Shown one piece after another: positions 1 to 64,000 of a stretch of DNA of 64,000 nt; position 1 is the stretch's first letter, and each line of letters opens with the position of its first letter. This stretch comes from Gemmatimonas aurantiaca T-27 (GTDB taxonomy: Bacteria > Gemmatimonadota > Gemmatimonadetes > Gemmatimonadales > Gemmatimonadaceae), in NCBI RefSeq assembly GCF_000010305.1, contig NC_012489.1, positions 3,479,646-3,543,645 of the forward strand, in the 5' to 3' direction. The notes beneath the pieces were generated by a model. The model had not been told where the DNA came from. It made no database searches and saw only the letters and a list, made by a program, of their open reading frames with translations. Position numbers and translations under genes: made by a program.

Positions 1-2
1 TG

Positions 3-755
3 CTGGAGCGCCGGGGCCGTGGCGTGGCACTGACCGACGCGGGGCAGCTCCTGACAGGGCACGCCGAGCGGGCGTTTTCAGTGCTGCGGCAGGCCGAGGC
101 CGCGTTGGATGCCCGTCGGGCGGTGGTGGCCGGAGAGGTACGGATTGGCGCCTTTGCCACGGTGATGCGGGGGCTTGCTCCCCAGGCGTTGCGGTCACTG
201 GCGTCGGATCACCCGCAACTGCAGGTGCGGCTGCAGGAGATGGAGCCACTGGAAGCCATCGAGTTGCTGGAGCGTGGTGACATCGACCTCGCGCTCGCGC
301 AGGATTGGGCCAATCGTCCGCTCCGTGTGCCGGAAGGGTTGGAGCGGGCACCGGTATACGATGATATCGCCGATATCGCGCTCCCCAGCGATCATCCGTT
401 GGCGCACCACGACACCGTGGCGCTGAGCGATCTGGCCGGTGACACCTGGATCTCGTGGCGCGAGGGGTCGATCTGCCACGACTGGCTGATGCTGACGCTG
501 CGGGCGCAGGGCCGAGAGCCACGCGTGCAGCATTTCGCGCTGGAGTATGCCACGCAGTTGTCGCTGGTCGGTGCAGGGCTTGGTGCGGCCGTGTTGCCGC
601 GGCTCGGCCGTGGAGCCGTACCGGACAACGTGTGTGTCATGCCAGTGACCCCATCGCTCACCCGGCATGTGTATGCCCTGTGGCGATCCGATGCCGCGCG
701 GCGCACGGCGATTCTGGCTGCGGTGGCCGCGTTCAAGAACGCCGGCGCGCTGTGA
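3..755 (+). CDS. LysR-family transcriptional regulator (5' truncated)
   Basis: The reading frame is open from the window's left edge, so the start codon and most of the winged-helix domain lie outside. The first visible residues (LERRGRGVALTDAG) are the usual end of a LysR helix-turn-helix domain, followed by the linker helix. The remaining roughly 230 residues fit the periplasmic-binding-protein-like effector domain, beginning at GEVRIGAFATV. The family binds promoters as tetramers and responds to a small ligand. The target cannot be told, because the divergent neighbour that is usually regulated would lie to the left. The GrpB-family gene follows after 25 bases on the same strand. Confidence 0.85.
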   Translation: MERRGRGVALTDAGQLLTGHAERAFSVLRQAEAALDARRAVVAGEVRIGAFATVMRGLAPQALRSLASDHPQLQVRLQEMEPLEAIELLERGDIDLALAQDWANRPLRVPEGLERAPVYDDIADIALPSDHPLAHHDTVALSDLAGDTWISWREGSICHDWLMLTLRAQGREPRVQHFALEYATQLSLVGAGLGAAVLPRLGRGAVPDNVCVMPVTPSLTRHVYALWRSDAARRTAILAAVAAFKNAGAL

Positions 756-780
756 CGCGGAGCGCCATACCGTGACCACT

Positions 781-1356
781 ATGGGCAAGACAGTGCGCGT
801 GGTCGCGTACGATGCTTCCTGGCCCGACGTCTTCGAGCAGTTGCGTGCGATGCTGTGGCCCGCGGTGCACCATGTCGCACGACGCATCGAGCACGTAGGC
901 AGCACATCGGTGCCTGGGCTCGCGGCCAAACCCGTCATCGATATCGATATCGTGGTGGCCGATGATCTACCGATGCGCACCGTGATCGAACCACTGGCCG
1001 CGATCGGGTACGTGCACCGCGGCAATCTCGGTATCGTGGGGCGCGAAGCGTTTCGGTCGCCGGTCGGCTTACCGGCGCATCATCTGTATGTCTGCGCTGA
1101 AGGAAGTATGGCGCTCGCCAACCACCTGGCCGTGCGTGAACATCTGCGTGCACACGCCGACACCGCCGCTCGATACGGTGCGCTCAAACAACAGTTGGCG
1201 CGGGAGTTTCCGCACGACATCGACCGATACGTCGCGGGCAAGACCGATTTGCTGCTCGAGGTCTTGCGACTCGCGGGTTTTCCGAAAGACCAGCTCGAGG
1301 CGATCGAACGAGCCAATCGTGGCCACGGAGCAGTCAACGTCGCGACCCGCGACTGA
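781..1356 (+). CDS. GrpB/UPF0157 family nucleotidyltransferase-like protein
   Basis: This 191-residue protein has the GrpB-family layout: an N-terminal YDASWPDVFEQL stretch, the core IEHVGSTSVPGLAAKPVIDIDIVV carried across residues of about 38-60, and a C-terminal HLAVREHLRAH...ARYGALKQQLA block. The family has a nucleotidyltransferase-type fold with acidic residues after the G-S motif, and some members are fused to dephospho-CoA kinase. The substrate is unknown. The ATG at 781 was chosen because homology to the family begins directly after it, although the frame is open further upstream. It lies 25 bases after the LysR gene and may be co-transcribed with it. Confidence 0.8.
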   Translation: MGKTVRVVAYDASWPDVFEQLRAMLWPAVHHVARRIEHVGSTSVPGLAAKPVIDIDIVVADDLPMRTVIEPLAAIGYVHRGNLGIVGREAFRSPVGLPAHHLYVCAEGSMALANHLAVREHLRAHADTAARYGALKQQLAREFPHDIDRYVAGKTDLLLEVLRLAGFPKDQLEAIERANRGHGAVNVATRD

Positions 1357-1365
1357 CCGCTGCGC

Positions 1366-2049
1366 CTATCGCCGTCCCGGCATCTCGATGGGCGCCAACC
1401 GCTCCACCACCTGCTCTTTGCGCCATGAGAAGTAGTGCGGATCGAATCCCTTCGGTCGAAAGAACCAGCTCATCAGCTTCCGGTTCCAGTAGATACGCCA
1501 CTGGTGCGCGCGCATGAAAAACAACTGCCAGAACACCAGCCACAGCGCGATGGCCAACCATTGCGGTGGCCAGTGGAACATGGCCTGCAAGGGCGGTAAT
1601 GACGGCTGATTGTTGGCCGTGATCATCGCGTTGGTGGCGGCGCCATTGATCACGAGTGCGAGGATGAGCATGCGCACCACATGGCGGATCAGGTAGTAGC
1701 TGCGACGGAGTCCCCACTGCTGCTCGAGACGCACCACCATCCAACACACAATGACGGTGGGAATGAGCATGATGATCCAACGCAGCCCCCCGGCGCCCAA
1801 GCCCATCACATTGGCCAGCGCCTCGGCCGCGAACGCTGTGGCGATGGTCGCGGCACCACCCACCGGATAGAAGATCAGCACAAATGGCCACAGCACGAAT
1901 GGCGCGATGAGCCACTCCGCGCTGCCGGAGCTCTTGTTGTTGCGCGCCTGGTTGCCCGCCATCCATCCGGCGGTTCCTTCAACAGTAGCCGGTCCAAAGA
2001 TGCTGCCGCGTGCTCCGGCGTCGTACCCGGAATCGTAGTCGCTGCTCAT
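1366..2049 (-). CDS. Putative multi-pass membrane protein of unknown function
   Basis: A 227-residue protein that I do not recognise. Starting at MSSDYDSGYD, it has a short polar, Gly-rich N-terminus and then several hydrophobic stretches (for example LIAPFVLWPFVLIFY, GLRWIIMLIPTVIVCWMVV and WLAIALWLVFWQLFFM). It ends with a basic aromatic tail containing MRAHQWRIYWNRKLMSWFF. About four membrane segments seem likely, so it is probably an inner-membrane protein. A longer reading from 2085 is possible but adds a non-conserved-looking N-terminus. It is convergent with the GrpB-family gene, with 9 bases between the stop codons. Confidence 0.55.
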   Translation of the reverse strand: MSSDYDSGYDAGARGSIFGPATVEGTAGWMAGNQARNNKSSGSAEWLIAPFVLWPFVLIFYPVGGAATIATAFAAEALANVMGLGAGGLRWIIMLIPTVIVCWMVVRLEQQWGLRRSYYLIRHVVRMLILALVINGAATNAMITANNQPSLPPLQAMFHWPPQWLAIALWLVFWQLFFMRAHQWRIYWNRKLMSWFFRPKGFDPHYFSWRKEQVVERLAPIEMPGRR

Positions 2050-2205
2050 GAGGTGGGGTGGGCGAAGGTCGGGCAAACTTCGCACCGCCTGGCCATCGCC
2101 GCCAGCAGTGCGACCGATCGGTGCACTCCCGCAGAGGAACCTTTCTCTCTTGGCGATATTACACGGGATAGATGGATCTTTCCGTACACCCGTTCCAGAA
2201 AGGTC

Positions 2206-2730
2206 ATGATTCCCAACTCGCTACGGCAGCGCGGCAGGATTCTGCTCCTCGCAGTGTTGTGCCTGGGCCCATGGAATTCGGCACAGGCGCAGGAGCCCGC
2301 GTCGCCTCCCTGGCTGGTTGGTGTGTCGCTGGGCATACCGCGCGCCTATGGCCAGTCCGTATCCGCAGCGGCGCTGGCGAGCATGCACTGGACGCACTAT
2401 CGCCCCAACCGACTGACGTTCGATGGTTCGTTGGGCATCATGCCGCGCCATCTGGGCGAGGGCGGACTGGCGCTGGCGGTCCGTCCCGCGCTCGCCATTC
2501 CGATCAAATTCACCAACGACTTGCTCCTCATGCCCGTCCTGGGCGGGACGCTCGGGTCTTTGTCCTGGCCACGCTCGACAGGAAGCACCGTTGGCTACCA
2601 CACCGGACTGGCCGTCATGCTGTTCGAACCCGAACGTTTCGGACTGCGGCTTGGGGTCACGCGCCACGAGTTCCGGAAGAACAGAGAACCCGTCTGGCTG
2701 TTCGAAGTGGGCTTAACGAGGCGTCCCTGA
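2206..2730 (+). CDS. Small exported beta-rich protein, possible outer-membrane barrel
   Basis: This 174-residue product starts with a classical signal peptide (basic MIPNSLRQRGR, hydrophobic ILLLAVLCLG, cleavage near AQAQ). The mature part alternates hydrophobic and polar residues and ends with an aromatic-rich segment (VWLFEVGLTRR). Repeated GxLGIMP/GxLGSLSW-like turns suggest a small beta-barrel or outer-membrane beta-protein. The frame is open much further upstream, but the signal peptide fixes the ATG at 2206. I see no specific family. It is followed after 53 bases by the alpha/beta-hydrolase lipoprotein gene. Confidence 0.55.
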   Translation: MIPNSLRQRGRILLLAVLCLGPWNSAQAQEPASPPWLVGVSLGIPRAYGQSVSAAALASMHWTHYRPNRLTFDGSLGIMPRHLGEGGLALAVRPALAIPIKFTNDLLLMPVLGGTLGSLSWPRSTGSTVGYHTGLAVMLFEPERFGLRLGVTRHEFRKNREPVWLFEVGLTRRP

Positions 2731-2783
2731 GCCAGTAGCATTGCCAAAGCGCTGCCATAGCCTTCCCTCACGCCTCCTCCAGC

Positions 2784-3827
2784 ATGCGACTCACCACTCA
2801 ACGACCGGGCTTCGGTCTTCTGCGTGCCTCTGCCCTGCTCGCCGTGTTGACGGCGTGCACCCCAGCAGACAAGCCGGCCAGCCAGGCCACTTTTGCCGAC
2901 GCGGCCATGGAAGAGCTGCGTCTCGACAGCGTACGTGTCGGCGACGTGATGGTGCCCACGCGCGAAGGATTGGTGAAGGTGCCCGGTGGCCGAGTCTTTG
3001 TGCGACAGATCGGCAATGGCCGCGGGATTCCATTGCTTGCGCTGCACGGTGGCCCGGGCGGCACGTCGTGCCGCTTCGAGACGCTGGCCTCACTCGCATC
3101 AGACCGTCCGGTGATCTTCTACGATCAACTCGGTTCAGGACGTTCTGATCATCCGTCCGACACGTCGCTCTGGCGCGTGCCGCGGTTTGTGGAGGAAGTG
3201 ACGGCGGTCCGTCAGGCGCTGGCACTCGACTCACTCCACCTGCTGGGACATTCGTGGGGTGGTGCGCTGGCTGCAGAGTACATGGCCGCAGCCAAGCCCA
3301 CCGGTGTCAAGTCGGTGTTGTTCAGCAGCCCGCTCATCGACACCCCACGCTGGATCGCCGATGCCAATTTGCTGCGCACACAGCTCCCCGACTCCATCCG
3401 TCGTGTGCTCGATGAAAACGAAGCACGGGGGACGCTCGATGCGCCGGCCTACAAGGTGGCAACGGACACGTTCTACGGACGGCATGTGCGCCGTCTGCCG
3501 GTTGGCAGTGAGCCGCGCTGTGAAGGCGTCGCAGGCAACGACACCATCTATCGGCAGATGTGGGGACCCACCGAGTTTCTGAGCAACGGTTCGCTGCGTA
3601 CGTGGACTCGCGCCGCGGATCTGCCGGCCATCACCGCGCCGACCCTGTTCATCGCGGGTGAGTTCGACGAAGCACGCCCGGAAACACTCGAACAGTTCCG
3701 GGCCAGCATGCCCGACGCACGACTGGTGTCCATTCCTGGCGCCGCTCATGCCGCCATGCGTGAGAAGCCTGCGGAGTATCTGGACGCCCTGCGCGCCTTC
3801 CTGCGCGAGGTGGAGTCGCGGAAGTAG
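2784..3827 (+). CDS. Alpha/beta-hydrolase lipoprotein, proline iminopeptidase-like
   Basis: A 347-residue hydrolase. A lipobox (LTAC, Cys25) follows the hydrophobic segment LLRASALLAVLT, so it should be lipid-anchored in the envelope. The oxyanion motif HGGPGGTS sits at residues 88-95, the nucleophile elbow GHSWGG at 155-160 (Ser157), and a C-terminal Asp (GEFDEA) and His (GAAHAAM) complete the triad. HGGPGG together with GHSWGG is typical of the proline iminopeptidase/tricorn-interacting factor group (family S33), which removes N-terminal residues from peptides. Exact substrate is unknown. The trpS leader region begins only 23 bases after its stop codon. Confidence 0.82.
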   Translation: MRLTTQRPGFGLLRASALLAVLTACTPADKPASQATFADAAMEELRLDSVRVGDVMVPTREGLVKVPGGRVFVRQIGNGRGIPLLALHGGPGGTSCRFETLASLASDRPVIFYDQLGSGRSDHPSDTSLWRVPRFVEEVTAVRQALALDSLHLLGHSWGGALAAEYMAAAKPTGVKSVLFSSPLIDTPRWIADANLLRTQLPDSIRRVLDENEARGTLDAPAYKVATDTFYGRHVRRLPVGSEPRCEGVAGNDTIYRQMWGPTEFLSNGSLRTWTRAADLPAITAPTLFIAGEFDEARPETLEQFRASMPDARLVSIPGAAHAAMREKPAEYLDALRAFLREVESRK

Positions 3828-3850
3828 GATCGTTTCACTAGGTTTCTGAT

Positions 3851-3943
3851 ATGTCTCTTGCCCGCCTCACGTCAGGTTTCACGTCATGCGCATGGTGGCG
3901 GCCGCTTTCCCAAGCGGTCCCGTTGCGCGTGCGTGCCAGATAG
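3851..3943 (+). CDS. Candidate trp leader peptide with tandem Trp codons (30 residues)
   Basis: A short reading frame, ATG at 3851 and TAG at 3941, encodes a 30-residue peptide. Codons 15 and 16 are adjacent TGG TGG (3893-3898), giving the core CAWWRPL. A weak Shine-Dalgarno (AGG) lies eight bases upstream. It sits directly in front of the hairpins at 3900-3985 and of trpS. Tandem Trp codons ahead of a tryptophanyl-tRNA synthetase gene fit a ribosome-stalling leader. The peptide itself would have no function. Two adjacent Trp codons in so short a frame are unlikely by chance, but expression is unproven. Confidence 0.65.
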   Translation: MSLARLTSGFTSCAWWRPLSQAVPLRVRAR

Positions 3944-3985
3944 GTCGGCACACCAACCCCCGGGCCGCTCGATGTGAGCGGCCCG
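3900..3985 (+). promoter_or_regulatory. Putative tryptophan transcription attenuator (1:2, 2:3 and 3:4 hairpins) upstream of trpS
   Basis: Three mutually exclusive pairings can be drawn. 1:2 hairpin: GGCCGCTT (3900-3907) with AAGCGGTC (3912-3919), eight pairs including one G-U, starting right after the Trp codons. 2:3 antiterminator: AGCGGTCC (3913-3920) with GGGCCGCT (3962-3969). 3:4 terminator: CGGGCCGCTC (3961-3970) with GAGCGGCCCG (3976-3985), ten perfect pairs around a five-base loop. The bases after the hairpin are only moderately T-rich (TTGCATTT), which weakens the terminator call. The geometry matches classical ribosome-mediated attenuation: a ribosome stalled at 3893-3898 frees strand 2, while one that reads on to the stop codon at 3941 masks it. 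Confidence 0.65.
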
Positions 3986-4053
3986 TTGCATTTGCAGGCA
4001 GGGCCCTGCCACGAGGGCACACATCGAGCGATCCGACACACGGAGTCTCTCGC

Positions 4054-5139
4054 ATGTCTTCGCCCTCCACTGCGTCTGTCGATTCTCTCTCTGCCGTTGC
4101 ACCGGCGGCCCCGGTTCTCGCGGCCCCTGTCGGCTCGGCCGTCACGGCGGCGGACATTGTACTCACCGGCGATCGACCCACCGGCCGGCTGCACCTGGGT
4201 CACTATGCAGGCTCGTTGCAGTCCCGCCTCGCACTGCAAGGTCGCTGTGCACAAACCATTGTTGTCGCCGACCTGCAGGCGCTGACCGACAACGCCGGCC
4301 GACCCGCACACGTCGCCGCGCATGTGCGGGAGGTGGTGAGTGACTATCTCGCGGTTGGACTCGATCCGGCCCAAACGACCATCGCGCTGCAATCGCGGCT
4401 GCCAGCACTCGCCGAACTCACGATGTTGTACCTGAATCTCGTCACGGTCGCCCGACTGGAACGCAATCCCACCGTGCGCGCAGAAATCGAGATGCGCGGA
4501 TTCGCGCGGGATATTCCGGCGGGCTTTTTGTGTTACCCGGTATCGCAGGCGGCCGACATCACCGCCTTTCGCGCGACCGTGGTGCCGGTGGGCGAGGATC
4601 AGTTGCCGATGATCGAATTGTCCAACGAGATCGTGCGTCGGGTGAATCGCACGACAGGCACCGAGGTGCTGCCAGAATGCCGCGCCATGTTGTCGGACAC
4701 ACCACGCCTGCCCGGCATCGATGGGCGCAAGGCCAGCAAGTCGCTGGGCAATGCGATTTCACTGAGTGCCACCACGGCGGAAGTGCGCGAGCTGGTGATG
4801 GCGATGTACACCGACCCCGCACACGCGCGGGTGTCCGATCCCGGTCAGGTGGAGGGCAATGTGGTGTTTGCCTATCTCGACGCGTTCGATCCGGCCACCG
4901 AAGAAGTTGCGGACCTCAAGCAGCACTACGCACGTGGTGGCCTGGGTGACGTGACCCTCAAGCGTCGCCTCATCGAGGTGTTGCACAACATGCTCGAACC
5001 CATCCGCGAGCGGCGCCTGATGTTGACCGCGCAATCGGATCTTGTGGACGATGTGCTCGCGGACGGTACACGGACAGCACGCCTTCGCACGGAGGCGGTA
5101 CTGCACGATGTGCGTCAGGCGTTTTCGCTCACATCATGA
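4054..5139 (+). CDS. trpS: Tryptophanyl-tRNA synthetase
   Basis: The 361-residue enzyme charges tRNA-Trp using ATP. It is a class I synthetase: the HIGH motif appears as HLGH (residues 47-50) within TGDRPTGRLHLGHY, and the KMSKS motif as KASKS (226-230) within DGRKASKSLGN. Other family stretches are visible, such as GFLCYPVSQAADI and PVGEDQLPMIELSNEIVRR. The first 33 residues, Ala/Ser-rich, are an extension relative to typical bacterial TrpRS. The ATG at 4054 was chosen because of the ACGGAG ribosome-binding site and because the upstream part of the open frame overlaps the leader peptide and hairpins. It probably responds to charged tRNA-Trp through the attenuator at 3851-3985. Confidence 0.95.
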   Translation: MSSPSTASVDSLSAVAPAAPVLAAPVGSAVTAADIVLTGDRPTGRLHLGHYAGSLQSRLALQGRCAQTIVVADLQALTDNAGRPAHVAAHVREVVSDYLAVGLDPAQTTIALQSRLPALAELTMLYLNLVTVARLERNPTVRAEIEMRGFARDIPAGFLCYPVSQAADITAFRATVVPVGEDQLPMIELSNEIVRRVNRTTGTEVLPECRAMLSDTPRLPGIDGRKASKSLGNAISLSATTAEVRELVMAMYTDPAHARVSDPGQVEGNVVFAYLDAFDPATEEVADLKQHYARGGLGDVTLKRRLIEVLHNMLEPIRERRLMLTAQSDLVDDVLADGTRTARLRTEAVLHDVRQAFSLTS

Positions 5140-5162
5140 TCGGCGGCGAAACCGGACGCACG

Positions 5163-5197
5163 GAGTGAACCTGCACACTCAACCTGCAGGTTCACTC
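5163..5197. terminator. Bidirectional terminator hairpin between trpS and the convergent gene
   Basis: A perfect 12-base stem, GAGTGAACCTGC (5163-5174) with GCAGGTTCACTC (5186-5197), around an 11-base loop, lies between the trpS stop codon and the convergent gene, overlapping the last codons of the latter. There is no strong T tract on either side. Its position between converging genes supports a shared transcription end. Confidence 0.55.
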
Positions 5198-6648
5198 GCT
5201 GGCGTTGGTGGCTTGGCACTGGCGCCGGTTTGTTTGCCGTCCACCCACACACCAAACGCCGCGCCGATAAAGGCAAAGGCAAACACGCCCAACGTGGACA
5301 GCAGCGCATTGCCGATGGGCACCTGCGTGAGATTCACTCCCAGTGAGACCCACGCGGTCACGGACAACACGGCGCCAAGTACGGCATAGAGGTACTTGCG
5401 CGCCTGCCCCGTGCGACGACGTTTGCCGCGCAGGTCCACGAAGAGCGCACCGGCCAGTCCGCCGAGCAAGATCGAAAGCACGAATCGGATAGGCCAGACG
5501 GAATTCAGGACCACCGACGTACCGATCACGCCGTTGCCGGCCGCACTGAGGCGAAACGTGCCGATGTCCTCTGCCGTCACTTTCACTCGCACAGAACCAC
5601 CGGGTTCGATGGTCGCGGTATCGGGCTCCACACGCGCTGACCCACCACTGATGCGCACCCGCACCGGGCGACCCAGCGAGGCCCCATAGGTACCGATGGT
5701 CACCCATCGGGGCTCTGCACCAAAGGCCTGGAATTGTGGTGGTGGATTTTCAAAGCGCAGTACCGTGGGCAAGGCCAGACTGATCCGCACTTGTTCGCCG
5801 GCATCCAGTCCATTGGCGTGCAGATGCAGTGCCACCGAGTCCGCCGCATTGATGGTGGTCACCGCCACTCGGGCTGCGTCCACGCTGCCAGCGGGGAACG
5901 TGATCTGATCGGGACTCACCGTCGCTTCGGTCACCAGACTGATGCCCACCGGACCGGAGAGCGGCGCCACACTGCCATCACCATTGGCCGAACGCAGACC
6001 AACGAGGACCTGCCCGGTGAATCGGTCGCGTTCACTGTCGTACCCCAGCCGCGACGGATGAATCACGTACGGCCGCCACGCACGCACGGCGCCAGACGTG
6101 CCCTGCGGCCCCACAATATCGATGGGCACATCGATCACCACGACGTCTGCATCCGCTACCGCACTCGGCGGACGGACCGCCTCGACGGCCGGTTCCACAC
6201 TCGGTTGCGCACCCGAGCCACTTCCCGATCCTGGACGAGGTCTGGTTCCGCTGCCCGCGCCGCTACTTCCACTGCTTCCAGCGGATGGCTCGAGCTGGAT
6301 CCCATTCATGCGTGCCCGATCGAGTACCGCTTTCTGTATCGTCGCCGACGCCGGTCGCGCCACCGAATCACTGCGCGCCAACACCACAGCACCAACCGGT
6401 ACCTGCACGGAGTTCGCTTCGACCGGACTGCGCACCTCCTGCACGGCACCGGACGGCATGGTGACCTTCATCTGTCCCTGCTCCAGCTTCTTCTGCACCG
6501 CCACCGGCAAACGGCTCTTCTGAATCGACGCCTTGGCCTGCGCGCCAATGGTGGCGGGCGACCATACCGCAAATATCACGGCGCTCAACAGCAGCGTGGC
6601 GTGCCGGCGGATGCGCACGCCTTTCCGGCGATGACGGCGAACACACAT
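5179..6648 (-). CDS. Exported/membrane protein with Ig-like region and C-terminal membrane segments; unknown function
   Basis: I do not recognise this 489-residue protein. From the ATG at 6648 it has a basic N-terminus, a hydrophobic segment and a likely signal cleavage site (TIGAQA). A Gly/Ser/Pro-rich linker lies near residues 125-150. The centre is beta-rich and contains a probable Ig-like domain (SARVEPDTATIEPGGSVRV). Three hydrophobic segments follow near the C-terminus (FVLSILLGGLAGALFV, YLYAVLGAVLSVTAWVSLGV, LLSTLGVFAFAFIGAAFGVWV) with a basic RGKRRR loop between the first two. It is therefore probably membrane-anchored with a large domain outside. It is the last gene of a three-gene minus-strand block, 68 bases after the 1443-residue protein. 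Confidence 0.6.
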   Translation of the reverse strand: MCVRRHRRKGVRIRRHATLLLSAVIFAVWSPATIGAQAKASIQKSRLPVAVQKKLEQGQMKVTMPSGAVQEVRSPVEANSVQVPVGAVVLARSDSVARPASATIQKAVLDRARMNGIQLEPSAGSSGSSGAGSGTRPRPGSGSGSGAQPSVEPAVEAVRPPSAVADADVVVIDVPIDIVGPQGTSGAVRAWRPYVIHPSRLGYDSERDRFTGQVLVGLRSANGDGSVAPLSGPVGISLVTEATVSPDQITFPAGSVDAARVAVTTINAADSVALHLHANGLDAGEQVRISLALPTVLRFENPPPQFQAFGAEPRWVTIGTYGASLGRPVRVRISGGSARVEPDTATIEPGGSVRVKVTAEDIGTFRLSAAGNGVIGTSVVLNSVWPIRFVLSILLGGLAGALFVDLRGKRRRTGQARKYLYAVLGAVLSVTAWVSLGVNLTQVPIGNALLSTLGVFAFAFIGAAFGVWVDGKQTGASAKPPTPASEPAG

Positions 6649-6716
6649 CGACAACTCCGATGTCGGAGTGACACTGGTCGTTCGCGTGAGCCACGCCGCA
6701 GAGGTGCGCCATGCCC

Positions 6717-9700
6717 TCACGTGAGTTCGGTGTGCTCAACATACACCATACGGCGTCCCTTGCTGGTGAGTCTGCTGTCGTACGGCTGAGCGTCGTCGGA
6801 CAGGTACTCCTCGAATTCGGCTACCACCAGCCGGAAGCGCTTGAGCGCCGACGGTGCCTCGGGCAACGTGACACTCCCGTCCCACATGACCGGCCACACC
6901 ATCGTGGCGTTCACCAGATCCTCCGCCACGATGGCTTCGTATTCGAGTCGCGTCATCAACTCCCTCGCACGAGTCGCGCCGGCCGCATTGTGCACCATCG
7001 GCGGGGTGACGTCCGCGTTGCGTGGCGTCACACCCGCGCGAACGACCGGCGTACGTGTCGCGGGCCGGTAGGTGGGTGGTGGCGTGATCACGCCGTCGGC
7101 CACACGCGACCAACCAAAGTCTTCGCCGCGTGCCGCATCGAGCTGCTCCACCCACACTTCCACGACGTTGGTTTTCGAGATATCTCCGGGCACGAACTGC
7201 AGGATCTGGCCATTGGGTCCGGGCTGTTCCAAACGCTGCCGCCACGCCTCGGCAAACCCCGACGACTCTTCTGGACGATGGCCATGCACCGTGACCGCAC
7301 GCTTGGTGGCCGTGGTGCGCTTCACGGACAGCCAACGGTCGGGTGCCAATGCGGAGAATTCACACATCACCACCGTGGAGAGCCAGGCCCCGTCCACCGA
7401 CGTGGGCTGGTAGCGTGCCAGCGCCAGACGCACAAAGGGGAAGTACGCCTCACCATGACGAATTTCGATATCACAGTACCAGAGCTTGCGATCGGGGTCC
7501 CACATCACGTCGTGCGGCGCCACATCGACCAGGTTGATTCCCCAGCCCACCGGCAACCCCGCATGCGGGATGCTGTTGATACGGAACGGATGTGGTGGCT
7601 GATCCGCTTCCACCGTCGGCGTGCCCGGTGGCAGCCATGCCCCGGTGGTATCGGCTCCCGTACGCGCACGCGGGAAGCGGGCGAGTGTCGGCGCCACCCC
7701 TTCGACGAAGGGCGACTTCCACACCGGATCGTTGCCCCACTGCGTGACGACATCCTTGTAGGGACCACCATTGGGTTCGATCGGCTGACCGGCAGGTGGC
7801 AATACCACCGCCAGCATCTCGCCATAACCCGTGGCATTCCACGGGCGATCCAACCACACGCGCAGACCGCTGCCTCGACGCCAGCTCGTCTGATCTCCGT
7901 CGTTGCGCTTGCTGCGTGACCATCCGAAGGTGGGCATCACATACAACACTTCCGGCGCTGGTGGCGGTGCGGAGCTGGGTGCCCAGATACGCTCCATGTT
8001 GCTTGTCACCGTCAGACGCGAGGCATCCCGCGCATCGTCCCGTTCGGTGGGCAATTGCCGAGGCGAATTGGGCGTGACCGGTGCGGGCACATATTCACGG
8101 AACCGCGTGGTGCCCACCAACTGATACTCTACGCGACGATAGCGCGTGTCGCCGAAGTCATGCACCTGCGGACGAGCCTCACGATCGGATCCGACCACGC
8201 CGCCCATGGCCGGGCCGAACTCGATGCGGTCGGGCTCTTCCGGATCGGGCACCACGTGCTGAACGATGCCGGCATATCCCTGTGGATCGGTGATCTTCAC
8301 CGAGAATGCCAGATCGGTCTTGTTGCGATTGGAGGGATTGCCCAACAGCCCACCTTCCACCGGCTCGTTCCACGTGGCCATGAGGTCGATGCGATCGGTG
8401 GTCATGCGGTGCACGCGGGCCTTCACGCTGGGTTGCACCCAGGTGGCTCCGCGAGGACGCACGATGGCGTACTCATAGATCTTTGGCGCGCGGAGTGGAC
8501 GCTGTACTGCGTGCACGATGTCCATCTCCCGCCACGGCGTGAGTGGCCAGAGTGTGCCCGCACGCGCGCGACGCGCGAGAGCCGGCGTACGCAGCCCCTC
8601 TGGCACCCAATTCCACACGCCCATCAGGGCGAGTTGTTCGTCGGTGAGCTTGACGGACAGGCGCAGCGTGGCCCGCAGTCCCTTCGGTGCCGGCACAAGC
8701 AACGTGCGCGTCGCTTCGTCGAATCGCGGTCGTTCGCGTTCCCCTTCATACACGCGCAACATGATCGGCGAGATATCGGGCCAGCTCGCGCCCTGCGCGT
8801 ACAGTGGGATGGTGATCACGTCCGGCGGACCTTCCCACGGATAGTTGATCAGCCGCGCCGACAGATGGGTGGCCAGAGGATCGGGCAGATACGGCAACGT
8901 GATCGCATCGGCGGGCAAGGCCGTATAAGTCACCGTGTCCCCACCGCGCGTATCCAGGTCCACCGTGGACGGTTCATCGTCCCGCTCGGCCAGCAGGGCA
9001 TACTGCGCCGCGCTGCCCCAGTTGGGACCGTCGCACACACCATGCAATTCCGCCTCACGCTGCGACACCCGCGGCGACATCGCCCAGCGACGCGCCGTTT
9101 CAGTGGACGGTGTGCGATCGTCGAACTTGTCGTTGAAGGTACGAATGGCCATGTGCGCCATGGACTCACCCGGTCCCGGCGGCACGACCGTGCGCTTGTC
9201 GCCGACCAACGCAAACAGCGGCGGCGCCACGGGTTCATAGCGCCAGTAGGGTGTGGCCGCATCTCGCGACTCCTGATCACCGGCATAGTTGCCCGTGGTG
9301 GGCGGCAGCGAGTTGCCGGCGAGGTCCACCATGCGGGCCCGCACACCGTACACCCGTCCATAGCGCAGACGCGGCAACGAACCCGGTGCGGCGGCAAAGG
9401 CGGTGCGCAGCGGGATACCGTCGGGCACCACCGGCGAAGGATCAGCGACTTCATCGTTGATGCCAACCGACAGACCGGGTGATGGCGCCACCAGACTCCA
9501 CCCACGCCACACGGTCATGATTTCATGCAACGACACCATGTCGGGATAGCTGCCATCTGCGGCACTGGTGGTGACCAATCGGATGGTGCCTTCTTCGCGC
9601 ACGGCCTGCACAGCCAGTGTGCTATCGGAGAAGCCATAGTTGCTCAGACGTTCGCATAGGGAACGCCACTGCGTGGTGGTGCCATCCCAGATGTCAACGC

Positions 9701-11048
9701 GCCAACCGCGCAGCAGGTCTTCGGCATGCAAGTCCACGTGCAGCCCCAACCCAGGCACGGGGCCGGTGCCCCCTCGCCGATTGAAGAGCTGCTCCATGCG
9801 GCGGTTCAGCGTGTCATTGCGGTCGAAGGTCTTGGTCAAGCTGTCGCCTCTGCCGCGGTGCACCAGCATCAACCCACCATTGCGAACGGCAGGCGCTCCG
9901 GCCCGTCGGGGCAGTTTGGTCACCGGATCCACGTGCCGAGCTTCCCGTTCGTGTGCGGCCAAGGAACGGGCAAAGTTCATCAACTTGAGGCCGGCACCAT
10001 CCACATCGGCCTGCAGCAGCGCCACCCGGTTCGGATCCATGCGCAGCAGCCCATCGCGCACCTGCAGGTCTTTCCCATCCGCGGGCGGCCGCGGCACAGG
10101 CGCGAAGCTCTTGCTGGCGAACTTCGTACGGGTGCGCGGCGATGCGTCCCGTCGAACCACCACCGGCTCGCCGGCTCTGGCGCGAGGCAGCTCCACGGCA
10201 AAGGACACGGGTATGTCATCTCCCGCGCGCAGGCGCCCAACGGGCACAGTGAAGTCGACTACCAACCCCAGTCGCCGCAGCAACAACGGATACTGGTTCA
10301 TCGCCGACACGATGCGATGAAAGTCGAGCGAACTCACAAAGTCGTCGGCCTTGATCGTGGCGCGTTCGTGGGTCCGCCAGGTCACCTTGTTGCGTTCGTC
10401 CTCCGGCGTATACGACTCGCTGCGTTGTTTGGCCAGCGGTGTATGAAAGAGCTGAAAGGTGCTCAGCATGGTGCCCGCACCGGCGAGACCCTTGAATCCG
10501 GTGCGCTGCCACTCGTCCACCTCACCCTCGATGTCCCGTGTGGGCTCCTTCTTGTTGTCACGCAGCCCGTCCACGGCCTGCACGCCTTCGATCAATGACT
10601 TGAAGGCATTGCTCGCGCGCAGCTCACCAATGGAAGGCAAATCTTCGCCGGCGGTGACGGTGAGCGACCCATACACCTTCCGAATGGCGTCGTGCAGGGC
10701 CACCGCATCGAACGACAGGACCCGCGTGTCGGTGTGGTCGGTCATCTTGTACGACTGCACACGTGTGGTGGTTGGCAACAGCGCGCGCCACACCGCACTG
10801 TCGGCCACGCCGATGCTGGCATCCACATGGTCGGCGGTGAGGGCGATTGCGGTGTCACCGATGGTCACCGTGATCTGCGAACGCCGCAGCGTATCCGGCC
10901 AATCCTCGAAGTCGGCAAACGAGGACAGGGAAGGTGGTGCCGACTCGGGCTCGAGACGCGGTGAGAGCAGCAGAGAAATGCGGAGGGCACGACCGTCGGC
11001 GGAGACGCCATTCGGCAGCGCGGTCCAGATGAGAGATTGCACGGGCAT
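6717..11048 (-). CDS. Very large protein of unknown family (1443 residues)
   Basis: No known domain is recognisable. The protein begins MPVQSLIWTALPNG, has no signal peptide or membrane segment, and is rich in Arg, Pro, Asp and Trp. Many short segments look like beta-sandwich strands, for example RVYGVRARMVDLAGNSLPP, which resembles Ig/fibronectin-type strands. One region (VDLHAEDLLRGWRVDIWD) may be lectin-like or part of a large repeat scaffold, but this is a guess. It follows the 1211-residue gene by only 6 bases, so the two are almost certainly co-transcribed and perhaps form a complex. No frameshift is visible over 4.3 kb, and codon use matches the rest of the window. Confidence 0.7.
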   Translation of the reverse strand: MPVQSLIWTALPNGVSADGRALRISLLLSPRLEPESAPPSLSSFADFEDWPDTLRRSQITVTIGDTAIALTADHVDASIGVADSAVWRALLPTTTRVQSYKMTDHTDTRVLSFDAVALHDAIRKVYGSLTVTAGEDLPSIGELRASNAFKSLIEGVQAVDGLRDNKKEPTRDIEGEVDEWQRTGFKGLAGAGTMLSTFQLFHTPLAKQRSESYTPEDERNKVTWRTHERATIKADDFVSSLDFHRIVSAMNQYPLLLRRLGLVVDFTVPVGRLRAGDDIPVSFAVELPRARAGEPVVVRRDASPRTRTKFASKSFAPVPRPPADGKDLQVRDGLLRMDPNRVALLQADVDGAGLKLMNFARSLAAHEREARHVDPVTKLPRRAGAPAVRNGGLMLVHRGRGDSLTKTFDRNDTLNRRMEQLFNRRGGTGPVPGLGLHVDLHAEDLLRGWRVDIWDGTTTQWRSLCERLSNYGFSDSTLAVQAVREEGTIRLVTTSAADGSYPDMVSLHEIMTVWRGWSLVAPSPGLSVGINDEVADPSPVVPDGIPLRTAFAAAPGSLPRLRYGRVYGVRARMVDLAGNSLPPTTGNYAGDQESRDAATPYWRYEPVAPPLFALVGDKRTVVPPGPGESMAHMAIRTFNDKFDDRTPSTETARRWAMSPRVSQREAELHGVCDGPNWGSAAQYALLAERDDEPSTVDLDTRGGDTVTYTALPADAITLPYLPDPLATHLSARLINYPWEGPPDVITIPLYAQGASWPDISPIMLRVYEGERERPRFDEATRTLLVPAPKGLRATLRLSVKLTDEQLALMGVWNWVPEGLRTPALARRARAGTLWPLTPWREMDIVHAVQRPLRAPKIYEYAIVRPRGATWVQPSVKARVHRMTTDRIDLMATWNEPVEGGLLGNPSNRNKTDLAFSVKITDPQGYAGIVQHVVPDPEEPDRIEFGPAMGGVVGSDREARPQVHDFGDTRYRRVEYQLVGTTRFREYVPAPVTPNSPRQLPTERDDARDASRLTVTSNMERIWAPSSAPPPAPEVLYVMPTFGWSRSKRNDGDQTSWRRGSGLRVWLDRPWNATGYGEMLAVVLPPAGQPIEPNGGPYKDVVTQWGNDPVWKSPFVEGVAPTLARFPRARTGADTTGAWLPPGTPTVEADQPPHPFRINSIPHAGLPVGWGINLVDVAPHDVMWDPDRKLWYCDIEIRHGEAYFPFVRLALARYQPTSVDGAWLSTVVMCEFSALAPDRWLSVKRTTATKRAVTVHGHRPEESSGFAEAWRQRLEQPGPNGQILQFVPGDISKTNVVEVWVEQLDAARGEDFGWSRVADGVITPPPTYRPATRTPVVRAGVTPRNADVTPPMVHNAAGATRARELMTRLEYEAIVAEDLVNATMVWPVMWDGSVTLPEAPSALKRFRLVVAEFEEYLSDDAQPYDSRLTSKGRRMVYVEHTELT

Positions 11049-11054
11049 CGTCGC

Positions 11055-14000
11055 CTACTCCGCAGCAAAGGCCAGACAATACGATTCCCACGTGGGCAGC
11101 CCAGTGATGAGCTGCGCGAAGGTGGGATCCGCTTCAGGACTCGTGAATTCGCGGCGGCACCGCACCGTCACTTCGCCGCTGAATACCAGCACCTCGATCT
11201 CCACCGTCACGGAGGCCTCGCCGAACACCACGAGATCATCGCCTCTCTTGGTGATGCCGAGTTGCAGATTGAACGTGATCGACATCGACACGATGGCCAT
11301 GACGCTGAACTCCCCGTGCAGACGCACGTATCCGGAGAGTTCAACCGCTCCCTCGCCACTGGCAGCCGTCAACCAGTGGAAGTAGATGCCCAGGCTGATT
11401 TCCACTGAACCGGACGCCACACCCAGGTCGATGCTGAGTCGGGCCTGCGCTTCGAGCGCCGCTTCGATTTCACGCACCCCATCGGTCCCGATGCCGATGA
11501 CCAGGAAGCCGCCGCCACCAAGCAGCGACACGGTGAGCGAAAACGGATCTTCTCGGCGACCGAAACTGAAGGCCGCCGACATCGGTTCGTTGTCGAATGG
11601 CAACTGGAACTCTGCCCCGATGCTGAGCCCGGACAGCGCAAACGCCCCCACCTCCACGTGCGGCACGGTCAGCGCGTAGCCGGCCGAAATGCCACTGGGT
11701 GTAACCGTGATGGCAGACGGATCGGAGAACCCATCGGAGGGGAGAAGCTCGCGCAGCTTGTTCACGAAGTTCAGCGGACCACCAAACATCACCGCTTTGG
11801 AGGGGTGCATCGCGACGGTGATGTCGGGCTTGCGACCATCGGTGGTGGAATAGCGCAGGCTATCGAACCGCAGGATCACGAAGCCGAACATGTTCACCGA
11901 AAAGTTCGTCATCGTGGCATCGATCACCGACGAAGCTTTGCCGGGCTGCCCCACAAAGGCGGTCGTGACGGCGCTCATGATGAACTGCGATGGCGATCCA
12001 TCGGCGCGTGGCATCAGAATGCCGAGTGCGTCCGATTTGCCCATGACCGTCTTCCAGTCGTAGCGCGCCTCGGTGCGAGCGGGCGTGCCGCCTGATGCCG
12101 GCAGATCGCGGGCGGTGAACTTGGGCGCATTCTGCCCGGTCACGCCGTCGGGCGGCTCGGTGATGATGTCCGCCAGCAGAATGCCACCGAGAATGCGCGC
12201 ATCATTGAAGAAGCTGGCCGGCCGGAAGGTGTTGTTCTGTACCGATGCAAGATCGGAAGCGAGCCCGATCCGCCGCGACAGGCCGGTGATTTTCATGGAC
12301 GGCGACGCGACGGCGCCCACCGCATCAGTGCGTGACGCCGAAGCCGACGGGCCGAAACTCACATTCCATGATGGGTTCTGGCTGGTCAGCACCAGGAACA
12401 CTTCGCCCTTGTTGTTCGGACCAAAACCTTCCGTGGTGTAGATCGGATCGTACGCCACATGCACCTTGGCATCGTCACGACCAAGGATGCGTTGCACCGG
12501 TCGCAGGGCCACGTAGGCGTTCTTCACCTCCGGATACACGTTGAGCTGTGTACTGGAGTGCGGAGTCACCTCACCCGCGGCAAACCGCAGGGTGTCCGTG
12601 GGCAACCGGGGGTCACCCGCCATGTTCTCACCCGGTGGCGCAAAACAGATGCTCTCACCGCCGATATCGGCCTGCCGCCGCAGGTCCCCTTCGGCGTTGT
12701 ATCCGGCGCGAATGGTATCAATGCACTTCGCGGTCTGTGATCCCTTCTTCGCCGTCATCGTGTTGGCGCGACCGGCCACGAACATCAACGGCAGTGCAAA
12801 CGTGGTGCGATGCCCATCCCGATCGGTGGCGGCAATATTGAACTTGAAATTCTGTCCGCCCTGCCCGGACATGGGCCAGAACGCCTCACGATAGGCCAAC
12901 CCTTCCGTGACCGCACCGATCTGATAGAGAAAACTGCCGGCCTCGTTCACCCGACATGACACATCATCCGGCGCCAACAATGTCGGCGTGACTTTGGTGA
13001 GCAGCTCGATGGACGTGAAAGGGAAGGCGTGTCCATGATTGACATGCCGTGCCCCATTGAAAGTCTTCACGGGCTCGCGCACCACGATGAAAAAACGCTG
13101 CCGGAGACGCGCGACACGCTGCTGCAATGGCGTGCTGCTGTTGGCCGGCTCGAACTTGCGCTCGGTGACCTTGATGAGCGACGCCGCGTGCCCAAAGGGC
13201 ATCAGATATCCGGCATACACCACCCGTACATAGTGATCGCGTCCCAGAGACATGCGATGCTGCCACTGCTGCAGATCGATGTCTGCGGGGCGCAGCGCCC
13301 AGTTGCCCGCCGCGTCCAGCAAACCACCGAGCGACGAAAGAATCAGACGCCGCGAAACCACCGGTAACGGCGTGTAGGCTGCACCTCCGTCCCGTTCCTC
13401 CTGATATCCCGCCGTGAGGCGCACCAGCAGGTCGCGATCGAGTGGATCGAGCGACATGCGAAACGGATGCAGTGTATTGGCGAGTTCCGCGAGATCGGGC
13501 CGACCATAGTCTTCGGACCAGATCGCGCGCACATCGGTCTTGCCGTCGGCACCGCCCAGCGTGTTCGCACTATCGAGACGGGTGTGCCACAGCTCGTGGC
13601 GTCCTTCACGCGCCACAGCCTTGCTTCGATGTTGCCATGTGGTATCGCCCACCGGCGACAACACCAGCCGATAGGGCATTTCGATGGCGGTGACCTCTCG
13701 GGTTGGCCGAAACGGCGAGAACAGTGCCGGCGCAAACGGAATGCGCTTGTCGGGTTGGAACGTGAGTTGGTCAGCGACATCCACGAGACCGACACTGGCG
13801 TGGTATCCGATGCCCGCTTCCACCAGCGCCCGCGTTCCGGCATCACGACCCAGCGCCGGATACTTCTGGATGATCGCATCGACGGCAGCGCCCACCCGTT
13901 GTGCCACCAGACGTTCACCCGCGAGATCGTCCGTCCCCTCCATCGTGGTGACGATGGTCTTGGCCAGGGCGGCGCCAGCGGTTTCGATAGCACGCGCCGC

Positions 14001-14690
14001 ACCGGCCACCTGCAAGTCTTCGAGGGCATCCGTGAAGGTGCGGTGCATCTCGATAAACGCCCCGGACTTCACCACGCCTTTGAGGAACTGCAGATCGGCA
14101 TTGCGGGTCGCAGCCCGAGGTGTCGCCGTGCTGGGTGTGCCGACCACATACCCATCACCGGCCGGCTGTGCGGTGACCGCCCGCCTGGCGGGCCAGGTGC
14201 GGCAAGCGTCCAGAATCGCTTCGAGGGTGAACGGAATGGACGTGACACCGGCTGGCATCGTGAAAGCCAGGCGACTCGGTCCACTGATGCGCATGCGGGT
14301 GGCACCGACGGGTGGCGCCGTCTGATCACTCGCCTCGTACGAGTTTTTGCCATCCGAATCGGGGAAGTGCTCCGCGTCGTCGGATTTGACTTCGGGTGAG
14401 GTGCGTTCGAGCAGCGCCTCTTCACCAAAACTCTGCGGCGGCAACTGCAGCACGATGGTGGCGGGCCGTGACGCATCGCGGCGGGTGAGTGAAGGATTGG
14501 CCCCCGTGACGATCCGCAGGTTGTAAAGCCAGATGTCGGCGACCATCAGATCGTCGGGACGGCGCGCCTTCACCATCACGGGCGCGCGCTGCGACGTATC
14601 GGTGGCGGTACCAGCCGCACCCAGCGCGTCACCGATCGTGGAGGACGCGGTCGCACGCACAAATGAGGTCCGCGACTTTTTCGCTGGCAT
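11055..14690 (-). CDS. Very large beta-rich protein of unknown family (1211 residues)
   Basis: This is the first gene of the minus-strand block. The ATG at 14690 has GGAG six bases upstream; an in-frame start at 14738 adds 16 residues without a better ribosome-binding site. There is no signal peptide. A conserved-looking centre contains LGRDHYVRVVYAGYLMPFGHAASLIKVTERKFE and neighbouring HPFRMSLDPLDR. The last 230 residues are a run of alternating strands (for example YALTVPHVEVGAFALSGLS, then a GGGGFLVIGIGTDG turn, then VELSGYVRLHGEFSVMAIV), like a long beta-solenoid or barrel. I cannot assign a function. The divergent ECF sigma gene starts 187 bases away and is the nearest candidate regulator. 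Confidence 0.7.
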   Translation of the reverse strand: MPAKKSRTSFVRATASSTIGDALGAAGTATDTSQRAPVMVKARRPDDLMVADIWLYNLRIVTGANPSLTRRDASRPATIVLQLPPQSFGEEALLERTSPEVKSDDAEHFPDSDGKNSYEASDQTAPPVGATRMRISGPSRLAFTMPAGVTSIPFTLEAILDACRTWPARRAVTAQPAGDGYVVGTPSTATPRAATRNADLQFLKGVVKSGAFIEMHRTFTDALEDLQVAGAARAIETAGAALAKTIVTTMEGTDDLAGERLVAQRVGAAVDAIIQKYPALGRDAGTRALVEAGIGYHASVGLVDVADQLTFQPDKRIPFAPALFSPFRPTREVTAIEMPYRLVLSPVGDTTWQHRSKAVAREGRHELWHTRLDSANTLGGADGKTDVRAIWSEDYGRPDLAELANTLHPFRMSLDPLDRDLLVRLTAGYQEERDGGAAYTPLPVVSRRLILSSLGGLLDAAGNWALRPADIDLQQWQHRMSLGRDHYVRVVYAGYLMPFGHAASLIKVTERKFEPANSSTPLQQRVARLRQRFFIVVREPVKTFNGARHVNHGHAFPFTSIELLTKVTPTLLAPDDVSCRVNEAGSFLYQIGAVTEGLAYREAFWPMSGQGGQNFKFNIAATDRDGHRTTFALPLMFVAGRANTMTAKKGSQTAKCIDTIRAGYNAEGDLRRQADIGGESICFAPPGENMAGDPRLPTDTLRFAAGEVTPHSSTQLNVYPEVKNAYVALRPVQRILGRDDAKVHVAYDPIYTTEGFGPNNKGEVFLVLTSQNPSWNVSFGPSASASRTDAVGAVASPSMKITGLSRRIGLASDLASVQNNTFRPASFFNDARILGGILLADIITEPPDGVTGQNAPKFTARDLPASGGTPARTEARYDWKTVMGKSDALGILMPRADGSPSQFIMSAVTTAFVGQPGKASSVIDATMTNFSVNMFGFVILRFDSLRYSTTDGRKPDITVAMHPSKAVMFGGPLNFVNKLRELLPSDGFSDPSAITVTPSGISAGYALTVPHVEVGAFALSGLSIGAEFQLPFDNEPMSAAFSFGRREDPFSLTVSLLGGGGFLVIGIGTDGVREIEAALEAQARLSIDLGVASGSVEISLGIYFHWLTAASGEGAVELSGYVRLHGEFSVMAIVSMSITFNLQLGITKRGDDLVVFGEASVTVEIEVLVFSGEVTVRCRREFTSPEADPTFAQLITGLPTWESYCLAFAAE

Positions 14691-14877
14691 CTCCGTCTCC
14701 CTGTAACGTTCGTGGGAGATCGCGTGGATGTGCCACACCCGTCACATCACAAGCGGACGCGGCTCCGCCTATTGCCGCGGCCAGAAGCCGGACACATGTT
14801 GGCCAAGCACGCGTCGCGATTCGCGACCCTGCGTGACATCGCGCGAAGACTCACCGGAACCGGACATCGCTGTCGAC

Positions 14878-15480
14878 ATGTTTCCCGACGCACCAGCGCG
14901 TGCAGATGTGCCCGCCACGACACACCTCAATCAGCTCGACAGCGTCCACTACGCCGAGCTCTTGTGTATCGCGCGTCGTGAACTGCGTCGTGTGGGTGGT
15001 GTGGCCACGCTCGACACCCGTGCGGTGCTGCACGAGACCTTCCTTCGGCTGGTGACGCAGCAACGGACCACGTGGGCCGAACGTCCGCTCTTCCTGGCGG
15101 CAGCGGCGGGCATGATGCGCCGCGTGTTGATCGACCACTTGCGGCGGCGACGCACCGAAAAGCGCGGCCGGGCCCAGGCCCCCATCACACTCGATGAAGG
15201 CGTGGACGGACATGCCGAGCGCGACGGTACGCTGGTGGCGCTCGACGACGCACTCGATGAGCTGGCGCGACTCGCCCCACGTTTGGCACAGGTGGTGGAG
15301 TGCCGGTACTTCGGTGGTCTGACGGAACTCGAAACGGCGGAAGCCCTCGGCGTCACCGAACGCACCGTGCGTCGAGACTGGGTGAAGGCCCGTGGATGGT
15401 TGTACGGCGCGCTACGCCACCAGGAACCCGATGCCTTTCACCCGCTGCGGGACACACGCAGTGGTGTGCATCCATTCTGA
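14878..15480 (+). CDS. ECF-type RNA polymerase sigma factor
   Basis: A 200-residue sigma-70 family factor of the kind often paired with Ser/Thr kinases in Acidobacteria, Planctomycetes and Gemmatimonadota. Region 2 covers roughly residues 20-95 (TRAVLHETFLRLV ... MMRRVLIDHLRRRRTEKRG). Region 4 covers about 120-185 (LDELARLAPRLAQVVECRYFGGLTELETAEALGVTERTVRRDWVKARGWL), a clear helix-turn-helix. The ATG at 14878 was chosen because the open frame upstream of it codes for nothing sigma-like. The kinase gene follows after 45 bases. No anti-sigma factor gene is visible, so the kinase may control it, as proposed for such pairs; this is inference. Confidence 0.88.
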   Translation: MFPDAPARADVPATTHLNQLDSVHYAELLCIARRELRRVGGVATLDTRAVLHETFLRLVTQQRTTWAERPLFLAAAAGMMRRVLIDHLRRRRTEKRGRAQAPITLDEGVDGHAERDGTLVALDDALDELARLAPRLAQVVECRYFGGLTELETAEALGVTERTVRRDWVKARGWLYGALRHQEPDAFHPLRDTRSGVHPF

Positions 15481-15525
15481 GTCTCCCCTCTGCGATTTCG
15501 CTCTGAGCCTCCCGCTGAACACCCC

Positions 15526-17859
15526 ATGATTGCGCCAGCTTCCGTGCGAGCCTTTTCGGTGATGGCTGACGCCACGCGCTGGCAGCGCCTGGAGGATCTC
15601 GTCGACGCCGCGCTCGACGCTCCACCGGCGAAGCGGGAAGCCGTGGTGCGTGAGGCCTGCGCCGACGATGCCGTGTTGGCCGACGTCGCGCTGGCCTGGC
15701 TGCGCGAGTGCGCTGATGATGCGTCGACGGGTGTATTGGATCGTCCGCTCGAGTCGTTCGACGTACAGGCGGCGTGGCGCGATGCGTTGATGGAGCATGA
15801 TGGGGACTACCCAAATGCCGCGGAAGACTCATCGGAATCGTCGACGCTGGTCCTGGAACCCACCTATCGCCCTGGCGTGTGTGTCGGTCCGTGGCGGCTC
15901 ATCCGGGAGATTGGTCGCGGCGGCATGGGGGTGGTGTATCTCGCGGAACGCTCGGACAACGGTGTGGTGTTGCGTGTAGCGCTCAAGGTGATGCGCCATG
16001 CCGATATCATGGATGCCGTGGGACTGCGCCGTTTCCGCGACGAGCAACGTATTCTCGCGACATTGGCCCACCCGGCCATTGCCCGTCTGGTCGATGTGGG
16101 CATCGACGGCACGACCCCGTGGCTGGCGATGGAGTTCATCAATGGCACCCCCATCGATGCCTGGTGCGCCGCCGAAGCGTTGTCCGTCGAACGTCGCCTC
16201 GAGCTGTTCTGTGAAGTGGCCGATGCCGTGCAGCACGCGCACGCGCGACTGGTCGTGCATCGGGACCTCAAGCCGGCCAACATCCTGGTGTCGACAACGG
16301 GACATCCCACGTTGCTCGACTTCGGCATCGCCAAACTGCTCGATGCCGGCGGCATGCAGAGCGGTATTCCGGGTGGCGCCGCTGCCGACCAGCTCACGCG
16401 GCCCGGTCTGCAGCCGATGACACCGGCCTATGCCGCGCCAGAGCAAAAGCGTGGTGCCGCATCATCCACGGTGAGTGATGTGTACGCCCTGGGCGTGTTG
16501 CTGCACGAATTGCTCACCGGGGCGCTGCCACAAAGTGGTGTGCTGGCGTCGGCATCCGTATCACCACAACCCGACCAGGCACGACGCGCGCGACGCCTGC
16601 GTGGTGATCTCGATACCATCATCGCACGCGCCATCGACGAAAACCCGGCCCGTCGGTATCCGACGGCAGAAGCACTGGCCGCAGACCTGCGACGGCACCT
16701 GCGCGGACTGCCCGTGCTGGCGCGCCGGGACTCCGTGGCGTATCGCCTGCGCAAGTTCGCCGCACGTCATCCCGTTCCCTTGACCGCCGTGGCCTTGTCG
16801 CTTGGCCTGGCCGGCGCGTTCACGGTGTTCACCGCCATGCAGTCGCGTCAACTGCGCGAGCAGGCCGTGGTCCTCCGCGAGCAAACGGAGACGTTGCGCC
16901 TGGAACGCGACAAAGCCATGCAGGTGACGCAGTTCCTCAAGGATGTGCTGTCGAATGCCGACCCGTACAAGGCCGGTTCCGGCGTGCCCACCCTGCACGA
17001 TGTCCTGGATCGTGGCACCGCCGACATGGAACAGCGCCTGCACGATCGTCCGGAGATCCGCGCGCAACTATACAGTGCCATCGCGCCCGCCTACTTCGGA
17101 CTCGGCGATTGGACACGAGCCGGTGACCTCGCGGCCGAAGCCGTGCGTCTCCGTCGGCCCGCAACGGCGCGCAGTGGCGCCGGTGCAGACGACCTTCCTT
17201 CGAAAGACGCCGATGCATCGGAGGCAGCGGCGCAGGAGCTCGCAGCGTCGCTGGTCTACCTGGCGAGCGTGCGTCTCAACCAGGGACTCACGGTGGAGGC
17301 AGAGCGACACGCTCGCGAGGCGCTCTCCATCATGCGGGCGGCTTCCGCAACGTCGACCAACGATTCGCTGTCGGCATTGAGTGCGCTTGGGGCTGCGCTG
17401 CAGAAACAAGGCCGTCTTCGTGAAGCAGGCGACGTGCTGGCGTCGGTGTTGCGGATGGAACACACCAAGACACCAGCCAATCCCATTCGTCTGGCACAGT
17501 TCGAGCGCAATCTGGCGCATGTCCTGCGCGATGACGGCCGCTATGCCGACGCCACGCGACTGTACGCGCAGGCGTACGCGCATCACCGCGAGGCGCTGGG
17601 GCCCGAACATCCCGAGAGCGCCAACAGTGCGTTCAACCTGGGATACATCCACTTCCTGGCCGGACATCTCGATCAGGCGTTGCCGCTGCTCGAACGTGGT
17701 CTGTTCACCAAACGACGATTGTTGGGCATTGGCAATCAGGATGTGGCCGGTGATCAGCTCACGTATTCCCGCGTCCTCGAGCGGGCCGGACGATCGACTG
17801 AAGCAAAGACGCTCCGTGCGGAAGCGGATTCGGTGTTGCATCGCATAGCACGCCGTTGA
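15526..17859 (+). CDS. Membrane Ser/Thr protein kinase with TPR sensor domain
   Basis: A 777-residue Hanks-type kinase. A helical N-terminal domain (RWQRLEDLVDAALDAPPAKR) precedes the kinase domain. The glycine loop GRGGMGVVY is at residues 130-138, the ATP-binding Lys in ALKVM, the catalytic loop HRDLKPAN begins at 245 (Asp247), and DFG at 265-267. A single membrane segment (LTAVALSLGLAGAFTVFTAM) lies near 419-438. The remaining C-terminal part, which should face the periplasm, is helical TPR-like, with recognisable repeats such as ADATRLYAQAYAHHREALGPEHPESANSAFNLGYIHFLAG spread over two motifs. It is co-transcribed with the ECF sigma factor. An alternative start at 15562 is possible. Confidence 0.9.
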   Translation: MIAPASVRAFSVMADATRWQRLEDLVDAALDAPPAKREAVVREACADDAVLADVALAWLRECADDASTGVLDRPLESFDVQAAWRDALMEHDGDYPNAAEDSSESSTLVLEPTYRPGVCVGPWRLIREIGRGGMGVVYLAERSDNGVVLRVALKVMRHADIMDAVGLRRFRDEQRILATLAHPAIARLVDVGIDGTTPWLAMEFINGTPIDAWCAAEALSVERRLELFCEVADAVQHAHARLVVHRDLKPANILVSTTGHPTLLDFGIAKLLDAGGMQSGIPGGAAADQLTRPGLQPMTPAYAAPEQKRGAASSTVSDVYALGVLLHELLTGALPQSGVLASASVSPQPDQARRARRLRGDLDTIIARAIDENPARRYPTAEALAADLRRHLRGLPVLARRDSVAYRLRKFAARHPVPLTAVALSLGLAGAFTVFTAMQSRQLREQAVVLREQTETLRLERDKAMQVTQFLKDVLSNADPYKAGSGVPTLHDVLDRGTADMEQRLHDRPEIRAQLYSAIAPAYFGLGDWTRAGDLAAEAVRLRRPATARSGAGADDLPSKDADASEAAAQELAASLVYLASVRLNQGLTVEAERHAREALSIMRAASATSTNDSLSALSALGAALQKQGRLREAGDVLASVLRMEHTKTPANPIRLAQFERNLAHVLRDDGRYADATRLYAQAYAHHREALGPEHPESANSAFNLGYIHFLAGHLDQALPLLERGLFTKRRLLGIGNQDVAGDQLTYSRVLERAGRSTEAKTLRAEADSVLHRIARR

Positions 17860-17872
17860 GCCTGCACTGAGC

Positions 17873-18532
17873 GTGCCTTCGTCCACGGAATCGCCTGCTC
17901 CTGCGCAGCGTCTTACACGGGCTTCACTGGCCGCTGCGGTTCAAGCGCTGAGCGCGCAGGACCCGAGTCTCGCCGCCATCGTGGCACGACATGGCACGCC
18001 ACCACTGTGGGCACGTCCGGCGGGGTTTGCCACACTTGGACGCATCGTGCTGGAGCAGCAGGTATCACTCGAAGCCGCCGCAACCTTGTGGCGACGACTC
18101 GATGCCCAGATCCCCGGTGGATTCCATGCAGCGCCGGTCGCCGAGATCGGCGTGGACGCCCTGCGCGCACTGGGCCTGACGCGGCAGAAGTCTGCGTATC
18201 TGCACGGGCTCGCAACGGCTGTCGCCGATCGCACGCTCGATCTCGCATTGCTCGCCCGAGCATCCGACGCCGAGGTGATGTCCCGTCTCACAGCTCTGCA
18301 CGGCATCGGCCCATGGACCGCGTCGGTGTATCTCCTCTTTGCCCTGCGCCGCCCTGATGTGTGGCCACCCGGCGACCTGGCCCTGCATCTCGCCATGCGC
18401 GATGCCCATGGATGGCCCAAGCCTCCGGCTTCGCCCGACGCCACCCGCCACGCTGAACGCTGGGCCCCATGGCGCGCTGCAGCGGCCCGCATTCTGTGGC
18501 ATGGCTACCTGCGCGAGCGCGGCCGCGGCTGA
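17873..18532 (+). CDS. DNA-3-methyladenine glycosylase (AlkA/HhH-GPD family)
   Basis: A 219-residue base-excision repair enzyme that removes alkylated bases from DNA. The helix-hairpin-helix with its Gly/Pro loop is LTALHGIGPWTASVYLL (about residues 140-157), and the catalytic Asp is expected in WPPGDLALHLAM shortly after. The segment LEQQVSLEAAATLWRRL is typical of this family. The GTG at 17873 lies 13 bases after the kinase stop codon. The family normally spans about 200-290 residues; this one lacks the extra N-terminal AlkA domain. Co-transcription with the kinase is possible but the functions seem unrelated. Confidence 0.85.
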   Translation: MPSSTESPAPAQRLTRASLAAAVQALSAQDPSLAAIVARHGTPPLWARPAGFATLGRIVLEQQVSLEAAATLWRRLDAQIPGGFHAAPVAEIGVDALRALGLTRQKSAYLHGLATAVADRTLDLALLARASDAEVMSRLTALHGIGPWTASVYLLFALRRPDVWPPGDLALHLAMRDAHGWPKPPASPDATRHAERWAPWRAAAARILWHGYLRERGRG

Positions 18533-18611
18533 CTGGCCCACCCGCCGGCGAGTCATTCAAACCCTTTCAGGGGATGGACTGTCTAGGGCATAGACCATCT
18601 ACCCCCTGCCC

Positions 18612-18944
18612 ATGACTCCGTCCCGCCGCGAACTGTTGCCCGGTCTGCTCGACCTGCTCGTTCTCAAGACGCTGCGCGTGCAATCCATGCACGGCTACGG
18701 CATTGCCCAGCACCTGCAGCGGCTTTCGCAGGACGTGATCCAGGTGGAGGAAGGTTCGCTCTACCCCGCCCTGCAGCGCATGCGTCAGAAGGGATGGATC
18801 ACCGCCGAGTGGAAGCGAACGCCCAACAATCAACGCGCCCGCTACTATGAGATCACCGCCCGGGGCTTGGAACAACTGGGCGAAGAAGAAAAGGGCTTCA
18901 CCGAGCTGATGACGGCCGTGCGCCGCATCCTGCGGGCGGTGTGA
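18612..18944 (+). CDS. PadR-family transcriptional regulator
   Basis: A 110-residue winged-helix repressor. It begins RRELLPGLLDLLVLKTL and continues with the typical MHGYGIAQHLQ and EEGSLYPALQRMRQKGWI recognition segments. Such small PadR proteins pair with ADOP-type permease genes in Acidobacteria and Gemmatimonadota and probably control them. The stop codon overlaps the start region of the permease gene, indicating translational coupling. Upstream, at 18587-18599, lies TCTA-N5-TAGA, a possible but weak operator core. Confidence 0.9.
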   Translation: MTPSRRELLPGLLDLLVLKTLRVQSMHGYGIAQHLQRLSQDVIQVEEGSLYPALQRMRQKGWITAEWKRTPNNQRARYYEITARGLEQLGEEEKGFTELMTAVRRILRAV

Positions 18945-18946
18945 TC

Positions 18947-21637
18947 ATGCGCGAATGGCTGATGCGCCTGCTGGATCGTGGACGTCGGGCACAGCTCGAT
19001 GCGGAGCTGGCCGAAGAGCTGCAGTTCCATCGTGAACAACTCGAGCGCGACGCCGCAGCAACGGGATTGGACGCACAGGCCGCGCGCCACGCCGCCTCCC
19101 GGCAGCTCGGCAACGTGACCCGCGCCCGCGAAGACGCCCGTGCGCGCTGGTCCATTCCCATCGTGGACGCCGTGCTGCGCGACCTGCACTACGCGTGGCG
19201 CGGCCTGCGTCGATCACCCGGGTTCACGCTCACGGTCATCGTCACGCTGGGCCTCGGCATCGGGGCGAACGTGACCATGTTCAGTGTGGTCGACCGCCTG
19301 ATGTATCGCCCTCTTGCCTACCTGCGTGATCCGGCGACGGTGCATCGGGTGTACTGGCAGTGGCAGGGCGCCAGTGGACCTCGCACCAGCAACAGCACCA
19401 CCTACCGACGCTTCCTCGATTTTCAGGCCTCCACGAAGTCGTTCACGGCATTTGCCGGATTCAGTGAGCGAGACCTGGCGGTGGGTGAAGGAGACCGGGT
19501 GCGCGAACGACGTATCGCGGCGGTCAGCGCGACCTACTTCGGATTCTTCGATGCCCAGCCTGTGCGTGGACGTTTCTTCAACGCCGACGAAGACGTCGTG
19601 CCGCGCGGTGCCGACGTAACCGTACTGTCCTACGATTTCTGGCAATCCGAGTACGGTGGAGCCGATGTACTGGGCCAGTCCCTGCAGATCGGTGAGGTGC
19701 GCGCCCGCATCATCGGTGTGGCGCCACGCGGGTTTGCCGGTGTGAATGACGCGACACCACCCGTCGCATGGATTCCCATCACCACCTTTGCCGGCAGCGC
19801 CGGTACCGACGACGCGCGCACCTATCACACCGCGTACGCCTGGAGCTGGCTGCACATCCTCGTGCGCCGCAACGCCAGTGTATCGACAGAGATGGCATCG
19901 GCCGACGCCAGCCGGGCGCTGCAGGACAGTTGGCGCTCCGAGTTGGCGACGTCGTCCTCGGTGCTCACGCTCGACGCTGCGCGACCGCATGCCGTGGTGG
20001 GTGCAGTGCGACTCGGAGCCGGCCCCGAGCCCGCGCTCGAGTCACGTACGGCCGTTTGGGTCAGCATCGTGGCCGGCGTGGTGCTGCTCATTGCCTGCGC
20101 CAATGTGGCCAACCTGATGCTGGCCCGTGCCCTGCGTCGTCGTCGGGAAACGGCCGTACGCCTGGCACTTGGCGCAGGCCGCCATCACCTGCTGCTGCAA
20201 GCCGCCATCGAATGCACCCTGCTGGCCATGCTCGGAGGTGCACTAGCGTTGCTGATTGCCCAGTGGATCGGCACGATCATTCAGCACACCCTGCTGGGTG
20301 GTACCGCCTCCACCAATCTGTTCACCGATTGGCGCACCGTGCTGGTGACGTTGGGTATCGTGTTCATCACGGCCATGTTGATTGCGCTGCTCCCCACCAT
20401 GTTTGCCGGCCGTGCGCGTGATCTGGCAAGTGCGCTACGCGGCGGTGTACGTGGAGGAGCGCGTGATGGCGCACGGATCCGCGCCGCCCTGCTGGTCGTG
20501 CAGGCCTCGCTGTCGGTGGTGTTGCTGGTGGGCGCCGCCCTGTTCGTGCGCAGCTTGCGAGCCGTGCAGGACATGCGTCTCGGCTATGACGCTGAGCAGG
20601 TTGTGCTGGTGAGTCGGGTGATTCGTGGTATCCCCATGGACGAGACCACCCAGGTTCCATTGCGCCGGCTGCTGTTGGAAACTGCGCAGACCTTACCCGA
20701 CGTGGAAACCGCGGCGTGGGTGAACAGCGCGCCGTTCGTCAGCACATCGTCTTCGAGTCTGTATGTGAGCGGTATCGACTCGGTGGGGCAACTGGGCACG
20801 TTCACCTTCCAGGCCGCATCGCCCGACTACTTCCGCACCATGGGCACACGCATCGTGCAGGGCCGAGCCTTCAGCGCCGAAGATCGTTTGGGCACGCCGG
20901 AGGTGATGGTGGTCAGTGCGTCCATGGCCCGGGCGTTGTGGCCCGGCCGTGACGCCATCGGTCAATGCGTGCGCGTGCGCCTGCCCACGGAACCATGCCG
21001 TCAGGTGGTCGGCATCGCTGAAGACATGGTGCAGAACGATCTGGTGGGAGGGACACGCTATCACTTCTACATGCCCATCGAGCAGTACACCCGCACCTGG
21101 GGCAATGGCATGTTGTTGCGGCTACGCGGCGATCCGGTCGTTGCGGGCGAACGCGTGCGGGCCGCGCTGCAACGGGTGATGCCTGGCGCGTCTTATCTGA
21201 ACGTGCGCCCCCTGCGCGAGATCGTGAGTGACGCGCAGCGCAGTTGGCGTCTGGGCGCCACCATGTTCACCGCGTTCGGACTGCTGGCACTGGTCGTGGC
21301 CGCCGTGGGGCTCTACGGTGTCATCGCCTACAGTGTGACCGAGCGGGCCCATGAACTGAGTGTGCGTGTGGCGCTGGGCGCCCAACGCCGCGATATCCTC
21401 CGACTCGTCGTGGGCCAGACCGTGCGATACACGCTGATCGGTACCAGCGTCGGACTGCTGGTGGCGGCGTGGAGTGGTCATTGGCTGCAACCGCTGCTGT
21501 TTCAGCAATCGGCGCGCGACCCGGGGGTGTTCGTCGCGATCGCGTTGCTGATGACCACCGTCGCACTCGTAGCCAGCCTCACACCGGCACTGCGCGCCAG
21601 CCGGAGTGATCCAGCCGTGGCGCTGCGTGCGGAATAG
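18947..21637 (+). CDS. ADOP-type ABC transporter permease (MacB/FtsX-like, duplicated)
   Basis: The roughly 896-residue membrane protein has the build of the 'acidobacterial duplicated orphan permeases'. A short N-terminal cytoplasmic helical region (MREWLMRLLDRGRRAQLDAELAEEL) comes first. Then follow two copies of MacB periplasmic core plus FtsX-type permease domains: YAWRGLRRSPGFTLTVIVTLGLGIGAN opens the first, and ALRGGVRGGARDGARIRAALLVVQASL the second. The end, LTPALRASRSDPAVALRAE, is typical. No ATPase gene is adjacent, as usual for this group. The role is unknown; export or envelope signalling are likely. A GTG at 18941 would add two residues and overlap the PadR stop codon. Confidence 0.9.
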   Translation: MREWLMRLLDRGRRAQLDAELAEELQFHREQLERDAAATGLDAQAARHAASRQLGNVTRAREDARARWSIPIVDAVLRDLHYAWRGLRRSPGFTLTVIVTLGLGIGANVTMFSVVDRLMYRPLAYLRDPATVHRVYWQWQGASGPRTSNSTTYRRFLDFQASTKSFTAFAGFSERDLAVGEGDRVRERRIAAVSATYFGFFDAQPVRGRFFNADEDVVPRGADVTVLSYDFWQSEYGGADVLGQSLQIGEVRARIIGVAPRGFAGVNDATPPVAWIPITTFAGSAGTDDARTYHTAYAWSWLHILVRRNASVSTEMASADASRALQDSWRSELATSSSVLTLDAARPHAVVGAVRLGAGPEPALESRTAVWVSIVAGVVLLIACANVANLMLARALRRRRETAVRLALGAGRHHLLLQAAIECTLLAMLGGALALLIAQWIGTIIQHTLLGGTASTNLFTDWRTVLVTLGIVFITAMLIALLPTMFAGRARDLASALRGGVRGGARDGARIRAALLVVQASLSVVLLVGAALFVRSLRAVQDMRLGYDAEQVVLVSRVIRGIPMDETTQVPLRRLLLETAQTLPDVETAAWVNSAPFVSTSSSSLYVSGIDSVGQLGTFTFQAASPDYFRTMGTRIVQGRAFSAEDRLGTPEVMVVSASMARALWPGRDAIGQCVRVRLPTEPCRQVVGIAEDMVQNDLVGGTRYHFYMPIEQYTRTWGNGMLLRLRGDPVVAGERVRAALQRVMPGASYLNVRPLREIVSDAQRSWRLGATMFTAFGLLALVVAAVGLYGVIAYSVTERAHELSVRVALGAQRRDILRLVVGQTVRYTLIGTSVGLLVAAWSGHWLQPLLFQQSARDPGVFVAIALLMTTVALVASLTPALRASRSDPAVALRAE

Positions 21638-21649
21638 ACCGGCGTGGCG

Positions 21650-22525
21650 TCAGTGGGCGATCATGTCCCGCACGTGTCCCAGCTTGTCCGGGTTGCGTGT
21701 GATGAAAATGCCCACAATGCGCCCATCTTCGATGGCAAACGCGGTGGTCTGCAAGATCAGTCCCCGCTCACGCGTGACATAACCAGGCAGACCATCCACC
21801 GTTACCGGACGCAAGATCTCCAGATCGTCGTCGGTGAATTTCCGACGCAGTCCGGCGTAGAGACGCAGCACCCGATCGATACCCACGATCGGGTTTCGGA
21901 ACGCAATCACCTTGCCACCACCATCGGAGCGGATCACCACATCTTCGGCCAACAGCGCGGTGAGTGCCGTCATATCACCGGCGCGGGTGGCGGTAAAAAA
22001 CGCCTCGGCGATTCGTCGCCCCTCATCCTGCGCCACCGGGAAGCGCGGTTTGGCCGCCTGCACATGCTTGCGGGCGCGTGACGCCAGTTGACGCACAGCC
22101 GCCGCATCGCGGTCGAGCGCTGTGGCGATCTCGTGCAGCGGTTGCCCGAACACATCGTGCAACAGAAACGCCGCGCGCTCGAGTGGCGACAACCGCTCCA
22201 GTGCCAACATCAGGGTGAGCGTGAGATCGTCGCTGTCGACTGGCTCCTCGAGGTCATCGACCAGGGGCTCGGGGAGCCATTGCCCCACATACGACTCCCG
22301 TCGCACCCGCGCCGATTTCATTTCATCGAGACACAGGCGCGTGACAATGCGCGAGAGATAACCGCCCGCGTCCTGCACGGCGTCCAGGTCGACCTGCCGC
22401 CAACGCAGCCACGCTTCCTGCACCATGTCTTCGGCGCTCGCGCGACTGCCCAGCATGCGGTACGCGAGACGCACCAGCCGCGGCCGATGCGTCTCGAACT
22501 CCGTGGTGGCATCGTCACGCCGCAT
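21650..22525 (-). CDS. ECF41-type sigma factor with C-terminal SnoaL-like domain
   Basis: A 291-residue sigma factor. Region 2 is RLAYRMLGSRASAEDMVQEAWLRWRQVD; region 4 is LSPLERAAFLLHDVFGQPLHEIATALDRD. ECF41 hallmarks are present: the linker motif WLPEP, a DGGGK motif in the SnoaL-like C-terminal domain, and NPDKL close to the end. In this group the C-terminal extension replaces an anti-sigma factor and tunes activity from within the same protein. The gene overlaps the upstream AhpD-like gene by 11 bases. A candidate ECF41 promoter precedes that gene, so the operon is probably autoregulated. Confidence 0.92.
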   Translation of the reverse strand: MRRDDATTEFETHRPRLVRLAYRMLGSRASAEDMVQEAWLRWRQVDLDAVQDAGGYLSRIVTRLCLDEMKSARVRRESYVGQWLPEPLVDDLEEPVDSDDLTLTLMLALERLSPLERAAFLLHDVFGQPLHEIATALDRDAAAVRQLASRARKHVQAAKPRFPVAQDEGRRIAEAFFTATRAGDMTALTALLAEDVVIRSDGGGKVIAFRNPIVGIDRVLRLYAGLRRKFTDDDLEILRPVTVDGLPGYVTRERGLILQTTAFAIEDGRIVGIFITRNPDKLGHVRDMIAH

Positions 22526-22979
22526 GCGGCAGACTCACCGGTGGATGACCAGCGCGAAAACCCACCTGCAGGCGGTTCCACACATTGATGGCGCCGATGG
22601 CCATGGTGAGCTGCACCTGTTCCGTGTCCGTGAACTGTTCACGCAGTGCATCATAGTCGGCGTCGGGGGCCTGCGTATCGGCCAGCAGTGTCAGGGCTTC
22701 GGCCCACCCCAGGGCGGCCTTCTCACGCGGGGTGAACGCTGCCGACTCGCGCCAGGCCGGCAACAGGTGAATGCGCATGGCGTTTTCACCCGCCTTCTGC
22801 AGTTCCGTCGCGTGCAGATGCAGACAGAAAGCGCAACGATTGATCTGCGATACCCGCATCTTCACGAGCTCGAGCAATCCATGATCGAGACCACTGGTGC
22901 GGATGGCGCTTTCGAGGCCCAACATGGCCTTGAGTAGATCGGGAACGAGCGCAGCGGGATTGGCGATACGGGCAGTCAT
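22515..22979 (-). CDS. AhpD-like carboxymuconolactone decarboxylase family protein
   Basis: A 154-residue all-helical protein with the AhpD-type redox motif RCAFCLHLH (Cys-X2-Cys-X3-His) near residues 45-53. Such proteins reduce peroxides or act as alkylhydroperoxidase-like oxidoreductases. The end, TMAIGAINVWNRLQVGFR, is typical of the group that accompanies ECF41 sigma factors, where the partner is a carboxymuconolactone decarboxylase, oxidoreductase or epimerase. The ATG at 22979 marks where homology begins; the frame is open further upstream, through the promoter region. The sigma gene overlaps its end. Confidence 0.9.
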   Translation of the reverse strand: MTARIANPAALVPDLLKAMLGLESAIRTSGLDHGLLELVKMRVSQINRCAFCLHLHATELQKAGENAMRIHLLPAWRESAAFTPREKAALGWAEALTLLADTQAPDADYDALREQFTDTEQVQLTMAIGAINVWNRLQVGFRAGHPPVSLPHAA

Positions 22980-23042
22980 GGCTATGTCCTGGCAGATGTA
23001 TGGATTCGTATGCACGTGGCATATCGGGTGGTACATCTGCTC

Positions 23043-23069
23043 GACGAGATGGCCGCCGCGAATGTGACA
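23043..23069 (-). promoter_or_regulatory. Candidate ECF41 promoter (TGTCACA-N16-CGTC)
   Basis: On the minus strand, TGTCACA (23069-23063) is followed after exactly 16 bases by CGTC (23046-23043). This equals the published ECF41 consensus as I remember it. It sits 63 bases upstream of the start codon of the AhpD-like gene, pointing toward it, which fits autoregulation of the AhpD-sigma operon. Confidence 0.75.
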
Positions 23070-23106
23070 TGGCCGGTTTGCCCAACAAAACGCGGGCGAT
23101 TTTGCG

Positions 23107-23895
23107 CTATTCGGCGCGGTAGGCCCGCTTGAGGTCTTCAGCCAGACTTTGTGGCTCCGGGTATATGGACACCTTGTTGATGCCCAGCGCCCACAGCTCC
23201 TGCCAGATGGCATCACGCGCCGCCGGATCGATTTCGATGGCCATTCTTCGGGCGGAGGTGCCATCGGCGGCCACAATGGGCAACTGATCGATCGCGGTCT
23301 CGTCCATGCCGTGTACGGTGAACGTGCCACGCTGGGCGACCAATCGCGGATTGTGGCGGCTCGGAAAGATCGCCAACGGCCTGCTGTTGTCGGCGACGTC
23401 GCTGCCGTTCAGGGTCGTGATCTTGCAGCCACGCCCGCAGGTCTCCGGCAACCAGGCACTCACCCAATGATTCGCGCGCGGCACAATCACCGCGTCGGCG
23501 CCAGACAAGCGATTGAGCGCCAAAGGATCGAGCACCCACACACAAGGCACCTGATCCTTGGCCGGCTTGTATTCCAGTGCGAAGTAAAGGGCCGACAACG
23601 GACTCTCCGACCAATCCAGCAGCCGGGTGGGCAACCCATAGTGCTGCATGAGGAAGTACCAATCCCAGTCGCTCTGCGGCTGCTGAGAGAGCAATGCCGG
23701 TGCCATGCTGCGGAAGCTGAGCACCAGGCTGCGTTCCTCGCAGTTCTTGCGCCAATACGCTCCCGGAGAAAGCGCGTAGGCGCGACTGATCACACCGCGA
23801 TACCAAATCTCCGGATGCGGATCGTCGGGGAACCACTCGCCCCGAATGCGCATGATTTCAGCGATGAATTCCGTCAGACTGCTGATGCGTGCCAT
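23107..23895 (-). CDS. FRG-domain protein
   Basis: A 262-residue protein carrying the FRG domain, named for a Phe-Arg-Gly motif, here WYRGV (residues 31-35). The strongest part is WYFLMQHYGLPTRLLDWSESPLSALYFAL near residues 78-107, the most conserved region of this family. It has no signal peptide or membrane segment. FRG domains occur in phage, plasmid and chromosomal proteins of unknown biochemical role. It stands alone: the SDR gene downstream of its start is 91 bases away on the same strand, and the AhpD gene follows its stop codon with its own promoter. Confidence 0.85.
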   Translation of the reverse strand: MARISSLTEFIAEIMRIRGEWFPDDPHPEIWYRGVISRAYALSPGAYWRKNCEERSLVLSFRSMAPALLSQQPQSDWDWYFLMQHYGLPTRLLDWSESPLSALYFALEYKPAKDQVPCVWVLDPLALNRLSGADAVIVPRANHWVSAWLPETCGRGCKITTLNGSDVADNSRPLAIFPSRHNPRLVAQRGTFTVHGMDETAIDQLPIVAADGTSARRMAIEIDPAARDAIWQELWALGINKVSIYPEPQSLAEDLKRAYRAE

Positions 23896-23986
23896 GATTG
23901 CATGCTCCGCACGGTGGGAGGGGTGGGGTCACACAGATATAGCCCTTCCCGCCCCACCATGCGTAGGCGCATGCCGCAATCGTCTA

Positions 23987-24985
23987 TCAGAACGTCTGGC
24001 CCACCAACTCTTCACTCTTCGCCCAGAGTGCCTTGGCATTCTCGGCATCGAGAGCATACGGGCGCACGCCTTCGCTGATGGCCGAGATGTAGCCATCGGT
24101 GATGTTGGTGGTCACGTGACAGTTCTCGAGATATCGCCCACCGATCTCGTCGGCGTTGGCCACGAAACCCGCCCACACCGACGTGGCTGCGCCCTGGGGA
24201 ATGGTCTTCCACTCGAACGAGGCCTTGCCCTGCTCGGCCAGCTCGGTGTTGATCTGCGTGAAAATGCCATCGAGTGCCTCCTGGCCCACGTGCCGACCCA
24301 GCTCGGTCTTGATGCCGCCCGGATGCAGTGCAGCCGCACGCACACCACGCGCGCGATGACGGCGATCGAACTCCACGGCAAACAGGATGTTGGCGGTCTT
24401 GGAGCGTCCGTATGCCAGGAACGGCTCATACGCGGTGCGCTCGAAGTGGGGATCGTCGAGATCCACGTTGGAGTACCGATGGCCCGAAGACGCCACGCTG
24501 ATGAACCGCCCACCGTCCTTGATCAGCGACGCGATGCGATTCACGAACAGAAAGTGGCCCAGGTGGTTGGTGCCGAACTGTGTTTCGAATCCATCGATGG
24601 TGTGACCGAATGGTGAGGCCATGACACCCGCGTTGGCGATGACCACATCGAATCGATCACCCTGCACGTGCAACGCATCGGTCGCCGCGCGGATGCTGGC
24701 CAGCGAAGCCAGGTCCAGTTCGATGAGTGTGAGACCGCCACCGTTGGCGGCCGCGGTGCGCACAACCTCGGTGGCTGCGCGTGCCTTCTCGAGATCCCGG
24801 GCAGCACCCACCACCTCGGCGCCGCGAGCAGCCAGCGCCCGGGCGGTTTCGACACCCAGACCGGCCGACACCCCGGTGACCAGGACCCGCAATCCCCGAA
24901 GATCCACGCCGTCGAGGACGTCGTCGGTGGTGGAGGTGGCGCCGAACACCGAGGCGCCTGAAGTAGCAGTCAATGCGACGGACAT
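23987..24985 (-). CDS. Short-chain dehydrogenase/reductase (retinol dehydrogenase/WWOX-like)
   Basis: A 332-residue NAD(P)-dependent oxidoreductase. The Rossmann motif TGVSAGLG lies near residues 33-40, NAG follows in VVIANAGVMA, the catalytic Ser in FISVASSGH, and the Tyr-X3-Lys in YGRSKTAN. Length and the NHLGHFLFVN motif match retinol-dehydrogenase-like members of the family; the substrate is unknown. The ATG at 24985 was chosen because the frame upstream runs through the operator region. The gene is divergent from a TetR-family gene, with three palindromes between them, so it is the probable target of that regulator. Confidence 0.9.
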   Translation of the reverse strand: MSVALTATSGASVFGATSTTDDVLDGVDLRGLRVLVTGVSAGLGVETARALAARGAEVVGAARDLEKARAATEVVRTAAANGGGLTLIELDLASLASIRAATDALHVQGDRFDVVIANAGVMASPFGHTIDGFETQFGTNHLGHFLFVNRIASLIKDGGRFISVASSGHRYSNVDLDDPHFERTAYEPFLAYGRSKTANILFAVEFDRRHRARGVRAAALHPGGIKTELGRHVGQEALDGIFTQINTELAEQGKASFEWKTIPQGAATSVWAGFVANADEIGGRYLENCHVTTNITDGYISAISEGVRPYALDAENAKALWAKSEELVGQTF

Positions 24986-25061
24986 GAGGCTCCCTGCAGG
25001 GCAAGAGCACAGTCGGGGCACAGGCCGCCGGCTCTTGCCGATCGGACGGCTCATGCTAAGA

Positions 25062-25125
25062 TGGAGTGAGCCTCCGCTTATTAACCGGAGGAACACTCCG
25101 TTTTATATACGGAGGCATGCTCCGT
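25062..25125. promoter_or_regulatory. Three tandem TetR-type operators at 24-bp spacing
   Basis: Three copies of an inverted repeat, (C/T)GGAG-N5-CTCCG, start at 25062, 25086 and 25110, exactly 24 bases apart. The third is longest (ACGGAG-N5-CTCCGT), and copies two and three are followed by TTT(T/A). They lie between the divergent SDR and TetR genes. Palindromes of this kind are typical binding sites for TetR dimers, here presumably the product of the gene at 25173. Confidence 0.8.
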
Positions 25126-25172
25126 TTAACAAGGGGTCGTGGCGCGTCGTGCGTCCTGACGGGGAGAGCAGC

Positions 25173-25835
25173 ATGGACAACGACGTAGGCGACGTAGGCC
25201 GCGACGTGGGGATTGGCGGCGCGGCGGATCCCGCGAAGGCCGAAACCCAGTCCGGAGCGGATCAGCCGGAACCGGCCAAGACGCTCCGGGCGGACGCGGC
25301 ACGCAACCGGCAGAAGCTCGTCGACGTGGCCCGAGAGGCGTTTGCCGACAAGGGAGCCGCCACCAGCCTCGAGGAGATCGCCCGTTCGGCGGGGGTCGGC
25401 ATCGGCACGCTGTATCGGCACTTCCCCACCCGCGACGCACTGATCGAGGAGGTGTACCGGAGCGCGTCGCAGCAGTTGACGACGGCGGCCGCGACACTCA
25501 TGGCCGAACGGGCGCCGGCGGATGCGCTGCGGGAATGGCTGCTGTTGTTCGTGGACCACATGGCCACCAAGAAGCTGATGGCCGATGCGCTGGCGTCGCT
25601 GGTCGGTGGCCCGGGCGCGCTCTATGCGTCGTCGGGCGGGGCTGTGACCACGGCCATCACGACACTCATGCAACATGCCGAACAGTCGGGGGCCATCCGC
25701 GTGGCCATGGACCCACTCGACCTGCTGCGCGCCATTGCCGGTGTAGCGAACAACGTCCCGGGCAGCCACTGGGAAGAGAGTGCACGGCGGCTGGTGGATA
25801 TTCTCATGGCCGGGATGCGCCCAGAGCGAAGCTGA
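25173..25835 (+). CDS. TetR-family transcriptional regulator
   Basis: A 220-residue repressor. The N-terminal 45 residues are acidic and low in complexity. The helix-turn-helix domain follows: ARNRQKLVDVAREAF, then EEIARSAGVGIGTLYRHFPTRDALIEEVY (about residues 45-100). The C-terminal ligand domain resembles that of SDR-linked TetR proteins in Actinobacteria. The start at 25173 was chosen because it follows GGGGAGAG and because the earlier open frame lies across the SDR gene. It most likely represses itself and the divergent SDR gene through the three palindromes at 25062-25125. Confidence 0.9.
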   Translation: MDNDVGDVGRDVGIGGAADPAKAETQSGADQPEPAKTLRADAARNRQKLVDVAREAFADKGAATSLEEIARSAGVGIGTLYRHFPTRDALIEEVYRSASQQLTTAAATLMAERAPADALREWLLLFVDHMATKKLMADALASLVGGPGALYASSGGAVTTAITTLMQHAEQSGAIRVAMDPLDLLRAIAGVANNVPGSHWEESARRLVDILMAGMRPERS

Positions 25836-25901
25836 GCCCGACGAGGTGTGACAACCCTCCCGGTGTGCGACAATGTCTGAAGTGGAGCACAGGGGTCGTC
25901 C

Positions 25902-27701
25902 TTGCAAGCCATCTACCGCGAGGTGGTGTTGTCTATCAGCATGTTTTCGCTGCTTTCCGCGACCCTTCTGGCGATGCAGCCCGCGCCCACGGAGCAGCGG
26001 GCAGCACAACAGCCCACCACACAACGTGCGCCCGACGCAATCGACAGTGTGGTGGCCACACAGATGGCGCGCCGCGAAATCGTGGGGCTGTCGCTGGCGA
26101 TCATCGACGATGGACGTGTGGTGGAGACGCGCGCGTACGGCACCATCACGCGCGGCGGCACGGACCGTGTCACACCGAGCACGCTGTTTCAGGCGGGCTC
26201 CATCAGCAAACCGGTATCGGCGCTCGCCGCGCTGCAACTCGTCGACCAAGGTGCGCTGTCGCTCGACGACAATGTGAATGACAAACTCCGCGCCTGGCGT
26301 GTGCCCGACAATCCGTTCACACAGCAGGAGCCTGTCACGCTGCGCCGGTTGCTCAGTCACACCGCCGGCCTCACGGTGCACGGGTTTCCCGGATACGCCG
26401 TGGGAGCGGCCGTGCCCAGTGTGCCCGATGTTCTCGATGGCCGCGGCAATACGGGAGCGGTGCGGGTGAACGTGCTGCCGGGCAGTATCTGGCGATACTC
26501 CGGTGGTGGTTACACGGTGATGCAACAGTTGGTGGTGGACGTGTCTGGAGTGCCATTTCCCACGCACCTGCGTGATCGCGTGTTGCAGCCGCTGGGCATG
26601 GAGCACAGCAGTTTTGAACAACCCTTGCCGGCCGCGCGCGCCGCCCAAACGGCCAGTGGTCATTTGCTCAATCGGCAGCCGGTACCAGGACGCTGGCATG
26701 TGTATCCCGAAATGGCGGCGGCCGGACTGTGGACCACACCCACCGATCTCGCGCGGTATGCCATTGGCGTGCAACAGATGTTCGCCGGCAAGTCTTCGGT
26801 GCTGTCGGCCGACATGACGCGGCAGATGCTGACCGAGCAAAAATCCGGATACGGATTGGGACCTGCCGTGGCGAGTAGTGGCGCGACGCTGCGTTTCCAT
26901 CACAACGGGCGCGACGAAGGATTCGATGCGTCGCTGGTGGCGTATGCCCAGAGTGGTGATGGTGCGGTGGTGATGATCAACGGCAACGACAACTCCCGTG
27001 CCGTGAATCGCATCATCGACGCCATCGCGAAAGCGCGTCAATGGCCGGACTGGGAGGCGCCAAAACCCGAAATGGTGGCACGTGCACCGCGCACGTCGCG
27101 ACTGCCCGACGAAGTCAGTGGTCGGTACGAATTCCAGAACAACAACATGCTGACGCTGTTCGTGCAGGATGGTGTGTTGTTCACCGATGTGAACGGATTG
27201 CGCGACGAAGACTGGATCCCCACGGCGGACGGACGCCTGGTGTCCACCGATCGGGCGGTGTCGTTTCGCCCCGTGCGTGACACCCGCGGCGCGATCACCG
27301 GTGTGGCCTGGACATCACCGAATGGCACGACACGTCAGATCCCGCGCATCGGTCCGTTGTTCACAGTTTCGGCGGGACGCGACCCGGATCCGCACTTCAC
27401 GGTCCGCTTCGATTCAGCGCGTGTGCATCTGGCAACTGGTGGTGCGGCGGTGACCGGTTCCCCGTTGCTCACGGAGGGTGCACGTGCGGTGTTCACGCGC
27501 CCCACGATGGACTTTGCGAATGTGAGCGCGAGGCAGTTCGTGATATCCGAAGACGTGCGCGGCCGAGGCATCGAGCGGCATGGTCATGCCATCGTGCGCG
27601 TGGCGCACTATCGATTGCAGACCGCCGGGGGTGAACGACTCGTGATCGTCCATGTGGACGCTGACGGGCGGGTGGCCGACTTCGACGTGGTGAGCCGCTA
27701 G
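25902..27701 (+). CDS. Serine hydrolase of the beta-lactamase/class C (S12) family
   Basis: A 599-residue exported protein. The start is probably TTG at 25902, which gives a charged N-terminus before the hydrophobic VVLSISMFSLLSATLLAM; an ATG at 25941 is the alternative. The active-site Ser-X-X-Lys is SISK (within QAGSISKPVSALAAL), the second motif is Tyr-Ser-Gly (IWRYSGGGYTVMQQL), and the third is HNG (FHHNGRDEGF). These features place it with class C beta-lactamase-like esterases and DD-peptidases. About 230 residues after the catalytic domain form a beta-rich extension, common in this group. The true substrate is unknown; antibiotic resistance should not be assumed. Confidence 0.85.
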   Translation: MQAIYREVVLSISMFSLLSATLLAMQPAPTEQRAAQQPTTQRAPDAIDSVVATQMARREIVGLSLAIIDDGRVVETRAYGTITRGGTDRVTPSTLFQAGSISKPVSALAALQLVDQGALSLDDNVNDKLRAWRVPDNPFTQQEPVTLRRLLSHTAGLTVHGFPGYAVGAAVPSVPDVLDGRGNTGAVRVNVLPGSIWRYSGGGYTVMQQLVVDVSGVPFPTHLRDRVLQPLGMEHSSFEQPLPAARAAQTASGHLLNRQPVPGRWHVYPEMAAAGLWTTPTDLARYAIGVQQMFAGKSSVLSADMTRQMLTEQKSGYGLGPAVASSGATLRFHHNGRDEGFDASLVAYAQSGDGAVVMINGNDNSRAVNRIIDAIAKARQWPDWEAPKPEMVARAPRTSRLPDEVSGRYEFQNNNMLTLFVQDGVLFTDVNGLRDEDWIPTADGRLVSTDRAVSFRPVRDTRGAITGVAWTSPNGTTRQIPRIGPLFTVSAGRDPDPHFTVRFDSARVHLATGGAAVTGSPLLTEGARAVFTRPTMDFANVSARQFVISEDVRGRGIERHGHAIVRVAHYRLQTAGGERLVIVHVDADGRVADFDVVSR

Positions 27702-27755
27702 GCACGCCGTTCGGCCAAGGCTGCCAACCCGGCCCGTTGATCGTAGGTTTGGCCG

Positions 27756-28445
27756 ATGTCTTCGAGCATCGGACCCGCTCCCCTGCCCCGGCAACCATTC
27801 AAATGGTTGCTGCTGATTGTGCTGTTCGCGGGTGGTGTCTGGTATCTGAGCTACGATCTCGTGTATGTGGTCACCCGGGATCGCACGAACGAACCCCCGT
27901 GGCGCAATGTGTTGTTGCTGGTGCATGTCGTGGGCGCGGTGCCGCTGCTGTTGCTGCCCCCCGCGCAGTTCAGCAGACGTGTGCGCCGACGCTGGCCCAT
28001 CTGGCATCGTCGCGCCGGCACATGGTATCTCGCCTCGGCGATCGTCGCGGCGCTGGCGGCCATGGTGCTGGGACCTACGTTCGAGGGGGCTGGGCGCCGG
28101 GTGCCGCTGATGCTCTTCGCCACGCTGTGGCTGTGTTTCTCGCTGGCGGCCTGGTGGTGTGCCCGGCGCGGTGCGTTCGCGGCGCATGAGCGTTTTGTGG
28201 CCCGCAGCTATGCGATTGCGCTGGCCTTTGTTTTCGTGCGGGTGCTGGGCGATGTGCAGGAACCGCTGTTCGCCTTTTTGCCGGACCAAGAAGTGCGCGG
28301 GGTGACGCGCGAATGGCTCAGCTTCGTATTGTCACTACTGACCGTGGAGGCCGGGTATAGCTGGTGGCCCGCCATCCGCGCGGCACGGCGCACATCGGGA
28401 TCGGCGCCGGCGTCGCGCGTCATGTCCACTCATCCGAATGCCTGA
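27756..28445 (+). CDS. DUF2306-family membrane protein
   Basis: A 229-residue integral membrane protein with about six to seven hydrophobic segments. The pattern matches DUF2306: LLLVHVVGAVPLLLLPPAQF, then RRWPIWHRRAGTWYLASAIVA, then a later HERFVARSYAIALAFVFVRV, with conserved His and Arg residues at the membrane surface. The function of the family is unknown. The ATG at 27756 has the best fit; the upstream gap is 54 bases. The next gene, a small lipoprotein, begins 36 bases after its stop codon and may be in the same transcript. Confidence 0.75.
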   Translation: MSSSIGPAPLPRQPFKWLLLIVLFAGGVWYLSYDLVYVVTRDRTNEPPWRNVLLLVHVVGAVPLLLLPPAQFSRRVRRRWPIWHRRAGTWYLASAIVAALAAMVLGPTFEGAGRRVPLMLFATLWLCFSLAAWWCARRGAFAAHERFVARSYAIALAFVFVRVLGDVQEPLFAFLPDQEVRGVTREWLSFVLSLLTVEAGYSWWPAIRAARRTSGSAPASRVMSTHPNA

Positions 28446-28481
28446 ACGGGAACCACAGGCCTTCGATCGCACGGAACGTCC

Positions 28482-28931
28482 ATGATCAAAACCGTCCTGC
28501 TCTGCACCATCGCGCTGCTCGTGAGTGCCTGTCTGACCCCCACGGAAGCCTGTGGCTGCTCACCGGCGCCACCGCCGCCCGCGCTATTCGTCGAAGGCGT
28601 GGTGCAGAATGCCCAGGGAACCCCGATGAGTGGTCTGGTCGTGAACGCCGTGGCATACGCCGGTGTGTGCACGGCCGCAGACTCCGTCACCCGAATCGCC
28701 GGCGGCAACAACGCGGCCACCAATGCCGCCGGACAATTCCGGATGCTGTTGGAGTCTGGCAGTGAGTCCGCCAATGCGTGCCTGCGGGTGCGAGCTTTTC
28801 GGGTGGTCTCCGATGCCATTGGCGTTCCGGCAACGCTGCTCACACAACGGGAAATTCCCAACGTCCGGGTGCGGGGGTACGGATCGGCCGCCAAGCTCGA
28901 CTCGGTATCGGTGGCCTTGTCGCTCCCCTGA
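28482..28931 (+). CDS. Small lipoprotein with carboxypeptidase-regulatory-like fold
   Basis: A 149-residue protein with a lipoprotein signal (LLCTIALLVSAC, Cys about 17). Three further Cys residues and a Pro-rich stretch follow. The mature part (LFVEGVVQNAQGTPMSGLVVNAVAY) looks like a carboxypeptidase-regulatory-like beta-sandwich, found in many envelope proteins. No specific function can be given. Its stop codon overlaps the ATG of the next gene by one base (TGATG), so the two are translationally coupled. Confidence 0.6.
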   Translation: MIKTVLLCTIALLVSACLTPTEACGCSPAPPPPALFVEGVVQNAQGTPMSGLVVNAVAYAGVCTAADSVTRIAGGNNAATNAAGQFRMLLESGSESANACLRVRAFRVVSDAIGVPATLLTQREIPNVRVRGYGSAAKLDSVSVALSLP

Positions 28932-29419
28932 TGGATCCGGATACCCAACACGCGTCATCCCTGCGGGAAACCGCTTCGTACTATCGCGCCGGCCTCGCCT
29001 TGCGGCTGATTCCGGCGCCCGAGATCATCGCGTGGGCTGATCAGGTGGTGGCGGGGGAGCCTGACGCACCACCCCACGTGCTCGAGCTCTCCATCACGTC
29101 GCCCGATGAGGATGTGCGTATCCGGGAACTGCTCGGCGACCTGGCGTTCAGCACATTTGGGCAGTCGGAGTCCGATGTTGTGCGGCACATGTTGCTCGAT
29201 CGGCTGCGGATGGAGCTGGACGGCGGCGTCCGTTCGCTCGAGGCGACCATGGCCATTCTCGATCACGCCCGGCAGGCATTGCCATGGCCATCCGACCTGA
29301 GGCTGGCGCTCTGGCGGCACGGAGAGGAATTTGCGGCCGACCCTGTTCCGGACGCCTCGACGTGGTCGCGTCGCACATTGGCGCTGCTGTCCACGATCGT
29401 CCGCCCCCCTTCACGGTAG
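28931..29419 (+). CDS. Hypothetical protein (162 residues), coupled to lipoprotein and carboxypeptidase genes
   Basis: I do not recognise this protein. It is soluble and mostly helical, starting MDPDTQHASSLRETASYYRAGLALRLIPAPEIIAWAD, with no signal peptide and no membrane segment. Its start overlaps the lipoprotein stop codon (TGATG), and its stop codon directly abuts the ATG of the carboxypeptidase gene. The tight spacing on both sides suggests an operon whose members share a purpose. The open frame extends upstream to 28778, but that part overlaps the lipoprotein gene. Confidence 0.6.
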   Translation: MDPDTQHASSLRETASYYRAGLALRLIPAPEIIAWADQVVAGEPDAPPHVLELSITSPDEDVRIRELLGDLAFSTFGQSESDVVRHMLLDRLRMELDGGVRSLEATMAILDHARQALPWPSDLRLALWRHGEEFAADPVPDASTWSRRTLALLSTIVRPPSR

Positions 29420-31282
29420 ATGCTCATGCCCCCCCGTCCCCTCATATCGTCGATGGCCCTGCTGGCGGCCGTCTGGGCTGTACCCGCCTTGGCACAGCCC
29501 GGAACCGCCCCTGCCCGTCGTGACACCGTGCGGAAGGTGCTCACGATCCCCGGTCAGCGGGATGGTCTGTCCACCTTCACCCTGGTGAACTACCCACAGA
29601 TGAAGCCGAAGCAGTGGGGCGTGATGGATTTCGATCACTATCACACCACGGCAGAGCTGAATTACTGGATGGAGCGGTGGGCGAAGGAAAAGCCCGATCT
29701 GGTGGAGAAGGTGCAGGTGGGCACGTCATTTGGCGGCCAGCCGATCTGGCAACTGATCGTCACCAACAAGAAGACCGGCGTGCACACGTCCAAGGCTGCG
29801 GCGTTCTTCGAGGGCGGACGACATTCGGGCGAGATCACGGCCAGCGAGAGTGTTCTGTGGCTCACCTGGCATGTGCTCGAGAACTACGGCAAGGATCCGG
29901 CGATCACCAAGCTGGTCGACGAGAAGACGTTGTATCTGCGCCCCAACAACAATCCTGACGGCGCGGATATGTACAAGCTGACCGCGCAGGCCAATCGCTC
30001 ATCGGTGCGGCCGGTGGACAATGATGGCGATGGACTGCTCGACGAAGATCCGGGCGAAGATCTCGATGGCGACGGATTCATCCGGCAGATGCGCAAGCAT
30101 GTGGGCGCCGGCAAGGGCACGCATGTCATCGATACGCTCGACGCCAAGGGTCGCCTCATGCGTTCGGTGGGTGCCGGCAAGGGTGACTATCTCGTGTACT
30201 CCGAAGGCATCGACAACGACAAGGACGGCCAGTACAACGAAGACGGTGTCGGTGGTCTGGATCTGCACCGCAACTATCCGTACAACTGGCGGCCGATGGC
30301 CGAATCAACCGGCCGCGGACACGTCCAGTTTGGCGCCGGTGAGTATCCTCTGTCGGAACCCGAAACCCGCGCCGTGTTTCTCTGGCAGGTGGGTCACCCG
30401 AATATCAGCGTGACCAACTCGATGGACACGTCCGTGCCGATGCACCTGCGTGGCCCGAGCACCTGCATCGCGGCCGAGTGCATGTTCGCCTCCGATCTCA
30501 AGCTGCTGCAGCACTACGACTCGGTGGGCAATTCGTTCACCAACTACGGCCTCGCCGGCGACGTGTATTGGACGTACGGCACGCGCGGTCAGCCCAAGGG
30601 ACAGGAACGTCCGGAGCCGCTGTTTGGGCACGGCCCCGATTTCGGCTATTTCCAGATGGGCCAGGTGTGGTATGGCGATGAACTCTGGAATGGTGGGCGC
30701 GAGAAGGATTACAACAACGACGGCCGCATCGATCAGTATGAAGTACTGCGCTACAACGACGAGCGCTTCGGCGGTCGTGGGTATCAGGCGTGGACGAAGG
30801 TGATGCACCCCGACCTCGGCGAAGTCGAAGTGGGCGGCGCCGATCCCAAGTTCTGGTCGCAGAATCCGCCGGCCGAAGATCTGGAGCGTTGGGCCAGCAA
30901 TCAGGCGAAGTTCAACCTGACGATGGCGATGGACATGCCGAAGGTGGAGATCACGGCGATCCAGGCCACGCGCTTGCGCGGAACCGTGAAGGACTCGGCG
31001 ACGCACGAAGTGAAGGTGACGGTGCGCAACACCGGCCGCATTCCCACAGCGTTCGAGCAGGCCAAGCGCGTGCATGCGGTGAAGCCGGACCAGTTGACAC
31101 TCGCCGGCGCGGGTGTGACCACGGTGGGCCCGCGTGTGCAGGAGTTCTGGATCGGTGGCTACGAGAGCAAGGTGATCACCATGCGCGTGCGTGTGCCGGC
31201 CGGGGAAAGCCCCAAGGCTACGGCGAAGCTGAGCAGCACGCGTGGTGGTGTGGCGGAGCGTGAGGTGACTATCACGCCGTAG
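29420..31282 (+). CDS. Secreted M14-family zinc carboxypeptidase with EF-hand-like insertions
   Basis: A 620-residue exported metallopeptidase. A signal peptide (LISSMALLAAVWAVPALAQ) starts it. The zinc motif is His135-Ser-Gly-Glu138 (GGRHSGEI), the substrate motif is RPNNNPDG, and the third zinc His is expected in LDLHRNYPYNW. Between them are Asp-rich loops like calcium-binding EF-hands (DNDGDGLLDEDPGE, DLDGDGFIR, DNDKDGQYNEDG, NNDGRID). The C-terminal 130 residues are beta-rich. It probably trims peptides outside the inner membrane. It abuts the upstream gene and is followed by a terminator hairpin. Confidence 0.88.
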   Translation: MLMPPRPLISSMALLAAVWAVPALAQPGTAPARRDTVRKVLTIPGQRDGLSTFTLVNYPQMKPKQWGVMDFDHYHTTAELNYWMERWAKEKPDLVEKVQVGTSFGGQPIWQLIVTNKKTGVHTSKAAAFFEGGRHSGEITASESVLWLTWHVLENYGKDPAITKLVDEKTLYLRPNNNPDGADMYKLTAQANRSSVRPVDNDGDGLLDEDPGEDLDGDGFIRQMRKHVGAGKGTHVIDTLDAKGRLMRSVGAGKGDYLVYSEGIDNDKDGQYNEDGVGGLDLHRNYPYNWRPMAESTGRGHVQFGAGEYPLSEPETRAVFLWQVGHPNISVTNSMDTSVPMHLRGPSTCIAAECMFASDLKLLQHYDSVGNSFTNYGLAGDVYWTYGTRGQPKGQERPEPLFGHGPDFGYFQMGQVWYGDELWNGGREKDYNNDGRIDQYEVLRYNDERFGGRGYQAWTKVMHPDLGEVEVGGADPKFWSQNPPAEDLERWASNQAKFNLTMAMDMPKVEITAIQATRLRGTVKDSATHEVKVTVRNTGRIPTAFEQAKRVHAVKPDQLTLAGAGVTTVGPRVQEFWIGGYESKVITMRVRVPAGESPKATAKLSSTRGGVAEREVTITP

Positions 31283-31316
31283 CGATCTGAGACGTAGCGA
31301 AAGCTTGCTCGACTTC

Positions 31317-31347
31317 GGCCCCTCGCCTTGGATGAAGGTGAGGGGCC
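31317..31347. terminator. Terminator hairpin after the M14 carboxypeptidase gene
   Basis: A 13-position stem, GGCCCCTCGCCTT (31317-31329) with AAGGTGAGGGGCC (31335-31347), with one G-T wobble and a five-base loop, lies between the carboxypeptidase and the convergent PEP-CTERM gene. The T tract is weak. The position fits a terminator for either strand. Confidence 0.6.
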
Positions 31348-31405
31348 GCTGACGTTGAGGCCCAACGAGTTGTGAACCGCAGCAGGCCGGAACATCCCCC
31401 ACCCG

Positions 31406-32089
31406 TCAATGCCCAGCAGCGGTGGCCCGCAGCCTTCGCCCACCCAGCAGACATACAAAGCCGATCATCACCAGGACGGTCGTCCCTGGCTCCGGCACCG
31501 TGCGGGTCAGCACGAGGTTGTCGATTTGTACGTTGGCCAGATCGGGGTTTGGCCCCTGTGTGCCGGTACTCCCTGTAGTCCATTCGAGTGCCGAGAGATT
31601 CACGAATCCTCCATCGAACTGGAATGGCGAGAGAGTCGCCGTTGGTGTGTGCGGGACATTGAATGTTTGGGTGACTGTTCCTCCCTGCATCAATGTCCCG
31701 GTGAAGGTGATGGGGCCTGCGGCAGCCGGCGACGGGACAACGGTTCCAAGACTGATACTCTCAATGCCAAACCATCCCCCGTCAGGGCGAGACAAGCGGC
31801 TGGTTGAGCTGAAGACGTGGTTCACGAACCATGCCTGTGACCCGGCAAAGTTTGGTCCGCTGCACCACACCGCTTGTCCTACCGTAGCGGTGGAAGCCAC
31901 GGCGGTTGTTGCGATCGAGTAGCCACCGAACGTGTAGTTGCCCGATATGGTGTAGCCACCGGATCCCGTTCCCGGCGGCGGGCAGGCCACCTCCTCGAAG
32001 TCGAGGACGACGGTCTGCGACGAGGCGACGGGGGCCGCGAGCAGCAGGGTGCAGCCGGCGGCAATAGCGTGGATGGCAGAGACGCGCAT
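31406..32089 (-). CDS. PEP-CTERM sorting-domain protein
   Basis: A 227-residue exported protein. It has an N-terminal signal peptide (IAAGCTLLLAAPVASSQ) and a C-terminal tripartite sorting signal: VPEPGT, then the hydrophobic VLVMIGFVCLLGG, then RRLR. In known systems an exosortase recognises this signal and anchors or releases the protein during exopolysaccharide or biofilm formation. The middle is beta-rich and has few Cys residues; no other domain is recognisable. No exosortase gene occurs in this window. Confidence 0.88.
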   Translation of the reverse strand: MRVSAIHAIAAGCTLLLAAPVASSQTVVLDFEEVACPPPGTGSGGYTISGNYTFGGYSIATTAVASTATVGQAVWCSGPNFAGSQAWFVNHVFSSTSRLSRPDGGWFGIESISLGTVVPSPAAAGPITFTGTLMQGGTVTQTFNVPHTPTATLSPFQFDGGFVNLSALEWTTGSTGTQGPNPDLANVQIDNLVLTRTVPEPGTTVLVMIGFVCLLGGRRLRATAAGH

Positions 32090-32269
32090 GGCAGGTGGAG
32101 TGAAGATTGGTTTAGGGGCCGCCCCACTATTGGGTACTGAGGGGAGCGAAGGCCACTGACGGAATGCACTACGACTCAGGGCTTAGCCATACGCCTCATC
32201 TCTCAACATCGGGCGACTGAAAAGTCCACAGGATAGGGTATGCCCCCTTCTGTCTCCCACGCCCTCCGA

Positions 32270-33058
32270 TCACCACCACGCATTTGTCGTCGCCCCATTC
32301 AGTTCCCCAACTAAGCGCGCAACGTCGCTGCGAGCCCCACAGCCGAGCTTGCGAAAGATTGCCTCGGTATGCCGGCGCACGGTGTGCACAGTGATCTCCA
32401 ACTGTACGGCAATGCGTGGGGAGGTAAATCCCGATCCGATGAAACGGGCTATCTCTGCCTCCCTAGCGGTAAGGCCGCAGGCCCGCAGGCCCTGATGAAG
32501 ATCCGGTGGCAGCCCCGATGGTTCTGCTTCGTAGCTCCTCGACTGACGCGGAGACGGAGGCGCGGGCATCAATACGACCACCGCTTCCACCTTCCGGCGC
32601 GAATCCCTCAGGAGGGTTCCATGAGCGAGAAGACGCGGTTCGGTACCTGGCAGCAAAGAACGCCACCTCGGAAACACGTTCGAACAGGCTCCCCATTTTG
32701 CGGAGGCGCGTTGTACATCCTGTCCGATCCCATACAGGATTGGATCGTGGAGATCGGCGAGCAGGACCGCAGCCTGGGGAGTCAGCTCCAGCAGCGTCCC
32801 ATCCGGCGCAAGGCGGACCACGGGGAGCTCGAGTTGTTGGAGCAGCCGCCTAGTTGATACGGTCAATGACGACACAGACACCTGCCGAGCGCGGAGTTGA
32901 GCATCGTACGGTACCAGATGGGACCGTAGGTCGTCCGCACGGTAGGGGTACCCGATCAACTGCCGGTCGTGCTTCGCTCGCGGTCCAATCGCAAGACGTT
33001 CAAATTCCACAAATGTCGAATGAAGCGAGCCCCGACCTCCCGAATTCTCCAGCGACAT
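32270..33058 (-). CDS. LuxR-type regulator with PAS-like N-terminal region
   Basis: A 262-residue regulator. The last 65 residues are a LuxR helix-turn-helix (GLTAREAEIARFIGSGFTSPRIAVQLEITVHTVRRHTEAIFRKLG, split over two helices). The middle (LELPVVRLAPDGTLLELTPQAAVLL) looks like a PAS fold, so it may sense a small ligand. The first 70 residues are not recognisable. Its start is uncertain: the ATG at 33058 overlaps the start of the divergent SARP gene by about 46 bases, and a later start is possible. The divergent arrangement suggests control of that neighbour. Confidence 0.8.
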   Translation of the reverse strand: MSLENSGGRGSLHSTFVEFERLAIGPRAKHDRQLIGYPYRADDLRSHLVPYDAQLRARQVSVSSLTVSTRRLLQQLELPVVRLAPDGTLLELTPQAAVLLADLHDPILYGIGQDVQRASAKWGACSNVFPRWRSLLPGTEPRLLAHGTLLRDSRRKVEAVVVLMPAPPSPRQSRSYEAEPSGLPPDLHQGLRACGLTAREAEIARFIGSGFTSPRIAVQLEITVHTVRRHTEAIFRKLGCGARSDVARLVGELNGATTNAWW

Positions 33059-35631
33059 CTACTCAACACACGCCTTGCCACCTGATCCTGCTGGGTGACG
33101 CCCGCATATCTCGTGGTCCCGAGTTGTGGACCGGACGGGCGGCACAAAACCGAAGACTGGCCGTACTGGTTTTGCTGGCGGGTCACGTCAATCGGCGCTG
33201 TTCGCGGCAGGCCATCCAGACCCTGCTCTGGCCAGACGCGGACGGGCACACTGCGCGCCGCCTGCTCAATGAATCGGTCTACATTATTCGGAAAGAACTT
33301 GGAACGACAACACTTGAATCGCACGGAGAGTATCTCGCGCTCGGTCGAGATGTCACCAGTGATCTCGAGTGGTTTCGTGCAGCGGCATCAACAGGCGAGT
33401 TGGAACGGGCCGTCGCCATCTACTCTGGGCCGTTCCTGGGAACCTGGTCACCCGCCGACATGCCGGAGTTCGAACAGTGGGTGACGCTTGAACGGGAGGT
33501 CGCCGCGCGGCAGCATCGCGATTGCCTGCAACGGCTGGCCACCATCGCCGAGGCGGTCGAGGATTGGCCCAGGGCCATCGAGTGGCATCAGCGACTGCTG
33601 AGTGCCGACCCCTTTGGAGTTCAGGCGGCCATCGCCCTCGCGCGCGCTCAGGCCAGAGCGGGCGAACCATTGCGCGCTATGCAGACCATCGACGCGCTGG
33701 CAAATACATGGCGTCTGGAGTTCGGCGAACCGATCCCCGATGCGCTCACATCCCTGCGTCGGGAATTGCTATCCGCTGCCGGGCTTTCATCCTCCTCTCC
33801 CCAAAGCCCGCCGACAACACGCGAGGCCGTAACGACGGAAAGCGGCGGGAGGTCGCCAGAGGCCCCGGTTCCTCTCTCCCTCACCCCCTCCAATCTCCCG
33901 CACGCCACATCCAATTCCAACGCCGACGGTGAAAGACGGCGAATACTGCAGCGATTCCCGCTCGCCTTCGGACTGGCCGTGCTCTTGGCCATCATCCTCA
34001 GCGCTGGCGTCGCGGCCATTCGACGTCCACCAGTGCATTCGGCAACCACCTTCTCGCATCTGGCAATCCTACCCTTTGAAACTCCAAGTGGCGACTACGA
34101 CGGGGCTTTCGTAGCCACCGGGCTTGCCGAGGCTCTTTCGGGTACGCTGGGCGGATTCACTGGGCTCCGGCTAATAGCACCCGAAGTATTCACACGACGC
34201 AGGACTGAAACATATCTCATCGATTCCATCGCCAGGCGATTTGGCGGTCCGCTGGTACTCCGGGCGGTGCTGGAAACATCTCGGAACGAAATCAGTGTCA
34301 CTGCCAGACTGATAGACAGCCAGACAGGTGAGCAAATCACATCGGTATTGGTGACTGCCCCCCGTGAGGACCTGTCGACATTGCGACAGGAACTGGTCAC
34401 GAGGGTGGCTGTAGCGGTGCGTCAGCGTTTGGGTCTGACCAATAACCGCGAGTTGTTTGCCACTTGGACGAAGCTTGGAACCGCAACACCGGAGGGCGTG
34501 GCACTCGTATGGCGTGCACAGCATCGCATCCGTGATCTCGTCAACTACCGTCTTTCCACGCAACGCGACTCACTCGCCCGAAAGCGCATGCAGACAAGCG
34601 CTGCGGAGACAGATTCGCTGCTTGCCGCGACAGAGCAGATCGACGCACGATGGTTCGAGCCCACTCTATTGCGTGCTCGATTGGCCTGGGAACGTGCTCG
34701 CCTCGAGGTTGGTCCTGCCCGGCTCGCGGAAATCGCCATCGGACTCGGACATGTAGAACGAGCCATCACATTGCTCGGCACAACAGCCGCCGAGGTGCCA
34801 TCGTCTGCGACAGGAGCCGAACATCTCGAGATCAGGCTGCGCAATGCTCAGCAGGCCCGCGCGTACTTCCTGCGAGGGACTCTGCGGCTCATGACCGTCG
34901 CGGCGATGGCCACAGGGCGAAGCGAACATGCGATCGCCTCGGCGGGGGAAAGCGACCTACAGATTGCAGTGCGGCTGGACAGCCTCCTGGCTCCGGCGTG
35001 GGCCGCCCTTGCCAGACCACACTGGATGCGCGCCGATTTCCAAGGAGCACAGCGCGCTGCAGAGATGGCCATTCGTGCGGATCCCTTTGGGGAGGCGCTT
35101 GAGGAATCGATCAACTGGGCCGCACGTTCTGCGGCCGCTCGCGGGGAGCGCAACACAACACTGCGCTGGTGTCGACGCGGCAGGGCAGAAGTACCGAGCA
35201 CCTGGCTGTTTCTCGACTGTGAGCTACTGGTGCATGCACTGGATGCGGCGGGCCTCGGAGACCGACCCAATCCCGCAGCAGCATGGGCACTGGTCGACAC
35301 ACTTGAACGATTGGATGCGGGAGCGATCCAGGGAGGTAGGAACTACAGCCCGGTCTATCGTCGGCTGACCGCCGCGGCGGTTTCCGCCGCGGCAGGCGAC
35401 ACGGAGCGCGCACGCCGTGAATTGCAACACGCGCAACAGCGGGTTGCAACTCACAGTGATATGCAGGTGGATATCAAATACGATGCGGCCTTCGTGTACA
35501 CCATGCTCGGTGAGACCGCCACAGCGCGTGCAGAACTCGCCAGCTATGTCGCGGCGCGACCAGACTACGCCCAGGCCGTGATACGCCACGCCCGTTTCAG
35601 AGCACTCAAGATCCCGGGTTCATCGCCATGA
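33013..35631 (+). CDS. SARP/BTAD-type activator fused to membrane segment, FlgO-like domain and TPRs
   Basis: An 872-residue protein from the ATG at 33013. Residues about 25-115 form an OmpR-like winged helix (RRLAVLVLLAGHVNRRCSRQAIQTLLWP). Residues about 115-260 form a BTAD domain (FRAAASTGELERAVAIYSGPFLGTW). One membrane segment follows near 316-338 (LAFGLAVLLAIILSAGVAAI). After it comes an FlgO/adenylate-cyclase-associated type domain beginning HLAILPFETPSGD, and a long helical TPR-like tail. So a DNA-binding domain sits inside and a large sensor-like part presumably outside. The end overlaps the convergent gene by 26 bases. Start choice is supported by homology only. Confidence 0.85.
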   Translation: MSNEASPDLPNSPATSTQHTPCHLILLGDARISRGPELWTGRAAQNRRLAVLVLLAGHVNRRCSRQAIQTLLWPDADGHTARRLLNESVYIIRKELGTTTLESHGEYLALGRDVTSDLEWFRAAASTGELERAVAIYSGPFLGTWSPADMPEFEQWVTLEREVAARQHRDCLQRLATIAEAVEDWPRAIEWHQRLLSADPFGVQAAIALARAQARAGEPLRAMQTIDALANTWRLEFGEPIPDALTSLRRELLSAAGLSSSSPQSPPTTREAVTTESGGRSPEAPVPLSLTPSNLPHATSNSNADGERRRILQRFPLAFGLAVLLAIILSAGVAAIRRPPVHSATTFSHLAILPFETPSGDYDGAFVATGLAEALSGTLGGFTGLRLIAPEVFTRRRTETYLIDSIARRFGGPLVLRAVLETSRNEISVTARLIDSQTGEQITSVLVTAPREDLSTLRQELVTRVAVAVRQRLGLTNNRELFATWTKLGTATPEGVALVWRAQHRIRDLVNYRLSTQRDSLARKRMQTSAAETDSLLAATEQIDARWFEPTLLRARLAWERARLEVGPARLAEIAIGLGHVERAITLLGTTAAEVPSSATGAEHLEIRLRNAQQARAYFLRGTLRLMTVAAMATGRSEHAIASAGESDLQIAVRLDSLLAPAWAALARPHWMRADFQGAQRAAEMAIRADPFGEALEESINWAARSAAARGERNTTLRWCRRGRAEVPSTWLFLDCELLVHALDAAGLGDRPNPAAAWALVDTLERLDAGAIQGGRNYSPVYRRLTAAAVSAAAGDTERARRELQHAQQRVATHSDMQVDIKYDAAFVYTMLGETATARAELASYVAARPDYAQAVIRHARFRALKIPGSSP

Positions 35632-36169
35632 AAAAGTCCTTCATCGAAAGAAGCTCGAGCGTCCCATCCTCTTGCCGCTTCACAACCTTGAGGAGATCTG
35701 CTTCCATGACTTCAGACGGCAACGAATCCGGCTCGTGCACGAGGGCGACATATTTTTCGTTCGCGTAGTAGCCGTCCCGAAGATTTTTGGCAAATTCGGC
35801 CCCTCGCGTGATGGTGTAGTAGGGCAACACGAACTTCTCGATTGCCGCCGGCGACAGGAACCACGCATCCACATCACCGATATCCTGTCCGTCCTTGTCG
35901 ACCAGCTTCTTACCTGGCGGTGCGATCAACTTGAGTGGATCCGTACGCGGGGCATAGGCGGGATTGCCCGTGTACGCCGCGTTGACTTCCACCAGCACCT
36001 CCCAAATCCCTGCCTCGACACTAGTGCCTTTCTTCACGACCATGAAGTCCGGCTCCCCGTTCTGGTGCTGCTTTCTGCGCAAGACCAGAAGTGGCCCGCC
36101 CTGCAGGCCGTGAGCAGCTTCAGCAAGCAGCTTGAGGTCATTCAAGGAAAGTGTGTCGGGAACGCTCAT
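35606..36169 (-). CDS. Hypothetical protein (187 residues)
   Basis: I do not recognise it. The ATG at 36169 gives MSVPDTLSLNDLKLLAEAAHG; a GTG at 36178 would add three residues. It has no signal peptide or membrane segment. A short repetitive charged core (LIAPPGKKLVDKDGQDIGDVDAWF) and a later LPYYTITRGAEFAKNLRDGYY are notable. The 3' end overlaps the SARP gene's 3' end by 26 bases on opposite strands. It lies in the less GC-rich accessory stretch. Confidence 0.6.
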   Translation of the reverse strand: MSVPDTLSLNDLKLLAEAAHGLQGGPLLVLRRKQHQNGEPDFMVVKKGTSVEAGIWEVLVEVNAAYTGNPAYAPRTDPLKLIAPPGKKLVDKDGQDIGDVDAWFLSPAAIEKFVLPYYTITRGAEFAKNLRDGYYANEKYVALVHEPDSLPSEVMEADLLKVVKRQEDGTLELLSMKDFFMAMNPGS

Positions 36170-36286
36170 CGCAGTCACGCCTCGTGGTTGGGGGCTTCCG
36201 GGATGGTTCTACAACGTGGGCATTGGTCCTACGATTTGCGCATACCCTGCCAATCCGGCAAAAGTTCATGGCCGCATTCTGAATTT

Positions 36287-36970
36287 TCAGCCGATCCCTG
36301 AGGGAATTCCACGCGGATGTTTGCCAACCGGTTCTGCACATGATGCAATCCACGGAGTCACGGAACTACCGCCCAACGCCCGCGCTACGTCCTGTTTCTC
36401 ATGAACGCCTAGCTTGTTCATCACCGCTTCACAATGCCGACGCGCGGTATTCGGTTTGACACCGATACGTTGTGCGATCTCGAGGTAGGTAAGTCGTTCG
36501 GCCATCATGAACGCCACGTCCTGCTGACGAGGTGTGAGGTGTGCTTCTTGTGCCGCAGCAAGAGTTCGATCTCGAACGATTCGATGGAATACATCGCCTC
36601 GATTCCATCGATCGAATCCCCGCACGACCACACCCTTTTCGGCATGCAAGACGGTGACGCCTGTGAATTCGGCCTTCTGTACTGACGCGAAGACGCCGCA
36701 TCCTACACCGTAGTGCGTGCCTCTTGCCTGCCAGTGAATCGCTCCAACGTTTCCCTCGGCGACGGAAGTCAGCACCTCATACTGAAGATCCGGAAACGTG
36801 CAGGTGAAAGAGCGCCAGTACGTCCGAAATGCCTCACGACCAAGACTTCCTTCGGCTCCCTCCACATCGATCAGACATTCGGGCGCCAAGAGTACGTCAA
36901 TAGTTGACTCCAAACGCCTTGTCCACAGGTCGTGCGACCAGTGTTCCATCAGCAGTCTGATCGGCGCCAT
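36287..36970 (-). CDS. SnoaL-like domain fused to LuxR helix-turn-helix regulator
   Basis: A 227-residue regulator from the ATG at 36970 (a start at 37003 adds 11 residues). The first 130 residues resemble SnoaL/NTF2-like proteins: a cone-shaped fold with sequences such as AFRTYWRSFTCTFPDLQYEVLTSVAEGNVGAIHWQARGTHYG. The C-terminal part is a LuxR helix-turn-helix (HLTPRQQDVAFMMAERLTYLEIAQRIGVKPNTARRHCEAVMNKLGVHEK spread over two helices). A SnoaL-like pocket in place of a usual receiver or PAS domain suggests a small-molecule signal. Targets are unknown; the divergent gene at 37242 is the obvious candidate. Confidence 0.8.
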   Translation of the reverse strand: MAPIRLLMEHWSHDLWTRRLESTIDVLLAPECLIDVEGAEGSLGREAFRTYWRSFTCTFPDLQYEVLTSVAEGNVGAIHWQARGTHYGVGCGVFASVQKAEFTGVTVLHAEKGVVVRGFDRWNRGDVFHRIVRDRTLAAAQEAHLTPRQQDVAFMMAERLTYLEIAQRIGVKPNTARRHCEAVMNKLGVHEKQDVARALGGSSVTPWIASCAEPVGKHPRGIPSGIG

Positions 36971-37241
36971 CGTCCTGCCTCCGCAAGTGACTATTATCGC
37001 CATCCTGTTGCTGGGAGGAATACTGGGTGACGAGCATCGCGCCAGACATTGGTCATTCTACCAAGACGCGCCGACTGGAATGGTGGAGAGCATTGCCTCT
37101 CTAGGGCACGATGCCACTCGACAAGCCCAACGACACGATTGAGGCTGTAGCCGTCTCCTTCTCCGATCTCCCTCCAATGGATCTCGGTGAGCGGAGTCTT
37201 CGGGAAAACCACGACGGTCTCATCGAATCTCGGAGGAAGCC

Positions 37242-38876
37242 ATGGCTCGGCCTCACAGGACTCTCAGCGGCATACAAATCACTTTGGCGGCCGTTGGCAC
37301 ATGCTCGCTCATTTTCAGTAGTCCGTTGGCCGCACAACGCAACGGAAAGCCCAAGACAGACACACTCCTCTTCCACCTCACAGCATCGGGAGCAACGATT
37401 CGAGGACCATCACGTGCTTCTGGAGATCATCGCATCGATATCCTAGTGAAAGGATTCAATCCGCTTCATCCCGCCACCTATCAGATCACCGTTGCGGGCG
37501 CACCACTGAATTCACCGGACATCAAGCCGTATGATGTGCTTGCAGGACTCCTGGGCTGGTCTCCCTTGGAGGAAGCGAAGGCGACTTCCCAAGTAGCTTC
37601 TGCACTCGATCAGGGAGGTTCTCAGAAACCGAAACCGACCGGGAGCGAAACGAAGGGAACGCAATTTTTCAACAACTCGATCTGCAACGAGCAAGTTGCC
37701 AATCAAGTGTCGGCACTCGACTCTGAATTGTGGAGCACCCTTAGGGAGGTGCATGATCTCGCCGGGAGAGCGCGGGTTTCGCTTGCAGCGTTGGACATCA
37801 TGCGCGCCAATGCAGAGGCATTGAGTTCGAATATCTTGGCCGACGAGAACAATCTCAATGCATCAGTTTTTGCTATGAAGATCACAATAGACACCCTACA
37901 GATACTCGGTGCGCCCTCTGATCGCAGTTTCCTTACCACGGTGCGACAGAGTCTCATTGAAGATCAAATGCAGATGAACCAGCTCAAGAGCAAAGCGGAA
38001 CAGGGCAATTGCATTTTCGCTCAATCGACATTGATCGCCTCCGAAAAACGAATCTCCTTGATGGTTCGCGATATGGCGATGATTGACACGGCAATGAGTT
38101 TTGCTGGAAGAAATCTCGAGATTCTCCGTAAGGCGGTGGCGACATGGTCGCACCTTGTCGCGTCACCAAGTGCATTTGTCGCCAGCGCGACTGCCGGGCC
38201 CTACCAGACCTCAACGGAGGTTTCCATTTCCGTGAAGCGACAAACCCCTCAGATATCAGCGCCTTTTCCCACCGTCGCTCTCGGGCTCCTCGCCAGTGAA
38301 AGGCTCGTGATCGACGGCCCGGAGTCCGAAGAGAAGAAGACATGTGAATGCGCTGCGCAGACCAACAGGACAACCACTGTGTCCACGCAGCAGCAGCCTT
38401 CTGAAGAAAAGACCGTCGCGACAGCGGTATTGCATCTTGACGTCGAACCACGAGTACAAGTTTCGGCCGGCGTGTCCTATAGCATGGCCTACAACGCTCC
38501 CACTTTCACGATCACAAAGCACAACGAGGAGACAGCTACTGTCACCGAGTCGGTAAGAGGAAACGGCCGTACGGCTCCCATAGTCCTACTGCATCTCCGC
38601 ATGTGGCCACAGTGGTTCCTGAGCGCCGGCGGCAGTCTTTCGAAATCGGATGCAACTGGCGCGCTCGACCACGACGCATTCTTTGGTATGTCACGGGCGG
38701 TCCCCCGCATTCCGGCACTCGGTATGCTCAGCCTCGGAGCTACCTACTACCGTCGGGCAGTTCTCACCCCTGGAGTGACCGTCGGATCCCCCTATCAGAC
38801 GAGCGCAACACCGAGCCCCCTTATCACCAAAGACGGCCTTGCCGTGACCATCGGCGTCACGGCGAAGATACGGTGA
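37242..38876 (+). CDS. Exported protein with coiled-coil centre and barrel-like C-terminus; unknown
   Basis: A 544-residue protein I do not recognise. The ATG at 37242 follows a good GGAGG site. A signal peptide (TLAAVGTCSLIFSSPLAAQ) comes first, then a small beta-rich part, then a helical, probably coiled-coil stretch around residues 150-300 (LSSNILADENNLNASVFAMKI and similar). The last 170 residues alternate hydrophobic and polar residues (LHLDVEPRVQVSAGVSYSM), suggesting outer-membrane strands, and end in LAVTIGVTAKIR. Base composition is clearly less GC-rich than in the flanking genes, which supports acquisition by transfer. It is divergent from the SnoaL-LuxR gene. Confidence 0.6.
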   Translation: MARPHRTLSGIQITLAAVGTCSLIFSSPLAAQRNGKPKTDTLLFHLTASGATIRGPSRASGDHRIDILVKGFNPLHPATYQITVAGAPLNSPDIKPYDVLAGLLGWSPLEEAKATSQVASALDQGGSQKPKPTGSETKGTQFFNNSICNEQVANQVSALDSELWSTLREVHDLAGRARVSLAALDIMRANAEALSSNILADENNLNASVFAMKITIDTLQILGAPSDRSFLTTVRQSLIEDQMQMNQLKSKAEQGNCIFAQSTLIASEKRISLMVRDMAMIDTAMSFAGRNLEILRKAVATWSHLVASPSAFVASATAGPYQTSTEVSISVKRQTPQISAPFPTVALGLLASERLVIDGPESEEKKTCECAAQTNRTTTVSTQQQPSEEKTVATAVLHLDVEPRVQVSAGVSYSMAYNAPTFTITKHNEETATVTESVRGNGRTAPIVLLHLRMWPQWFLSAGGSLSKSDATGALDHDAFFGMSRAVPRIPALGMLSLGATYYRRAVLTPGVTVGSPYQTSATPSPLITKDGLAVTIGVTAKIR

Positions 38877-38943
38877 TCTCGTTCAGTGAACTCGGGCTGC
38901 GCAGGAGTGCCGAATCTCGGACACATGGGAGTTGTTTCGGGTG

Positions 38944-40452
38944 CTACTGCCACCCTCCACCCACCGCCCGAAACAACTGCACCGTCGCCGCCAGATACTG
39001 CCGCTCCACCTGCACCCTGGTCAACTGCGCCGCGAACAACCCGCGCTGTGCATCCAGCACCTCGAGATAACTCGAAATCCCGCTCGCGTACCGCCGCTCG
39101 GCAATCGTGAACGCCGCCAGCAGCGCACGTTCCTGCGTCTGCTGCGCGGCCAGTTGATCCCGACGCAACCGCACACCGGCGGCGGCATCACTGGCCTCCC
39201 GCAATGCCACCAGCACCACCTGCTCGAACGTATTCCGTGACTGTTCCGCACGCGCCTTGGCGGCCTTCTGCTCGCTGCTCAACCGCCCACCGGTGAACAA
39301 CGGCACCGAAATGCCGGCCTGCAACGTGTAGATCTCACCACGGCCATCGAAGATCGTGCCGTACGTCGGACGCTGCGCGCCGTACTGTCCCGTGATCGAC
39401 ACCGTGGGCAGCCGGGCGGCCTGCGCCACACCGATGCGCGCGGTGGCTGCCTGAAAATCATGCTGCGCCCGCAGCACATCGGGACGGCGCGCCAGCAGAT
39501 CGCCAGACAGCGAGTCGGGCACGTTCACCGTCTTCACGATATCGCTGAGCAACTGCCCACGCGTGATGGTCTGGGGCGATGTACCAAGCAACACGGACAG
39601 CGCATTCTCCAGCTCCGTGCGCTGCCGGGTGAAGTCGGCCACACGCGCGGCCGGATCAGCCACGGTGGCCTCGAACTGCCGCACGTCGAGCTCGGAGATC
39701 AGCCCCTGCTCGAATCGCCGGCGCGCCAACTGTAACGTGGCTTCACGCGACACCAATGTCTGCTCGGCGATGGTAATGACCGCATCGGCCTCACGTAGCT
39801 GCAGGTAGGTATTGGCCACATCGCTCACCAGCGACAACGTCGTGGCGCGCACATCATCTTCGCGCGCCGCCACGTCGAACCCTGCGGCCTGCGTAGCTCG
39901 CCGAGTGCGCCCCCAGAAGTCGAGCTCCCAGGCGAGATCGCTGGTCACACGCGCGGCATCGAACTCGATGGGCGGTGCGGCGGCCAGGGCGATCTTGTTG
40001 GTGCCCATCGTGGTGCCCACGTTGATCTGCGGGAAAAACCGCGACGCGGCCACGCCGCGCAACGCGCGGAATTCGTTGATACGCTGCTGGGCCACACGCA
40101 GATTGCGGTTGTTGCTCACCGCCACGCGAATCAGCGACTCCAACGTGCTGTCACGCAGGACCTCGGTCCACGCTGGTGCCGAAGAGCCACTCGCGACCAG
40201 ATCGATCGACTCGGCGGCGAGCCTCGACGTGATACGCGCCAGACTGTCTTTGCCGTCCTGCGCGCGGGCCGTACGCAAGGAGTCGAGGAACTGACGAGTA
40301 TCCGCCGATGGACCGGAGGATGCTCGCGCCGTCACCGAGGGCACGTCGGGGCGAACACGGGTGGACGGCCCAACGGCGCAGGCACCAAGCAACAGCGCCG
40401 ATACCAGCGTGAGCGCCGACTGTACGCGTGCGACATACGGAGACCGGCTCAT
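38944..40452 (-). CDS. RND efflux outer-membrane factor (NodT/OprM-like lipoprotein)
   Basis: A 502-residue TolC-like channel. A lipoprotein signal (LVSALLLGAC, Cys25) precedes two copies of the outer-membrane efflux domain. Typical stretches are visible: WTEVLRDSTLESLIRVAVSNNRNLRVAQQRI, AWELDFWGRTRRATQAA and the repeated hinge VADPAARVADFTRQRTELENALSVLLG. It completes the tripartite pump by forming the exit duct through the outer membrane. The start codon overlaps the pump gene stop codon by four bases, so the three pump genes are one operon. Confidence 0.93.
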   Translation of the reverse strand: MSRSPYVARVQSALTLVSALLLGACAVGPSTRVRPDVPSVTARASSGPSADTRQFLDSLRTARAQDGKDSLARITSRLAAESIDLVASGSSAPAWTEVLRDSTLESLIRVAVSNNRNLRVAQQRINEFRALRGVAASRFFPQINVGTTMGTNKIALAAAPPIEFDAARVTSDLAWELDFWGRTRRATQAAGFDVAAREDDVRATTLSLVSDVANTYLQLREADAVITIAEQTLVSREATLQLARRRFEQGLISELDVRQFEATVADPAARVADFTRQRTELENALSVLLGTSPQTITRGQLLSDIVKTVNVPDSLSGDLLARRPDVLRAQHDFQAATARIGVAQAARLPTVSITGQYGAQRPTYGTIFDGRGEIYTLQAGISVPLFTGGRLSSEQKAAKARAEQSRNTFEQVVLVALREASDAAAGVRLRRDQLAAQQTQERALLAAFTIAERRYASGISSYLEVLDAQRGLFAAQLTRVQVERQYLAATVQLFRAVGGGWQ

Positions 40453-43400
40453 GACACCACCTCCGCCTTCGTACCAGATGCAACGGGTGTCGTGCCGGCG
40501 ACGCCGCGTTCCGTGAAACGGCGGATCAAAGCAAAGAACAACGGAATGAAGAAGATGCCGACCAAGGTGGCGACGAGCATACCGGCAAACACACCGGTAC
40601 CGAGTGACCGTCGGCTGCCGGCGCCGGCACCACCAGCAATCACCAGCGGCAGCACGCCAAGGATGAACGCGAAGGACGTCATGAGAATGGGTCGGAAACG
40701 CTCGCGCGCCGCTTCGATGGCGGCATCGCGGATGCTGTAGCCCTGTGCGCGCAGTGACGTCGCAAACTCCACAATGAGGATGGCGTTTTTGGCCGCCAAC
40801 CCGACCACGGTGAAGAGACCGACCTGCAGATAGACGTCACTGGGCGATCCGCGCAGCCAGACGCCGAACAGCGCCCCGACGATACCGAAGGGAATGCCCA
40901 GCAGCACGGCAAACGGAATGGACCAACTTTCGTACTGCGCGGCAAGTACCAGGAACACCAACACCAGGCCGAGTACGAGCACGAGGTTGTTGCTGCCCGC
41001 CGACTCACGCTCCTGGAAGGACTGGCCGCTATAGGCGTAGCCGATACCCTGTGCGGCGTATTTGTCGGCAACCAGCTTTTCCACCGCGTCGAGGCCTTCG
41101 CCGGAGCTCGCCCCCAGTGTGGCGGCAGCGGTCACGAGTGCAGCCGGAAAACCATTGAAGCGCGTGAGCAAGCTGGGGGCGCCGCGCATATCGCTTTCGG
41201 TCACCGCCGACAGCGGCACCATCGCGCCTGTATTGCTGCGCACAAAATATCGACCGATGTCTTCCGGAGTCTGCCGGAACTGCGCCTGGGCTTCGGCCTG
41301 CACGCGGTACGGACGACCGTAGATGTTGAAGTCGTTGATGTACAGGTTGGAAAGCATCGTCTGCAGGGTGGCAAACACCTGCGACGTGTTCACCCCGCGC
41401 GCCTGCGCCGCGGCTTCGTCCACGGTCACGAAGAGCTGCGGCACTTCGGCGCGGAAGTTGGTGGCCACGTTCTGCAACGACGGAATCTTCTTGCCGTCGT
41501 TCACGAAACTCTGCACTTCACGCGCGAAGGCCTGTACATCGTCTCCGGAACGCTGCTGCAGGTTCAGTTCGAGACCACTGGTGATACCCAGACCGGGGAT
41601 TTCGGGCAGATTGAAGCCGAACACCACCGCTTCCTTGAGCCCGCCCAGCTTCTTGTTGATGCGCGCCAGCACGGCCTCGAGGGATTCGTCCTTGCCGGTA
41701 CGTTCGCCCCACGGCTTGAGCGTGACGAACATGGTGGCCACGTTCGTGAGGTTGGAGCCGGTGAGCAACGCAAAACCTTCCAGCGCCACCGTGCCACGCA
41801 CCATCGGATCGTCGCGCACGATGCGGTTCACTTCGGTCACCACATCGCTGGTGCGCTGCAAGGAGGCAGCGTCCGGCAACTGGATGGACACGGCGAAATA
41901 ACCCTTGTCTTCATTGGGCAGGAAACCGCCGGGCACGGCCTTGTACAGCACGCCGATCAGCACGAGGATGACGGCAAAGCCGGCTACCCACGTGCGCGGC
42001 CGATCAATGACGCCGGTCGCGCCACTCACATACTTGCGCGTCAACCGCGCAAAACCGCGATCGAAGGCCTGAAAGAACTTGCCCTCTTCTTCGTAGGTCT
42101 TGTGCCGCAGCAACGTTGCACACAGCGCAGGGGTCAGCGTGAGTGCCACCAGTCCGGAGATCACCACCGAAATCACGATGGTCGCGGCGAATTGCTTGTA
42201 CATGGCGCCAGTGATGCCACCCACAAAGGCCACCGGGATGAACACGGCACACAACACCAGCACGATGGCCACCAGGGCACCACCCACCTGCTTCATGGCC
42301 CGGTTGGTGGCTACACGCGGTGATACGTGGTCCTGCTCCATGATGCGCTCGACGTTTTCGATGACGACGATGGCGTCATCGACCACGATACCGATGGCCA
42401 ATACCAGGCCAAACAGCGTCAGCGTGTTGATGGTGAAACCCAGGGCCTGCAAGCCGAGGAAGGTGCCGATGATGGAGACCGGCACCGCCAGCACCGGGAT
42501 GAGCGTGGCGCGCCAGCTCTTGAGGAACAGGAACACCACCAGCGTCACCAGCAGCATGGCTTCGAACAGCGTCTTCACCACTTCCTTGATGGATTCGGTG
42601 ATGAAGGGCGTGGTGTCGAAGGGAATTTCGTAGCGCACGCCGGGCGGGAACGTGGGCGCCAGTTCCTGCATGCGCTTCACGATGGCGTTCTTCACTTCCA
42701 GGTTGTTGGCACCCGGCCGACCGAACACCAGCAGATTGGCAGTGGGCTTGCCATTCACACGGGCCTTGGCATCGTAGCCGCGCGAACCCATGGTGACTTC
42801 GGCAATGTCCTTCACTCGCACCAGCGATCCGTCGGGGCGCGCACGCACGATGATCTCACCGAACTCGCTGGGCTGCGTGAGGCGGCCGGTGGTGACCACG
42901 GGGATGGTGAGCTGGGTGCCCATCGGCGACGGCTCGCGACCGAGACGGCCGCCAGGCTTGGTGGCATTCTGCGCCGATACGGCTTGCTGCACATCTTCCA
43001 CGGTGATCCCGAGCTGCGCCATGCGCTCAGGATTCATGCTGATCAGCATCGCGAAGTCGAGATTGCCGAACACCCGCGAATCACCGACACCGGGAATGCG
43101 CTTGATCTCGTTTTCGACGTAGATCTTGGCGTAGTTGCTGAGATACGACGCGTCGTAGCGCGGGTCGTCGGATGTGATGGCGACCAGCGCCAGGATGTCG
43201 GAGTTGGCCTTGGTGATGGTCACACCGGTCTGACGCACGGCGGCCGGCAACTGGGGCGTGGCCACACCCACGGCGTTCTGCACGTCCACGGCCGCGAGGT
43301 CCTGATTGCGCGAGATGTCGAAGTAGATCGACATCGACATCGTGCCATCGCTGGTATTCGACGACTTGTAGTACAACAGGCCGTTGAGGCTCGACAACTG

Positions 43401-43700
43401 CTGTTCGATGGGCGCGGCCACGGCGGTGGCTACGTCGGCTGCGCTCGCGCCCGGGTAGAACGCGGTCACCTGCACCGCAGGCGGTGTGATCTGCGGGTAC
43501 CGACTCACGGGCAGTGACTGCATGGCGAAGAGGCCGAGCAACGTGATCACCATGGAGATCACGGCAGCGAGTACCGGCCGGCGCACAAAGAGGTACTCGC
43601 TCTCCGGCGTCACCGCATTGGCCAGCTTGTTGCTGATTTCGCTGTCGGGTTTGTGGTGCAGACCGTCGTGTGCATTGTCATGCGGCAACTTGCTGCTCAC
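40449..43700 (-). CDS. RND multidrug efflux pump, inner-membrane transporter (HAE-1/AcrB-like)
   Basis: A 1083-residue proton-driven exporter with twelve membrane segments expected. TM1 is preceded by FVRRPVLAAVISMVITLLGLFAM; the N-terminal porter domain contains YPGASAADVATAVAAPIEQQL. The paired Asp residues of the proton path are in TM4, VLAIGIVVDDAIVVIENV. Close similarity in motifs and length to AcrB/MexB makes a role in export of hydrophobic compounds likely. A hydrophilic tail of about 35 residues precedes TM1. It overlaps its neighbours on both sides by four bases. Confidence 0.95.
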   Translation of the reverse strand: MSSKLPHDNAHDGLHHKPDSEISNKLANAVTPESEYLFVRRPVLAAVISMVITLLGLFAMQSLPVSRYPQITPPAVQVTAFYPGASAADVATAVAAPIEQQLSSLNGLLYYKSSNTSDGTMSMSIYFDISRNQDLAAVDVQNAVGVATPQLPAAVRQTGVTITKANSDILALVAITSDDPRYDASYLSNYAKIYVENEIKRIPGVGDSRVFGNLDFAMLISMNPERMAQLGITVEDVQQAVSAQNATKPGGRLGREPSPMGTQLTIPVVTTGRLTQPSEFGEIIVRARPDGSLVRVKDIAEVTMGSRGYDAKARVNGKPTANLLVFGRPGANNLEVKNAIVKRMQELAPTFPPGVRYEIPFDTTPFITESIKEVVKTLFEAMLLVTLVVFLFLKSWRATLIPVLAVPVSIIGTFLGLQALGFTINTLTLFGLVLAIGIVVDDAIVVIENVERIMEQDHVSPRVATNRAMKQVGGALVAIVLVLCAVFIPVAFVGGITGAMYKQFAATIVISVVISGLVALTLTPALCATLLRHKTYEEEGKFFQAFDRGFARLTRKYVSGATGVIDRPRTWVAGFAVILVLIGVLYKAVPGGFLPNEDKGYFAVSIQLPDAASLQRTSDVVTEVNRIVRDDPMVRGTVALEGFALLTGSNLTNVATMFVTLKPWGERTGKDESLEAVLARINKKLGGLKEAVVFGFNLPEIPGLGITSGLELNLQQRSGDDVQAFAREVQSFVNDGKKIPSLQNVATNFRAEVPQLFVTVDEAAAQARGVNTSQVFATLQTMLSNLYINDFNIYGRPYRVQAEAQAQFRQTPEDIGRYFVRSNTGAMVPLSAVTESDMRGAPSLLTRFNGFPAALVTAAATLGASSGEGLDAVEKLVADKYAAQGIGYAYSGQSFQERESAGSNNLVLVLGLVLVFLVLAAQYESWSIPFAVLLGIPFGIVGALFGVWLRGSPSDVYLQVGLFTVVGLAAKNAILIVEFATSLRAQGYSIRDAAIEAARERFRPILMTSFAFILGVLPLVIAGGAGAGSRRSLGTGVFAGMLVATLVGIFFIPLFFALIRRFTERGVAGTTPVASGTKAEVVS

Positions 43701-44839
43701 TGGCGCGCTCCACTGTCCGCCAACACCTTCGCGCGCACGACCGCGCCGGCGCCGACTTTCTGCACACCGTCCACCACGACCTTTTCACCGGCCGAGAGCC
43801 CCTTCTCGATCAGCCAGTTGTTGCCCGACCAGCCGGTGGCCTTCACTTCCCGCACCGCCACCTTGTTGCTGTCGTCGACGACATACACCACTTCCTTGCC
43901 CATCTGCTGCAACACGGCGCGCTGCGGCACCACAATCGCGCTGTCTCGGCTCAGACCACGAATGCGCGCCTGCACGAACTGACCCGGCACCAGCAGACGA
44001 TCGCCATTTTCGAAGCGCGCACGATACTGCTGCGTGCCGGTACGGGCGTCGACCACCGGGTCCACGAAGTCGATACGACCAAGCCGCGGGAACTCGCTGC
44101 CATCGGGCATGAAGAGCACCACCCGCGCCTTGCCACCCACCGCCAACTCACGACGTGCCGCCGCGTCCCGTGCCCAGCGATACTGCTGCGCGGCCGACGG
44201 TCGGAAGCTCACATACACCGGGTCCACCACATCGATGGTCGTAAGCAGGTCGCTCACGCCAGCGACCCGTGCGCCCACCTCGAGCACCGCGCGGCCCACA
44301 CGCCCGCCGATCTCGGCGCGCACCACGGTCTCCTTGAGTCGCTTCTCGGCCGCATCGGCCGCGCCGCGTGCCTGCTCTACCAGCGCCTTGGCCTGCAGCA
44401 ACTGGGATTCGGCGTTGTCGACTTCCTGTTTGGCGATCGCATTGCCCACCAGGAGCGGACGCAGACGACTGGCCATGAGTTCGGCGTTGGCCATTCGGGC
44501 TTCCGCTTCACTGAGACGACCACGGGCGGCGCGGGCGTCGGCATCGGCGGTGACCGCATCGATGCGATAGAGCACCTGGCCCGCCTGTACCTGCGTGCCT
44601 TCCGTGAACGGACGTTCGAGGATGATGCCGGCAGCCTGGGCGCGCACCTGCACGGTGCGGTAGGCCTCGACCTGTCCGACGAACTGCAGGTTCTCTTCGA
44701 CCGTGGCCGGCTGCGCGACGATGTAGGTGACCTCCGATGGCGGTGGCGGCGGTGCCGCCTCCTTCTTCGAGCAGGCCAATGTCAGAGCAACGGACAATCC
44801 CACCGCCCAATGCCGGGGGCGGAGCGCAAAAGCGTACAT
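43697..44839 (-). CDS. RND efflux periplasmic adaptor (membrane fusion protein)
   Basis: A 380-residue lipoprotein (lipobox TLAC, then SKKEAAPPPPP). It has the usual order of lipoyl, alpha-hairpin and beta-barrel domains: QVEAYRTVQVRAQAAGIILERPFTEGTQVQAGQVLYRID at the first half of the lipoyl part, a helical hairpin ending ADAAEKRLKETVVRAEIGGRV, and the beta-barrel to the C-terminus. It links the inner-membrane pump to the outer-membrane channel. As first gene of the operon it directly adjoins the palindrome at 44900-44921 and the divergent TetR gene. Confidence 0.93.
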   Translation of the reverse strand: MYAFALRPRHWAVGLSVALTLACSKKEAAPPPPPSEVTYIVAQPATVEENLQFVGQVEAYRTVQVRAQAAGIILERPFTEGTQVQAGQVLYRIDAVTADADARAARGRLSEAEARMANAELMASRLRPLLVGNAIAKQEVDNAESQLLQAKALVEQARGAADAAEKRLKETVVRAEIGGRVGRAVLEVGARVAGVSDLLTTIDVVDPVYVSFRPSAAQQYRWARDAAARRELAVGGKARVVLFMPDGSEFPRLGRIDFVDPVVDARTGTQQYRARFENGDRLLVPGQFVQARIRGLSRDSAIVVPQRAVLQQMGKEVVYVVDDSNKVAVREVKATGWSGNNWLIEKGLSAGEKVVVDGVQKVGAGAVVRAKVLADSGARQ

Positions 44840-44899
44840 GAAGAGCGCGGAGATGGCGCCGTTTGGCGCGACTGTGGTTTCCTGCCAGCCGACAGGTGG

Positions 44900-44921
44900 T
44901 TACATACTACGTAGTAGGTAA
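44900..44921. promoter_or_regulatory. Near-perfect 22-bp palindrome, probable TetR operator of the efflux operon
   Basis: The site consists of TTACATACTAC followed directly by GTAGTAGGTAA. Only one position pair breaks the symmetry (A at the fifth base against G near the other end). It lies between the divergent efflux operon and the TetR gene at 44975, at the right distance to block both promoters. Confidence 0.8.
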
Positions 44922-44974
44922 GCACCGTGTTGTGCGATTTGCACTGGTACTTTCACCCCCCTTTACGCACTGAG

Positions 44975-45580
44975 ATGAGCGAGGCGTCACCGCCAGATCG
45001 CCGGCGCATGCGGCCGGAGGACCGTCGTCGCGAGGTACTCGACGCGGCGCTGCGGGTTTTCGCCGAAGCGGGATTCCGTCGAGCCAGTCTGAACGCGGTG
45101 AGTGATGAGGCCGGCGTGACGAAGGGCTGCCTGTACCACTACTTCGACTCCAAGGAAGACCTGCTGCTGGCCCTCATGCGTGAGCGCGCGCAGGACGTGG
45201 GATCACTGGCGCAGGCCTTGGCGGACGTCACGACGCGGGACGAGCTGCTCGCCCGTATGGTCCGTGTGCTGTGGGAGAAGTACGAGCGGGAAGGTGAGCT
45301 CGACATGACCGGCGTGGTGCTCACGGAATTGCCGCACGCGCCGGCCGTGGCACGGGCGTTCTTCGATGAAGTGATTGCCCCACGACGCGCCGACCTGCGT
45401 GATGCGCTGGTGCGCACCGATTCCACGTCGGTCGACCCCGAACTCGCCGCGATGCTGTTGCCCTGGATGATGATGGGTGTCGCGTTGGGCTACCGGCTCT
45501 GCGGCGGGATCGATGCGGCACAGCGAACGCCAGAAGAGATCGAACAGGCGACACTGGCGATCCTCTCCAGGGGATTGTAA
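44975..45580 (+). CDS. TetR-family regulator of the RND efflux operon
   Basis: A 201-residue repressor. The helix-turn-helix is at about residues 15-65: RREVLDAALRVFAEAGFRRASLNAVSDEAGVTKGCLYHYF. The C-terminal domain, with LTELPHAPAVARAFFDEVIAPRRADL, resembles the TetR_C domains of AcrR-like proteins. The ATG at 44975 follows GAG in a weak site and fits the family's start; a start at 44927 would include part of the operator's flank. It probably represses itself and the adjacent pump until an exported compound binds. Confidence 0.9.
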   Translation: MSEASPPDRRRMRPEDRRREVLDAALRVFAEAGFRRASLNAVSDEAGVTKGCLYHYFDSKEDLLLALMRERAQDVGSLAQALADVTTRDELLARMVRVLWEKYEREGELDMTGVVLTELPHAPAVARAFFDEVIAPRRADLRDALVRTDSTSVDPELAAMLLPWMMMGVALGYRLCGGIDAAQRTPEEIEQATLAILSRGL

Positions 45581-45665
45581 GTGCCATCCCTGTCGGGAAT
45601 CGCACGAGGTTTCAGTCTCTGGATGGCCGTGTGGTGGACGATCATCGGCGTGCTGATCGCCGCCG

Positions 45666-46751
45666 GTGGTACCTGGTGGATGGATCACCGTGCTGATCGC
45701 GGCCGTGGCGAGTGCGATCCCATTGGTGCTCCTGCTGCGCGGTTTTGCGGGACGACGTTATCCGTCAGCCGTAGAACGTATCTGGCTGATGCGCCCGTTC
45801 TGGTACCTGCAAGTAGCACTGCCCGTACTGGGTCTTTCCGCACTTGCGGGCGTGATACTGGGCCTGCCATTCGGCGCGCCCGGCGCAGGAGGACGCTGGG
45901 CCTTGGCTCTGGCAGGATCCATACTCAGTGCCATCGCACTGGCTGGATACGTGGGTTCACGATGGCTGGTGACAAAAGAACTCGTTGCTGAACATCCCGA
46001 TGTACCAGCGTCGTTGGATGGCCTGCGCATCGTGCAGATCTCCGACCTACATGTAGGGCCGCACACACCACGCCGATTTCTCGCCCGCGTGCACAAGGCG
46101 GTGCACGAGGCACGTCCGGATCTGATCGCCATCACAGGTGACCAGGTGGACGACTATGCCCCGGATGTGCAGCACTTCACGAACGCATTCGGCAGTCTCA
46201 CCGCACCACTGGGTGTGTATGCCATCGCCGGGAACCACGACGTGTGTGCGGGATGGCCTGCGGTACGTGTGGGCATGGAAGCCGCCGGCATGCAGGTACT
46301 CGTGAATGCGGCCATCCCGCTGGTGCATGGCGGTGCGCGGTTCTGGTTGGCGGGCACCGGTGACCCGGCCGCATTGGGGTGGTCGCGCGATGTGGCCGCG
46401 GAGTGCGCCCCGGACATCGGGTGCACCCTGACCAACGTGCCTCCGGGTGCCTTCACGATCGTGTTGGCGCACAATCCAGCGCTCTGGCCCGCCCTCGTCA
46501 AACGCGGCGTGGCGCTCACACTCAGCGGGCATACGCACTACGGCCAGTTTTCCATCCCGCGTCTCGGGTGGAGCCTCGCGTCACCATTCCTCAAGCACGC
46601 CATGGGCAGTCACCGCGAACAACAATCGCTGCTCTACATCAACCCCGGCACCAACTACTGGGGTTTGCCGTTGCGTATCGGAGCACTGCCGGAAGTCACC
46701 GTGGTCACGCTCAGGCAATCGGCCAACAGTGCGATTCGTTCTTCGCCCTGA
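45666..46751 (+). CDS. Membrane-anchored metallophosphoesterase (YkuE/YaeI-like)
   Basis: A 361-residue enzyme. Three hydrophobic segments come first (VLIAAVASAIPLVLLL, WYLQVALPVLGLSALAGVIL, WALALAGSILSAIALAGYV). Then the calcineurin-like motifs follow: QISDLHVG, GDQVDDY, GNHD and SGHTHYGQF, which hold the two metal ions. It resembles enzymes that act on lipid A precursors or other phosphoesters at the membrane, but the substrate is unknown. The GTG at 45666 is the earliest start in frame, because a stop codon lies at 45654. An upstream frame (from 45581) also codes a hydrophobic stretch, so the true N-terminus may be misread or frameshifted. Confidence 0.85.
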   Translation: MVPGGWITVLIAAVASAIPLVLLLRGFAGRRYPSAVERIWLMRPFWYLQVALPVLGLSALAGVILGLPFGAPGAGGRWALALAGSILSAIALAGYVGSRWLVTKELVAEHPDVPASLDGLRIVQISDLHVGPHTPRRFLARVHKAVHEARPDLIAITGDQVDDYAPDVQHFTNAFGSLTAPLGVYAIAGNHDVCAGWPAVRVGMEAAGMQVLVNAAIPLVHGGARFWLAGTGDPAALGWSRDVAAECAPDIGCTLTNVPPGAFTIVLAHNPALWPALVKRGVALTLSGHTHYGQFSIPRLGWSLASPFLKHAMGSHREQQSLLYINPGTNYWGLPLRIGALPEVTVVTLRQSANSAIRSSP

Positions 46752-46765
46752 CGCCCCTCGCGTCT

Positions 46766-47434
46766 TCAGGCGCGCTTTGCGACATACAGCGTGTGCATTG
46801 GTCCGCTGGTCACATGGGCTCGCACACGCAGTGTCTGCACCGTGAGCCCGATGTTCTCCAACGCGTTCAGAAAGCCCGGGTCATCGCCAACGGACCAATA
46901 GGCAACCGTGCCATGAGGCTTGAGCGCGGCCAGCGTGCTGACAATGCCCTTGTTGGCGTAAAGGCGCGAGTTCTCCGCCATGATCATCCCTTCGGGGCCA
47001 TTGTCGGTGTCGAGCATGATGGCATCAAAACCACCGCGATTGGCCCGCAGCACGTTGATGACGTCATCGTGCACGATCTTCACGCGTGGATCGGCCATGG
47101 CCTCCGCCGACAAGGCGAACTCGGGATTGGCATTCCAGGCAATCACTTCGGCCACGAGTTCAGCGACAACCACCTCGGCGTCGGGACCGACATGTCGCAG
47201 CGCTTCCCGCAGCGTGAATCCCAACCCGAGCCCGCCAATCAGCACACGGGCCCCACGCGTCGTGGTCAGCGGTGCGCAGGCCACCTCGGCGAGCTTGTCT
47301 TCGGAGTAGTGCCGGCGCGTGGACATCAACTCCACACGATCGGCGCGAATCAGATAGGCCCCATCGTGCCGGAACAGCTCCAGCAGGGTGCCATCAGGGG
47401 TCCGGGCCTCACCGAGGCGTTCAAGCGGCTTCAT
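46766..47434 (-). CDS. Spermidine synthase-like methyltransferase-fold protein
   Basis: A 222-residue protein with the spermidine-synthase type Rossmann fold. Visible motifs are VLIGGLGLGFTLREAL (binding loop, near residue 65), VVVAELVAEVIAW, and FDAIMLDTDNGPEG. The N-terminal tetramer domain of true spermidine synthases is short here. So it may be a putrescine aminopropyltransferase or an unrelated methyltransferase. The ATG at 47434 was chosen because the upstream frame runs through a large inverted repeat. It is convergent with the metallophosphoesterase gene, with only 14 bases between the stop codons. Confidence 0.75.
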   Translation of the reverse strand: MKPLERLGEARTPDGTLLELFRHDGAYLIRADRVELMSTRRHYSEDKLAEVACAPLTTTRGARVLIGGLGLGFTLREALRHVGPDAEVVVAELVAEVIAWNANPEFALSAEAMADPRVKIVHDDVINVLRANRGGFDAIMLDTDNGPEGMIMAENSRLYANKGIVSTLAALKPHGTVAYWSVGDDPGFLNALENIGLTVQTLRVRAHVTSGPMHTLYVAKRA

Positions 47435-47486
47435 CCCCGAACTTAGTCGATTCCCGATGGCTGATCGAGAGTGAGGCGGGGAAACA

Positions 47487-47623
47487 GCGGGGGGAACACT
47501 GATTGCACGGAAACAGAACAGAAAAGCACAGATGCCGCCCCACGGACCCTCCAAGCAGGTGATCGTGGTTGTGGTATCTGTGCTTTTTCTGTTCTGTTTC
47601 GGTGTGGTCTGTGTTCCCCCCGC
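47487..47623. repeat. Large imperfect inverted repeat (arms about 48 bases or more)
   Basis: The left arm (47487-47534) and right arm (47576-47623) are near-exact reverse complements. They share GCGGGGGGAACAC at the outer end, GAAACAGAACAGAAAA in the middle and GCACAGAT at the inner end, with a few substitutions and one A insertion. Weaker pairing continues inward, leaving a loop of about 20 bases. The element fills most of the gap between two minus-strand genes. It could be a palindromic repeat family member, a strong terminator for the transporter gene, or both. Confidence 0.85.
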
Positions 47624-47664
47624 TTGTTGCAGTTGCGGTCCGGCCAAGGCCAGCCGCAAACACA

Positions 47665-49002
47665 TCAGGCGTTCGGCCGCGCTCCCGCTTCCCGTGCGCG
47701 ATACTGCTTGCCGAGCCACACCGCCAGCACCAGCCACGCCGCCGAAAGCGGCACCATGGTGAAGGCGAGCCCAGACAGACCGAGTCCAAAGACGGCCATC
47801 CAGGTATACGACCACGCTCCGACCTGATCGCCGAGTCGGTAGACGAAGGTGTCGCTGAAATTCTTCGCCTTGTACTTGTCGGTGCGTGGCAACACGGTGA
47901 ACAACGCTTCACGACCCGGCCGCTGAATCGCGAAGTTGCCGGCACGACGGGCCACCTGGAACACCACCAGCACGACCAGTGTTGGCGCAAAACCCATGAC
48001 GCCAAAACCGATCAATGTCACGGCCGGGAGAAACGCGAGCGCCGCGCCAATGCCCAGCCACTTGATGAAACGGCCCGTGACGAAGAGCTGCGCCAGCAAC
48101 GTCAGCGCGTTCACTGCAATATCCATGGATCCGAACACCCGGGTGCGTGCCGCGCGGTCTTCACCAAACACACGCGCCACCACATCCACCTGCTGGAAGT
48201 AGAGGAACGTGCTGGAGATGGTGTAGAACAGAATCAGCGACGCAATGCCCAGCAGGTAAGGCGATGACAGAATGTGTTTGATGCCATCGAGCACCCCGCC
48301 GCCAATCACTTCCTCCGAAGCACTCTTGGACGGCACCTCCGCCGCGACGACCTCAGTCTCCGGCTCGGCGGCGTGCATCTCCGCCTCCTTGCGATCGAGC
48401 ACGTGCGACGCGCGAACCGCCAGCTCGAGAATGAGGGCCGAGACCAGCATGAGGTTGAGCGGCCCCATCACGCCCACGAGGCCCGTGGTGATCGTCGCAC
48501 CAAGCATGGCCCCGATGGTGCCGCCCACGGCGACCACACCGAAGAGCCGTTTGCCCTGCCCTGGTTTGAACACATCGGTGAGCAGAGACCAGAACACCGA
48601 AACGACGAAGAGGTTGAAGATGCTCGTCCAGATGAAGAAGATGCGTCCCACCCAGATCTGCTGCTCCGCGCTCGAGGCACGGAAGATCAGATAGAACACA
48701 ATCAGGTTCATGATGAAGAAGCGGTACGTCCACCCGATGAACTGGCGTCGCTTGAGCTTGGAGACGAGAGACGTGTAGAGCGGATGCACGAGCAGCATGC
48801 CGATCATCGTGCCCGTGAATAGCCACGCCAGATTCTCGGCGCCACTGGCCGCACCCATATCGTCACGAATGGGACGGATGACGTAATACGCGCACAACAC
48901 CAGGAAGTAATACGCCGTGGCCCACACCAGCACGGCACCCTCGCCAGGGCGCGCACCTACACTGGCGCGCAACCGCGCCAGCACTCCCGTCTCAGTTGTC
49001 AT
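47665..49002 (-). CDS. ATP/ADP translocase-like carrier (NTT/TLC family, MFS-related)
   Basis: A 445-residue membrane protein with about twelve hydrophobic segments. The segment WATAYYFLVLCAYYVIRPIRDDMGA near the N-terminus matches the start of nucleotide-transporter-like proteins, as do GQGKRLFGVVAVGGTIGAMLGATITT and RRAGNFAIQRPGREALFTVLPRTDKYKAKNFSDTFVYR. True family members exchange ATP for ADP in intracellular parasites and plastids; homologues in free-living bacteria have unknown substrates. A long cytoplasmic, acidic loop lies near residues 205-235. The aldo/keto reductase gene precedes it by 30 bases, on the same strand. Confidence 0.82.
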   Translation of the reverse strand: MTTETGVLARLRASVGARPGEGAVLVWATAYYFLVLCAYYVIRPIRDDMGAASGAENLAWLFTGTMIGMLLVHPLYTSLVSKLKRRQFIGWTYRFFIMNLIVFYLIFRASSAEQQIWVGRIFFIWTSIFNLFVVSVFWSLLTDVFKPGQGKRLFGVVAVGGTIGAMLGATITTGLVGVMGPLNLMLVSALILELAVRASHVLDRKEAEMHAAEPETEVVAAEVPSKSASEEVIGGGVLDGIKHILSSPYLLGIASLILFYTISSTFLYFQQVDVVARVFGEDRAARTRVFGSMDIAVNALTLLAQLFVTGRFIKWLGIGAALAFLPAVTLIGFGVMGFAPTLVVLVVFQVARRAGNFAIQRPGREALFTVLPRTDKYKAKNFSDTFVYRLGDQVGAWSYTWMAVFGLGLSGLAFTMVPLSAAWLVLAVWLGKQYRAREAGARPNA

Positions 49003-49032
49003 GGAGCACCCGTGGAGGGGAACTGCGCCCGG

Positions 49033-49992
49033 TCAACGACCAGGCGCGGGGGGAAGCGCGTCGACGAACTTGATGATCTGTTCACGCTGCGCCGCCGTGG
49101 GAATGCGGCCGATACCACCACCGATATTGTCGATCATGTTCTTCGCCTGGCTGGTGGCCGGCGTGATCGCCGTGACGGCGGGGTGCGCGAGGATGAACTT
49201 GAGGAACAACTGCGCGTAGGTGGTGGCGTCGAACTCCTTCGCAAACTCCGGCAGCGGTGTGGTGCCAGCGCGGCGGAAGAGACTCGTGCGACCAAATGGC
49301 GCATACACCAACACGGCGATCTTCTTCTCGATGGCCAACGGCAGGATCTTCTCTTCCACGCCACGGTTGTCCGCTGCGTAGTCGATGCCGATGAAATCGA
49401 GCGGCTCATTGCGCATCACCTGTTCCAACTGGCCGTACTGACTGTCGCTGGTGGTGGTGATACCCACGTACCGGACCTTGCCGGCCTTCTTGAACTCACG
49501 GGCCACGGCGAGCTGGGTGGCCGGATCGCCCATGTTGTGCACCTGCATGAGATCGACCTTCGGCTGCTTGTAGCGGGCAAGCGAGGTTTCGATCTGCGCG
49601 CGCGCGGCAGCAGGATCGGCGGTGCCGGTGCCACGACCAGCCACATTCACCTTGGTGGCCCAGAACATCTTCTTCGTGATGCCCATGTCGTTCACGAGTT
49701 TGCCGGCCACTTCTTCGGAAGCACCATACGACGGCGCCGTATCGAACACGCTGGCGCCGCGATCGGTCATGGCCTTGAACACTTCACGAAGGGCCGTGAC
49801 GTCTTCGGTGCGGGCCACCGAGGAGAAGGTGGCAGAGCTGCCCAGTCCAATGACCGGCAGTTTTTCACCGGTGGATGGGATGGCGCGCTGAAGGAGTTGT
49901 CCCTGGGCGAGCGCGGAGAGCAGACGTGGCGTCAGGCTCAGCGTCGCACCGACACCAGCGGCGGTGGCAAGGAAGTCTCGACGATTGACCAT
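49033..49992 (-). CDS. Tat-exported aldo/keto reductase
   Basis: A 319-residue oxidoreductase. It starts at MVNRRDFLATAAG, a twin-arginine signal, followed by a hydrophobic stretch to about residue 30. The aldo/keto fold follows: LPVIGLGSSATFS, then the catalytic region FDTAPSYGASEEVAGKLV (Asp and Tyr), KMFWATKVNVAG (Lys), and VDLMQVHNMGDP (His). Export with bound NADPH through Tat would explain its signal. The substrate is unknown. The open frame upstream of 49992 extends to 50154 but shows no family similarity. Confidence 0.87.
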   Translation of the reverse strand: MVNRRDFLATAAGVGATLSLTPRLLSALAQGQLLQRAIPSTGEKLPVIGLGSSATFSSVARTEDVTALREVFKAMTDRGASVFDTAPSYGASEEVAGKLVNDMGITKKMFWATKVNVAGRGTGTADPAAARAQIETSLARYKQPKVDLMQVHNMGDPATQLAVAREFKKAGKVRYVGITTTSDSQYGQLEQVMRNEPLDFIGIDYAADNRGVEEKILPLAIEKKIAVLVYAPFGRTSLFRRAGTTPLPEFAKEFDATTYAQLFLKFILAHPAVTAITPATSQAKNMIDNIGGGIGRIPTAAQREQIIKFVDALPPAPGR

Positions 49993-50496
49993 GGCGGGAA
50001 CCTCGGCAGAGGCGGCGGGATGTGAAGCGCTCGAGCACGGAGCGTGGGCTCCGCGGAGCAGAAGGTACGACATAGATCGCGGTCGTGCTCGCCATCTGTC
50101 CCGCCGGAGGGCGGCCGGTGAGATGGCATTTATATGTAGACGGCGAAGAATCACTACCCGTTAATGGGATTCGGGCAATGACCGAATCGTGACCGAGATA
50201 CGCCGGCGACTGTAGGGGATCGGTGATTGTACCATGGGGCCGAATACCACTCATCACGCCTCACACCGCGCTGTGAATCGAGTTGGTATCGCCCGCTGCA
50301 AGGGCGTGCCCGGGCGTTCGGGGACGACGTTACACGCCGTTTCCACACTGTTGCGGCGCTTCGGCTCCTGAACCGAATCGGGCCAACTATCGCTTCATCT
50401 CGCTCTTCGGCCGGTGAAGCGAATGCCATCGCGGAGTGCATCGCACCGCGCCGAGTTCGTGCCCCTCCGTCGATTCTGATTCCAGGAGCTACAAGG
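49993..50496. other. Intergenic region (about 500 bases) between divergent aldo/keto reductase and SusC genes
   Basis: I see no gene here. It holds the promoters for both divergent units. The only clear structure is the inverted repeat at 50168-50188. An open frame continuous with the SusC gene runs from 50227, but its translation has no signal peptide or family similarity. Confidence 0.6.
50168..50188. promoter_or_regulatory. Inverted repeat GATTCGG-N7-CCGAATC, possible operator
   Basis: A perfect seven-base inverted repeat with a seven-base spacer lies about 310 bases upstream of the SusC start and about 175 bases upstream of the reductase start. It could be a regulator binding site or a small hairpin in a long leader. 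No matching regulator gene is adjacent. Confidence 0.4.
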
Positions 50497-53400
50497 ATGT
50501 TGCGCCTTGCCTCTGCGTGCTGCGCCGCCATCGCGACCATGGCGATGCCGTTCGCGTCTTCCCGACTGCCCGCGCAGTCTCCACCTCCCCAGGCACCCGT
50601 CACGACGCCGAACCAACAGGCAGCGACGCTGACCGGTCGTGTGATCGATTCCACCACGGCCCAGCCAGTCGCCGGCGTACAGCTCGTCATCGTCGGCACC
50701 TCGTTGGGCGCGCGCACCGATATGGACGGACGGTTCCGCATCTCCCGTGTCCCTGCCGGTGAGCAGCGGGTGCGGTTCACGATGATCGGCTACAGCGCCA
50801 TCGAGCGCCGTGTGTTGGTGACGGCCGATCAGGGCGCCACACTCGATGTGCGCATGCAGTCGGTGGCCACGCGCCTGAACAACATGGTTGTGGTTGGCTA
50901 TGGCACACAGAAAGCAGCGACCGTCACCGGCTCCGTGAGCGCGGTACAGGGCTCACGACTGGAAGCGATGCCGTCCCCGAACCTCTCCAACATGCTCGGC
51001 GGCACATTGCCCGGCGTGGTGTCCGTGGCATCGAGTGGTCAGCCCGGCGCTGATGGCGCCACCATCCGCATCCGCGGCAGTCGCACGCTGAACGACAATT
51101 CTCCGCTTGTCGTCATCGATGGTGTGCCCGATCGCGCGGGTGGCCTGGATCGCCTCAATCCGCGAGACATCGAAAGCATCAGTGTGCTGAAGGACGCCTC
51201 GGCGGCCATCTACGGTGCACGGGCCGCCAACGGCGTCATCCTCGTCACCACCAAGCGCGGCTCCACCGGTCAACCGGAGCTCACGTTCAGCGCCGACTAC
51301 GGCTCCAACCGACCGGCCCGTTTGCCGGAGATGACCGATGCCGTGACGTACATGACGATGCTGAATGAAGTCGATCAGTATCGTGGCGTGGCACCGCGTT
51401 ACTCAGCGCAGCAGATCGAAAACTTTCGTGCCGGCAGCGATCCGTGGTTGTATCCGAACACGGATTGGTTTGCAGAAGTCATCCGGTCTTCGTCGCCACA
51501 AAGCCGCGCCGATGTCTCGCTTCGTGGTGGCGCCGAACGCATGAAGTACTTCCTCTCGCTGGGGACGCAGTCGCAGGACGGCTACTACGAGAACACTGCC
51601 AGCCGGTACAACCAGTACGCCTTTCGCAGCAACATCGACGGCAAGGCCACGGATCATCTCGACATCCGGTTCGATCTCACCGGACGTCTCGAGGATCGCA
51701 ACAACCCGAACCGCCCGGCGAGCGAAATCTTCCGCGCGATCATGCGCGGCAAGCCGAACCTGCCGGCGTATTGGCCAAACGGCCTGCCCGGCCCCGATAT
51801 CGAATACGGCAACAATCCGGTCGTGATCGGCACACCGGCCACGGGCTATGACCGCGACCAGCGCTTCTACGTGCAGGGGACGCTGAACGGCACGCTGGCC
51901 ATTCCGGGGGTGAAGGGGCTCACGGTACGGGCCGGTGCCAACTACGACCAGATGTTCGGCTATCGCAAGCAGTGGCGCACACCCTGGACACTGTACACCT
52001 GGGACGGGCTCGCGCGTGATGCGAGCGGGCAGCCGTTGCTCCAGGCCGCGCAGCGCGGGTACAACGCCCCAGAACTGCAGCAGGACAACGAGCGCAACAA
52101 CGGTGTGCTGCTCAATGTGGTGACCGACTATCAACGTCAGATGGGACGCCACAGCCTCGGCCTGATGGCCGGCGCCGAACGGCAGACCATCGACTACTCC
52201 AGCATGGCTGCGTTCCGGAAGTTTTTCCTCTCCGATCAGCTCGACGAGATTTTCGCTGGCGGCGATGCGGAGAAGCAGAATGGCGGAAGCGCCGGGTTGG
52301 CCCGACGTCAGAACTACTTCTCGCGCATCAACTACAACTTCGCGGACCGTTATCTGATCGAGTTCGTCGGTCGGTACGACGGGTCATACATCTTCGCGCA
52401 GGATCGCCGCTTCGGATTTTTCCCCGGGGTGTCGGGTGGCTGGCGTCTGTCGGAAGAGTCGTTTGTGCGCAACACCCTGCCGATGTTCAACGACCTCAAG
52501 TTGCGCGCCTCGTGGGGACGCACGGGCAACGATCGGATCGACCAGTGGCAGTACCTCGCGTCGTACGGCTATGGCAATGGCTACGTGTTCGGCGTGAATC
52601 AGGAAGTGAAGAGCATCTACCCCACCCGTACGCCCAATCCGGACGTCACATGGGAAGTGGCCAACCAGGCCAATCTGGGACTCGATGCCTCGCTGTTCCA
52701 CGATCGCCTGTCCTTCACGGTGGACTACTTCACCGAGAAGCGCGACGACATTCTCTGGTTCCGCAATGCATCCGTGCCGCAGTCTGCCGGACTGGTGTTG
52801 CCACGCGAAAACATCGGCAAGGTGGATAGCCGTGGTGTCGACGGTTCTGTCACCTGGCGCCAGAAGCTGAGCACCAACAGCTCCTTCGATGTGACCCTGA
52901 ACGGCGGTGTCACCAAGAATACCATTCGGTTCTGGGATGAAGCGCCCGGTGCGCCCGAATGGCAGCGCTCCACCGGCTCGCCGATGAACACGGGGCTCTA
53001 CTATCGCTCCATCGGTGTGTTCCGTGATCAGGCGGCGGTGAATGCCTATCCGCACTGGGCCGGCGCGCGTCCGGGAGACCTGATCTTCGAAGACGTCGAT
53101 GGCGACGGTGCGATCACGACCGACGATCGTGTGCGTATCGGTAAGACTGGAGAGCCGACCTTCACCGGTGGTTTGATGTTCACGGGCCGCTTTGGCGGTT
53201 TCGATGCCACGGCGTTTTTCGCCGGTGCGACGGGGGCCACACAGTATCTGGCGACGGAATCCGGAGATCTCGGCAACTATCTCGCCGACTACGCCGACAA
53301 TCGCTGGACGCCGGAGAATCCGGACGCCACGCAGCCGCGCACGTTCAACGGCGGCGAATACTGGCGCAGCAATGCCAACACGTTCTATCTGCGCAACGCC

Positions 53401-53616
53401 GACTACCTCCGCCTCAAGACGCTGGAGATCGGCTATCGCCTACCACAGCGCCTGCTGTCGACGATGCGCGTACGCCAGGCCCGCGTGTACGCCAGCGGCC
53501 TCAATCTGCTCACCTGGGATCGCATGAAGCTCATGGATCCCGAGGCCCGCAGTTCTTCGGCACAGTACTACCCGCAGGCCCGGGTTTTCAACTTCGGCAC
53601 TTCCTTCACGTTCTGA
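50497..53616 (+). CDS. SusC/RagA-type TonB-linked outer-membrane transporter
   Basis: A 1039-residue TonB-dependent receptor. The ATG at 50497 follows AGGAG and starts a signal peptide ending near SRLPAQS. A carboxypeptidase-like domain (TLTGRVIDSTTAQPVAGVQLVIVG) comes first, then a TonB-box-like VVVGYGTQ, the plug (VLKDASAAIYGARAANGVILVTTKRG) and the barrel, which ends in aromatic FNFGTSFTF. The pair with the following SusD gene imports a bulky nutrient that SusD captures. The order with a PhoD-type phosphatase suggests a phosphorus-containing nutrient. Confidence 0.95.
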   Translation: MLRLASACCAAIATMAMPFASSRLPAQSPPPQAPVTTPNQQAATLTGRVIDSTTAQPVAGVQLVIVGTSLGARTDMDGRFRISRVPAGEQRVRFTMIGYSAIERRVLVTADQGATLDVRMQSVATRLNNMVVVGYGTQKAATVTGSVSAVQGSRLEAMPSPNLSNMLGGTLPGVVSVASSGQPGADGATIRIRGSRTLNDNSPLVVIDGVPDRAGGLDRLNPRDIESISVLKDASAAIYGARAANGVILVTTKRGSTGQPELTFSADYGSNRPARLPEMTDAVTYMTMLNEVDQYRGVAPRYSAQQIENFRAGSDPWLYPNTDWFAEVIRSSSPQSRADVSLRGGAERMKYFLSLGTQSQDGYYENTASRYNQYAFRSNIDGKATDHLDIRFDLTGRLEDRNNPNRPASEIFRAIMRGKPNLPAYWPNGLPGPDIEYGNNPVVIGTPATGYDRDQRFYVQGTLNGTLAIPGVKGLTVRAGANYDQMFGYRKQWRTPWTLYTWDGLARDASGQPLLQAAQRGYNAPELQQDNERNNGVLLNVVTDYQRQMGRHSLGLMAGAERQTIDYSSMAAFRKFFLSDQLDEIFAGGDAEKQNGGSAGLARRQNYFSRINYNFADRYLIEFVGRYDGSYIFAQDRRFGFFPGVSGGWRLSEESFVRNTLPMFNDLKLRASWGRTGNDRIDQWQYLASYGYGNGYVFGVNQEVKSIYPTRTPNPDVTWEVANQANLGLDASLFHDRLSFTVDYFTEKRDDILWFRNASVPQSAGLVLPRENIGKVDSRGVDGSVTWRQKLSTNSSFDVTLNGGVTKNTIRFWDEAPGAPEWQRSTGSPMNTGLYYRSIGVFRDQAAVNAYPHWAGARPGDLIFEDVDGDGAITTDDRVRIGKTGEPTFTGGLMFTGRFGGFDATAFFAGATGATQYLATESGDLGNYLADYADNRWTPENPDATQPRTFNGGEYWRSNANTFYLRNADYLRLKTLEIGYRLPQRLLSTMRVRQARVYASGLNLLTWDRMKLMDPEARSSSAQYYPQARVFNFGTSFTF

Positions 53617-53628
53617 GCCAGAGATCCC

Positions 53629-55425
53629 ATGCCGCTCACACGATTCTTCACGGTCGCCATTGCGGGTCTCAGTACCTGCGCCGCCCTGGTGCTCTCGGGG
53701 TGCGACAACTCGATCCTCGAAGCCACACCACGAGACCAGCTCTCCAACCGCGCCGTCTTTGCGGACCCCAATCTGGCGGAAGCTTCGCTCAACGACATCT
53801 ATCGCGGTGTCGGCCATGGTCTGAACGGCACCACGTTGTGGTCGCTGACCGACGATGGTCACAACACCCGTTTTGGTGGCACGACGCAGCACATGCAGTC
53901 GCTCATCACGCCATCGAGCCTTGGCACGATGGGCGGCGGTCGTTTTGATCACTACCTCTGGGGACCGCTGTACAAGAGCATCCGCAATACGAACATCTTC
54001 CTCACCCAGATCGACAGCGCCACATTCGACGAAACACGCCGATTGCGCATGAAAGGCGAGGCGTTTTTCCTGCGCGCCTACTTCTACCACAACCTGCTGC
54101 GCATCTATGGCGGCGTGCCCATCATCAAGCAGGTGTATGAGCTGGATGATGATTTCGTGATCGCCCGCAACAGCTTCGAACAGACCGTGGAAGCGGTGGT
54201 GGCCGATGCCGATTCAGCCGCGGCGCTATTGCCGGTGGCACAGAGTGCGACGGCACTTGGCCGAGCCACCAAAGGTGCAGCGCTCACGCTCAAGGCACGC
54301 ACGCTGATGTACGCGGCCAGCGATCTGGCCAACCTGAATCCGGGCCGTTTGCCGGAGACGGGCTACACCACCCCCGGCGATCGGGCAGCCAAGTGGCGTC
54401 GGGCCCAGGCGGCCGCCAAGTCCGTCATCGATCTCGGCGTGTACAGTCTGTTCCGGGGCAACCCGGCGCAGGGTGAAAACACCGCCGACAACTACGCCGC
54501 GCTGTGGCTCAATCCGACCAACAGCGAAGTCATCTTCGGCCGGTATTTCCTGGCATCGCGAGGCACGGTCGATATTCCCAATGTCGGCCGCTACGACGGA
54601 CCGAACGGCTACCACAACTGGGGATCCAACACGCCGACCCAGAACCTCGTCGATGCCTACCGCATGGCCGATGGTTCGAAGTTCTCGTGGAACAACCCGG
54701 TGCATGCCGCCAGTCCGTACGCGAATCGCGACCCGCGCTTCTATGCCACCATTCACTTCGATGGTTCGAAGTGGGTACCGCGCCCCAGCGACGCGGTGGC
54801 GCTCGACCCCGTCGGCATCATTCAGACCTTCACGAAGGTGACGTTGCCCAACGGCAACACCGTACCCGGCCTCGATTCCCGGGCGGGCCCGATCGAGAAC
54901 TGGAACGGCACGTACTCCGGCTACTACAAGCGCAAGGCGATCAATCCCGCCGTCGATCACCAGTTCGTCTCACAGGAAGTGCCGTGGTACTTCTTCCGCT
55001 ATGCCGAAGTGCTGTTCGACTACGCCGAAGCATCCATCGAACTGGGCGACGAAGCCGCGGCTCGCTCGGCCATCAACCAGGTCCGTCGTCGCGCGGGTAT
55101 GCCGGCGATCGATGGGGCATTCACGGGTGCGGCACTGCGCGACGAGTATCGTAACGAACGTCGTATCGAACTGGTGTTCGAGGAGCAGCGCTATTTCGAC
55201 GCACGCCGCTGGATGATCGCACCGCAAGCATTCGGTGAAGCCGCGCACGGCATCGATATCACCGCGCAAGCCACCAACGCGCTCGATCGCTCCACCTACC
55301 GCAACTACACCTACAAGCTGATCGACGTGGAACCGCGTGCCTGGAACGACCGGATGTACTTCAATCCCATCCCGCGCGACGAAATGAATCGCAACAGCCT
55401 GCTCAAGCAGAATCCCGGCTACTGA
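53629..55425 (+). CDS. SusD/RagB-type nutrient-binding lipoprotein
   Basis: A 598-residue lipoprotein. A lipobox (VLSGC, Cys about 24) is followed by NSILEATPRDQLSNRAVFADPNLAEASLNDIYRG, the usual SusD start. TPR-like helices lie in the N-terminal half; the RagB/SusD C-terminal region contains FRYAEVLFDYAEASIELGDEAAARSAINQVRRRAGMP and then DEYRNERRIELVFEEQRYFDARRW. It forms a lid over the SusC channel and binds the substrate. It starts 12 bases after the SusC gene. Confidence 0.95.
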   Translation: MPLTRFFTVAIAGLSTCAALVLSGCDNSILEATPRDQLSNRAVFADPNLAEASLNDIYRGVGHGLNGTTLWSLTDDGHNTRFGGTTQHMQSLITPSSLGTMGGGRFDHYLWGPLYKSIRNTNIFLTQIDSATFDETRRLRMKGEAFFLRAYFYHNLLRIYGGVPIIKQVYELDDDFVIARNSFEQTVEAVVADADSAAALLPVAQSATALGRATKGAALTLKARTLMYAASDLANLNPGRLPETGYTTPGDRAAKWRRAQAAAKSVIDLGVYSLFRGNPAQGENTADNYAALWLNPTNSEVIFGRYFLASRGTVDIPNVGRYDGPNGYHNWGSNTPTQNLVDAYRMADGSKFSWNNPVHAASPYANRDPRFYATIHFDGSKWVPRPSDAVALDPVGIIQTFTKVTLPNGNTVPGLDSRAGPIENWNGTYSGYYKRKAINPAVDHQFVSQEVPWYFFRYAEVLFDYAEASIELGDEAAARSAINQVRRRAGMPAIDGAFTGAALRDEYRNERRIELVFEEQRYFDARRWMIAPQAFGEAAHGIDITAQATNALDRSTYRNYTYKLIDVEPRAWNDRMYFNPIPRDEMNRNSLLKQNPGY

Positions 55426-55455
55426 GCCGCGACCACTTTCTCACACGACATTCGC

Positions 55456-57033
55456 ATGAGCAACGATTTCGATTTCCGCCAACTCCTCGGGGTTGGCGGA
55501 AGCCGACGCGATTTCCTGCGCGTCGGTGGCAGCGCGGCGGGCCTGATCATGCTGGGGACGCTCCCGGCCACCCGATCCGATGCACAGCGCCGCATTCCCG
55601 ACTTTCCGTTCACTCTGGGCATCGCATCCGGCGACCCGACGTCGACCGGCGTGGTGTTGTGGACACGCCTGGCGCCTGACCCGCTCCGAGGTGGTGGCAT
55701 GCCAGCGCAACGTGTGCCGGTGCGCTGGGAATTGGCCGACGACGAACAGTTTTCGCGCATTGTGCAGCGTGGCGACGTACTCGCATTGCCGGAGCTCGCC
55801 CATTCGGTGCACGTCGAAGTGGAAGGACTCGCCCCCGATCGTGGCTACTGGTACCGCTTCATTTCCGGCGGCATCGTGAGCCAACTGGGCCGCACACGAA
55901 CCGCTCCCGCGCCGGGTGCCAAGGTTGACCGTCTCGATCTGGTGTTCGCCTCGTGCCAGCACTACGAGTCCGGCTACTACACCGCGCATCGCCACCTGGC
56001 CTCGGAGGATGTGCGACTCGTGGTGTTCCTTGGCGACTATATCTACGAAGGCGGTGCATCGCCGAGTGGGGTGCGCCGACACACCGGTCCCGAGATCATG
56101 ACACTCGAGGACTATCGCAACCGGTACGCACTGTACAAGAGCGATCTCGACCTGCAGGCATCCCACGCGGCGTTCCCCTGGACGGTGACCTGGGACGACC
56201 ATGAGGTGGACAACAACTACGCCGGCAGCATTTCCGAACGGTACGATGCGGCGGATGCATTTCTTATGCGGCGCGCGGCGGCGTATCAGGCGTATTACGA
56301 ACACATGCCGCTGCGCCGTGCGTCGATGCCCAAGGGGGCCGACATGCGGTTGTATCGTCGCTTCCAGTATGGTGATCTGTTGTCGCTGAGCATGCTCGAT
56401 ACGCGGCAGTACCGTACGGACCAGCCCTGCGGCGACGGCGTGACGCCGCACTGCGCGGAGTCGTTGTCGCCCGAAGCCACCATCCTCGGCACGGAGCAGG
56501 AGCGTTGGCTGGTCGACGGCTTCGCCGCATCACAGGCTCGCTGGAACCTGCTTGGCAATCAGTTGCCGTTGGCGGACATCGACCGCATCGCCGGTCCGGC
56601 CGTGGGCTATCAGATGGACCAATGGACGGGATACAGTCGCTGCCGGGATCGTGTCGTCGCGGCGATGCACGCCCGCAAGCTCGCCAATCCCATCGTGGTC
56701 ACGGGTGACGTGCACCAGAGCTGGGTCGCGGACTTCCATCTCGATCCGGCAAACAGCAAGTCGCCGATCGTCGGGACGGAGTTCGTGGGCACGTCGATCA
56801 CGTCGGGAGGCGACGGCGCCGCGATGCCCGCTTCCGGGCAGGCCATTCTCGACGAGAACCCGCACGTGCACTACTACAATGCCCAGCGCGGCTACGTACG
56901 ATGTGCCATCACGCCAGACCGGTGGCAGAGCGACTATCGTGTGCTGACGCAGGTGTCACGGCCCGATCAGCCCATTCGCACGGACCGCTCGTTCGTCGTG
57001 GAAAACGGACGCCCGGGCGCGCAGAAGGCGTAG
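55456..57033 (+). CDS. phoD: PhoD-type alkaline phosphatase/phosphodiesterase with Tat signal
   Basis: A 525-residue secreted enzyme. The twin-arginine signal is SRRDFLRVGGSAAG (residues about 16-29). The PhoD N-terminal domain follows (FTLGIASGDPTSTGVVLWTRLAP) and the metallophosphatase core (VFASCQHYESGYY, FLGDYIYEGG, WDDHEVDNNYAG, VTGDVHQSW). PhoD enzymes use calcium and iron to cleave phosphomono- and diesters, including teichoic acid and phospholipids. It starts 30 bases after the SusD gene, so importer and phosphatase are co-expressed. A terminator hairpin follows the stop codon by 21 bases. Confidence 0.92.
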   Translation: MSNDFDFRQLLGVGGSRRDFLRVGGSAAGLIMLGTLPATRSDAQRRIPDFPFTLGIASGDPTSTGVVLWTRLAPDPLRGGGMPAQRVPVRWELADDEQFSRIVQRGDVLALPELAHSVHVEVEGLAPDRGYWYRFISGGIVSQLGRTRTAPAPGAKVDRLDLVFASCQHYESGYYTAHRHLASEDVRLVVFLGDYIYEGGASPSGVRRHTGPEIMTLEDYRNRYALYKSDLDLQASHAAFPWTVTWDDHEVDNNYAGSISERYDAADAFLMRRAAAYQAYYEHMPLRRASMPKGADMRLYRRFQYGDLLSLSMLDTRQYRTDQPCGDGVTPHCAESLSPEATILGTEQERWLVDGFAASQARWNLLGNQLPLADIDRIAGPAVGYQMDQWTGYSRCRDRVVAAMHARKLANPIVVTGDVHQSWVADFHLDPANSKSPIVGTEFVGTSITSGGDGAAMPASGQAILDENPHVHYYNAQRGYVRCAITPDRWQSDYRVLTQVSRPDQPIRTDRSFVVENGRPGAQKA

Positions 57034-57054
57034 CCGAGCCGAAGGACCTGCTCA

Positions 57055-57088
57055 TCACCGCCAGCCGTCTGCTCGAGGCTGGCGGTGA
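57055..57088 (+). terminator. Terminator hairpin of the SusC-SusD-PhoD operon
   Basis: A perfect 12-base stem, TCACCGCCAGCC (57055-57066) with GGCTGGCGGTGA (57077-57088) and a ten-base loop, lies just after the phoD stop codon. There is no clear T tract behind it, so termination may need other factors. Confidence 0.65.
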
Positions 57089-57218
57089 CATTGGTCACAA
57101 AACCCGCCACCCCATTGGTCGCCTCGAGGCGCAGGGCGGGCGTGGAATGGCACGTTGCCTTCTCTTCGCTGGTCCGGCAAGTTGGTGCGAGCCATCCCCA
57201 CCCACTGACGGACGTGAC

Positions 57219-57791
57219 ATGACCACCGCGGGCACGCCCGACGATCTTCTCGCCGTCCTTCAGAGCGGCCGCCGCGACGCGCTCGATGCCCTCGTGCCAC
57301 TCGTGTACGATGAGCTGCGTGTCATTGCGCATCGGCATCTCGCGGCGCGTGGCAGCAATGGCACACTCGCCACCACGGCGCTCGTCAACGAAGCCTATAT
57401 CAAGCTGGTCGATCAATCGCGCGCGGGATGGCGCGATCGTGCGCACTTCCTCGCCCTCGCCGCCGTCGCGATGCGCCATGTGCTCACCGACCGTGCCCGC
57501 GCGCGTGTTGCACTCAAGCGGGGTGGCGTGCGACAGCGGGTATCGCTGGATGAGCAGGCGGTGGCGGATGACGCCGAGCCGGAGCAACTACTCGAGATCG
57601 ATGATGCCTTGCATCACCTGGCCACCATCGACGCGCGACTGGCCCGGGTGGTGGAGCTGCGTTTCTTCGGCGGCCTCAGTGAAGAGGAGATCGCGGAGGC
57701 ACTCGACGTGACCGTGCGGACCGTGCGACGTGACTGGGTCAAAGCGCGTATGCTGCTGCGGCAATCGCTTGGAGTCGCGGACGGATTGTGA
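57219..57791 (+). CDS. ECF-type RNA polymerase sigma factor (second copy)
   Basis: A 190-residue sigma factor related to the one at 14878. Region 2 includes TALVNEAYIKLVDQSRAGWRDRAHFLALAAVAMRHVLTDRAR; region 4 includes DARLARVVELRFFGGLSEEEIAEALDVTVRTVRRDWVKARMLL. The final helix-turn-helix (TVRTVRRDWVKAR) is nearly identical to the other copy's TERTVRRDWVKAR. The ATG at 57219 is where similarity begins. The last four bases overlap the GTG of the kinase gene, a tighter link than in the first pair. Confidence 0.9.
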   Translation: MTTAGTPDDLLAVLQSGRRDALDALVPLVYDELRVIAHRHLAARGSNGTLATTALVNEAYIKLVDQSRAGWRDRAHFLALAAVAMRHVLTDRARARVALKRGGVRQRVSLDEQAVADDAEPEQLLEIDDALHHLATIDARLARVVELRFFGGLSEEEIAEALDVTVRTVRRDWVKARMLLRQSLGVADGL

Positions 57792-60700
57792 GCCGACCAC
57801 CGGTCTCCGCCGAGGAGTGGAAGCGTCTGGAGCCCGTGCTCGATGCCGCGCTGGCCCTGCCTGCCGATCGCCGACCGGCGTACCTGCACGCCGCCTGTGG
57901 TGACGATGCCGACATGCGGCTCATGCTGGAACAAATGTTGGCCCATGCCGACACACCGGACCCGTTGCTCGACCTGCCGGCCTCCGAACGGTTTGCCGCG
58001 CTCCTCGCATCGGGCATATACAACGCCCGCATCGCTGATACATCGGATGGGTTGACGGAGGGACTGACGGCCGCACTCGCTGGCCGCTACGAGATCGTTC
58101 GGGAAATCGGACGCGGTGGCATGGCGACGGTGTACCTCGCCCGCGATGTACGACATGATCGTGAGGTGGCGCTCAAGATGTTGCGCCAATCAGTGGGCAC
58201 GCTACTCGGCGCCGACCGCTTTCATACGGAAATCCGCGTCACCGCCAGCCTGCGACACCCGCACGTGCTTCCGCTCTTCGACTCCGGGGAAGTCGAGGGA
58301 CGTCTCTTCTACGTGATGCCCTATATCGAGGGCGGCTCACTCCGTGATCTGCTCGATGGGGTAGGACCGATCGGCGAATGGACTCCGCGGCGCGGACGAC
58401 TGCCGGCCCCACAGGCGCTGCGTATCATGTCGCAGATCGCGAGTGCTCTGGCGGAAGCTCATGCACGTGGCGTGGTGCATCGGGATCTCAAGCCGGAAAA
58501 CATCCTGCTCACCGGGAGTGGCGAACATGCGTATCTCGCCGACTTCGGTATCGCTCTGGCGGCGGCGCACGATCCCATCGGCCGGGTGACCCGCCCCGGC
58601 TTTGTGCTTGGCACGCCGACCTATATGAGTCCGGAGCAGTTGCGCGGCGAACCGGACCTCGACGGACGCAGCGACATCTACTCCATGGGGCGCGTGCTGC
58701 ACGAGATGCTCGTGGGCACGCTCCCCCCCGATGGCGGCCTTCCTCTCGATTCGCCGCTGCGATCCACGCCAATGGGTGCGCTGGTCACACGCGCCATTGC
58801 ACCGGCGCGGGACCAACGATTCCCATCGGCCAGTGAGCTGGTGCGTGCGATCGAGGACGCCTCCCGTGTGCTCGCCAGCGCGCCTTCCTCCTCCACACCG
58901 TCGTCTGCCCGTCTCATCGGCGCGGCAAACGAAACAACGGCCGAAGCAATCACCACGCCATCGTCGCACCAAGGCGATGCGGATGCGCGGGCCTTGTTAC
59001 GATCCAGGCGCACGACACGCATCGCAGCCGGTGCGCTGCTCACCGCCGCCGCGGTGTTCTGGCTGACGACCCGTGGACACGACCGTTCGACGGAGCCCGT
59101 CATCGATCCCGATGCCGTGGCCGTGCTCCCCTTTCGTCTCGACGCCGGCGATGAATCGCCCATGCTCTCGGGCGACAACACGGCGCGTTTGCTGTACGAC
59201 GCGCTGGCCCGATGGGAGCGGCTGACACTCAGCGACGAAATGCGCGTCGCCGACGCGATGCGCACGGACCGACGGGCTGCGGATACACTCTCGGTGGAAG
59301 GCGCGCGGGGTGTGGCACACCGATTGGGAGCCGGGCGTTTTGTCTGGGGTGAAGTATCGACGCTGCAAGGTGGGCTGCGGGTGCGGGCGCAGCTCTACAT
59401 GCCTGGGCGCAGCGAGCCGTACACGCAGGTGGTGCACATGGCGGCGGGCGCCGACGTGGCCAGCGCATTTTCCATCCTGGCCGACTCCCTCGTCGCACGA
59501 CTGGCCGGCGCACCGGGCGGTTCTCCCCCAGCGATCGGCACCCGCAATTTCGAAGCGCTGAAGCGCTACGCCGACGGGCATGTCGCACTGAGCACGTGGG
59601 ACACACGTGCCGCGGAGGAACAGTTCCGCGCTGCGATTGCACTCGACTCGGGGTTTGCGCAGGCCTCGCTGGCCCTCGCACAGAGCATGGCCTGGAGCGG
59701 ACGGGCACGCCCTGCCGCGTGGCGGGCATCGGCGGCACGTGCCGTCGCCGATTCGATGCGATTGCCGGCGCGCGAGCGCGGACTCGCACGTGCCTTGCTC
59801 GCGTTGGGGGAATCGCGCGCCAATGACGCCTGTGCCGAGTACCGGGCGATGCTGTCGCGCACCCCCAATGACTTCGCCGCACAATATGGCATGGGCGAAT
59901 GTCTCTCCTACGATCGCCGTATCGTGCGGGACACGACCGACACCACCCAATGGCGCTTTCAGGCGAATCGTACCGAAGCCATCGCGGCCTACTCACGCGC
60001 GCTGGAGCTGGTGCCGTCGTACTTCGAGGCGGCCCGTGGCGCGGCGTTCTCCGCGTTGGCCCGTCGCGTGATTTTCACCGGCGAGACCGACTATCGACAG
60101 GGATTCGCGTTGGCTCCCGATACGGTGCGCATGGGCGCCTTTCCCGAGTTGCGTGGCGACTCCGTGGTGTATCGTCCACTGCCGATGGCCTCGTTGTTTC
60201 GCACGCCGGCACCAGCGACACACCGCGCCGCGATTGCGCGCAACCGGGAGACACTGCGAGCGCTCACCGCACGCTGGACACAGTCGCATCCCCGCAGCAT
60301 GTCGGCCTGGTTGCGACATGCCGAAGCACTCGAAGCACTGGGTTCACTGGAATCCGAGGGCCCCGGTACCAGTGGCGCCTTGCAGGCCGTTCGTACCGCA
60401 CGCGCACTCGCCGCCACCGACGCCACGCTGCCCGGCGATCTGCGGGCCAACGCGGCCGCGACGGAAGTCCGCGTGTTGCTCAAGCTCGGGCGATTCGACG
60501 ACGCACGACTGGCGGTGCGCACCGCACTCGCCGATACGACGCAGTACACCGAAACCTTGGCCGCTGCAGCCGACGGCACCGATGACCAGAGCGGACTACC
60601 CGTGCTCGCCGCATTGGCCGCACTCACGGGGCGCGCGCAACTGGCGGCGCGACTGCTCGAGATGATCGCCGTCCGGGCGCAGTCCACACTCTGGCTCGTG

Positions 60701-61354
60701 CCGTCCGGCAGTGACCTGACACCACCCGCGCCCGTGTTGCGTGCGGCCGGAATGTTTTCTGCGTATGCGGCTCTGGGCGCCCCAATCGACAGTGTACGCG
60801 GAACGCGCAGTCGTGTGGAGCGGGAGATCGCGACCTGGGTGCCCCGCGACGCCACAGAGCGCGTGCGAGCGCTGCTCCTGGCGCGCAGTAGTATGCTGGC
60901 GCAACCCGGGCTTGGCACGGCCGCGCTCAACGGACTCAGTGAACCCGAACCGTACGACGATCTGCTCGTGCTCTGGCAGCAGGTGGCGCGTGGAGACACC
61001 GCACCGGTGCATGCACGCCTGACGGCTCCCTCACGAGCGCCCGTGCAAAACGTGGCGCGGGCCCCGGAGTGGCTCGTGCAACGCGCCCAGTTGGCCATCG
61101 CCCTGCGGGATACCAGCGTGGCGATGGGGCTGCTCGATGAACTCATCGCCTCGCTTCCCGCGCAGCTCGAACGCCTGACCCGCGAACACCAGGCCGCCGC
61201 AGCCGTGGGGCGCGCCCTGATACTGCGCGCACAACTGCCCCGGGGCGCGGGCGACGCCCCCCGCAAAGCTGCTCGTGCCGTGTCTTCCCTCTGGGCTGAT
61301 GCGGATCCGCCACTCCGGGCCATGGCCGCCGCCGCTGCCGCGCCGCATCGTTGA
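57788..61354 (+). CDS. Membrane Ser/Thr protein kinase with FlgO-like and TPR-like domains
   Basis: An 1188-residue Hanks-type kinase. A short helical N-terminus (WKRLEPVLDAALALPADRR) resembles that of the kinase at 15526. The glycine loop GRGGMATVY starts near residue 108, HRDLKPEN at 231 (Asp233) and DFG at 252. A membrane segment (IAAGALLTAAAVFWLTT) lies near 411-427. The outer part starts with an FlgO-like domain (VAVLPFRLDAGDE), as in the SARP protein at 33013, and continues with long helical repeats. It is the larger of the two kinases and is translationally coupled to its sigma factor. Confidence 0.9.
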   Translation: MSRPPVSAEEWKRLEPVLDAALALPADRRPAYLHAACGDDADMRLMLEQMLAHADTPDPLLDLPASERFAALLASGIYNARIADTSDGLTEGLTAALAGRYEIVREIGRGGMATVYLARDVRHDREVALKMLRQSVGTLLGADRFHTEIRVTASLRHPHVLPLFDSGEVEGRLFYVMPYIEGGSLRDLLDGVGPIGEWTPRRGRLPAPQALRIMSQIASALAEAHARGVVHRDLKPENILLTGSGEHAYLADFGIALAAAHDPIGRVTRPGFVLGTPTYMSPEQLRGEPDLDGRSDIYSMGRVLHEMLVGTLPPDGGLPLDSPLRSTPMGALVTRAIAPARDQRFPSASELVRAIEDASRVLASAPSSSTPSSARLIGAANETTAEAITTPSSHQGDADARALLRSRRTTRIAAGALLTAAAVFWLTTRGHDRSTEPVIDPDAVAVLPFRLDAGDESPMLSGDNTARLLYDALARWERLTLSDEMRVADAMRTDRRAADTLSVEGARGVAHRLGAGRFVWGEVSTLQGGLRVRAQLYMPGRSEPYTQVVHMAAGADVASAFSILADSLVARLAGAPGGSPPAIGTRNFEALKRYADGHVALSTWDTRAAEEQFRAAIALDSGFAQASLALAQSMAWSGRARPAAWRASAARAVADSMRLPARERGLARALLALGESRANDACAEYRAMLSRTPNDFAAQYGMGECLSYDRRIVRDTTDTTQWRFQANRTEAIAAYSRALELVPSYFEAARGAAFSALARRVIFTGETDYRQGFALAPDTVRMGAFPELRGDSVVYRPLPMASLFRTPAPATHRAAIARNRETLRALTARWTQSHPRSMSAWLRHAEALEALGSLESEGPGTSGALQAVRTARALAATDATLPGDLRANAAATEVRVLLKLGRFDDARLAVRTALADTTQYTETLAAAADGTDDQSGLPVLAALAALTGRAQLAARLLEMIAVRAQSTLWLVPSGSDLTPPAPVLRAAGMFSAYAALGAPIDSVRGTRSRVEREIATWVPRDATERVRALLLARSSMLAQPGLGTAALNGLSEPEPYDDLLVLWQQVARGDTAPVHARLTAPSRAPVQNVARAPEWLVQRAQLAIALRDTSVAMGLLDELIASLPAQLERLTREHQAAAAVGRALILRAQLPRGAGDAPRKAARAVSSLWADADPPLRAMAAAAAAPHR

Positions 61355-61386
61355 TATCCCCGAACCACCTTCCGAGGAGTCGTACC

Positions 61387-62076
61387 ATGGATGGCACGTC
61401 AATACTCGCCGCACCATTTGGCGCACACCACAGCCCCTGTCGCAACGTGAGTCACAACGCCCGTCGCCGATCGTACACCGCACTGGTGGCGAGCCTGCTG
61501 CTGCAGTGTGTGGCATCGACCACGGTGGCGACGACACTGTCGGCGCAGCGGGCCAGCAATGTTTGGCGCGACGATTTGCTCAAGGTCGCGCGGGCTGCCG
61601 CATTTGGTCCTGAGCGTACCCCGGTCGCCGATCCCACGGTCCCACGCGGCTTCTCCACCGCTGGCATCCCGGAGGTGACGTTTGCGGCAGCGACGGGACC
61701 GCGTGGCAAAGCCGGTGTGGCCGCGCGCATCACCAGCAAGACCGCCTATCCGAAACTCGGCATCCCGGCGGGTGTGAGCTATCTGTGGGTGGACGTGCGG
61801 CCACCAGTACGCATGGCCATCATTCCGGCCGATGCTGCCCGCCCTGCGTACTGGCTGCCCGCCACGCCCCACCACACCATTGTCGGTGCGAGCTCCAACA
61901 CCGATGCCTTGTGCAAGGCCAATCCGCTCGCCACGCAACTCGGTACCCGACGTCCCACGGGCGCCACGCAATTGATGATGGGTGCATGCACCTGCGTGGA
62001 TGGCGTGTGGATGCACGCGGAAGGATTCGGGGCCGAGCTGTCGCAGATCAATTCGCGTGTCCTGCTCTCTCCGTGA
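61387..62076 (+). CDS. Exported hypothetical protein (229 residues)
   Basis: I do not recognise this protein. The ATG at 61387 has an AGGAG site. A long basic N-terminus precedes a hydrophobic segment (YTALVASLLLQCVASTTVAT) with likely cleavage at LSAQ. The mature part begins RASNVWRDDLLKVARAAAFGPERTP and includes a small Cys-containing end (MMGACTCVDGVWMHAEGFG). It may be a cell-surface or periplasmic protein. It lies 32 bases after the kinase gene and could belong to the same transcript. Confidence 0.55.
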   Translation: MDGTSILAAPFGAHHSPCRNVSHNARRRSYTALVASLLLQCVASTTVATTLSAQRASNVWRDDLLKVARAAAFGPERTPVADPTVPRGFSTAGIPEVTFAAATGPRGKAGVAARITSKTAYPKLGIPAGVSYLWVDVRPPVRMAIIPADAARPAYWLPATPHHTIVGASSNTDALCKANPLATQLGTRRPTGATQLMMGACTCVDGVWMHAEGFGAELSQINSRVLLSP

Positions 62077-62121
62077 ATGCGCCAACGGAGAGCGCAGGAA
62101 CACCCGTGAGACAGGACGCGA

Positions 62122-63210
62122 TCAGGCGTTGAGCAACCAGCGATAGCCGATGCGATAGGAACCGCCGTGACCAACGATGTTGCCGGTGCGCAGACGACCG
62201 CTGTCGCCATCGTTGCCGAACTCGTTCTCACTCATCAGGCGGGCACGGATCCCGTACGGCGGGAACGCATCATCGGAGATGAAGACGCTGACCAAACCGC
62301 CCACCGCGTTCACGACGGCGCCAGCGATCGCGCCGGCCGTCGGGGTCGCGACGGTGCTCACCGCAATCGTGGTGATCGTCGACAGGGCGCTGGTCAGCGC
62401 ACGTGCCGCGTCCGCATCGTCCTGATCGGACTCCACCAGTTGCAGGATACCGTACATCGTCTTCGGATAGCCCGAGGTGCTGCGCAGGCTGAACTGACCG
62501 AATGGCAGTTCACCGACGCTGATGTACGTACCGTCTTCGAAGTTACCGATGAAGCGCGACTTGATCACCTTGGTGTTGCCGCTCGCACCAACGATCACAC
62601 CGCCGAGCACGATGTCATCGGCACCGCCGCCCTCGGGGTTGGTTTCGTCCACGCAGTGGATGGCACGCAACACGAGATCCATCCGGGAGTACCGCGAGCC
62701 ACCCGAACGCGGCACCGCGTTGGCGCCGGCGAACGACGACGCATCGTCGTCACGCTCACCCACGGTCACGCGCTTGAGTGCGGCGCCACCAGCGATCGGA
62801 CGGGCCAGCTTGAGATCGAGTGAGGCCCGCGTGAAGTCCACATTGCCCAGTGGTGCGGTCATCTTGGCCAGGCGGGGCTTGTCTTCGGCCAGAGCGCGCA
62901 GCCGCGGCGCCATGCGGGCGAAGGCCTTCGCTTCGATGTCACGCACCGCATCGATGGCCGCACCTTCCGGCGTATCCGAGCGCGTGGGGCCGGCATACTT
63001 GAGCGGGTCGAGGCGATTGAACAACCCCTTGAGCAGCAGACCGGTGGCGGCGTGCGCCGCGTCTTCCGCCTGCTTGCGTTCGGCGCCTTCGAGCATGCTG
63101 GTCGTGAAGCGTTCCACAACCGGTGCGGCGTCAAACTCACGGGCTTCGGTGGCCGTCAGCACCTTCTGGTTGGCGACGGGCCGGGTCTTGATGGTCTTCG
63201 TGTCGGGCAT
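62122..63210 (-). CDS. Hypothetical protein with beta-sandwich and Gly/Ala-rich hydrophobic insertion
   Basis: A 362-residue protein without a recognisable family name. The N-terminal 150 residues are helical and charged. The second half starts with MDLVLRAIHCVDETNPEGGGADDIVLGGVIVGASG, followed by strands that look like a beta-sandwich (FIGNFEDGTYISVGELPFGQFSL). A Gly/Ala-rich hydrophobic stretch (VATPTAGAIAGAVVNAVGGLVSVFI) interrupts it, as in some membrane-inserting proteins. It has no signal peptide. The divergent methyltransferase gene begins 110 bases from its start. Confidence 0.6.
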   Translation of the reverse strand: MPDTKTIKTRPVANQKVLTATEAREFDAAPVVERFTTSMLEGAERKQAEDAAHAATGLLLKGLFNRLDPLKYAGPTRSDTPEGAAIDAVRDIEAKAFARMAPRLRALAEDKPRLAKMTAPLGNVDFTRASLDLKLARPIAGGAALKRVTVGERDDDASSFAGANAVPRSGGSRYSRMDLVLRAIHCVDETNPEGGGADDIVLGGVIVGASGNTKVIKSRFIGNFEDGTYISVGELPFGQFSLRSTSGYPKTMYGILQLVESDQDDADAARALTSALSTITTIAVSTVATPTAGAIAGAVVNAVGGLVSVFISDDAFPPYGIRARLMSENEFGNDGDSGRLRTGNIVGHGGSYRIGYRWLLNA

Positions 63211-63320
63211 GGTAGGATTCCTCAGGCGGGTGTCGTATCCGATGGCGTCGTAGGACGCCGTGGCCGGAAGGGCTCACACCTTCCAACACGGAAGAATCCT
63301 GAAAAACAGGACATGCATTC

Positions 63321-63851
63321 ATGAAAGTCGCTGAAGCACGCACATTGATTGCTGACGCACCGATCGGACGCGGTGCTCCCCAGCAGTGGCTGGACCTCGG
63401 CAGTGGGGCCGGCACCTTCACGCTCGCGCTGGCCGAACTGCTGCCGGCCGGCAGTCACATTCTGGCAGTGGATGTCGATGCCGGGGCTCTGCGGACCATC
63501 CCGGCCGTGCACGCCGGCGTCGTGATCGAAACCCACATCGGCGACGCACAGTCGCCGCCACGCCAGTCGGCAGATGGTGTGCTGCTGGCGAACCTCCTGC
63601 ATTTCGTGGAGGATCAACCCACCATGCTCGAACGGCTCGCGACCGTGGCCCCACTGGTCCTGCTGGTGGAATACGACAGTGAACGGCCCAAGCCCCCATG
63701 GGTGCCGTACCCAGTGTCCCGCACACGTGCCATCAATCTGTTCCGCAGCGCGGGCTATTCGCAGTCCGTCGATCTTGGCAGTCGGACGTCTCGATATGGT
63801 CCTGAGCGGATGTATGCGATGGCGTTTCAGCAACAGCCGCCATCAGCGTAG
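63321..63851 (+). CDS. Class I SAM-dependent methyltransferase
   Basis: A 176-residue enzyme with a typical SAM-binding fold. Motif I is WLDLGSGAGTFTLAL near residues 21-35; the acidic end of strand 2 is LAVDVDAGAL; and the NLLHFVED segment fits motif IV. It is shorter than many family members, consistent with a small-substrate enzyme. Its ATG follows a weak AGGA site. No neighbour suggests a substrate. It converges with the PP2C gene, with only 2 bases between their stop codons. Confidence 0.85.
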   Translation: MKVAEARTLIADAPIGRGAPQQWLDLGSGAGTFTLALAELLPAGSHILAVDVDAGALRTIPAVHAGVVIETHIGDAQSPPRQSADGVLLANLLHFVEDQPTMLERLATVAPLVLLVEYDSERPKPPWVPYPVSRTRAINLFRSAGYSQSVDLGSRTSRYGPERMYAMAFQQQPPSA

Positions 63852-63853
63852 GA

Positions 63854-64000
63854 CTACCGATCCGGTTTCGCCCTGCCCACCACGATGGTCACGTTGTCGG
63901 AGCCGCCGCGTTCGAGCACCATGGCCAGCAGCGTATCGCACAACTGCTTCGCGGACTCCATGCGCCCGCACTCCACGGCGATTTCTTCGTCACTCACGTG
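63854..64000 (-). CDS. PP2C-type protein phosphatase, C-terminal 48 residues (cut by window edge)
   Basis: Only the last 48 codons are visible. They end with LLAMVLERGGSDNVTIVVGR, the typical final strand of PPM/PP2C phosphatases, where the Asp-Asn pair helps hold the metal ions. Such enzymes reverse Ser/Thr phosphorylation and could oppose the two kinases in this window, though no direct link is shown. The rest of the gene lies beyond the right edge. Confidence 0.85.
   Translation of the reverse strand, partial: HVSDEEIAVECGRMESAKQLCDTLLAMVLERGGSDNVTIVVGRAKPDR

Follow-up and report, generated by a model that had tools for sequence, protein, structure and literature searches.

A probable ribosome-mediated tryptophan attenuator before an auxiliary tryptophanyl-tRNA synthetase gene of Gemmatimonas aurantiaca T-27

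Does the DNA in front of a tryptophanyl-tRNA synthetase (TrpRS) gene in Gemmatimonas aurantiaca T-27 form a tryptophan attenuator, and what would such a switch be doing on a trpS gene? The question was raised by an earlier note on the 64,000-nucleotide stretch of contig NC_012489.1 (positions 3,479,646 to 3,543,645, forward strand) that we refer to as the window. Based on the anatomy of the locus and its comparison with relatives, we conclude that the element is very probably a ribosome-mediated Trp attenuator that makes an auxiliary TrpRS, of the TrpRS-II type, inducible.

Anatomy of the locus and identity of the gene

The features of the locus are collected in Table 1. The earlier note had described a 30-codon leader with tandem TGG codons before trpS, followed by the pairings 1:2 (3900-3919), 2:3 (3913-3920 with 3962-3969) and 3:4 (3961-3985). 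Translation confirms the leader (3851-3943), and all three stems were recovered at exactly the stated coordinates on refolding. The earlier note had also remarked, correctly, that strands 2 (AGCGGTCC) and 4 (AGCGGCCC) closely resemble each other and that the T tract is weak. The three pairings are mutually exclusive in the window. The attenuator region folded better than every one of 200 dinucleotide-shuffled sequences (z -3.4), and the three stems that follow the Trp codons, taken jointly, outscored all 40 shuffles to which they were compared. Apart from the 3:4 hairpin, the locus has no terminator-like site. On the 5' side of the attenuator, an alpha/beta hydrolase gene (Abhydrolase_1, 2784-3827) lies on the same strand and ends 23 nt before the leader ATG, while two minus-strand ORFs downstream of trpS (5179-6720, 513 aa, and 6717-11048, 1443 aa) have no Pfam match.

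Table 1. Features of the trpS leader region, in window coordinates
Feature	Position	Strand	Remarks
-10-like hexamer TAGGTT	3839-3844	+	Putative promoter; weak match, score 3.5; ends 6 nt before leader ATG
Leader peptide ORF	3851-3943	+	30 codons; translates as MSLARLTSGFTSCAWWRPLSQAVPLRVRAR, then stop
Tandem regulatory Trp codons TGG TGG	3893-3898	+	From sequence
Strand 1	3900-3907	+	Pairs with 3912-3919; first base two bases past second Trp codon
Strand 2	3912-3920	+	1:2 uses 3912-3919, 2:3 uses 3913-3920
Spacer hairpin in 2:3 loop	3929-3953	+	From RNA fold; holds leader stop codon (3941)
Strand 3	3961-3970	+	Partners: strand 2, strand 4 or strand 5
Strand 4	3976-3985	+	3:4 is a terminator-like hairpin of 10 bp
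Weak T tract TTGCATTTGC	3986-3995	+	Tail of 3:4 hairpin
Strand 5 CACATCGAGCG	4020-4030	+	23 nt before trpS ATG
Shine-Dalgarno GGAG of trpS	4042-4045	+	From sequence
trpS, auxiliary TrpRS (TrpRS-II type)	4054-5139	+	Motifs GDRPTG, ADLQALTD, KASKS

Two TrpRS genes are present in the genome (4.64 Mb, one contig): the window copy and a second at C1:1065087-1066037, whose products are 37% identical. The second has the usual motifs GIQPSG and DYHAIT, and it groups with the TrpRS of the sampled genus-mates in our tree. The closest solved structure to the product of the window trpS is Deinococcus radiodurans TrpRS II (1yi8, 2a4m), with E 2e-106. Among 29 genomes of the same genus that were searched, no match to the window TrpRS exceeded 37% identity. 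A close ortholog is present in 16 other genomes of the family, and the named records among the closest relatives are Gemmatimonadaceae. Because a second, normal TrpRS is present and the orthologs have this distribution, the attenuated trpS is, as judged from sequence, a sporadic auxiliary TrpRS of the TrpRS-II type and not the housekeeping copy. The gene had been correctly identified as a trpS in the earlier note; in view of the second copy, the structure match and the tree, it encodes the accessory enzyme and not the main TrpRS.

The window enzyme carries Gln where housekeeping TrpRS has the His of the DxHAIT motif (residues were numbered by a Geobacillus TrpRS sequence). We take this position to govern resistance to indolmycin-type inhibitors, and the Gln would then predict resistance of the window enzyme. 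We also observed that KASKS replaces the class I signature KMSKS in the window trpS (P0001) and in L133, L032, L006, L003 and L005, a feature common to one Legionella relative (L064). No WW leader was found upstream of the housekeeping trpS of the same genome, and no Trp leader upstream of its trpE, so the attenuator was rejected as a general feature of the Trp genes of this genome.

Conservation within Gemmatimonadota

We compared 18 Gemmatimonadota orthologs, the window included, that share roughly 65% identity or above. In nine of them (the window and eight others), a leader with Trp codons precedes the same set of strands 2, 3 and 4. The leader pattern is WW in the window and L035, WWW in L133, L032 and L134, WYW in L006, WRW in L033, and a single W in L038 and L003. 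The other nine orthologs (L004, L034, L005, L036, L007, L135, L040, L037 and L039) have no Trp leader.

With the strands put in register by hand, standard pairs filled 78 of 81 cells in 2:3 and 80 of 81 in 3:4, compared to 30-53% when the strands were slid by one to three positions. In a MAFFT alignment of seven leaders, 3:4 is paired in 100% of cells and three of its pairs have changed on both sides, giving a covariation score above that of 500 of 500 shuffles. Stem 2:3 is 97% paired in the same seven Gemmatimonadota leaders, with no two-sided change, as expected given that strand 3 must fit two partners. An alignment of relatives had been proposed earlier as a check for conserved Trp codons and compensatory changes in the stems; the codons and stems proved conserved, with compensation seen in 3:4 and not in 2:3.

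A covariance model built from the seven leaders has a single match in the genome of the window, which is the attenuator site (E 2.8e-18), and it recovers one trpS leader absent from the model, that of L003 (E 2.7e-6). Of the weaker matches that the model has in other parts of the phylum (E 1e-5 or higher), nine were inspected and set aside as GC-rich hairpins whose matched 5' end has no tandem Trp codons. Near-identical hairpins of the 3:4 type, with weak T tails, were also observed elsewhere in the phylum, as GGGCCGCTC..GAGCGGCCC or GGGGCGCTC..GAGCGCCCC (L160, L161, L165, L168, L172), and hairpins of this sequence type are possibly a common terminator type.

The same comparison bears on whether the leader could instead extend trpS at its N-terminus, or be an ORF that arose by chance and is followed by hairpins that are GC-rich noise. 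The frame from ATG 3886 is indeed open into trpS (ORF 3886-5139) and runs through the attenuator, and GC-rich DNA folds readily. However, this frame is interrupted by stops in seven of the nine leader-bearing orthologs, which rules out a conserved extension from an alternative start at 3886. Leaders with WW or WxW arise in 0.6-1.1% of shuffles, against a third or more of the real loci, and noise would explain neither the 3:4 covariation nor the recovery of the L003 leader by a model that did not contain it. We give such an origin next to no credence and regard it as already refuted by the comparative sequence data. Supported by its anatomy together with its conservation in relatives, the element is very probably, as the earlier note had read it, a real Trp attenuator before trpS, and it is not a chance arrangement.

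Proposed mechanism and level of output

The hexamer TAGGTT of the window has the same 6-nt spacing to the leader ATG as TATATT, TATTAT, TATTTT and GATACT in L133, L032, L033 and L038. Of 43 leaders, 22 have a -10-like hexamer whose last base lies 0-7 nt before the ATG, compared to 2-5 in every other bin, and most leaders from Gemmatimonadota and Burkholderiales show a spacing of 6-8 nt (TATATT, TATTAT, TATTTT, TATACT). The placement of TATACT 6-8 nt before the leader ATG is very regular in the Burkholderiales loci L069, L071, L075, L082, L083, L087, L090, L097, L100, L102 and L112. No sigma-70-type promoter was found at the window locus. From the hexamer-to-ATG spacing across the family, we infer that transcription probably starts on or beside the leader ATG, and that the leader mRNA is therefore probably leaderless. 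A start downstream of 3898, which the earlier note had named as incompatible with attenuation, is not what this predicts; the predicted start falls at the leader ATG, with the caveat that the window's own box is weak.

In the mechanism that we propose, transcription would begin at or beside this ATG. With plentiful Trp-tRNA(Trp), the ribosome would clear both Trp codons and 1:2 would form behind it, so that strand 3 could pair with strand 4, and the resulting 3:4 hairpin would end transcription before trpS. A ribosome positioned at the leader stop codon would leave strand 2 available to strand 1 and strand 3 available to strand 4. A ribosome halted with a Trp codon in its A site would extend about 12 nt further, which would cover strand 1 and not strand 2. 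When charged tRNA(Trp) is scarce, because Trp is lacking or the housekeeping TrpRS is blocked by an inhibitor, the ribosome would stall on the Trp codons and cover strand 1; strand 2 would then capture strand 3, 3:4 would be blocked, and trpS would be made. Induction by a lack of charged tRNA(Trp) would suit a spare TrpRS, which the cell would produce upon inhibition of the housekeeping enzyme.

The T tract behind 3:4 is poor in the window, and in the nearest relative, L133, the same hairpin is followed by CAGCATTTGC, with no T run, so intrinsic termination may be inefficient. A full T run stands directly after the 3:4 hairpin in L033, L038 and L134, and T runs follow 3:4 in several Gemmatimonadota and many beta- and gammaproteobacterial relatives. 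Termination at 3:4 could be Rho-assisted or based on pausing rather than intrinsic, which would fit the poor T tract of the window as well as the weakly tailed hairpins of the same type elsewhere in the phylum. We nevertheless hold this to be quite improbable, given that the full T runs in L033, L038 and L134 point to an intrinsic ancestor.

Strand 5 raises the question of a second output. It is the exact reverse complement of 3966-3976 (11 nt, strand 3 plus loop) and a further copy of the strand-4 motif, with p = 0.02 against shuffles in the window. A downstream complement of strand 3 was found at p <= 0.05 in 16 of 30 loci (Fisher p 1.6e-14, a value inflated by related sequences), and in L133 strand 5 changes in step with strand 3 (CGCTCGATGC/GCATCGAGCG). 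In five alphaproteobacterial members, flagged by a pattern search as having no short 3:4 hairpin, strand 5 is found 6-23 nt before the predicted trpS ATG (p 0.000-0.060). Lying near the trpS ribosome-binding site, strand 5 may possibly provide a second, translational output. In the alphaproteobacterial loci L062, L077, L078, L085 and L141, strand 3 can pair over a long range with a strand beside the ribosome-binding site, and in some of these a CTCC..GGAG hairpin follows that could mask the Shine-Dalgarno sequence.

It may also be that the leader and its 1:2 / 2:3 switch work as proposed while the output in the window is mainly translational, through 3:5, with 3:4 a weak or degenerate terminator. 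The T tails of the window and L133, the 11-nt complementarity, its upkeep in L133 through matching changes, and the five alphaproteobacterial members would all agree with this. Yet in the finished transcript 3:4 is the more stable (-109.7 kcal/mol, against -101.4 for 3:5), the T runs after 3:4 in other Gemmatimonadota and in beta- and gammaproteobacterial relatives speak for termination, and the computed accessibility of the trpS ribosome-binding site (RNA folding) changes in no clear direction. We consider a mainly translational output unlikely. As a tentative possibility, the trpS attenuators of Proteobacteria and Gemmatimonadota might form one large undescribed family in which a single strand 3 drives both a terminator (3:4) and translation (3:5), with lineages keeping one or both and the window leaning to the translational side.

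Distribution beyond the phylum and relation to known systems

An ATG-initiated leader with WW or WxW was found before trpS in 31 of 77 relatives from other phyla, compared to 1.1% in shuffles; Burkholderia, Herbaspirillum, Aeromonas, Photobacterium, Edwardsiella and alphaproteobacteria are among them. When 121 enzymes were placed in a tree, every leader-bearing row fell within one clade of 70 (support 99), made up of Proteobacteria and Gemmatimonadota, and none fell outside it. A clade of 18 (support 99) comprises the Gemmatimonadota and sits inside a set of 26 with mainly alphaproteobacterial rows (support 96). This placement suggests that the attenuator was probably already present in the ancestor of the large clade, entered Gemmatimonadota together with the gene, and was lost several times. 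The strands read GGCGGC / GCCGCC / GGCGGC in many Proteobacteria, and therefore the architecture has been preserved with different sequences. WW leaders before two housekeeping trpS genes (L027, L028) were set aside as chance, having no evident sequence in common with each other or with the attenuators.

The suggestion in the earlier note that attenuation of trpS is rare, named there only for an auxiliary trpRS of Streptomyces, does not survive this comparison, as such leaders are common in Proteobacteria. No Rfam family, Trp_leader included, reaches its gathering score, and nothing credible appears at E <= 10. A search of mostly open-access literature found no description of a proteobacterial and Gemmatimonadota trpS attenuator family. 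The family is apparently broader than the known cases and undescribed.

In kind, the window element is most likely closest to the ribosome-mediated attenuation of an auxiliary TrpRS known in Streptomyces. Attenuation of S. coelicolor trpRS1 was reportedly demonstrated in experiments by Vecchione and Sello in 2010, and S. coelicolor resembles the window in having an auxiliary TrpRS beside a housekeeping one. An attenuator before S. avermitilis trpS2 was predicted by Seliverstov et al. 2005 (PMC1262725), and the auxiliary trpS of Streptomyces, as in the window, is preceded by a Trp-codon leader and hairpins. TrpL2 before trpS of S. lividans has been reported as a leaderless transcript (PMC8079986), as the window leader probably is, but its leader MMTRTCTQLWRAA has one Trp where the window has WW, Streptomyces belongs to a different phylum, and the RNAs are likened by layout. 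Indolmycin resistance through an inducible second TrpRS has been documented in Streptomyces (PMC9437257, PMC6804068).

The E. coli-type trp operon attenuator (Rfam Trp_leader) shares with the window a tandem-Trp leader, strands 1 to 4 and the same logic. The window element differs in that it would control an aminoacyl-tRNA synthetase rather than biosynthesis, matches no Rfam family, and has an extra strand 5, a probably leaderless leader and a weak T tract. The uORFC-8-2 motif before cysS in Rhodobacterales (PMC8632094) is likewise a candidate ribosome-mediated attenuator with tandem cognate codons on an aminoacyl-tRNA synthetase gene, but it concerns cysteine and cysS and occurs in a different clade. 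Ribosome profiling in Caulobacter identified a small leader CDS before trpS (PMC4117421); the passages on it describe no attenuator structure, and the likeness to the window is one of a translated upstream leader ORF. Deinococcus radiodurans TrpRS II, whose structure is the closest to the window enzyme, is also an auxiliary TrpRS, but it was placed outside the leader-bearing clade in our tree.

These results indicate that auxiliary TrpRS genes under inducible control, which are known chiefly from Streptomyces, where they defend against antibiotics that inhibit TrpRS, are widespread in Gram-negative bacteria with an RNA switch of their own. Annotation pipelines overlook this switch because no Rfam family matches it. 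The loci also offer a natural series (3:4 only, 3:4 plus 3:5, and 3:5 only) in which the shift of an attenuator between transcriptional and translational output could be studied.

Some attenuated trpS copies lie on records filed as plasmids. The accessory-type trpS genes of the Klebsiella, E. coli plasmid pB379_2 and Salmonella records (L138, L139, L140) have leaders ending in RRWWLPA or RWWLPS and the same three-stem attenuator, and the E. coli pB379_2 copy was observed ~1 kb from an IS26 transposase.
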